A DNA stretch of 35,249 bases, from NCBI GenBank assembly GCA_022703215.1, contig JAKLEE010000003.1, positions 1 to 35,249 on the forward strand, given 5' to 3'. Shown here one piece after another: positions 1-35,249 of this stretch. Under the pieces are notes generated by a model, which saw only the letters and a program-made list of their open reading frames with translations, did no database searches and was not told where the DNA came from. Position 1 is the first letter of the stretch. Each line of letters opens with the position of its first letter. The translations under genes were made by a program, and so were the position numbers. The stretch is from Spirochaetota bacterium. Its GTDB lineage: Bacteria > Spirochaetota > Spirochaetia > Treponematales > UBA12059.

Positions 1-665
1 TCGTATTCGCGGGCATGCCCCAATTCCAGGGACTCAACTTCGCCGTGCCGTCGCGCTGGATCGTCGCGCTCCTGCCCGGCCTCTACGACGGCGGCGAGAC
101 CGTGCACGCATGGACGGGCCTCGCGTTCCACGAGGATCCGGCCCCTCCCGAACTGCTTTACGCGTTTCCCGGAGCGCCGCGGGCGCCCAACCGCGGCGAC
201 CGACTCGCGTCGGTGGACGGCGTCGCGGTGAGCGCCCTGGTCGAGGCCCAGGCCCTCCTGCTCGACCGCGTCCCCGGCACCCTCGTCAACCTCGGTTTCG
301 AATCGGTAAGCGGGGCGTACGTCGTGCCCGTGGCCTTGCGGCCCCGTCCCGAACGGCCGGTGGACGAGGCGCTGCGACGCGACGTCCGGGAGAACCTGTA
401 TCCCGTGCTCTTCGGCATGCGCCTCGAGGCGCGGCCGGGCGGCTTGCTCGGCAAGGGCGGTTTCAGCGTGGAAAAGGTGTGGTTCGGAGGCGCCGCCGAC
501 GAGAGCGGCCTGTCCGAATCGGATCCGCTGCTGGTGCAGGATTTCGAGCTGCTCGAGGAAGAGCGCGTGGCCATCTTGAGGCTCTACGTGAAGCGCCGCA
601 AGGCCGGTTTCCTCGACGCGCTCATCGCGATTCCGGGCCTGCTCGACGTCTCCTCCTTCCTCTAG
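1..665 (+). CDS. Trypsin/PDZ-type (S1C-like) serine protease, C-terminal part
   Basis: The reading frame is open at the left window edge (codons read V-F-A-G before the first ATG at 15), so this is the 3' part of a longer gene. The visible part begins with a stretch (MPQFQGLNFAVPSRWI) that resembles the end of a chymotrypsin-fold protease domain, after the catalytic serine. Next come a PDZ-like segment (NRGDRLASVDGVAVSALVEA) and a second, shorter PDZ-like module ending in hydrophobic residues. A periplasmic HtrA/DegP-like quality-control role would fit. The catalytic triad and any signal peptide lie outside the window, so activity cannot be judged. A promoter follows 30 bases after the stop, so it is not in the chemotaxis operon. 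Assignment to the family is by pattern recognition only. Confidence 0.6.
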   Translation, partial: VFAGMPQFQGLNFAVPSRWIVALLPGLYDGGETVHAWTGLAFHEDPAPPELLYAFPGAPRAPNRGDRLASVDGVAVSALVEAQALLLDRVPGTLVNLGFESVSGAYVVPVALRPRPERPVDEALRRDVRENLYPVLFGMRLEARPGGLLGKGGFSVEKVWFGGAADESGLSESDPLLVQDFELLEEERVAILRLYVKRRKAGFLDALIAIPGLLDVSSFL

Positions 666-695
666 TCCCGAGGCCGGCGTCACGCCGCCCCGCCC

Positions 696-723
696 TTGCG
701 TCCGGTCCGGTATCGTCTATAAT
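696..723 (+). promoter_or_regulatory. Sigma70-type promoter of the chemosensory operon
   Basis: TTGCGT (696-701) and a perfect TATAAT (718-723) are separated by 16 bases. They lie in the 130-base gap before the STAS gene, giving a leader of about 65 bases. An inverted repeat, GTATCG (710-715) and CGATAC (724-729), flanks the -10 box exactly and may be an operator. No other good promoter is seen before 10326, so it may drive the whole cluster. Confidence 0.55.
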
Positions 724-795
724 CGATACGGTCGGGGAGGGCCGCGCCCTCGATCCCACGGGCGGCCCCGCAGGGTTTCGCTGGAAGGACGGGAA

Positions 796-1137
796 TTGGT
801 GAAGAACAAGCCGACGCAGAAACTGGTCGCTCCCGGGGGAGTCCTCGGCATCGAGACTGCTTCGCCCTTGAGGCAGGAGCTCCTTGCCGCCTTGGCCGGG
901 TCCGATGAAGTGCTCTTCGATTTCTCCGGCGCCGAGGACATCGATCTGGCCGTGTTGCAGGTGCTCTACGCGGCCCGGCGCAGCGCCGAGCTCGGAAAGG
1001 TTCGCTTCTCGTTGATGGGTAAGGTTTCGGAGAAGATCTCCAAACGCCTGCAGGTCGCCGGTTTTACCCATTCCCCCTGCCGCACCGGGGAGGAGCTCGA
1101 GACCTCGCTGGTCGATTACGGGAGCGCGACGAAATGA
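796..1137 (+). CDS. STAS-domain protein (anti-sigma antagonist-like) of a chemosensory operon
   Basis: A protein of about 113 aa made of a single STAS domain. The core (LFDFSGAEDIDLAVLQVL, residues 40-57) matches the central strand and helix of SpoIIAA/MlaB-like domains. The usual phosphorylated Ser/Thr is replaced: the D-S-S-G position reads D-L-A-V, so partner-switching by phosphorylation looks unlikely, and a phosphorylation-independent docking role is more plausible. The start is TTG at 796 or GTG at 799; the GGAC-type ribosome site at 785-793 fits either. Its stop overlaps the cheA start by four bases (ATGA), which implies translational coupling. STAS proteins of this sort are known in non-flagellar chemosensory clusters; the partner here is unknown. 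Confidence 0.7.
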   Translation: MVKNKPTQKLVAPGGVLGIETASPLRQELLAALAGSDEVLFDFSGAEDIDLAVLQVLYAARRSAELGKVRFSLMGKVSEKISKRLQVAGFTHSPCRTGEELETSLVDYGSATK

Positions 1138-3284
1138 TCGACGGCTTCAAGGAAACCTTCCGCGAGGAAGCAGAGGAGCTCCTGTCGGGGCTCGAGGGCA
1201 TCCTGCTCGAACTCGAAACCAAGCCCGGCGATCCGGAACTGCTGAATGCGGCGTTCCGCGCTGTGCACACGATCAAGGGTTCCGCGGGCATGTTCGGGTT
1301 CGAGGCGATCGGGCGCTTCGCGCACGATCTCGAGAACATCATGGACAGGATCCGCTCGGGCTCGCTTTCCATGACGAAGGACTTCGCGGACCTGGCCCTG
1401 TCTTGCCGCGACCACATCAGGACCCTGCTCGCGGCCGACGAGGATCCGGGACCCGCGATACAGGAGCGCACCGGGCAGTTGGTGGAGGCCCTGCGCGCAT
1501 ATGCCGCCAAGGGCTCGCGCGCGGACGGAGGAGAGTCCGAAGCGCCGTCGGAAGGGCGCGCCGACGCCTTGACGGATAATCCGGATGCAGGTGGAGAGGA
1601 AACCGTCTGGCGGCTTTCGTTCAAGCCGGGCCAGGGAGTGTTCCGCTCGGGAACCAAGGTGCTCCGCCTGCTCGAGGAACTGTCCGAGCTCGGCGACTGC
1701 GCGTGCTTCCCCCATACCGAGAACATCCCCGAGCTCGAGAAGCTCGATCCCGAGGCCTGCCTGACCTCCTGGGACGCGATCATCGCCAGCGGCAAGGGGC
1801 CTGACGCGATCAAGGACGTCTTCATCTTCATCGAGTCCGAATCCGAGATCGCCCTCGAGAAGATCGAGGAGGCAGCGATACTCCAGGAACGCGAGGAGCC
1901 CAAAAAGCTCGGCGAGATCCTCCTCGATCGGGGCATCGTGACGAGGGCGGCGATCGACGAGGCCCTGCGGTCCCAGCGCCGCCTCGGCGAGGTGCTCATA
2001 GAAAAAAAACTTGTATCGAAGGAACAGGTCGAATCCGCCTTGGTCGAGCAGGAGCACCTGAAGCGCGTTCAGGAGCGCCAGGTGGATACGGGAGCCGCGA
2101 GCATAAGGGTCGCCAGCGAGAAGCTGGACCAGCTCGTGGACCTGGTCGGCGAGCTCGTGACCCTCCAGGCCCGGCTTTCCCAGACGGCCCTCGGCATCCA
2201 GGATCCCGGCCTGACCGGCATCTCGGAGATGTTCGACCGCCTGATCTCGCAGCTGCGCGACAACACCATGAGCATCCGCATGCTGCCGATCGGTTCGACC
2301 TTCAACAAGTTCAGGCGCGTGGTGCGCGACCTCTCCCTCGAGCTCGGGAAGGATGCCGAGCTCGCGACCGAAGGCGCCGAGACGGAACTCGACAAGACCG
2401 TCATCGAGAAGCTCGGCGACCCGCTCGTGCACATAATCCGCAACTCGCTCGACCATGGCATCGAGCGGCCGGCGGACCGGCTCGCCGCGGGAAAACCTCG
2501 CTCGGGCACAATACGGCTCTCCGCCATGCATTCGGGCGCCTACGTGCTGATCCAGGTTGCCGACGACGGCGCGGGCCTGGACCGCGCGGCCATCAAGGCG
2601 AAGGCGCTCGAACGGGGCATCATAAGTCCCGGCGCGGACCTCCCCGATCAGGAGATAGACCAGCTGATCTTCGCCCCGGGCTTCTCGACGGCGAAGACCG
2701 TCACCAAGGTTTCGGGCCGCGGCGTCGGCATGGACGTGGTCAAGCGGGAGATCGATTCGCTCGGCGGCACGGTCCTCCTCAAGAGCGAGCGGGGCCACGG
2801 CACCACCATGACCCTCAAGATCCCGCTCACCCTCGCGATCATCGAAGGCCTGCTCGTGAAGGTCGCCGACGAATTCTACGTGGTCCCCCTTTCGAGCGTG
2901 GATGGCTGCATCGAGATCAGGTCCGACGAGGTGGTGGAGCGCGACGGCAAGCGGATCATCACCTATCGCGGCGAACTCCTGCCCTTCGTCCCGCTCCGGA
3001 CCTGGTTCGATTCTCCCGGCGAAGCGCCGGCCATCTCGCAGATCGTCATCGTCAACGCCCTCGATTCGCGCATCGGTTTCGTGGTCGATCAGGTGATCGG
3101 CGACTACCAGACCGTGGTCAAGCCGCTCGGACGGCTCTACCGGAACGTGCGCGGACTGTCGGGCGCCACGATACTCGGCGACGGCACCGTCGCGCTCATC
3201 CTCGACGTGAACCGCCTCTCGCAGGCGGTCAAGCGCGACTCGACCGGCAGGGCGGGGCGCGACGAGGCGTTGCTCGATGCCTGA
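1134..3284 (+). CDS. cheA: Chemotaxis histidine kinase CheA with an unusual inserted repeat domain
   Basis: A 716-aa cytoplasmic kinase that autophosphorylates and passes phosphate to CheY and CheB. Domains in order: Hpt (P1) with phospho-accepting H45 in AVHTIKGSAG; a P2-like region at about 158-245; an insertion at about 258-306 with two KLGEILLDRGIV-like repeats; the P3 dimerisation helices (about 325-390); an ATPase domain with N box HIIRNSLDHGIE (433-444), G1 DDGAG (477-481) and G2 GRGVGM (528-533); and a C-terminal CheW-like P5 domain from about 568. All catalytic motifs are intact. It overlaps the STAS gene by 4 bases and cheR by 8. The inserted repeat resembles the N-terminal MshEN/GspE-N domain of type II secretion and pilus ATPases. 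No separate receiver domain is fused. Confidence 0.97.
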   Translation: MIDGFKETFREEAEELLSGLEGILLELETKPGDPELLNAAFRAVHTIKGSAGMFGFEAIGRFAHDLENIMDRIRSGSLSMTKDFADLALSCRDHIRTLLAADEDPGPAIQERTGQLVEALRAYAAKGSRADGGESEAPSEGRADALTDNPDAGGEETVWRLSFKPGQGVFRSGTKVLRLLEELSELGDCACFPHTENIPELEKLDPEACLTSWDAIIASGKGPDAIKDVFIFIESESEIALEKIEEAAILQEREEPKKLGEILLDRGIVTRAAIDEALRSQRRLGEVLIEKKLVSKEQVESALVEQEHLKRVQERQVDTGAASIRVASEKLDQLVDLVGELVTLQARLSQTALGIQDPGLTGISEMFDRLISQLRDNTMSIRMLPIGSTFNKFRRVVRDLSLELGKDAELATEGAETELDKTVIEKLGDPLVHIIRNSLDHGIERPADRLAAGKPRSGTIRLSAMHSGAYVLIQVADDGAGLDRAAIKAKALERGIISPGADLPDQEIDQLIFAPGFSTAKTVTKVSGRGVGMDVVKREIDSLGGTVLLKSERGHGTTMTLKIPLTLAIIEGLLVKVADEFYVVPLSSVDGCIEIRSDEVVERDGKRIITYRGELLPFVPLRTWFDSPGEAPAISQIVIVNALDSRIGFVVDQVIGDYQTVVKPLGRLYRNVRGLSGATILGDGTVALILDVNRLSQAVKRDSTGRAGRDEALLDA

Positions 3285-4128
3285 GCGCCTGGAGACCGTC
3301 GGCTACGGCGCCCTGAGCGACCGTGATTTCAGGCGCCTCTCGGAATACATCGAGCGGGAGCTCGGCATCCGCATGCCTGACACCAAGCGCGTCATGCTCG
3401 AAAGCCGGCTCCAGAAGCGCGTGCGCCTGCTCGGGCTGGACGGTTTCCCGGCTTACGTCGACTATGTGTTCTCCGACGAAGGCAGCCGGCATGAAATCCT
3501 CAATATGATCGACGCGGTCACGACCAACAAGACCGACTTTTTCAGGGAAGCCGACCACTTCGACTTTATCGAGCGTACCCTCGTGCCCGAGGCCATGGTC
3601 GCAGGCGGTGGAAGGCCACTGCGTTTCTGGAGCGCCGGCTGCTCCACCGGCGAGGAACCCTATACCCTCGCCATGGTGCTCGAGGAAAGCCGCGCGGACC
3701 ACCGGGGGCTGGAATACTCCATCGTGGCCAGCGACATCTCCACGGCCGTGCTCCAGAAGGCAATTACCGCCGTGTACGACGAGGAGCGCGTGTCCGACGT
3801 TCCCGTCTCGTTCCGGAAGAAATACCTGCTGCGCAGCAAGGACCGGGCTCCCGCCCGGGTGCGGATCCGACCCGAGCTGCGCGCCCGCGTCGAGTTCGTA
3901 CGCGTCAATCTCATGGACGACCGCTACCCGGTGGAAGGGAGCTTCGACGCCGTTTTCTGCCGGAACGTCATAATTTATTTCGAGCGGCCGACCCAGGAGC
4001 GCATCCTCAGGCGGCTCGTGGACCACGTCCGGCCCGACGGCTACCTCGTGCTCGGACATTCGGAGACCCTGACCGGCATGGACATGCCACTCAAGTCGGT
4101 GGCTCCGACCATCTACCGGAAAACCTGA
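3277..4128 (+). CDS. cheR: Chemoreceptor methyltransferase CheR
   Basis: A 283-aa SAM-dependent methyltransferase that methylates glutamates of chemoreceptors. The N-terminal helical domain (about 10-75) is followed by the family motif [10 protein letters not shown] (82-91), the SAM-binding loop [12 protein letters not shown] (119-130), the acidic ASDIS strand (151-155) and the FCRNVIIYF signature near the C terminus. Length is usual for the family. The ATG lies within the last codons of cheA, an 8-base overlap. No tetratricopeptide extension and no C-terminal pentapeptide-binding oddity is visible. No receptor gene lies in the window, so its target must be encoded elsewhere. Confidence 0.96.
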
Positions 4129-4154
4129 GAGACGGGACGGGGAGGATAGGGAAC

Positions 4155-5237
4155 GTGGCCGAGCGGATCCGTGTCATGGTGGTTGACGACAGCGCAGTCG
4201 TCAGGCAGACCCTCAAGGAACTACTCAACCAGGATCCCGGCATCGAAGTGGTGTCGGTCGCGCCGGATCCGCTTTTCGCCCTGGCCAAGATCGAAGCCGA
4301 CAGGCCGGACGTCATCATCAGTGACGTCGAGATGCCGCGCATGGACGGCCTCACCTTCCTCAGGCAGGTCATGGAGAAGTGGCGCATCCCGGTGGTCATC
4401 TGCTCCTCCAAGACCGAGGCGGGCAGCGACAACGCTATCAGGGCCATGGAGTACGGCGCCGTCGAGATAATCCAGAAACCCAAGCTCGGCACCAAGCAGT
4501 TCCTGGAGGAATCCCGGGTGGAATTCGGGGACGTGGTCCGGGCGGCCGCCATGGCCAGGGGGCGCGTCGTCGCGAGGCCGCTGCCGGCTCCGCCGCCCAA
4601 CCCGAGTCCGAAGCTCACCGCGGACGTGATCCTGCCCAAGCCCGGAAACGGCGAGGGAATCATCGAGACCACAGAACGCGTCGTGGTGGTCGGCGCCTCG
4701 ACCGGCGGCACCGAGGCGCTCAAGGATTTCCTCGAGGTGTTCCCGGAGGACGGGCCAGGCATCGTCATCGTCCAGCACATGCCCGAGCATTTCACGGCGG
4801 CCTTCGCCAAGCGCCTCGACGGGCTGTGCCGCCTGGGCGTCAAGGAAGCCGCCGACGGCGACTCGGTCATTCGTGGCCGGGCCTTGATCGCGCCCGGAAA
4901 CCGTCATACCCTGCTCAAGCGCTCCGGCGCGCGGTATTACGTCGAGGTGAAGGAAGGCCCCCTCGTCTGCCGCCACCGCCCGAGCGTCGACGTGTTGTTC
5001 CGCTCGGCCGCCCGGTACGCTGGCCGGAACGCCATCGGGGTCATCATGACGGGCATGGGCGACGACGGGGCCCGCGGCATGAAGGAGCTGCACGACGCGG
5101 GGGCCTGGTGCCTGGCCCAGGACGAGCAGAGCTGCGTGGTTTTCGGCATGCCCAACGAGGCCATAAAGCTCGGCGGCGTGGACCTCGTCCTGCCGCTCGG
5201 GAGCCTCGCGGGAGAGGTGCAGAAGCGCGCGCGATAG
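4155..5237 (+). CDS. cheB: Chemoreceptor methylesterase/deamidase CheB
   Basis: A 360-aa two-domain enzyme that removes methyl groups from receptors when phosphorylated by CheA. The receiver domain (about 5-120) has the acidic pair D11-D12, phospho-acceptor D57 in [11 protein letters not shown], and K109. A proline-rich linker (about 140-165) leads to the esterase domain with catalytic S182 in GASTGG, H208 in VQHMPEHF and D304 in TGMGDDG, so the triad is complete. The start is GTG at 4155, chosen because GGAGG (4141-4145) lies nine bases upstream. It pairs with the adjacent cheR as the adaptation arm of this system. Confidence 0.96.
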
Positions 5238-5306
5238 GATTCGACGGAGGCCGGAGCCGGCGACGCCGATCCGGCCGCCCTGCGATATGACAAGGAGGAA
5301 CGACGC

Positions 5307-5675
5307 ATGGCCAAGAGGATTCTCATCATCGACGATTCGGCGGCCATCCGCCAAAGCATCACCTACATCCTCAACCAGGAAGGGTACGAAACCATCGAGG
5401 CGAAGGACGGGCAGGAAGCCCTCGACATGCTGCCGACGCTCGACGCGATCGACCTCATCATCACCGACGTCAACATGCCCAATCTCGACGGCATCTCCTT
5501 CATCCGGAAGGCCCGCGAGCTGGTGAAGTACCGCTTCACGCCCATCCTCGTGTTGACCACCGAAAGCCAGGGCACCAAGATGAACGAGGGCAAGGAAGCG
5601 GGAGCGACCGGCTGGATAGTCAAGCCGTTCAGCGCCGACAAGCTGCTCGGAATCGTCCGGAAAGTGGCGGAGTGA
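5307..5675 (+). CDS. cheY: Chemotaxis response regulator CheY
   Basis: A 122-aa stand-alone receiver. The acidic residues D9-D10, phospho-acceptor D54 (ITDVNMPNLDG), the T84-T85 switch region and K106 (IVKPF) are all present. There is no output domain, as in motor-binding or relay CheY proteins. A strong ribosome site (AAGGAGG, 5291-5297) precedes the ATG. The 69-base gap after cheB shows no clear promoter. The gene runs directly into cheW. In this cluster it could act on a motor or serve as a phosphate sink for CheA; the sequence does not tell which. Confidence 0.95.
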   Translation: MAKRILIIDDSAAIRQSITYILNQEGYETIEAKDGQEALDMLPTLDAIDLIITDVNMPNLDGISFIRKARELVKYRFTPILVLTTESQGTKMNEGKEAGATGWIVKPFSADKLLGIVRKVAE

Positions 5676-5686
5676 GCGGGGGAACG

Positions 5687-6169
5687 ATGGCGGAATACGC
5701 CGGACGGGCAGGACAGTACCTTTCTTTCAATCTCGGGGACGGCCAGTACGCCATTCCCGTGGCCAGGGTCGAGGTGGTGCTCGAAAAACAGCCCATCACC
5801 CGGGTGCCCCGGGCCCGGCCCTGGCTGCGCGGCGTGACGAACCACCGCGGCTCGGTCATTCCCGTGGTCGACCTCAAGCTTCGCTTCGGGATGGGCGAGA
5901 CCCCGATCGCCGAAGGCATCTCGATCATCGTGCTCCAGCTTGATTTCGACGGGGACATCGTGACCGTCGGCATGCTCGCCGACGGTGTCCGCGAGGTCAT
6001 CGATATCGAGACCGCCGAGCTCGAATCCGCTCCCGACGTGGGAGGAAAGCTCGACCGCAAGGCCATCGCCGCCATCGGCAAGAAGGACGGGGCGTTCATC
6101 GTCATCCTGGACGTGGACGAGGCGTTCGCCACCGACGGGGCGGCGTTCGCACCGGACGAGGCCGAATGA
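5687..6169 (+). CDS. cheW: Chemotaxis adaptor CheW
   Basis: A CheW scaffold protein of about 160 aa that links receptors to CheA. The paired SH3-like folds are recognisable from QYLSFNLGDGQYAIPVARVE at the N terminus, the conserved RGVTNHRGSVIPVVDL centre, and IVILDVDEAF near the end. ATG at 5687 is preferred because the family homology starts just after it. A GTG at 5672 that overlaps the cheY stop is an alternative adding five residues. Its stop overlaps the next gene's ATG by four bases, coupling the adaptor to a hybrid histidine kinase rather than to another che gene. Confidence 0.94.
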   Translation: MAEYAGRAGQYLSFNLGDGQYAIPVARVEVVLEKQPITRVPRARPWLRGVTNHRGSVIPVVDLKLRFGMGETPIAEGISIIVLQLDFDGDIVTVGMLADGVREVIDIETAELESAPDVGGKLDRKAIAAIGKKDGAFIVILDVDEAFATDGAAFAPDEAE

Positions 6170-7989
6170 GGGAAGGCCGGGCCGTCCGCGTCCTCGTCGT
6201 GGAGGACGAGAGCGTCGTCGCGCTTGACGCGCGGCTCAGGCTCGAAGGGCTCGGTTACGCCGTCGTCGGAATCGCGGACAATGCCGCCGACGCGCTGGGT
6301 CTCGCGGCGCGCGAAAATCCGGACCTGGTCCTGATGGACATCCGCATTAAGGGCGAGACCGACGGAATCGCGGCCGCCGAGGCGCTCCGCGACATGAGCG
6401 ACGTGCCGGTCGTGTTCGCCACCGCCTACGCCGACGACGATACCCTGTCGCGCGCGAAGACCTCGAGTCCCTACGGTTACATCGTCAAGCCCTTCCAGGA
6501 GCGGGAGCTCAAGATTGTCATCGAGCTGGCGCTGGCGAAGCACGAGTACGAGAGGGGTATGCGCGAGGCCCGGGACCTCGCGGAAGCGGCCTCGCGCGCG
6601 AAAAGCGGCTTCCTGGCCACGATGAGCCATGAGCTCATGACCCCCCTCAACTCGATCATCGGGTTCACCGAGCTCGCGATGGACGGTGCCGACGAGGAAG
6701 GTCGCGGCAACCTCGCGATAGCCTTGGAAAGCGCCCGTTCACTCAAGTCGCTCATCGACTCTGTGCTCGAGTACGCGAGGCTCGAGTCCGGCGATGACCG
6801 GGTGCTGGCGACGGACATCGACCCCGTCGCTGATCTGGAGTCGCTGCTCGGCCAGTACGCGGCGCGGGCGAGGGTTAAGGGCCTTGAAATTTCCCTCGCC
6901 GAGGACCCCGGCCTGCCTTCAAAAGTCCGCCTTGACGGCCGGAAGTTGCTGCACGCCGCCTCTTGCCTGCTGGACAACGCGGTGAAGTTCACCGGCCGCG
7001 GTTTCGTCCGCCTGGCGCTCTCGCGGTCCACGCTGCCCGACGGAAAACCGTCGCTCCTCATCGAGGTATCAGATTCCGGGCCGGGGATACCCGAAGGCCG
7101 GCGGGACGAAGCCTTCGGCGGCTTCGTGCAGCTCGATCCTTCGTACCGGCGGAAGGCTGGAGGCGCAGGGCTCGGGCTGGCGATCGCTAAGGGCCTGGCT
7201 GGCTTGATGGGCGGAAGGGTGGAGTTGGCCGACCGTCCCGGTGGTGGCACCCTGGTGCGCCTCGAGGTGCCGTGCCGGGAAGCGGGAAGCGCCGCGGAGC
7301 GCCGCGACGCGTTCCGCGGCCGGACTGTCGCCCTGGCGGGCGTCGCCGAACCCTGCGCGTCCGACATGGCCGGCGCCGTGGAAGCCCTCGGCGGCCGCGT
7401 CACGACCCTGTCCGGCCCGGGCGAGCTCGAGCGCTTCCTCGCGTCGGACCCGGAGGCGCTCGCCCTGGTCGACGAAGCGCTGGCCCCCGCCGGCCCGGAA
7501 GGCGCGGCGGGTAGCAGCGGGCGGATTCTTTCGTTGCGGAGGCGGGGAACGGGCCGGAAGGCCTCTCCCTGGTACGGGCCCTTCGCCTGGTACCCCGTCG
7601 GTATCCGGAAGCTCCTGATTTTCGCCGCGGGCGAAAGTCCCGATCGCGACGGCGCCGACCGCGAAGTCCCCGCGCGCCCCGCGAAGTCCGGCGACGCGGC
7701 GCGCGACGGCGGAAGCGGTTTCGCCGAGCTGCTGGGGGACCTGCGCTCGGAGTTGGGCGATGACCGGACGGAACTCGACGACCTCGCGCGCCTCTCCACG
7801 GCGCTCGGGAAGGCGCTCGCCGAATCCGATTTCGAGGCGGCCGAGCGGGCGGCGCAGCTCTACCGGGATCGGGCCGAGGCCAGGGGTTCGAAGAGCGGCG
7901 CACGCGCGGCGTTCGCCGCGCTGCGCGCCGCCCGGCGCTCCGACGCCGCCGGGCTCGCCGAGTTCGAACGGCGCTTTTCCGCGACCTGA
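6166..7989 (+). CDS. Hybrid histidine kinase: receiver, HisKA, HATPase and degenerate receiver
   Basis: A 607-aa cytoplasmic protein without membrane segments. The N-terminal receiver (about 8-125) has E13-D14, D58 (LVLMDIRIKG) and K108. A short coiled linker leads to a HisKA domain with H155 in MSHELMTPLN, where the usual arginine after HEL is Met. The ATPase domain follows, with N271, G1 DSGPGI (303-308) and G2 GAGLGL (333-338). Residues about 387-490 look like a receiver that has lost its acidic pocket. The last 90 residues are charged and helical, without a recognisable HxxKG Hpt motif. Having no sensor domain, it probably takes its input as phosphate on D58, perhaps from CheA. It overlaps cheW by four bases. 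Confidence 0.9.
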   Translation: MREGRAVRVLVVEDESVVALDARLRLEGLGYAVVGIADNAADALGLAARENPDLVLMDIRIKGETDGIAAAEALRDMSDVPVVFATAYADDDTLSRAKTSSPYGYIVKPFQERELKIVIELALAKHEYERGMREARDLAEAASRAKSGFLATMSHELMTPLNSIIGFTELAMDGADEEGRGNLAIALESARSLKSLIDSVLEYARLESGDDRVLATDIDPVADLESLLGQYAARARVKGLEISLAEDPGLPSKVRLDGRKLLHAASCLLDNAVKFTGRGFVRLALSRSTLPDGKPSLLIEVSDSGPGIPEGRRDEAFGGFVQLDPSYRRKAGGAGLGLAIAKGLAGLMGGRVELADRPGGGTLVRLEVPCREAGSAAERRDAFRGRTVALAGVAEPCASDMAGAVEALGGRVTTLSGPGELERFLASDPEALALVDEALAPAGPEGAAGSSGRILSLRRRGTGRKASPWYGPFAWYPVGIRKLLIFAAGESPDRDGADREVPARPAKSGDAARDGGSGFAELLGDLRSELGDDRTELDDLARLSTALGKALAESDFEAAERAAQLYRDRAEARGSKSGARAAFAALRAARRSDAAGLAEFERRFSAT

Positions 7990-8000
7990 GGGAGGGAACC

Positions 8001-8414
8001 ATGCGGATGCTGATAGCAGAGGATGATTTCGCCTCGAGGCGCATGATGCTGAAGCTCCTGGAGCCCTGGGGCCAGGCCGACCTCGCTGTGGACGGACAGG
8101 AGGCTATAGACGCCTTCGAGCTCGCCTGGGTGGAACGATCCCCCTACGAGCTCATCTTCATGGACATCATGATGCCCAAGGTGGACGGCCAGGAAGCCCT
8201 CAAGGCGATCAGGAAGTCCGAGTCCGAACGGGGCGTGCCGCCGTCGCGCGAGGTGCGCGTGATCATGACGAGCGTACTCGAGGATCCGCGGAATGTCCTG
8301 GAGGCCTTCGGCAAGGGCGGGGCGACCGCCTATCTGGTCAAGCCCATCTCCCGGGACAAGCTGGAGGCCGAGCTCGGGCGACTCGGCTTCCCCCCCGCGT
8401 CGAAGCGGGGTTAG
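8001..8414 (+). CDS. Stand-alone response regulator receiver
   Basis: A 137-aa single receiver domain with acidic E7-D8-D9, phospho-acceptor D55 (LIFMDIMMPKVDG), a T/S switch in VIMTS, and K114 in YLVKPIS. It has no DNA-binding or enzymatic output domain. A good ribosome site (GGAGGGAACC, 7989-7998) overlaps the stop of the preceding kinase. It lies between two hybrid kinases, which suggests a shuttle in a multi-step phosphorelay. It is distinct from the cheY at 5307, with a longer alpha4/beta5 region (SESERGVPPSREV before beta4). Confidence 0.92.
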   Translation: MRMLIAEDDFASRRMMLKLLEPWGQADLAVDGQEAIDAFELAWVERSPYELIFMDIMMPKVDGQEALKAIRKSESERGVPPSREVRVIMTSVLEDPRNVLEAFGKGGATAYLVKPISRDKLEAELGRLGFPPASKRG

Positions 8415-8421
8415 GCGGAAC

Positions 8422-10326
8422 ATGGCCCGGGTCGCGATCGTCGAGGACGAATCCCTTGTAGCGCTCGATATTGCCCGCTTCCTCGAGCGGCGCGGCCACG
8501 TCGTCGCCGGCACCTTCGACTCGGGCGACGAGCTGCTTTCGGCCTTCGACCGCCTCGACGCCGACCTGGTCCTCATGGATGTGAAGATCCGCGGTTCGCG
8601 CGACGGCGTGGAGACCGCAGGCCTGGTCCGCGAGCGTTACGGCGTGCCGGTGGTCCTGCTCACAGCCTTCGCGGACGAGGATACGGTCGAGCGCGCGAAG
8701 CGCATCGAGCCTTTCGGCTACATCATCAAACCTTTCGAGGAGCGCGCGCTCTGGACCGCCATGGAGATCGCGCTCTACCGCGGCGACATGGAACGTCGCC
8801 TGATGCGGAGCGAGCGGAAATTCCGTTCGCTGTTCGAGGGCAGTCCCGGATGCAATTTCCTCTTCGACCGCTCCGGCGTCATCATTGAGGCCAACGCCTC
8901 GTTCCGCGCCGTTTTCGGCGACGCGGCGGGACTGGACCTCCGCTCCCGCTTCAACGATCCGGTGGCCTTCGACGACATCGTCCGCGCGCTCGACGCCGAC
9001 GGAAGCCGCCCCGGTGCGGAGTACCTGCTCAAGGGTCCCGACGGCGGCGAGGTGTGCATGTTCGCTAGCTTCTCCTCCGAGTCGTTGTCGAAAGGCGGCG
9101 AAGGGGGAGCCTGGGAACTGGCCCAGGGCTTCGCCATCGACGCGACCGAGCGTCGCAGGCTCGAGGCCCAGCTCAGGCAGGCCCAGAAGCTCGAGGCCAT
9201 CGGCAGCCTGGCGGGCGGCCTGGCCCACGATTTCAACAACGTGCTGACCGCGGTGATGGGGCATGCGGACCTGCTCGCCGATTCCGCGCGGGACCGCCCC
9301 GACTTGCTCGACGACATCGACGGTGTCAGGCGGGCTTCCCGAAGGGCCGCATCGCTGTCGCGGAGGCTGCTCGGCTTCGCCCGCCGGAGCGTCCACGAAC
9401 CCAGGCGCCTTGCCCCGGACGAGCTCGTCGCGGAACTCGAGCGGATGCTCAAGCGGCTCCTGCCCGTGGATATCGCGCTCTCCTGCGCTTATGGGGCCGG
9501 GGCTTGCCGGGTCAACGCCGATCCTTCGCACCTCGAGCAGATCATCGTCAACCTGGTGGTGAACGCGCGCGACGCGATGCCCTCGGGCGGCACGATACGC
9601 CTCACCACGGAAAAGGCGGAGCTTGCCGGGCCACGCGCGGGCAGGATCGGCTCGGTGGGAGCGGGACCCTGCGTGCTCCTCAAGGTCGCGGATACGGGAA
9701 CGGGTATCCCTCCCGCGGACCTGACGCGCATCTTCGAACCGTTCTACACGACCAAGGGACCGAACGCGGGCACCGGACTCGGACTCGCCATGGTCTCGAA
9801 CCTCGTGAGGGAAGCGGGCGGCCTGGTCGACGTGGATTCAGAACCCGGGCGGGGCTCCACCTTCACCGTCATCCTGCCCGCGATCCAGGCGTCGGAGGCC
9901 GGGCACGAGGCCGGAACCTCCGTGGTCGGGCGCTACGATCCTCCCGTCGGTCTCAGCGCCCTGGTGGTCGAAGGGGATTCCGACGTGCGTGACCTGCTCG
10001 AGAGGACCCTCGGACGCTTCGGCTTCGAGGTGCGCGCGGCGTCCGGTCCGGGGGAAGGGCTCAAGGCGGCCGAGGAGCTCGGAGCGCGCATCGACCTCGT
10101 CGTGGCCGACCTGGTCATGCCGCTGATGGGCGGGGACGAGCTCGCCGTCCGGCTGAGGAAGCTCGCGCCCGAGTCGGCGGCGCTGATAATTTCGGGACGC
10201 GACGAACCGGTCGCGCCGCTCGGAGGGCGCTTCGCCCTGCTCAGGAAACCATTCGACGAGAAGGCACTCCGTTCGGCCCTGGAGAGGATACTCCCTCAGG
10301 CGAGGCCGGAAAAGGCCAGCGAATAG
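8422..10326 (+). CDS. Hybrid histidine kinase: receiver, PAS, HisKA, HATPase, receiver
   Basis: A 634-aa soluble kinase. The first receiver has D53 (LVLMDVKIRG) and K103. A PAS domain spans about 130-245 (ERKFRSLFEGSPGCNFLF at its start). The HisKA domain has H269 in GGLAHDFNN, of the type found in NtrB-like kinases. The ATPase domain has N381, G1 DTGTGI and G2 GTGLGL. A C-terminal receiver has D563 (VVADLVMPLMGG) and K609. The ATG at 8422 is chosen because the receiver fold begins there; the same frame is open further upstream but overlaps the previous gene. Both kinases of the cluster begin with a receiver, an uncommon shared design. The 3' end overlaps the convergent ATPase gene by 31 bases. 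Confidence 0.92.
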   Translation: MARVAIVEDESLVALDIARFLERRGHVVAGTFDSGDELLSAFDRLDADLVLMDVKIRGSRDGVETAGLVRERYGVPVVLLTAFADEDTVERAKRIEPFGYIIKPFEERALWTAMEIALYRGDMERRLMRSERKFRSLFEGSPGCNFLFDRSGVIIEANASFRAVFGDAAGLDLRSRFNDPVAFDDIVRALDADGSRPGAEYLLKGPDGGEVCMFASFSSESLSKGGEGGAWELAQGFAIDATERRRLEAQLRQAQKLEAIGSLAGGLAHDFNNVLTAVMGHADLLADSARDRPDLLDDIDGVRRASRRAASLSRRLLGFARRSVHEPRRLAPDELVAELERMLKRLLPVDIALSCAYGAGACRVNADPSHLEQIIVNLVVNARDAMPSGGTIRLTTEKAELAGPRAGRIGSVGAGPCVLLKVADTGTGIPPADLTRIFEPFYTTKGPNAGTGLGLAMVSNLVREAGGLVDVDSEPGRGSTFTVILPAIQASEAGHEAGTSVVGRYDPPVGLSALVVEGDSDVRDLLERTLGRFGFEVRAASGPGEGLKAAEELGARIDLVVADLVMPLMGGDELAVRLRKLAPESAALIISGRDEPVAPLGGRFALLRKPFDEKALRSALERILPQARPEKASE

Positions 10327-10997
10327 AGCCTCGTCTCCAACTCGCGCCGTTCCGCCTCGTTTTTCGGGTCGGGCCGGAGGTCGGCGACCATGACGGCTGG
10401 CGCGCCCGAGAGCGCGCACACCCGGTCGCCGATCCGGATGGCCTCGGCGATGTCGTGCGTCACGAACAGCACGGTCCGGCGTTCCGCCGATTCGAGCTCG
10501 AGGAAGGCCTCGACGAGGCCGGCGCGCGTCCGCGGATCGACGGACTGGAACGGCTCGTCCATGAGCAGAACGTCCGAGGGGAAGGCGAAGGCGCGCGCGA
10601 GGGAAACCCGCTGGCGCATGCCTCCCGAGAGCTCGGAAGGACGCTTCGAGAACTCCCGAGCGAGGCCCACGCGCGCGAGGAAGTCGCGCGCCCGCTCGCG
10701 GGCGGCGGCCTTTCCCAGCGTACGCCGGAGGACGAAGGCCACGTTGTCCTCGGCGCTGAGCCAGGGCAGCAGCCGCGGCTCCTGGAAGGCGAATCCGAAG
10801 CGGGCGTCACGGAAACCGCTCCTGTCGGCTTCCGCCGCAGGCAGGAGTCCGGCGACGCTCATGAGGAGGCTCGTCTTGCCGCAGCCTGAAGGACCGAGGA
10901 CGGCGGTGGCCGTGCGGGGCTCGAGCTCGAGGGAAAGCCCGTCGAACACCGTCCGCTCCCCGTAGCGGAGGCGGAGTCCGGAAACGCTATAGCCCAT
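10296..10997 (-). CDS. ABC transporter ATPase, NitT/TauT (SsuB/TauB-like) family
   Basis: A 233-aa nucleotide-binding subunit. Walker A GPSGCGKT (35-42), Q-loop Q72, signature LSGGMRQR (123-130), Walker B VLLMDEP (143-149) and the switch histidine H181 are complete. The ATG at 10997 lies inside the 3' end of the permease gene and gives the usual N terminus; an upstream start would add residues without homology. It powers the permease encoded just upstream. Its end overlaps tail to tail with the hybrid kinase gene. The family carries nitrate, sulfonates, taurine or thiamine precursors; the substrate cannot be read from the ATPase. Confidence 0.92.
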   Translation of the reverse strand: MGYSVSGLRLRYGERTVFDGLSLELEPRTATAVLGPSGCGKTSLLMSVAGLLPAAEADRSGFRDARFGFAFQEPRLLPWLSAEDNVAFVLRRTLGKAAARERARDFLARVGLAREFSKRPSELSGGMRQRVSLARAFAFPSDVLLMDEPFQSVDPRTRAGLVEAFLELESAERRTVLFVTHDIAEAIRIGDRVCALSGAPAVMVADLRPDPKNEAERRELETRLYSLAFSGLA

Positions 10998-11757
10998 GCC
11001 GCGCCAGACCCCGCCTGGCCGCGCGGAAAATCGCGTCGCTCGAGGCGCACAGGACGATACCGGCCGCGGCCCAGGCAAAGACGCCTGAGGTGTCCAGCAT
11101 GAGGCGACGCTCCTGGAGCCCTGTGCCGAGCGCGAGCGCGGGCTGGCTGAGCACCTCGCCGGCGATCACGACCTTCCACGAGAGGCCGATCGCGGACTGG
11201 GCCGCGGCTGCCAAATGCCCGGTCATCGAGGGCAGCCGGATGCCGAGCAGCACGGCGCGCCGCTCGGTCCGGAACAGGGACGCCATCTCGAGCAGGCCCG
11301 GATCGGTGGCGCGCCAGCCTTCGGCCACCTGCGCCGCGACCACCGGAAAGGCCATGAGGAAGGCCGCGAAAACCGGCACGACGCCGACGCCGAACCAGAA
11401 GAGGAACAGGAGGATCAAGGCGATGACCGGCATGGCCCTGACTGTCGAAAGGAGCGGCGACACGAACGCCTCGAAGCGCGGACTCGCGCCGCAGGCCGCT
11501 CCGATCGAGGTGCCCGCCAGCATCGACAGCAGGAAGGCGGCGAGGCCCCGAGCCATGGTGGCGAGGAGCGCCGCCAGGAAATCCGTCGAGGAAAGGAGCG
11601 CGGCCGCCCGGGCCAAAACCCGCTCGGGCGGCGGCAGGATGATGTCCTTGCCGATTCCGAGCGAGGCGAGTTTCCAGACCGCGATCAGGGTCGCCGCGCC
11701 GGCGAGCGCGGCGAGCCGCTCACTTTTCGCGCGCATCGCCCCGCCAGAAACCTTCAT
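10987..11757 (-). CDS. ABC transporter permease, NitT/TauT-like
   Basis: A 256-aa inner-membrane protein with about six hydrophobic segments and a binding-protein-dependent permease (MetI-like) fold. The cytoplasmic coupling loop is visible around EMASLFRTERRAVLLGIRLP, where the ATPase docks. The start is ATG at 11757, overlapping the end of the binding-protein gene; an ATG at 11736 is a shorter alternative. Upstream overlap and downstream overlap with the ATPase gene make this a compact three-gene transporter operon. No fused binding domain is present. Confidence 0.9.
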   Translation of the reverse strand: MKVSGGAMRAKSERLAALAGAATLIAVWKLASLGIGKDIILPPPERVLARAAALLSSTDFLAALLATMARGLAAFLLSMLAGTSIGAACGASPRFEAFVSPLLSTVRAMPVIALILLFLFWFGVGVVPVFAAFLMAFPVVAAQVAEGWRATDPGLLEMASLFRTERRAVLLGIRLPSMTGHLAAAAQSAIGLSWKVVIAGEVLSQPALALGTGLQERRLMLDTSGVFAWAAAGIVLCASSDAIFRAARRGLARHGL

Positions 11758-12763
11758 CGGGCAGGCGGCCGCCGATCGATTCCGGAGCGTATTCGAGGAA
11801 GACGCGGAGCAAGGCCTCGAGGGCCGGACGGGCTGCGGCGGGGGCCAGGTAACGGTAGTTCGAGGCCGGTATGGCCTTGGCCGCGACGGCGGCCTTGAGG
11901 CCGAGCTCGCGCTGTTCCACGAGGAAGCCGGCGGCAGCGGGGTCGGAAACGACGAATTCGACCGAGGCTTTGCACGCGTCCAGCAGGGCCGCGACGGCCG
12001 CGGGCCGCGAATCGACGAGGGTGCCGCGGACGACGAGCACCGTCATCGGATAGTCGCCCGCGCCGGTGGCCTCGCGCCAGGCGGGTTCGAGCGTGAAGGC
12101 GCGGGAGAGCGAGGCATTCCCGGCCAGCGCCTGTGTGGCGAAGGGTTCCGGGAGCACGGCGAGCGATATCCTGCCCGCGATGAGGCTGGCGGCGATCTCG
12201 GGCACCGGCATCGAGAAGGAGAGGGTCAAGTCCTTCCCCGGCACGAGGCCTTCCTTGGCGAGCAGGGTGCGGAGCACGTATTCCGGGGTGGCGCCTTGGC
12301 CCGCGACCTGGACGACGCGGCCCGCTAGTTCGCGGATCGAGCCGATCGAGGAATCCGCGGAGACCACGGAGTTCATGCCGAAGCCGACGACGGCTCCCAG
12401 CCGGAAATCCATGCCGGCATTGAAGAGGTTGACGGCGAGGTTGGGCGGCAGCACGGCCGCGTCGAGCTCCCCTGAAAGCAGCCGAGCCACCATGACGTCG
12501 GTATTGGGTACGATTACCGTCTTGAGGGTCGCGTTTCCGGGGAGCGCGGCGGGACCGTCGAGCAGGCGGACGAGCGAAACCCCGCTCGGCCCCTTCAGCA
12601 CCGCCGCCCGAATGGTGATCGGCGCGGAGCCGGCAGTCTCGCGGGCGCCGAGCGCGGCGGCCGGAATGGCAGAAACCAGGAACAGGATGAAAGACGCGGC
12701 TGCTGCTGCGGCTGGACGTTTCGTGGCGGACTCCTTGGCATCGCGTTGCGCGTGCGGGTCCAC
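11720..12763 (-). CDS. ABC transporter periplasmic substrate-binding protein, NitT/TauT-like
   Basis: A 347-aa protein with a signal peptide: a basic N region (about 1-17), a hydrophobic core (AAAAAASFILFLVSAIPAA) and a likely cleavage after the L-G-A at about 38-40. There is no lipobox cysteine. The mature part has the type II periplasmic-binding fold with motifs typical of SsuA/TauA/ThiY-like proteins (LSGELDAAVLPPNLAVNLF; GQGATPEYVLRTLL; AVLPEPFA). It should bind the substrate and present it to the permease. The start is GTG at 12763, with AGGAG about 11 bases upstream. The ligand is unknown: no pathway gene sits beside the operon, and no riboswitch-like leader is visible in the 50-base gap. 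Confidence 0.88.
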   Translation of the reverse strand: MDPHAQRDAKESATKRPAAAAAASFILFLVSAIPAAALGARETAGSAPITIRAAVLKGPSGVSLVRLLDGPAALPGNATLKTVIVPNTDVMVARLLSGELDAAVLPPNLAVNLFNAGMDFRLGAVVGFGMNSVVSADSSIGSIRELAGRVVQVAGQGATPEYVLRTLLAKEGLVPGKDLTLSFSMPVPEIAASLIAGRISLAVLPEPFATQALAGNASLSRAFTLEPAWREATGAGDYPMTVLVVRGTLVDSRPAAVAALLDACKASVEFVVSDPAAAGFLVEQRELGLKAAVAAKAIPASNYRYLAPAAARPALEALLRVFLEYAPESIGGRLPDEGFWRGDAREK

Positions 12764-12801
12764 TATACCCCGCGCTCCTACACTTTTTCCAGCGCATTGG
12801 T

Positions 12802-12807
12802 TATAGT
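12802..12807 (+). promoter_or_regulatory. -10 box of a possibly leaderless mcsA promoter
   Basis: TATAGT lies six bases before the mcsA ATG, which would put the transcription start at or next to the A of the ATG. No Shine-Dalgarno sequence precedes the ATG (CGAACC). The -35 region is poor, with TACACT or neighbouring hexamers near 12779. No CtsR heptad direct repeat is seen in this 50-base divergent gap. Confidence 0.4.
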
Positions 12808-12813
12808 CGAACC

Positions 12814-13173
12814 ATGCTTTGCGACGAATGCGGAACGGCCGAAGCCTCCATTCTCATCGGCCAGGCCGGCGCGCTTCCCTCCCGGCTCCGCCTGTGCGCG
12901 GCCTGCGCCGCGCGCCGCGGCGTGTCGGGTTCGGGCGGAGCGCTCCGCATCGACCTCGACGCGCTTTTCGTCGCGGCGGATCCCGCTCCGGGAGCTCCGG
13001 CGCGGTCCTGCCCGGGCTGCGGGCTCGGTTTCGACCAATTCCGCCGCGAAGGACGCTTCGGCTGCCCGGCCTGCGTCGCCGCCTTCGCCGAGGCCGTCCC
13101 TTCGCTCGGGAAGCGCCCGGCCTACGCCCGCGGACGGGACGGGCGCGACGGGCTCCGGGGTAGCTTCCGGTGA
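12814..13173 (+). CDS. mcsA: McsA-like zinc-finger protein, short form without a UVR domain
   Basis: A 119-aa protein with four CxxC pairs: C3-C6 (MLCDEC), LCAAC, SCPGC and GCPAC. Their spacing and order match the two zinc-binding modules of McsA, the activator and adaptor of the protein-arginine kinase McsB. The following segment (CVAAFAEAVPSLGKRP) matches the end of the second finger. Typical McsA proteins run to about 170-185 aa with a C-terminal UVR coiled coil; here the protein ends right after the fingers. The identification rests on the fingers and on the neighbours mcsB-like and clpC. The TGA stop overlaps the GTG start of the next gene. A generic zinc-ribbon protein remains possible, but context makes that less likely. 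Confidence 0.75.
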   Translation: MLCDECGTAEASILIGQAGALPSRLRLCAACAARRGVSGSGGALRIDLDALFVAADPAPGAPARSCPGCGLGFDQFRREGRFGCPACVAAFAEAVPSLGKRPAYARGRDGRDGLRGSFR

Positions 13174-14222
13174 ACGAGTTCCTTGCGCGGGGGTGCCCCG
13201 TTCCCGACGACGCGCCATCGGGCGACGTGGCGCTGCGCAGCGCGGGCCTGCTTGCCCGCAACCTCGAAGGCGAACCCTTCGTGTGGCGCGCCGACGAGAC
13301 GACGCGCGCCCGGGCGGCGCGCCTCGTCGAATCCGCCTGGTCCCGGTCGGACGGGACGGAGGCCTCTGCGCTTTCCCTGCTCGATCCCCTCATGCGCCGG
13401 GTCCTCGCCGACCGCGACGCCATCTCGGATTCGTATTCCCACGACCCGTCCGGATGGATAGGCTGGCGCGCCGCCCGGAGCACCTGGATCACCTCGAACG
13501 AGACGGATCACGTCCGCGTCCGCTGCGAACGGCCCGGGCTCGACCCGGAAGGCGTGCTCGCCGCGCTCGAGGCCGAGGAGGACGGGCTCGCCCGATCGCT
13601 CCTCTGGTCCTTCGACGGACGGTTCGGATTCCTCGGCCCTGACCCCTCCGGAATCGGCCACGGCATCGTCCTTTCCGTCAGCCTGCACTTGCCCGCCCTC
13701 GCGATGACCCTCGCCGTGGAGCGCGAATTCCACGAGGCTCTCGCCGCGGGCATGGAGATCATCGGCCAGAGTCCGGAGGCGGGAAGCTCCACCGCCTCGG
13801 TATGGACCGTGGCCTGCCGCTGCCCGCCGGAAATCCCGCCCGCCGCCGCCGCCGGACGGCTCCGCGCGATTTGCGGGAATCTTGCCGAAGCGGAACGCTC
13901 GGCCCGCGCCCTGCTCGGCCAGCGGGATCGCCTGGGCCTCGAGGACGCAATATCCCGGGCTTTCGGGCTGTCGCGCTACGCCCGGGCCCTGCGAGCGGAG
14001 GAGGCCATGGAGGCCGCCTCTTTCCTCAGGCTCGGCGACGCGCTCGGCCTCGTGTCCGGAATGGGTCCCGGCCGCTTCGCGGCCTCGCTTCGCGGCCTGA
14101 CGGGCTCGGGGCTCTCCCTTTCCGGCATGGCATCCGGCCAGAGCGAGGCCCGCAGGCGCGCCCTCGCGTTCGCGGCTTCGCTCGAGGGAGTATCGCTCGC
14201 ACAGGAGTGGCACGGTGTTTAA
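13170..14222 (+). CDS. mcsB: McsB-like protein, predicted pseudokinase of the phosphagen-kinase family
   Basis: A 350-aa protein, the usual McsB length. Fold-level matches to McsB are clear: LLARNLEG (27-34), NETDHVRVRCERPG (110-123), SLHLPALAMT (171-180), AERSARALL (241-249), RLGLEDAISRAFG and FLRLGDALGL. The active site is largely gone compared with the B. subtilis protein as I recall it: SSRIR reads RSAGL (23-27), the NEEDH pair reads NETDH, the CPTNVGTGLRAS loop reads PDPSGIGHGIVLS (157-169), so the reactive Cys and an ATP-binding Arg are absent, and the RGIYGEGSE loop reads IGQSPEAGS. Protein-arginine phosphorylation is therefore not expected; an adaptor or regulator of ClpC is the better guess. 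The gene overlaps both neighbours (4 and 8 bases). No frameshift or stop is present, so it is not a decayed pseudogene. Confidence 0.8.
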   Translation: MNEFLARGCPVPDDAPSGDVALRSAGLLARNLEGEPFVWRADETTRARAARLVESAWSRSDGTEASALSLLDPLMRRVLADRDAISDSYSHDPSGWIGWRAARSTWITSNETDHVRVRCERPGLDPEGVLAALEAEEDGLARSLLWSFDGRFGFLGPDPSGIGHGIVLSVSLHLPALAMTLAVEREFHEALAAGMEIIGQSPEAGSSTASVWTVACRCPPEIPPAAAAGRLRAICGNLAEAERSARALLGQRDRLGLEDAISRAFGLSRYARALRAEEAMEAASFLRLGDALGLVSGMGPGRFAASLRGLTGSGLSLSGMASGQSEARRRALAFAASLEGVSLAQEWHGV

Positions 14223-16740
14223 AGGACTTACCCAGCGCGCGCAGCGCGTCCTCTCGGTCATCGCCCAGGATGAGGCCAAGCGCTCGCACGCCGACCAGCT
14301 GCTGCCCGAGCACGTCCTGGCGGCCATCGTCCGCGACGCCGAGGGTTTCGGGGCCAAAGCCATCCGCGCCCTCAAGATCGATCCGGCCGAGCTCCGCGCC
14401 GAGCTGGAACGCGGCTCGGGTGGCCGCAGGGGCGGGTTCGTGCTCGGCGACGTCCCGCTGTCGCGCAGGCTGAAATCGCTGCTCGAGACCGCGGCCGAGG
14501 AAGCCCACCTGGCCGGCAGCGAATACATCGGAACGGAGCACCTGGTCGTCGCGGCCGCCCGCGAGGCCGGCTCGACCTTCGAGCGCTTCCTCGAAGCGCG
14601 CGGCGTGTTCTACGAGCAACTGCGCGCGGCGGTCAGGCTGATCGGCGCCGGGGAGCGATCGGAAAACGTCGCCGACGGGACCCGGCCGGGCCGGGACGAA
14701 ACGAGGGAAGCGGCGGCTCCGCGCCCCCGCGTCGCGGCGCCGCAGGCGCGCACACCCATCCTCGACGAGTATTCGCGCGACCTGACCGCTCTGGCCCGCT
14801 CCGGGCGCATCGATCCGGTGATCGGCCGGGAAGCCGAGATCCGCCGGGTGGTGCGGATACTTTCCCGCAGGACCAAGAACAATCCCGTGCTGGTGGGAGA
14901 ACCCGGCGTGGGAAAAACCGCCATCGTCGAGGGGCTCGCGCTCCGCATAGCCTCCGGCGAGGTGCCCGACCAGCTCGGGGGAAAGCGCATCCTCTCGCTC
15001 GACATAGCCAGCGTGGTGGCCGGCACCAAGTACCGCGGCGAGTTCGAGGAACGCCTCAAGCGCATCATGAAGGAAATCGCGCAGGCCGGCGACGTGGTGC
15101 TCTTCATCGACGAGCTCCACACCGTCATCGGGGCGGGCTCGGCGGAAGGCACCATCGACGCGTCCAACATGCTGAAGCCGGCGCTTTCGCGGGGCGAAAT
15201 CCAGTGCATAGGCGCCACCACGCTGGCCGAGTACCGCAAGTATTTCGAGAAGGATGCCGCCCTCGAGCGCCGCTTCCAGCTCGTGCTGGTCGAGGAGCCC
15301 GATCCGGAGCAGGCGGTCGAGATCCTGCTCGGCATAAAAGGGCGCTACGAGGATTACCACGGGGTCGTGTACGGCCGCGATGCCGTCGAGGCAGCGGTCT
15401 CCCTGTCCCGCCGCTACCTGGCCGACCGCTTCCTGCCCGACAAGGCCATCGACCTGATGGACGAGGCCGGCGCCAAGCGTCGCATCGAGGACCCTTCGCG
15501 CCCGCCCGAGCTGCCGGAGGTCGAGGCGGAGATCGCCAAGCTGACCGAGGAGAAGCTCGCGCTCGTCTCCACCCAGAACTACGAGAAGGCCGCCGAGGTG
15601 CGCGACCGCGTCCGCCGGCTCAAGGAGCGCCTGGAGACCATTCGGTCGACCTGGGAGAGCGACCGGGGCCGCATGCGCGGACTCGTCACCGAGCAGGACC
15701 TGCGCGAGGTGGTGTCAGACGCGACCGGCATACCGGTTGCGCGCCTCGGGGAGAGCGAGTCCGCGAGGCTCCTGGGGCTCGAGGAGGAGCTGCACCGGCG
15801 GGTGATCGGACAGGACGACGCCATCAGGGCGGTCGCGGCCTCGGTCCGGCGCTCGCGCGCCGGCATAGCCGACGAGCGGCGCCCCCTCGGCAGCTTCGTC
15901 TTCCTCGGCCCGACCGGAGTCGGCAAGACCCTGGTGGCCAAGACCCTGGCGGAGTACCTGTTCGGCAGCGAGGACGCGCTGATCCGCGTGGACATGTCGG
16001 ACTTCATGGAAAAGCACAACGCCTCGCGCCTCGTGGGCGCGCCCCCCGGCTACGTCGGCTACGACCAGGGCGGCATGCTCACCGAGAAGATCCGCCGCCG
16101 TCCCTACAGCGTCATCCTCTTCGACGAGATCGAGAAAGCGCACCCGGACGTGTTCAACCTTTTGCTCCAGCTGCTGGAGGAAGGCGAGCTCCGCGACAAC
16201 CTCGGTCACACGGTCTCGTTCCGGAACGCGGTAGTGGTGATGACGAGCAACGCGGGCACCCGCGACATAGCGCGCGGCGCCTCGCTCGGCTTCCGCGCCG
16301 GGGACGCGCGCTTCGACCTGACGGCCGTTCGCGAGGCCGCGCTCTCGGAGCTCAAGCGCCAGTTCCGGCCCGAATTCGTCAACCGGGTCGACGAGGTGGT
16401 GGTCTTCCATCCGCTCGGCCGCGACGAGGTCTCGAAGGTGCTCACGCTCATGCTCACCGAGCTGGAGCGCCGCCTCGCTGCCAAGGGCATCGCCCTCGAG
16501 CTGAAAGCGGCCGCCCGCGAACGCCTGGTCGAAAAGGGCTACGAGCCGGCCTACGGAGCACGGCCCATGCGGCGGCTTATCACCCGGGAGATCGAGGATC
16601 CTCTTGCCGACGCGATCATCGCGGGCAAGTGCCCGCCCGGCTCTACCGTCACGGTGGACTGGAAGGGCGAGGCGTTCGCCGTCAGGCCGAAGCCGCGGGG
16701 ACGGAAGCCGGACGCGGAGCCGGTGGGCGCCGGGTCCTGA
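14215..16740 (+). CDS. clpC: AAA+ unfoldase ClpC
   Basis: An 841-aa Hsp100 protein that unfolds substrates for ClpP. The N domain (about 1-145) carries two repeats, each with an acidic residue (E32 in LPEH, E108 in GTEH) at positions that correspond, from memory, to the phosphoarginine-docking glutamates of B. subtilis ClpC. D1 has Walker A GEPGVGKT (228-235) and Walker B VLFIDELH. The M domain contains a UVR-like motif, NYEKAAEVRDRV (455-466), which distinguishes ClpC from ClpA. D2 has Walker A GPTGVGKT (565-572), VILFDEIEKAHPD, and a ClpP-binding L-G-F tripeptide at 691-693. The start is GTG at 14215, inside the mcsB end. ClpP is encoded at 30336. Confidence 0.97.
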   Translation: MFKGLTQRAQRVLSVIAQDEAKRSHADQLLPEHVLAAIVRDAEGFGAKAIRALKIDPAELRAELERGSGGRRGGFVLGDVPLSRRLKSLLETAAEEAHLAGSEYIGTEHLVVAAAREAGSTFERFLEARGVFYEQLRAAVRLIGAGERSENVADGTRPGRDETREAAAPRPRVAAPQARTPILDEYSRDLTALARSGRIDPVIGREAEIRRVVRILSRRTKNNPVLVGEPGVGKTAIVEGLALRIASGEVPDQLGGKRILSLDIASVVAGTKYRGEFEERLKRIMKEIAQAGDVVLFIDELHTVIGAGSAEGTIDASNMLKPALSRGEIQCIGATTLAEYRKYFEKDAALERRFQLVLVEEPDPEQAVEILLGIKGRYEDYHGVVYGRDAVEAAVSLSRRYLADRFLPDKAIDLMDEAGAKRRIEDPSRPPELPEVEAEIAKLTEEKLALVSTQNYEKAAEVRDRVRRLKERLETIRSTWESDRGRMRGLVTEQDLREVVSDATGIPVARLGESESARLLGLEEELHRRVIGQDDAIRAVAASVRRSRAGIADERRPLGSFVFLGPTGVGKTLVAKTLAEYLFGSEDALIRVDMSDFMEKHNASRLVGAPPGYVGYDQGGMLTEKIRRRPYSVILFDEIEKAHPDVFNLLLQLLEEGELRDNLGHTVSFRNAVVVMTSNAGTRDIARGASLGFRAGDARFDLTAVREAALSELKRQFRPEFVNRVDEVVVFHPLGRDEVSKVLTLMLTELERRLAAKGIALELKAAARERLVEKGYEPAYGARPMRRLITREIEDPLADAIIAGKCPPGSTVTVDWKGEAFAVRPKPRGRKPDAEPVGAGS

Positions 16741-16756
16741 GCCGCCCGCCGGCGGC
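16741..16756. terminator. Short hairpin between convergent clpC and rqcH
   Basis: GCCGCC and GGCGGC form a perfect 6-bp stem with a CGCC loop. It fills most of the 20-base gap between two facing stop codons. There is no T tract on either side, so intrinsic termination is doubtful; it may only protect 3' ends. Confidence 0.3.
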
Positions 16757-16760
16757 ACTC

Positions 16761-18170
16761 TCAGGACTGGTCGTGACCGATCAGCGCCTTGAGCTCGCGG
16801 AGCCGGGCCTCGTCGAGCGTGGCGCGGAGGTTTTTTTCCTGCATCGGGATGACGAGGCCCTTCGGCCCGTCCTTGGCGCGGCGCAGGTATTTGACGAAGG
16901 TCCAGTAGACGTCGCCCGAGCCCGCCGTCCTTCCCTTCGAGTAGTAGAGCGCGAGCGCCGCGGCGTCGAGCAGCAGCTCGAGCGGGAAGCTCTTGCCGGG
17001 CCGCGCCTTGACGAAGACGTAGGCCCCGGACCAGTCGCGGGCGTGGAGCCATGCGTCGTTGCCGCGTACGTGGCGCCTGAGAAGCTCGTCGTTCTCCTTC
17101 GCCGAGCGGCCGACGAGCAGGGTCCAGCCATTCCGCACGAGCGAAAGGCCGGGACTCGAGCGAGGCTTCTCGGACTCGGCCACGCGCAGGCGCTCGAGTT
17201 CGGCGCGCGATTCGAAGGGGTTCTCCTCGGCTTCGAGCCGCGCCCGCTCGCGCTCGAGCTCCTCGAGGCTGCGCTTCGCCGACTCGATCTCCGCGGCTAC
17301 TTCGCCTGAGCCCGAAGCGGCCTTTCGATGCCGTTCGTAGTACGCGCGCGCATTTTCCAAAACGGTTTTATCCGGATCGACGGCGATGCGCACGACGCCG
17401 CCGCGGTGGAAGTCGTCCGCTTCGACATAGCCCGAGGCAGTGTCCGCGCCGAGGGCGGCCATGAGGACGTCGCCGAGTTCGCGGTAGCGCTCCGGATCCG
17501 CGTAGGCCTCCGCGCGCTTCGCGAGCTCCGCGAGCCGTCCCTCGATGGCGGCGCGGCGGCCGGAGTACCAGTCCGCGATGCGGTCCGCGAGCGCTTCGCG
17601 CGAATGCGCGCCCGCGCGCTCGGAGTACCAGGCGTCGACGCGCTCGTTGAACGAGCCCTCGCCGGGGAGCTCGCGCACCGCGAACTCGCGCGGAGGTCCC
17701 TTCGAGGTCGCCTCCTCGGGCCTGAACGATCCGCCCGCGGTCTCGCCTTTGGCGGGCTTGCGGGCCATGGCATCGATGATGGCGCCGCCCGAATCGCAGA
17801 GGATTACGTTGCCGGCGCCCGACCAGAGCCGCGCGTAAAGCCTGAATTGCTCTCCGCCCGCGCCGATCTCGATGAGCACGATGCGGTCGGTCCCGAGCTG
17901 GCGCATGGAGAGCACGCGGCCGTTCCTGACGCGCGAACGGAGCAGCTCCTGGAAGCGCAAAGGCTTGTCCGGTTTCGGCACCGGGCGCGTCGTGGCGTGA
18001 AGGCGGCACGCGCCGTGGGCAACGCACACCAGGAGCTCCGTCGCCCTCGGGGGCTTGTAGAACGAGAGCGCCAGCGTGTCCCAGGTCGGCTGGACCACGC
18101 GCTGGAGCTGGGCCCCGACGAGGTCCAGCTCCGAGAGCGCGAGGTCGATCTCCTTCCAGTTGAGCGACAT
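16761..18170 (-). CDS. rqcH: NFACT-family ribosome quality-control protein RqcH
   Basis: A 469-aa homologue of RqcH/Rqc2, which binds stalled 50S subunits carrying peptidyl-tRNA and recruits alanyl-tRNA to add C-terminal alanine tails that mark nascent chains for degradation. The NFACT-N domain has the D-R pair (D95-R96 in GTDRIVLIEI) that is needed for tRNA use in characterised RqcH. A helical and coiled-coil middle (about 190-320) follows. The NFACT-R (DUF814) domain is recognised from GWTLLVGRSAKENDELL and GNDAWLHARDWSGAYVFVKA. The protein is somewhat shorter than Gram-positive homologues (about 550-570 aa). It begins 10 bases after the secA stop and is probably co-transcribed with it. An older name for the family is fibronectin-binding protein. 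Confidence 0.93.
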   Translation of the reverse strand: MSLNWKEIDLALSELDLVGAQLQRVVQPTWDTLALSFYKPPRATELLVCVAHGACRLHATTRPVPKPDKPLRFQELLRSRVRNGRVLSMRQLGTDRIVLIEIGAGGEQFRLYARLWSGAGNVILCDSGGAIIDAMARKPAKGETAGGSFRPEEATSKGPPREFAVRELPGEGSFNERVDAWYSERAGAHSREALADRIADWYSGRRAAIEGRLAELAKRAEAYADPERYRELGDVLMAALGADTASGYVEADDFHRGGVVRIAVDPDKTVLENARAYYERHRKAASGSGEVAAEIESAKRSLEELERERARLEAEENPFESRAELERLRVAESEKPRSSPGLSLVRNGWTLLVGRSAKENDELLRRHVRGNDAWLHARDWSGAYVFVKARPGKSFPLELLLDAAALALYYSKGRTAGSGDVYWTFVKYLRRAKDGPKGLVIPMQEKNLRATLDEARLRELKALIGHDQS

Positions 18171-18180
18171 CGGCGCGCCG

Positions 18181-20985
<2,805 letters not shown>

Positions 20986-20991
20986 GCGGGG

Positions 20992-21020
20992 ATGGTACTT
21001 ACTTTGATATGGGCGGTCAA
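20992..21020 (-). promoter_or_regulatory. Promoter of secA, possibly leaderless
   Basis: On the minus strand TTGACC (21015-21020) and TACCAT (20992-20997) are spaced by 17 bases. Only CCCCGC separates the -10 box from the ATG, so transcription should start at about the ATG. No ribosome site is present in between. Confidence 0.5.
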
Positions 21021-21043
21021 GCTCGGCCCCGTTCCCGCGTCGG

Positions 21044-21072
21044 TTGACAGCCCTGCATGGCGGAGGCTAAAC
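21044..21072 (+). promoter_or_regulatory. Candidate promoter of the lipoprotein gene
   Basis: A perfect TTGACA (21044-21049) is followed after 17 bases by CTAAAC (21067-21072), or after 18 by TAAACC. The -10 match is moderate and the predicted start falls very near the Shine-Dalgarno sequence (21078-21083), so the true -10 may differ. Confidence 0.35.
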
Positions 21073-21090
21073 CTGAGAAGGAGACCAGCC

Positions 21091-22317
21091 TTGAAGAGAA
21101 CGTATCGCCGTTTCGCGCCCCTCGTCGCGGCCCTCGCCGCTCTTCCCGTCCTCGCCCTCGCATCCGCCTGCGCGCCCTCCGGCGCGCTCGAGCAAGTGCC
21201 GCGGGAACAGCTTTTCACGCTCTCCTACGGAGTCCTCGAGGACCAGCTGGACCTGTTCCGCTCGAGCTCGGCCGCGGCTCCGGCGAAGACCCGCATCGCC
21301 ATGCGCGACGGCATCTTCTTCGTCACCAACGGGTCGTCGGGAAAGGTGCTGTCATTCTCCTCGTTCGGCGACCTGCTTTCGCTCGTCTTCGATCCCGAGC
21401 GCAATCCCGAGCCCCTCTCCCTCAAGGCCCTCGACCAGGGCGAGGAGGGAAGCGGGCGGGTCGCACGCCGCTACCCGCTGGCCGTTCCCGGCGAGATCGC
21501 CGTCGGTTCGAGCGGCATGCTCTACGTGGAGGATCGCCTGCCGACGGAGCGCCGGCTCGTCGACGAGGACATCGGCGTCCCGCTCGACTATGTCGTGCTC
21601 CGCTTCTCGCGCGAGGGGGCCTTCCTCGATTTCCTCGGGCAGGAAGGACTCGGCGGCACGCCCTTCCCCTACATCGACGGCATCTACGCGGTCGCTGACG
21701 GCGGTTGCCTGGTTGTGTCGATGACGAAGGACGGCTGGCTGCTCTTCCGGTACGACGCCAACGGCGCCCTGCTTTCCTCCGTCCGTGTCCGCCGTTCCGC
21801 GCTGCCCGTCCCGGAGGGGGAACGTCTCTTCGCGAACCTCGAAAAGATCGTCGCGGATCCCCGGGGCGACGGGGCCTGGCTCAAGATCGACTACTACCGC
21901 GAGCTCGTCGAGAAGGACACGCTCGCCGGTTCCGGCGTGGAGTACGCCGGCTCCAGGCTCTACCTGATGGACCTCGGTCGGGCCGCCTACTCCGAGTCGA
22001 TCGAGCTTCCGCTCATCGAGGCGGAAAACGCCGGGAGCGACGCGATTCCCCCGATCCACGAGCTCGTCGGCATCGACGCATCGGGCCGCATCTACCTGTC
22101 GGCCACCGGGCTCGACGGCTCCTTCACCGTTTCTGTGATGGACCGGGACTCCCGCCGGCCGAAACGCTACGCCCTTCCCATCGAGCTCGACGAGCTCGAA
22201 TACGCGACCTTCAACCTCTCGCCCGAAGGCATACTCTCGGCCTTGCTTGCCACGCGCTTCGAGGCGCGCGTCGTCTGGTGGCGCTTCGACAAGGCCTTCG
22301 CTCCGGCGGAGCAGTGA
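21091..22317 (+). CDS. Lipoprotein with beta-propeller-like repeats, spirochaete-type
   Basis: A 408-aa predicted lipoprotein. The signal peptide has a basic start (KRTYRR), a hydrophobic core and a lipobox ending at C27 (L-A-S-A-C). The mature part has repeated short segments of the type AMRDGIFFVTNGSSGKVLSF, GEIAVGSSGMLYVED and VGIDASGRIYLSATG, which look like blades of a six-bladed propeller. The function is unknown. From memory it resembles a lipoprotein family found in Leptospira and Treponema (the LIC_12708 type), which would support a spirochaete host. The start is TTG at 21091, chosen for the AAGGAG six to seven bases upstream and the signal peptide. The same frame is open far upstream but is antisense to secA. 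Its TGA overlaps the nnr GTG. Confidence 0.8.
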   Translation: MKRTYRRFAPLVAALAALPVLALASACAPSGALEQVPREQLFTLSYGVLEDQLDLFRSSSAAAPAKTRIAMRDGIFFVTNGSSGKVLSFSSFGDLLSLVFDPERNPEPLSLKALDQGEEGSGRVARRYPLAVPGEIAVGSSGMLYVEDRLPTERRLVDEDIGVPLDYVVLRFSREGAFLDFLGQEGLGGTPFPYIDGIYAVADGGCLVVSMTKDGWLLFRYDANGALLSSVRVRRSALPVPEGERLFANLEKIVADPRGDGAWLKIDYYRELVEKDTLAGSGVEYAGSRLYLMDLGRAAYSESIELPLIEAENAGSDAIPPIHELVGIDASGRIYLSATGLDGSFTVSVMDRDSRRPKRYALPIELDELEYATFNLSPEGILSALLATRFEARVVWWRFDKAFAPAEQ

Positions 22318-23876
22318 GGCCGCTCCTCTCCACGGACGAAAGCCGCGCCCTCGACGCGGCGGCCGCCACCGCGGGCGGCGGATCGGAAGCCCTCGTCGAG
22401 CGCGCCGCCCGGGGCATGGCGACGCGGCTCGGGGAAATCCTCGACCGGATCTCCGGGGGAGGCGCTCAAGGCCGGCGCCGGGTGACGGCCCTCGCCGGCC
22501 GGGGGGCGAACGGGGCCGACGCGCTGGCCGCGCTCCGCGTGCTGCGCGAGCGGGGGCGGGCCGAGGCGATGACGGCCGTGCTGGCCTTCAGCCCCGGCCG
22601 TGGAGACGGACCGGCGGACGCGCAGTCGGCGCGGCTCGAGTCGCTCGGAATCGAAATCCTCGACTTCGCCGCGGAGCGGAACGCCAGCCTCGAAGCCGTC
22701 AGTTCCGCGGAGTTGCTGCTCGAAGGCCTTGCGGGCACCGGCGCCGTCGGCGCCCTCAGGGAACCGGCCGCCGGGCTGGTGGAGGCCGCGAACCGGGCCC
22801 GAGGCTTCCGCGTCGCGGTGGACCTTCCCGCGGGGCTCGGCTCGGGAGGGGCCGTCTTCGAAGCCGACGCGACGCTCATGGTCGCTCCGCCCAAGGAGCT
22901 GGCCTTCAGGCCCTCCCTGCGCGCCTATAGCGGAACCATCCATTTCATCGACGGCGTGTTCGAGCCCGGAGCCGGCTCGGGTTCCGCCGTACATCTCCCG
23001 GAGGAAGCGGACCTGCCCGGCCTCGTTCCGCGGCTCGCGCCCGACGACCACAAGGGCCGCAGGGGCGGGGCGGGCATCTGGGCCGGAGCGGTCGGCACCA
23101 CGGGGGCGGCGAGCCTCGCTTGCCGCGGCGCCGTCGCCGCCGGATGCGGACTCGCGCGCCTCCGGGCGCGGACGGAAATCTGGCAGGCGCTCGCCTCCCG
23201 GATCGAGGACGGCCTCGTGGCGCCACTCGGTCGTCTCCGTGATGAAGCAGCCTTTGCGGCGGGCATGGACGCGCTCCTGGCGGGGCCGGGCTGGGGCCGC
23301 TCCGCGCCCGCGCCCGCGTTGCTGCGCCGCCTGCTCGAGACCGAGCTGCCCCTGGTCCTCGACGCCGACGCGCTCGGCCTCCTCGGAACCGTCCGCGGGA
23401 AGCTCCGTCGAAAAGCCCCGCTCATCCTGACGCCACACCCGGGCGAGCTTGCCCGGCTGGCGGGGGTCCCCGTCGAAGCCGTCCTCGACGATCCGCTCGC
23501 GGTCGCGCGCCCCCTGGCTGATCGCTACGGGGCCGTGGTGTGCGTCAGGGCGGTCGCGACCTGGATCGCGGCCCCCGGCGGGCGGGCCTTCGTGGTGGAT
23601 GGCTTCGAGCCGAGCCTCGCCGTCGCCGGTTCGGGCGACGTCTTCGCCGGCCTCCTCGTAGGCCTGCTCGCGCGTGCGCGCGCGGGCGACCCGGAGCGCC
23701 TCGACCCCGCGGCGCTGGCCGCGGCCGCCGCGCTCGCGCACGCCTCCGCAGGCAGGGCGCTCGCGGGTAGGCTCGGCTTCTACGGAGCCTCGGACCTGGC
23801 CGCGGAACTGGGCTCGATCATCCACAGGGCGTCGAGCGCGGAACGCCGCGTTCCCGGAAGGAGGCTGAGGCCATGA
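22314..23876 (+). CDS. nnr: Bifunctional NAD(P)H-hydrate epimerase/dehydratase
   Basis: A 520-aa repair enzyme of the YjeF family that converts damaged NAD(P)H hydrates back to NAD(P)H. The N-terminal YjeF_N epimerase domain (about 1-220) has a degenerate dinucleotide loop: the usual GxGNNGGDG reads GRGANGADA (62-70), while VAVDLPAGL is kept. The C-terminal ADP/ATP-dependent dehydratase domain has HKGRRGGAGIWAG, LLAGPGWG, LVLDADAL, TPHPGE (373-378) and AGSGDVFAG with D442, so it looks active. The start is GTG at 22314, overlapping the lipoprotein stop by four bases (GTGA). The next gene overlaps by four as well. It is housekeeping metabolism, with no evident link to its neighbours. Confidence 0.92.
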   Translation: MRPLLSTDESRALDAAAATAGGGSEALVERAARGMATRLGEILDRISGGGAQGRRRVTALAGRGANGADALAALRVLRERGRAEAMTAVLAFSPGRGDGPADAQSARLESLGIEILDFAAERNASLEAVSSAELLLEGLAGTGAVGALREPAAGLVEAANRARGFRVAVDLPAGLGSGGAVFEADATLMVAPPKELAFRPSLRAYSGTIHFIDGVFEPGAGSGSAVHLPEEADLPGLVPRLAPDDHKGRRGGAGIWAGAVGTTGAASLACRGAVAAGCGLARLRARTEIWQALASRIEDGLVAPLGRLRDEAAFAAGMDALLAGPGWGRSAPAPALLRRLLETELPLVLDADALGLLGTVRGKLRRKAPLILTPHPGELARLAGVPVEAVLDDPLAVARPLADRYGAVVCVRAVATWIAAPGGRAFVVDGFEPSLAVAGSGDVFAGLLVGLLARARAGDPERLDPAALAAAAALAHASAGRALAGRLGFYGASDLAAELGSIIHRASSAERRVPGRRLRP

Positions 23877-24403
23877 GCGACGACGACGACAAGGTTCCGG
23901 CCGCGCGCTACGACCGAGCCCGAAGGCTCTCCCGGGCCAGCGATGAGGTCCGCTGGCTGAGCGTTGTCGATCCCGCCAAGCGTCCCGGCCTGCTCGGGGC
24001 GCTCCTCGCCACGCGGGGCTTGCGCTTCATCGCCTTCGCGGCCGTACTCGCCGTCGTCTCCTCCGGAATCGTCACCTTCGCCCTGGGGGACGATGGCAGG
24101 GCGACCCTCGCCGGATCGGTCTGGACCCTGTCCACCCTGTCGCATCAAGGCGACGCGCTCGTGACGGTCTACCGCAAGGCCAGGGACGAGGCCGTCGGCG
24201 ACCTGGCGGTGAGCATCGAGCTCGGCGCCGAGGGACGGACCGAGCGGGCGACGCTCGAGTCCTTCACCGACCGCTCGCGCGAGCAGGAATTCTACCTTTC
24301 CCTCCGTGGCGCCGGGAGCGCCGAAAGGCTCGTCGTGCGCCTGGTCGTCGACGGGGCTTCGGCCGAGCTGGCCGCTGAACTCCGTCGGCCCCGCGCGCCT
24401 TGA
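23873..24403 (+). CDS. Unknown single-pass membrane protein
   Basis: A 176-aa protein I do not recognise. An acidic, then basic cytoplasmic N terminus (about 1-48) is followed by one transmembrane helix (about 50-71), and a C-terminal region of about 100 residues predicted outside the membrane, rich in short beta-like segments (DLAVSIELGAEG, FYLSLRGAG, RLVVRLVVDG). That region may form a small beta-sandwich. It starts with an ATG that overlaps the nnr stop by four bases, so it is co-translated with nnr. GC content and codon use match the neighbours, arguing for a real gene. Confidence 0.65.
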   Translation: MSDDDDKVPAARYDRARRLSRASDEVRWLSVVDPAKRPGLLGALLATRGLRFIAFAAVLAVVSSGIVTFALGDDGRATLAGSVWTLSTLSHQGDALVTVYRKARDEAVGDLAVSIELGAEGRTERATLESFTDRSREQEFYLSLRGAGSAERLVVRLVVDGASAELAAELRRPRAP

Positions 24404-24428
24404 CCCCGCAGGGCCCGCGCGCTATGGT
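24400..24428 (+). promoter_or_regulatory. Promoter before the four-helix membrane protein and Nudix gene
   Basis: TTGACC (24400-24405) and TATGGT (24423-24428) are spaced by 17 bases. The predicted start leaves a leader of about 38-40 bases before the ATG at 24474, which has GGAG at 24462-24465. The -35 box overlaps the stop of the preceding gene. Confidence 0.5.
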
Positions 24429-24473
24429 GGGCTTAGGCCGCGGAGCGGCCGAGTACCAGATGGAGCACGACGC

Positions 24474-24884
24474 ATGATCCAGTTCTACGCCCTGAGCGTC
24501 TTCCTCACCATACTGGCGGGTTACGCGCTCGTTTCCCGCGACGCCCCATCGCGCGGCACGGCCACGGACGGCATCAGGAGCTTCCTGTCGGACCGGATTG
24601 TCCGCCTGATACTCGGGATCATGAGCGCCTCGGTCGGCTTCTTCAAGCTCGTGGCCGTCATGCGCGGCGACATCCCCGTCGTCGGCGACCTGCTCCCTGC
24701 CGCCGCCGGCATGGTCTCGGGCTTTACCCTGCTCCTGGAGTTCTACCGCGACAGCTCCGAGGTCAAGGGTGAACTTGTGGCCAGACTCGAGGAACTGCTC
24801 CTCGCCAGGAGCCGCATCATCGGAGTGGCGGCCATCGTGACCGGCTTCGTCCACTTCCTGTTCGCCCAGGTGATCTTCCTCTGA
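24474..24884 (+). CDS. Unknown four-helix integral membrane protein
   Basis: A 136-aa protein with four hydrophobic helices at about 1-20, 40-62, 66-90 and 112-135, short loops and few charged residues in the helices. I do not recognise the family. The ATG at 24474 is preferred because the first transmembrane helix begins there and GGAG lies eight bases upstream; the frame is open further upstream, but that stretch is antisense-like and lacks membrane character. It overlaps the following mutT-like start by one base (TGATG). No function is suggested by context. Confidence 0.7.
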   Translation: MIQFYALSVFLTILAGYALVSRDAPSRGTATDGIRSFLSDRIVRLILGIMSASVGFFKLVAVMRGDIPVVGDLLPAAAGMVSGFTLLLEFYRDSSEVKGELVARLEELLLARSRIIGVAAIVTGFVHFLFAQVIFL

Positions 24885-25261
24885 TGCCCGCCCGCTCGGT
24901 GGCCGGCATAGCCATCCGCGACGGCCTCGTGCTGGTCGGGCGGCGCAAGCCGGGTGGCGAGCTCGGCGGGCGCTGGGAATTCCCCGGCGGGAAGATGGAG
25001 GCGGGCGAAACCCCCGCCGAGACCCTCAGGCGCGAATACCTCGAGGAGCTCGGCGTCGAGGTCGAGGTCGGCGAGCGGCTCGGCGTTTACGAGTTCAGCC
25101 GCGGCGAACGTCGGTTCACCCTCGAGGCCTGGACGGTCACCCTGTCGGAAGACGCGCGCGAGCATCCCGAGCACGACGAGCTGCGCTGGGTTACGCGCGA
25201 AGGGCTCGAAGCCCTCGACCTCGCCGATTCGGACCGGGGCCTGCTCGGCTTTCTCCGCTGA
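24884..25261 (+). CDS. mutT: Nudix hydrolase, MutT-like 8-oxo-dGTP diphosphatase
   Basis: A 125-aa protein with a complete Nudix box running from G36 to V58: G36, E42, R50-E51, E54-E55 and G57 are in the canonical spacing. The N-terminal part (VAGIAIRDGLVLVGRRKPGG) and the C-terminal ELRWVTREGLEALDLADSD motif match the MutT/NudG group, which hydrolyse oxidised nucleoside triphosphates. Specificity cannot be fixed from sequence alone. It ends the rightward run of genes and faces xseB across an 18-base gap. Confidence 0.88.
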   Translation: MPARSVAGIAIRDGLVLVGRRKPGGELGGRWEFPGGKMEAGETPAETLRREYLEELGVEVEVGERLGVYEFSRGERRFTLEAWTVTLSEDAREHPEHDELRWVTREGLEALDLADSDRGLLGFLR

Positions 25262-25269
25262 GCGTCCTC

Positions 25270-25289
25270 CGGCTCCGTCTCAGGAGCCG
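25270..25289. terminator. Hairpin between convergent mutT and xseB
   Basis: CGGCTCC (25270-25276) and GGAGCCG (25283-25289) form a perfect 7-bp stem with a six-base loop. The xseB stop codon lies in the loop. No T tract follows on either strand, so it is only a candidate bidirectional terminator or 3'-end stabiliser. Confidence 0.35.
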
Positions 25290-25516
25290 CCTTCTCCGTC
25301 GAATAGCTCGAGGGCGGGTTCGGCCGACTCATCCGCGCTCTTGGTCGTCAGGATCTCCACCTTGGCCTCGATGCGCGCGAGTTCCTTCTCGAGTCCCCTG
25401 GCCAGCTTGATGCCTTCCTCGAAGACCGAGAGGGCGTCCTCGAGGGGCAGCGAGGGGGACTTGATCGTCTCGGCGAGCTCCTCGAGCCGCTCGAGCCGTT
25501 CCTCGAAATTCTTCAT
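25280..25516 (-). CDS. xseB: Exodeoxyribonuclease VII small subunit
   Basis: A 78-aa, highly charged helical protein with the family pattern NFEERLERLEELAETIKS, then LPLEDALSVFEEGIKLA. It binds XseA to form exonuclease VII, which degrades single-stranded DNA to oligonucleotides during repair. The ATG at 25516 overlaps the end of xseA by four bases. Length is normal. It is the last gene of the tig operon. Confidence 0.93.
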   Translation of the reverse strand: MKNFEERLERLEELAETIKSPSLPLEDALSVFEEGIKLARGLEKELARIEAKVEILTTKSADESAEPALELFDGEGGS

Positions 25517-26714
25517 GGTCGTATCTCCTCGACGTTGGCGGACGCGGATCCGCGGGCGAACCTGATCGAAAGGGGCGAGCCGGGCCCGAGCGTCGCGGCG
25601 TCGCGGACCGCCGCTCCGTTCCCGCCGACCCGGGTGACGACTGCGTAGCCCCGGGCGAGCACCGCGTCGGGATCGGACGCCTCGAGCGCTCCGCGGGCGA
25701 GCTCGACTCGGTGGCGAGCCTCGCGCGTCGAGGCGGCGAAGGCATCCACGAGTCCTTCCTTCGCGTCGTCGAGCCTCTGGAGCAGGGGCTGCATGATGCG
25801 GCGGAACTGCAGCTCGAGCGAATCGGGCCGGAAGCGGTCGATGGCCAATCCGGCCCGCTCGAGCCGGGCGCGCAGGGCGTCCCGGATTTCGCGGTCCGCG
25901 GCGGCGATGGAGGCCGAGAGCTCTTCCCGTCCGAGCGAGACGAACTCCGCGGCCGCGGTCGGCGTGGCCGCCCGGTGGTCGGCCGCCAGGTCGGAGAGCG
26001 ACCAGTCGATCTCGTGACCCACCGCGCTGATGACCGGGATCCCGGAGGAGGCTACCGCGCGCACCACCTCCTCGTCGGAGAAGGCGAGCAGGTCTTCGAG
26101 CGAGCCGCCGCCGCGGCCGACGATGAGCACATCCGCCAAGGCGCGCGCGTTGGCGTAACGGATGCGGGCGGCGATCTCGGAAGGCGCCTCGGCGCCCTGG
26201 ACGGCCGCGGGCAGGATTACCACGTCGCAGGCGGCTCCGCGGCGCGCCAGGGTCGAGAGGATGTCGCGGATTGCGGCCCCGGTCGGGCTCGTCACGACGC
26301 CGACCCGCCACGGCAGGCGCGGGATGGGCCGTTTGCGTTCCCGGTCGAAGAGCCCTTCCAGGGCGAGCCGACGCTTGCGCTCCTCGAGCGCCGCCAGAAG
26401 CTCGCCTTCACCCGCCCGCTCCATCGCCTCGACGATGAGCTGGTAGCGGCCGCGGGCGGCGTAGACCGAAAGCGCGCCGGTCGCCCGCACGAGCTGGCCG
26501 TCCCGCGGCGCGAACGCGAGGCGCGAGGCCCTGCCGCGAAACATCACGGCGTCGAGCTGGCTGTCGCGATCCTTCAGGGTGAAGTAGACGTGGCCGGAGC
26601 TCGCCGGGCGCCAATTGGATATCTCGCCCTCGACCAGCACCGCGGGAAAGCCTTCCTCGAGGGTCGACTTGACGAGGAGGGTGAGCTCGGAGACGCTGAG
26701 CGCCCGGACCGGGT

Positions 26715-26718
<4 letters not shown>
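25513..26718 (-). CDS. xseA: Exodeoxyribonuclease VII large subunit
   Basis: A 401-aa catalytic subunit of exonuclease VII. The N-terminal OB fold (VEGEISNWRPASSGHVYFTL, about 30-49) binds single-stranded DNA. The catalytic domain includes SPTGAAIRD, the conserved RGGGSLEDLLAFSDE and SAVGHEID motifs, and a coiled-coil region that binds XseB. A C-terminal strand (VLARGYAVVTR) completes the fold. The ATG overlaps the lon stop by four bases. Co-translation with lon is unusual in function but plain in the sequence. Confidence 0.96.
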
Positions 26719-29110
<2,392 letters not shown>

Positions 29111-29114
<4 letters not shown>

Positions 29115-30358
29115 GCGCTCTTGGGCAGGTAGACGACCTCGGGCTTCTCGTCGCGCTCCACCGTCTCGCGGGTGATCTGCACGCGCTTGGCGCCTTCGAC
29201 GCTCGGAATCTCGAACATGATGTCCATCATCATCGACTCGACGATGGAACGGAGGCCGCGGGCGCCGGTGTGGCGTTCTATGGCCTTGTCCGCGATCGCG
29301 TCGAGCGCGCCCTCGTCGAACACGAGCTCGACGCCGTCGAGCCGCATGTTCTCCTGGTACTGGCGGACCACGGAGTTCTTGGGCTCCGTGGCGACGCGGC
29401 GCAAGGTGTCGCGGTCGAGCTCGTCGAGGCCCACCTGGATGGGCAGGCGGCCTATGAATTCGGGGATCATGCCGAACTTGATCAGGTCGTCCGGGTGGAG
29501 GTGCTTGAAGAGCTCGCGGAAATTGCGGTCCTTTTTCGACTGCACGTCCGCCCCGAACCCGAGCGCGGCCTTGGAGACGCGCGACTCTATGGTCTTGTCG
29601 AGGCCGACGAAGGCGCCGCCGCAGATGAACAGGATGTTCGTGGTGTCGATGCGCAGGTATTCCTGCTGGGGGTGCTTGCGTCCGCCCTGCGGCGGCACGT
29701 TCGCCATGGTCCCCTCGATGATCTTGAGCAGGGCCTGCTGCACGCCCTCGCCGGAGACGTCGCGGGTTATCGAGACGTTCTCCGTCTTGCGGGCGATCTT
29801 GTCGATCTCGTCGATGTAGACGATGCCGCGCTCGGCGGCCGAAATGTTGCCGCCCGCGTTCTGGATGAGCTTGAGGAGGATGTTCTCGACGTCCTCGCCG
29901 ACGTAGCCCGCCTCGGTCAGGGTCGTGGCGTCCGCGATGGCGAAGGGAACCTTCAGCTTCTTGGCGAGCGTCCGCGCCAGCAGGGTCTTGCCCGTGCCGG
30001 TGGGGCCGATGAGCAGGACGTTGGCCTTCTCGATCTCGACGCCGTCGCGGATCTTGCCCTGGTTGGCGATGCGCTTGTAGTGGTTGTACACCGCCACCGA
30101 AAGCGCCTTCTTCGCGTAGTCCTGTCCGACCACATACTGGTCGAGGTAGGCCTTGATCTCGGCGGGCTTCGGCACGTCGCCGGTGAAGCCGGTGGCGACG
30201 TTCGACTCCTCCTCCGAGAGGATCTGCTGGCACACGGCGACGCACTCGTCGCAGATGTAGACGCCCGGGCCGGCGATGATGCGCTTGGCGTATTCGGCGC
30301 TCTTGCCGCAGAACGAGCAGGCGCGCGACTCGGCCTCAGTCTGCTTTTGCCGGGCCAT
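29111..30358 (-). CDS. clpX: ATP-dependent unfoldase ClpX
   Basis: A 415-aa AAA+ protein that unfolds tagged substrates for ClpP. The N-terminal zinc-binding domain has C14-C17 and C36-C39. Walker A GPTGTGKT (117-124), Walker [10 protein letters not shown], the pore-loop GYVGED and the ClpP-binding L-G-F tripeptide (in [12 protein letters not shown], the usual I-G-F) are present. The ATG at 30358 lies inside the end of clpP (23-base overlap) and is preceded by a strong GGAGGA ribosome site. The genes upstream are clpP and tig, the arrangement common in bacteria. Confidence 0.98.
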
Positions 30359-30956
30359 GCTTCCTCCGTTCCAGCACCTTGTCCACGAGTCCGTAGGCGA
30401 GCGCTTCCTCGGCGGACATGTAGAAATCGCGCTCCATGTCCTTCGCGACCGCCTCGGGCGACTTGCCCGCGTGGAGGGCGAAGTACTCGATGGTCAGCTT
30501 CTTGAGGCGGACGATCTCGCGGGCCTGGAGGCCGATATCGGAGGCCTGCCCCTGCACGCCGCCCCAGGGCTGGTGGATCAGCACGCGGGAGGAGGGAAGG
30601 GCGAAGCGCTTCCCGGCGGTGCCGCCGGCCAGGATGAGCGCGCCCATGCTGGACGCCTGCCCGACGCAGATGGTCTTCACGTCGGGCTTGATGTACTGCA
30701 TGGTGTCGTAGATTGCGAGCCCGGCCGTCACCGAGCCGCCGGGGGAGTTCACGTAGATGTCGATGTCCTTCTCGGGGTCCTGCGACTCGAGGAAAAGGAG
30801 CTGCGCGACCACGAGGTCGGCGACGAGATCGTTGATCTCGCCGTCGACGAACACGATTCGGTCCTTGAGGAGGCGCGAGTAGATGTCGTACGAACGCTCT
30901 CCGATGCCCGTCTGCTCGATGACGATGGGCACCAGGTTGTGCATTTTCTCGTTCAT
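30336..30956 (-). CDS. clpP: Clp protease proteolytic subunit ClpP
   Basis: A 206-aa serine peptidase that forms a tetradecameric chamber used by ClpX and probably ClpC. The triad is complete: S103 (GQASSMGA), H128 ([10 protein letters not shown]) and D177 ([12 protein letters not shown]). The start at 30956 has GAGGT seven bases upstream; a Met four residues later is an alternative. It lies 20 bases downstream of tig. It is the only clpP in the window, so clpC at 14215, which has no clpP beside it, may depend on it. Confidence 0.98.
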
Positions 30957-30976
30957 GCGTTACCTCGGCCTATAGG

Positions 30977-32335
30977 TTACTCATTCGCCTCGAACAAGTC
31001 CACGAAGGCCTTCTTCTTGCCTTTCTTCAGCTTGCCCGCGGCGATGATGTCGTTCATCAGCTTGTCCTCGCGGACGCGGTCCTTGAGGTAGTCGACCATG
31101 CCGCGCTTCGAGTACTCGGCCTTGACTTCCTCGACGGAGAGGGCGCCGTCGCCGGCCATCTTCGCGTACTCGGCCTCGAGGTCGGCGTCGCTCGTCTCGT
31201 ACTTGCCGTCGGCCACGAGCTTCTCGAGCACGAGCCGGGTCTTGAGGGCCTTCTCGGCGGACGGGCGCCACTCGGCGAAGAGCCCCGCCTTGTCGCGGCC
31301 GGAGTTCTCGACGATGCGGTCCATGCGGGACTCGTCCTCGATGCCCATCTGGCGCATCAGGTCGCGCCAGCGCATGCCCACCTCGGCGGCCACCATGGAC
31401 TCGGGCAGCTCGACCGAGGAGCGCTCGAGCAGGGCGTCGACGATGGCCTGCTCCTTGAGCGAGCGCATGCGCTGCTCGAGCTGCGACTCCAGGTGGCGTC
31501 GGACGTCGGCGCGGAGGTCGGCGAGGGTCTTGAACTTCTCGGAAACGTCCTGGGCGAGCTCGTCGTCCAGGTCGGGCAGCTTGCGGGCCTTGAGCTGGGT
31601 CACCTTCACGGCGAGGCGCTTCGAGGCGCCCGCGAGCTCGGGATACTCGAAGTCGGCGGGATAGGACTTCTCGAAGGTCTTCTCCTCGCCCTTCTTCATG
31701 CCCGCGACTTCGTCGTCGAACTTGTAGAGGTTGTGCCCGGTGCCGAGCTCGAAGACGAAGTCCTGGCGCTCGCTGTCGGCGACGGTCTTGCCCGAGGCGT
31801 CCAGCTCGCGGTAATCGACGGTGACGATGTCGCCCTTGGCGGCCTTCGCGCCCTCGTCCTTCTCGACCACCACCGCGTTCCGCTCGCGGATGCGCTCGAG
31901 CTCGCGGTCCTCGTCGGCCTTGGCCACCTCGACGGCGGGCAGCTCGATCTCGATGCCTTTCCAGTCCCCGGCGTTGACCGTCGGGAAGATGTCGTAGACG
32001 ATGGAGAAGGAGAACTCCGAGCCCGGCTTGAAATCGGGCTGGCCCTCGAGCTCGGGGTGGTCGTAGGCGAGGGGGCGTTCCTCGACGCCCTCGAGCGCCT
32101 CCTCGACGGCCTTGTCCATGACGCGGCCCATGGCCTCGATGCGGAGCTCTTCCCCGTACTTGCGCTCGAGGACGGAGGCGGGCACCTTGCCCTGGCGGAA
32201 ACCGTCGACGCGGGCGTTGCGCGCGTACTCGACGAGCAGCCCGTCGTAGGCCTTGCGGGTATCCTCGGGCGAAACGGTGACTTCGAGGCGGGCGCGGGAG
32301 CGCTCGAGGCGCTCGATCTTCTTGGCGGCTACCAT
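30977..32335 (-). CDS. tig: Trigger factor (ribosome-associated chaperone)
   Basis: A 452-aa peptidyl-prolyl isomerase and chaperone that sits at the ribosome exit tunnel. The N-terminal ribosome-binding domain has the signature GFRQGKVP (45-52). The FKBP-type domain lies at about 165-250 (GDIVTVDYRELDASGKTV; GTGHNLYKFDDEVAGMKKGE). The helical chaperone arms form the C-terminal part (about 260-445), ending in a lysine-rich tail. The ATG at 32335 is preferred, with GAGG about seven bases upstream; an in-frame GTG at 32347 is possible but has no ribosome site. It is the first gene of tig-clpP-clpX-lon-xseA-xseB and lies just after the tRNA terminator. Confidence 0.96.
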   Translation of the reverse strand: MVAAKKIERLERSRARLEVTVSPEDTRKAYDGLLVEYARNARVDGFRQGKVPASVLERKYGEELRIEAMGRVMDKAVEEALEGVEERPLAYDHPELEGQPDFKPGSEFSFSIVYDIFPTVNAGDWKGIEIELPAVEVAKADEDRELERIRERNAVVVEKDEGAKAAKGDIVTVDYRELDASGKTVADSERQDFVFELGTGHNLYKFDDEVAGMKKGEEKTFEKSYPADFEYPELAGASKRLAVKVTQLKARKLPDLDDELAQDVSEKFKTLADLRADVRRHLESQLEQRMRSLKEQAIVDALLERSSVELPESMVAAEVGMRWRDLMRQMGIEDESRMDRIVENSGRDKAGLFAEWRPSAEKALKTRLVLEKLVADGKYETSDADLEAEYAKMAGDGALSVEEVKAEYSKRGMVDYLKDRVREDKLMNDIIAAGKLKKGKKKAFVDLFEANE

Positions 32336-32379
32336 GGCTATCCTCACTCAAGGGGAATCCGGGTCAGGCTATGCGTTCG

Positions 32380-32397
32380 CCCGTCGGCGGCGACGGG
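32380..32397. repeat. Second perfect hairpin between the tRNA terminator and tig
   Basis: CCCGTCG (32380-32386) and CGACGGG (32391-32397) form a 7-bp stem with a four-base loop, directly after the terminator's T tract when read on the minus strand. It could be in the tig leader or a back-up terminator structure. Confidence 0.4.
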
Positions 32398-32440
32398 AAA
32401 AAGGAAAAAAATAAGGCGATCCGAATGGCTCCGGATCGCC
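32396..32440 (-). terminator. Rho-independent terminator of the tRNA operon
   Basis: On the minus strand a perfect 9-bp stem (GGCGATCCG with CGGATCGCC, 32415-32440) and an eight-base loop are followed by TTATTTTTTTCCTTTTT. It begins 10 bases after the tRNA-Gly gene. It is the clearest intrinsic terminator in the window and separates tRNA transcription from tig. Confidence 0.9.
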
Positions 32441-32450
32441 TTCGCTCTCG

Positions 32451-32522
32451 AGCGGGAAACGGGAGTCGGACCCGCGACATCCACCTTGGCAAGGTGGCGC
32501 TCTACCACTGAGCTATTCCCGC
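32451..32522 (-). tRNA. tRNA-Gly (anticodon GCC)
   Basis: A 72-base cloverleaf. The acceptor stem GCGGGAA pairs with TTCCCGC, with U73 as discriminator, usual for bacterial tRNA-Gly. The anticodon loop reads TTGCCAA between CACCT-type stems. The D arm (AGCTCAGTGGTAGAGC) and T arm (GGGTCCGACTCCC) are canonical. The CCA end is not encoded. It is the last tRNA before the terminator. Confidence 0.96.
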
Positions 32523-32557
32523 ATGTACCGTCCCGCGGACGCATCGGCGAAGCGCGA

Positions 32558-32639
32558 TGCGAGAGAAGGGACTTGAACCCTCATGCCGTAAGGCACCGGA
32601 ACCTAAATCCGGCGTGTCTGCCAGTTTCACCACTCTCGC
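32558..32639 (-). tRNA. tRNA-Leu (anticodon TAG)
   Basis: An 82-base type II tRNA with a long variable arm (TGCCTTACGGCA). Acceptor GCGAGAG pairs with CTCTCGC, and the discriminator is A73. The anticodon loop TTTAGGT sits in a CCGGA/TCCGG stem, so the anticodon is UAG (reads CUA and probably CUG). CCA is not encoded. It has its own promoter 23 bases upstream. Confidence 0.96.
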
Positions 32640-32661
32640 GCGGAACCGTGAAGGCACGCGT

Positions 32662-32691
32662 AAAGTAGCGGTTTCCGGCGGACCGTGTCAA
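32662..32691 (-). promoter_or_regulatory. Promoter of the tRNA-Leu/tRNA-Gly unit
   Basis: A perfect TTGACA (32686-32691) and TACTTT (32662-32667) are spaced by 18 bases on the minus strand. The predicted start lies about 15 bases before tRNA-Leu. It lies inside the 136-base gap between tRNA-Lys and tRNA-Leu, so the last two tRNAs can be made independently of the first three. Confidence 0.75.
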
Positions 32692-32775
32692 GCGGAACCT
32701 CTTTCGAGGCGCCGATCGGCACGTTCGCGAGGGCGGAACCTTCCTTCGGGCTTGCGCCTTCCGGTCGGAACCTTC

Positions 32776-32848
32776 TGAGCCGCGCAGGGATCGAACCTGC
32801 GACCCGCAGATTAAGAGTCTGCTGCTCTACCAGCTGAGCTAGCGGCCC
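32776..32848 (-). tRNA. tRNA-Lys (anticodon CTT)
   Basis: A 73-base cloverleaf. Acceptor GGGCCGC pairs with GCGGCTC, with one G-U pair, and the discriminator is A73. The anticodon loop CTCTTAA in a GCAGA/TCTGC stem gives anticodon CUU (AAG codon), as expected for a GC-rich genome. CCA is not encoded. It lies 15 bases from tRNA-Arg. Confidence 0.96.
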
Positions 32849-32863
32849 GGACAAAACTACCAA

Positions 32864-32937
32864 TGCGTCCGACAGGAGTCGAACCTGCGACCTACGGATT
32901 CGAAGTCCGTCGCTCTATCCAGCTGAGCTACGAACGC
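32864..32937 (-). tRNA. tRNA-Arg (anticodon TCG)
   Basis: A 74-base cloverleaf. Acceptor GCGTTCG pairs with CGGACGC (one G-U pair), and the discriminator is A73. The anticodon loop CTTCGAA in an ACGGA/TCCGT stem gives anticodon UCG (CGA codon family). The T arm CAGGTTCGACTCCTG is canonical. CCA is not encoded. Confidence 0.95.
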
Positions 32938-32980
32938 ATCTTTCGGCCAAGGCTCGGGCCCTTCGCGGTAGGCGAAGCCG

Positions 32981-33054
32981 GGTGGGTGACGGGTTTTGAA
33001 CCCGCGACACCCAGATCCACAGTCTGGTGCTCTACCTGCTGAGCTACACCCACC
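32981..33054 (-). tRNA. tRNA-His (anticodon GTG)
   Basis: A 74-base gene counted with the extra G(-1), which pairs with C73 as required for histidyl-tRNA synthetase. The acceptor GGTGGGTG pairs with CACCCACC. The anticodon loop CTGTGGA in a CCAGA/TCTGG stem gives GUG. CCA is not encoded. It is the first tRNA of the operon. A 6-bp hairpin (32961-32977) lies in the spacer to tRNA-Arg. Confidence 0.96.
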
Positions 33055-33076
33055 GTGCCGTGCACTTGGTGAGTGA

Positions 33077-33105
33077 ACAATGCCAGAATCGGTTTTCTTT
33101 GTCAA
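33077..33105 (-). promoter_or_regulatory. Promoter of the tRNA operon
   Basis: On the minus strand a perfect TTGACA (33100-33105) and CATTGT (33077-33082) are spaced by 17 bases, upstream of tRNA-His. The spacer is unusually A-rich for this genome (AAGAAAACC). Confidence 0.65.
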
Positions 33106-33331
33106 GCGAGCCGAAATCGAAAAAGCGGCGGCGCCACGATTTTTTTCCCGTCGCGCGTTTCATGGCACGGTTTCTTGATTCCTTATCAAGGAAGGGGAAA
33201 ACGACGGGCTTTGCCGCCAGCTCGCTTCGACCCGGCCCGAAGGCCCGCCTGCCCGTGGCGGGCGGCGCCCCGCGGGCCCGGCGGCGACTTCCCACGGCGC
33301 CGGCCCGACGGCGCGGGCGCCCGCGCAGCGC
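33106..33331. other. Intergenic gap between amrS and the tRNA operon
   Basis: No gene is supported here. The part nearest the tRNA promoter is A/T-richer and contains a hairpin (CTTGAT with ATCAAG, 33174-33190). The part just downstream of the amrS stop is extremely GC-rich and includes a 16-base perfect palindrome GCGCGGGCGCCCGCGC (33311-33326), which may end amrS transcripts although no T tract follows. Confidence 0.5.
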
Positions 33332-34348
33332 TCAGAGCCGGTACGCCACGCGCTCGCCGCAGGCGGCGCAGCGCGCCTCGCCGCCAGTTCCCCTCGACAG
33401 GCCCGAGGCGTCGACCGAGTATCCGGCGCGCCGCACGAAGACCGCGCCGCAGGCGGGGCAGGGGTCGTCGTTGCGCTCGAAGGCCAGATTGCCTGAGTAG
33501 ACGTGGCGGAGTCTCCGGCGCGCCACGGCGGCAAGGCGGACGACGCTTTCGGGCCTGGTCGCGGACTTCGTCCAGCGGTACATGGGACGGTAAGCCGAGA
33601 GGTGGTACGGCAGCTCGGGCGAAAGCCCCGCGAGGAAGGCCGCCATGGCGTCGATTTCCTCTTCGGAATCGTTCTCGCCGGGCAGGACCAGGGTGGTCGC
33701 CTCGACGTGTACGCCCGCCCCGTGCGCCTCGGCTATGAAGGCCTTGACCGCCTCGAGTCCGCCGCCGAGTTCCCGCCGGTAGAAGTCCGCGTTCCAGGAT
33801 TTGAGGTCGATATTGACGGCGTCGCAGCGCGCGAGCAGCTCCGTGGAGGCGGGCGGCAGGACGCAGCCGTTCGTCACGAGGACGTTGGCCAGGCCCGCAG
33901 CGCGAACCGCCGCCATGGCCTCGATCACCCACTCGGCATGGACGACCGGCTCGGAGTAGGTGTAGGCCACCGAGGCGCAGCGAGAACGCAGGGCCAGCGA
34001 GGCGCTTTCCCCCGCTTCGAGCCGCTCCGTCGGCGCCTCGACGCCCTGGCTGATTCCCCAGTTCTGGCAGAAGGGGCAGCGCAGGTTGCATCCGACGAAG
34101 CCGATCGACAGGGTCGAGCTCCCCGGCTTGAAATGGTAGAGGGGCTTCTTCTCTATCGGGTCGACGGCTACGGCGCTGACCCGGCCGTAGAAGGGCAGGA
34201 CCAGGCGCCCGCCCTCGTTCTTCCTGACCTTGCAGATGCCGGAAGTCCCCGGCGCCATCGTGCAACGGTGGGGACAGAGCCCGCAGGAAAGCGCGCCGGA
34301 TTTCAGCGCGCTCCAGTAGCGGCCTTCGGCGCAAGCGCTTCCCGCCGT
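33332..34348 (-). CDS. amrS: AmrS-type radical SAM enzyme (AmmeMemoRadiSam system), apparent ACG start
   Basis: The coding frame gives about 338 aa. The radical SAM cluster motif is C87-x3-C91-x2-C94 (GCNLRCPFCQN), followed by SAM-binding segments (TYSEPVVHAEW; VLVTNGCV; VNIDLKSW; TTLVLPGEND). A C-terminal zinc-ribbon-like pair (CPACG, CAACG) is typical of AmrS. Homology continues upstream of the first ATG (34258) through YWSALKSGALSCGLCPHRC, the family's N-terminal Cys motif, so that ATG cannot be the real start. No ATG, GTG or TTG occurs in frame further up. ACG at 34346-34348, seven bases after a GGAG and just after the upstream stop, is the best candidate; a base-call error is the alternative. 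The family's natural reaction is not settled. The usual AMMECR1 and Memo partners are not in the window. Confidence 0.85.
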   Translation of the reverse strand, partial: TAGSACAEGRYWSALKSGALSCGLCPHRCTMAPGTSGICKVRKNEGGRLVLPFYGRVSAVAVDPIEKKPLYHFKPGSSTLSIGFVGCNLRCPFCQNWGISQGVEAPTERLEAGESASLALRSRCASVAYTYSEPVVHAEWVIEAMAAVRAAGLANVLVTNGCVLPPASTELLARCDAVNIDLKSWNADFYRRELGGGLEAVKAFIAEAHGAGVHVEATTLVLPGENDSEEEIDAMAAFLAGLSPELPYHLSAYRPMYRWTKSATRPESVVRLAAVARRRLRHVYSGNLAFERNDDPCPACGAVFVRRAGYSVDASGLSRGTGGEARCAACGERVAYRL

Positions 34349-34349
34349 G

Positions 34350-34727
34350 TCAGGTCTCCCGGCGCACCAGGCGGCTCGCCTCGACGCGCGCGGCGCCGAG
34401 GGGCTTGCGCGGACGGTCGACCTCGAAAGGCTCGTAGCGGACGCCGATCGAGCCTTTGCGCACCCAGAGCTTCACGAGGGGCCAGCTCTCGCCGTCAGCG
34501 CGCACGGGCGAAGGGAGGTCCTGGGCCGAGAGGACGTCGGCCACCCGGAACTCGAAGAGTCCGGCGTCGACCGAGTCCGGTTCGGTGATCAGTATCAGCT
34601 TTTCGTCGTCGTAGGGGTGCTTGCGCGGCGTGCCGATGAAATCCACGGCGTCCTGCGGCGCGCCAGCCCGGCGGTACGAGACGATCTCGCGGAAGGGTTC
34701 CGCGTCGAGGTACTCGCTGATGCTCAC
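34350..34727 (-). CDS. Unknown small soluble protein between lnt and amrS
   Basis: A 125-aa protein that I do not recognise. It is rich in charged residues, has no signal peptide or membrane segment, and contains short beta-like stretches (KLILITEPDSVDAGLFEFRVADVL; WPLVKLWVRKGSIGVRYEPFEV) and a PYDDEK loop. The start is GTG at 34727, overlapping the lnt stop by four bases (GTGA), and its stop lies one base from the proposed amrS start, so the three genes look translationally coupled. Codon use matches the neighbours, which supports it as a real gene. Confidence 0.7.
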   Translation of the reverse strand: MSISEYLDAEPFREIVSYRRAGAPQDAVDFIGTPRKHPYDDEKLILITEPDSVDAGLFEFRVADVLSAQDLPSPVRADGESWPLVKLWVRKGSIGVRYEPFEVDRPRKPLGAARVEASRLVRRET

Positions 34728-35249
34728 GCGTGCTTCCTCCTCGGCAAGGGTTCCTGGATTCCAAGTATAAGGGCGAGCAGGCCCGAAAGGAAGAGCGCGA
34801 GGCCGGCGAACCAGTCGCCGAAGGCCAGGTACGGGGTCGGAGCGCCGCCAGAGTAGACGGGGATGTCCACCCGGCGGGCCTCCTCGACGAAGAGCGGGAA
34901 GGAGTCGAGCACGCGGCCGCGCGGGTCCACCACGGCGCTGACGCCCGAGTTGGTCGAGCGGACGAGCGTGCGGCCCGTCTCGATCGCCCGGAAGCGGGCG
35001 GCCACGAAGTGCTGGATCTCGCTCGAGTCGGTGAGCGACCAGGAGTCGTTGGTCAGGTTGAGCAGGAAGTCCGCCCCCTTGAGGACGAAGTCGCGGTTGA
35101 GCGAGGCGAAGGCGTCTTCGAAGCAGATCGGCGCCCCGAAGCGGACGAGCGTGCCGTCCCTGAGCGGCAGCTCGAAGATGGTCAGCTCTGTCCCCATGAC
35201 CCAGCCCGAGGCCAGGCCGACGGTCTCCTGGATGAAGGCGCGGAACCAG
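34724..35249 (-). CDS. lnt: Apolipoprotein N-acyltransferase Lnt, C-terminal part
   Basis: The frame is open at the right window edge (codons WFRAFIQETVGLASGWV precede the first ATG at 35197), so the gene is cut. The visible 175 residues hold the end of the nitrilase-like catalytic domain: the active-site cysteine in GAPICFEDAF, LLNLTNDSWSLTDSSEIQH, and ARFRAIETGRTLVRSTNSG, all typical of Lnt. A final transmembrane helix (WFAGLALFLSGLLALILGI) and a basic tail follow. The enzyme adds the third acyl chain to lipoproteins in the inner membrane, such as the one encoded at 21091. Its presence implies a diderm envelope. Confidence 0.93.
   Translation of the reverse strand, partial: WFRAFIQETVGLASGWVMGTELTIFELPLRDGTLVRFGAPICFEDAFASLNRDFVLKGADFLLNLTNDSWSLTDSSEIQHFVAARFRAIETGRTLVRSTNSGVSAVVDPRGRVLDSFPLFVEEARRVDIPVYSGGAPTPYLAFGDWFAGLALFLSGLLALILGIQEPLPRRKHA

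Follow-up and report, generated by a model that had tools for sequence, protein, structure and literature searches.

The CheA protein encoded near one end of the window (the whole stretch of DNA analysed, 35,249 nucleotides from a Spirochaetota bacterium) carries a compact, spacer-shortened relative of the MshEN domain, which probably binds cyclic di-GMP (c-di-GMP) and thereby affects the CheA kinase. This reading, a c-di-GMP input built into CheA, is given a probability of roughly 0.58. The relation of the module to MshE and PilF in sequence and predicted fold, its conservation and its shortening were established by computation. c-di-GMP determines whether cells move or settle, and CheA is the driver of chemotaxis or of other chemosensory outputs.

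The tandem motifs of CheA and their gene context

The arrangement of CheA and its neighbours is the following (nucleotide positions in the window; residue numbers of CheA):

796..1137, + strand: STAS-domain protein, overlapping the start of cheA by 4 bases
1134..3284, + strand: CheA, 716 amino acids, with domains in the order P1 to P5
Residues 7-99: Hpt/P1 domain (Pfam, over cut-off)
Residues 155-246, 1596..1871, + strand: putative P2-like domain (strands and helices alternate in the model)
Residues 258-320: MshEN-like module
Residues 258-281, 1905..1976, + strand: motif I, starting K258-L259-G260, with I274, L278 and Q281
R282, 1977..1979, + strand: spacer between the motifs, 1 residue (5 in MshE)
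Residues 283-306, 1980..2051, + strand: motif II, starting R283-L284-G285, with V299, L303 and Q306
1908..2093, + strand: predicted four-helix bundle (AlphaFold2; helices 259-265, 271-278, 284-290 and 296-320)
Residues 322-381, 2097..2276, + strand: P3 dimerisation domain (H-kinase_dim; Pfam, over cut-off)
Residues 429-566: HATPase/P4 domain (Pfam HATPase_c, over cut-off)
Residues 571-698: CheW-like/P5 domain (Pfam, over cut-off)
3277-4128, + strand: cheR, in one gene cluster with cheA
4155-5237, + strand: cheB, same cluster
5307-5675, + strand: cheY, same cluster
5672-6169, + strand: cheW, same cluster

The protein is a CheA by its Hpt, P3, HATPase and CheW-like matches, all over cut-off, and its His45 is invariant in the 75 aligned rows. 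The Pfam scan gave no P2 match over residues 155-246, and no match to PF00437 (T2SSE ATPase domain) in CheA, which is thus not a member of the T2SS/T4P ATPases. Relatives of cheR, cheB, cheY and cheW were also found in related loci. A STAS relative occurs in 42 of 80 related loci (the best 80 of 138 relatives), including all 17 of L002-L018, and two receiver-histidine kinase hybrids (6166-7989 and 8293-10326) lie immediately downstream of the che cluster.

The module is located between the P2-like domain and the P3 helices. A reading of the sequence only had proposed two tandem units in residues 258-306, and these were recovered with coordinates that agree to one base (1905-2051). A relaxed motif pattern matched the 716 residues of CheA precisely twice, at motifs I and II. 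When the whole CheA was shuffled (n = 20,000), at least one motif match appeared in 9 shuffles and a tandem pair in 0; because of the latter result, the pair, judged by its letters, is not a product of chance. The two motifs share 8 of 24 residues, an identity reached by 9 of 20,000 shuffles.

Relation to MshE and PilF in sequence and predicted fold

The NCBIfam model NF053729 (MshE-related c-di-GMP motif) matched CheA with E 2.9e-12 and 46.2 bits, over its cut-off of 38; it matched at E ≤ 0.01 all 65 CheA rows of alignment A2 (65 of 81 rows), and in the own genome it passed the cut-off in the module-bearing CheA only. Compared by phmmer to PDB sequences, the module gave PilF (4.5e-8) and MshE 5HTL (0.0028), values that a profile of the 65 CheA modules improved to 1.4e-24 and 3.7e-9, respectively; in these alignments a gap of 4 separates the motifs. 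The MshEN/GspE-N relatedness proposed earlier is thus upheld by NF053729 and by the PilF and MshE comparisons, but not by the Pfam model: CheA does not reach the gathering score of MshEN (PF05157), which does not appear among its Pfam matches even with E allowed to reach 10. Two sub-threshold Pfam matches overlap the module (1899-2057, residues 256-308), namely DUF4388 (16.2 bits, cut-off 25) and FumaraseC_C (16.7, cut-off 32.5).

AlphaFold2 was run on full-length CheA with 75 aligned CheAs and on the module alone with 66 rows. Both models show a four-helix bundle like that of 5HTL, with pLDDT about 93-98 (about 93-95 over the bundle in the full-length model, core block means of 95-98 for the module alone). 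The bundle is placed ahead of P3, in line with the location just before the dimerisation helices that had been read from the sequence; the last bundle helix (296-320) extends toward P3, and the following P3 helix begins at residue 328. In Foldseek, the top 11 hits of the module model were c-di-GMP-bound chains of MshE or PilF GSPII-B, with probability 1.0, rmsd 1.0-2.6 Å and identity 37-42%, though with E values of 0.013-0.16, none under 0.001. VIA-align gave Z 8.4 (rmsd 2.0 Å, 56 residues) for 5HTL, 6.2-8.2 for PilF GSPII-B, 5.5-5.8 for related PilB N-domains and 4.2 for the best unrelated rows. The structure comparison also brought up fumarase chains, with Z near 4. For a predicted helical bundle, Z alone is a weak argument; it is the gap to the unrelated rows, together with an identity of 37-43%, that carries the relation.

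Taken against the published description of MshEN, the module shows two tandem 24-residue motifs (258-281 and 283-306), both opened by the R/K/L-L-G signature (K258-L259-G260 and R283-L284-G285). The spacer is of one residue instead of the five of the 53-residue domain, so that the distance between the motif glycines (G-to-G) is 25 rather than 29. The first of the two turn glycines (MshE G18 and G47) is present as G267, while the second is replaced by K292, in a column with Gly in 55 of 81 rows (the window and the best 80 of 138 relatives). The LxxxLxxQ elements read I274/L278/Q281 and V299/L303/Q306, with both Gln kept and one Leu of each pair changed to Ile or Val; V299 stands at the position of MshE Leu54. 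Since two defining features looked for are absent, the module is filed as an MshEN variant and not as a strict member. The one-residue spacer, the replacement by K292 and the prior appearance of MshEN-CheA in print had escaped the sequence-only reading.

Conservation of the module and of the ligand-contact positions

The homologue sample consisted of the best 80 of 138 CheA relatives from public genomes, that is, 81 rows with the window. The survey bore out the conservation of the module, which was found in 79 of these 80 close homologues, the sole exception being a row from Bacteroidota (L052). The bearers belong to five phyla: Spirochaetota, Thermodesulfobacteriota, Nitrospirota, Deferribacterota and Magnetococcales. 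Alignments A1, A2 and A3 drop 6, 16 and 15 of the 81 rows, mostly further-shortened Magnetococcales; L035 (with an insert) and L073 (spacing 29) are absent from A2 and A3, and L052 from all three.

Over the 81 rows (window and best 80 of 138), Gly260 is present in 79, Gly285, Leu303 and Gln306 in 80 each, and position 258 is Lys or Arg in 80. Gln281 occurs in 48, with 12 rows gapped by deletion of the segment. With L052 left out, Gly285, Leu303 and Gln306 are invariant in all 80 module-bearing rows (window and 79 homologues), and their equivalents in MshE (G40, L58 and Q61) touch the ligand (PMC5013675). Mean entropy was 0.90 bits at ligand-contact positions versus 1.92 bits in the rest of the module (p 0.0006), a test confounded because several contact positions are core positions too. 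Among the candidate c-di-GMP-binding residues, the majority of the contact positions are retained, but V299 and K292 depart from the consensus and Gln281 is variable.

Shortening of the module and its lineage within CheA

Among the 80 module-bearing rows (from the window and the best 80 of 138), the G-to-G distance is 25 in 67, 22 in 12 and 29 in one (L073). The rows with spacing 22 are all from Magnetococcales (L054, L057, L058, L063, L064, L068, L074, L075, L076, L079, L080 and L081), and their further shortened module lacks the Gln segment of motif I. A subgroup of CheAs with spacing 24 (L106, L109, L126, L129 and L136) has a motif I one residue shorter, and in its sister rows L143 and L144 no module was detectable.

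The module was also used as query against 80 genomes drawn from Spirochaetota, with a match in 44. Thirty matched loci were read, of which 25 were CheA and 5 non-CheA, a CheA share that is biased because the query was built from CheA. Spacing in the 25 CheA loci was 29 in 12, 26 in 6, 25 in 5, 30 in one and longer in another; the 5 non-CheA proteins among the 30 loci showed neither 25 nor 26. Two unrooted trees, in which some branches are long, were made as quick searches with SH-aLRT only; the second leaves out 25 rows used in the first (long branches, near copies) and has 23 new ones. Most of the 25, 24 and 22 forms cluster, and their group also takes in L073 and three rows that have no module; nine 26 forms make one group, and the remaining 29 forms fall in other lineages.

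The window module is thus a variant that is about one helical turn shorter than the canonical-spacing CheA modules. Because the canonical distance of 29 occurs in more distant CheAs of the phylum, and because of the tree grouping, it is most simply taken as a shortened descendant of a canonical MshEN-type domain, the direction being a matter of interpretation in an unrooted tree. Losses of 4 and 7 residues come to about one and two helical turns, by which the facing of helix 2 would be preserved.

CheAs without the module, c-di-GMP enzymes and pilus ATPases

The 30 genomes of the relatives (the window's included) contain 63 CheA-like open reading frames, one gene being counted twice; the module is present in 28 and lacking in 35. 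A tree group of 27 rows, presumably the usual flagellar CheA of spirochaetes, is entirely without it. This group includes the second CheA of the own genome (contig C61, L087; an open frame of 1022 amino acids), which lies among the module-less CheAs of relatives.

The own genome has 25 matches to GGDEF, the diguanylate cyclase domain, and two PilZ matches. Since GGDEF is found in all 30 genomes of the relatives (own included), as well as in 30 of 30 genomes drawn from 80 other loci, its co-occurrence with the module does not discriminate. Among the relatives, genomes that have a module-bearing CheA (17) gave more GGDEF matches than those that have none (13), with p 1.6e-5, or p 0.0013 when counted per Mb. 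This excess is given little weight, because within the family alone p was 0.13 (14 versus 5) and both genome size and kinship are confounders. Of the 30 genomes, with the own genome counted, 6 contain a T2SSE ATPase and 3 show PF05157 at E 0.001. The sole T2SSE ATPase found in the own genome (contig C149:263-1705, L001) has a weak PF05157 match (24.9 bits) and no NF053729 listing.

Proposed mechanism and alternative interpretations

Residues 258-320 would correspond to the N-terminal four-helix subdomain of MshEN/GSPII, shortened and placed at the P2-P3 linker site of other CheAs. c-di-GMP would be held by K258-L259-G260, R283-L284-G285, the leucine-type clusters, Q281 and Q306, and its binding may change the packing of the bundle and of the long last helix, just ahead of the P3 helices. 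In this way, the access of P1/P2 to the P4 kinase core could be altered, and CheA autophosphorylation could go up or down, the sign being indeterminable. Published data on related domains agree with several of these points. An isolated N-terminal subdomain, PilF 159-221, binds c-di-GMP with 54 nM, MshEN without its C-terminal subdomain binds with 350 nM, and R, K or L is allowed at the motif start (PMC11731258). Binding is strengthened by Lys at motif position 1; it persists at 0.46-0.95 µM when a single Gln is mutated to Glu, and is lost only in the double mutant. In view of these results on the subdomain, Lys and Gln, the presence of K258 and R283, together with the two LG pairs and the two Gln, fits a binder. 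Against the binder consensus stand the one-residue spacer (five residues are described for the binders in the literature consulted; PMC5013675), V299, K292 and the occurrence of Gln281 in only 48 of 81 rows (best 80 of 138 plus the window). Non-binding, degenerate GSPII domains are on record, for example XpsE (PMC5013675) and PilF GSPII-A. It is because of the departures in the spacer, V299 and K292, and of these non-binding relatives, that binding with a kinase effect is held no higher than probable.

The competing interpretation with most weight, doubtful as it may be, is that of a degenerate, non-binding MshEN descendant, serving as a rigid element or as a surface for self-association or protein-protein contact that sets the geometry of P1/P2 relative to the dimer. 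It would account for the stepwise shortening (G-to-G 29, 26, 25, 24, 22), for the absence of the motif I Gln segment from 12 rows of Magnetococcales and for the running of helix 4 toward P3, and GSPII domains without binding offer precedents. Packing alone, however, hardly explains the invariance of Gly285 and Gln306, the latter corresponding to the MshE residue that hydrogen-bonds ribose and phosphate (PMC5013675), nor does degeneration sit easily with a predicted core that superposes at 1-2 Å on ligand-bound structures. Docking of a partner from a type IV pilus or type II secretion system, the other role suggested by the sequence-only reading, is quite improbable. The domain family was first described in T2SS/T4P ATPases (PMC5013675), and one T2SSE ATPase is encoded in the own genome, but of the 17 genomes in which a CheA has the module, 12 gave no match to this ATPase, for which reason the role is rejected as a general one; its scarcity, and that of PF05157, in the 30 genomes points the same way. 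As to chance resemblance to a generic helix-turn-helix pattern, short helical repeats may mislead, Pfam MshEN is silent and the residues of the module also give weak matches to FumaraseC_C and DUF4388; nevertheless, NF053729, the module profile, Foldseek, VIA-align, the shuffles and the conservation in 79 of 80 homologues (best 80 of 138) exclude it, with a negligible residual probability.

Returning to the c-di-GMP-binding reading, it can be extended, tentatively and at slightly worse than even odds, to a whole CheA lineage of at least five phyla sensing c-di-GMP directly through a compact, spacer-shortened MshEN module. Motif II (Gly285, Leu303, Gln306) would be the anchor, while motif I would have been trimmed stepwise, each step taking about one turn of helix; the CheA dimer may bring together two cooperating half-sites next to the P3 helices. 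The link between c-di-GMP and chemosensory systems named in the literature consulted runs through a PilZ adaptor that acts on the methylation of chemoreceptors. If the receptor were within CheA itself, this link would become a one-protein question, accessible in vitro, an input would be known for many CheAs of Spirochaetota, Thermodesulfobacteriota, Nitrospirota, Deferribacterota and Magnetococcales, and the minimum length of an MshEN domain still able to bind would be defined.

Comparison with known systems

The MshEN-CheA architecture has been known in outline since 2016, when the association of MshEN with CheA, CheX and other domains was mentioned in one clause by Wang et al. (PMC5013675); the passages of that article consulted describe neither a spacer variant nor a CheA function. 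Besides it, the literature search, as far as its sources could be consulted, found no paper joining MshEN with CheA, nor an experimental test of the combination. The present analysis adds the shortened variant, its occurrence across five phyla, its lineage within CheA and its invariant positions.

The MshEN domain of Vibrio cholerae MshE (5HTL; PMC5013675) is alike in its two 24-residue motifs, its four-helix bundle and its key Gly, Leu and Gln. It differs in that the CheA module has a spacer of 1 residue and not 5, no C-terminal beta subdomain and a motif II without the turn glycine; moreover, the MshE domain begins an ATPase, whereas the module sits within CheA. The canonical-spacing MshEN-like CheAs of Spirochaetota (for example L160, L162 and L167) have their module at the same CheA site, and the P2-like domain is also common to the window CheA and the canonical-spacing CheAs of its lineage; the canonical-spacing CheAs differ by their G-to-G distance of 29 and by belonging to other CheA lineages in the tree. 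GSPII-B of Thermus thermophilus PilF (8PDK and mutants; PMC11731258) shares with the CheA module the Lys at motif I position 1; over 53-57 residues the two are 37-43% identical and superpose, with the predicted model, at about 1-2.6 Å. It differs by its longer inter-motif spacer, its ATPase context and its standing as an experimentally shown high-affinity binder of c-di-GMP (PMC11731258).
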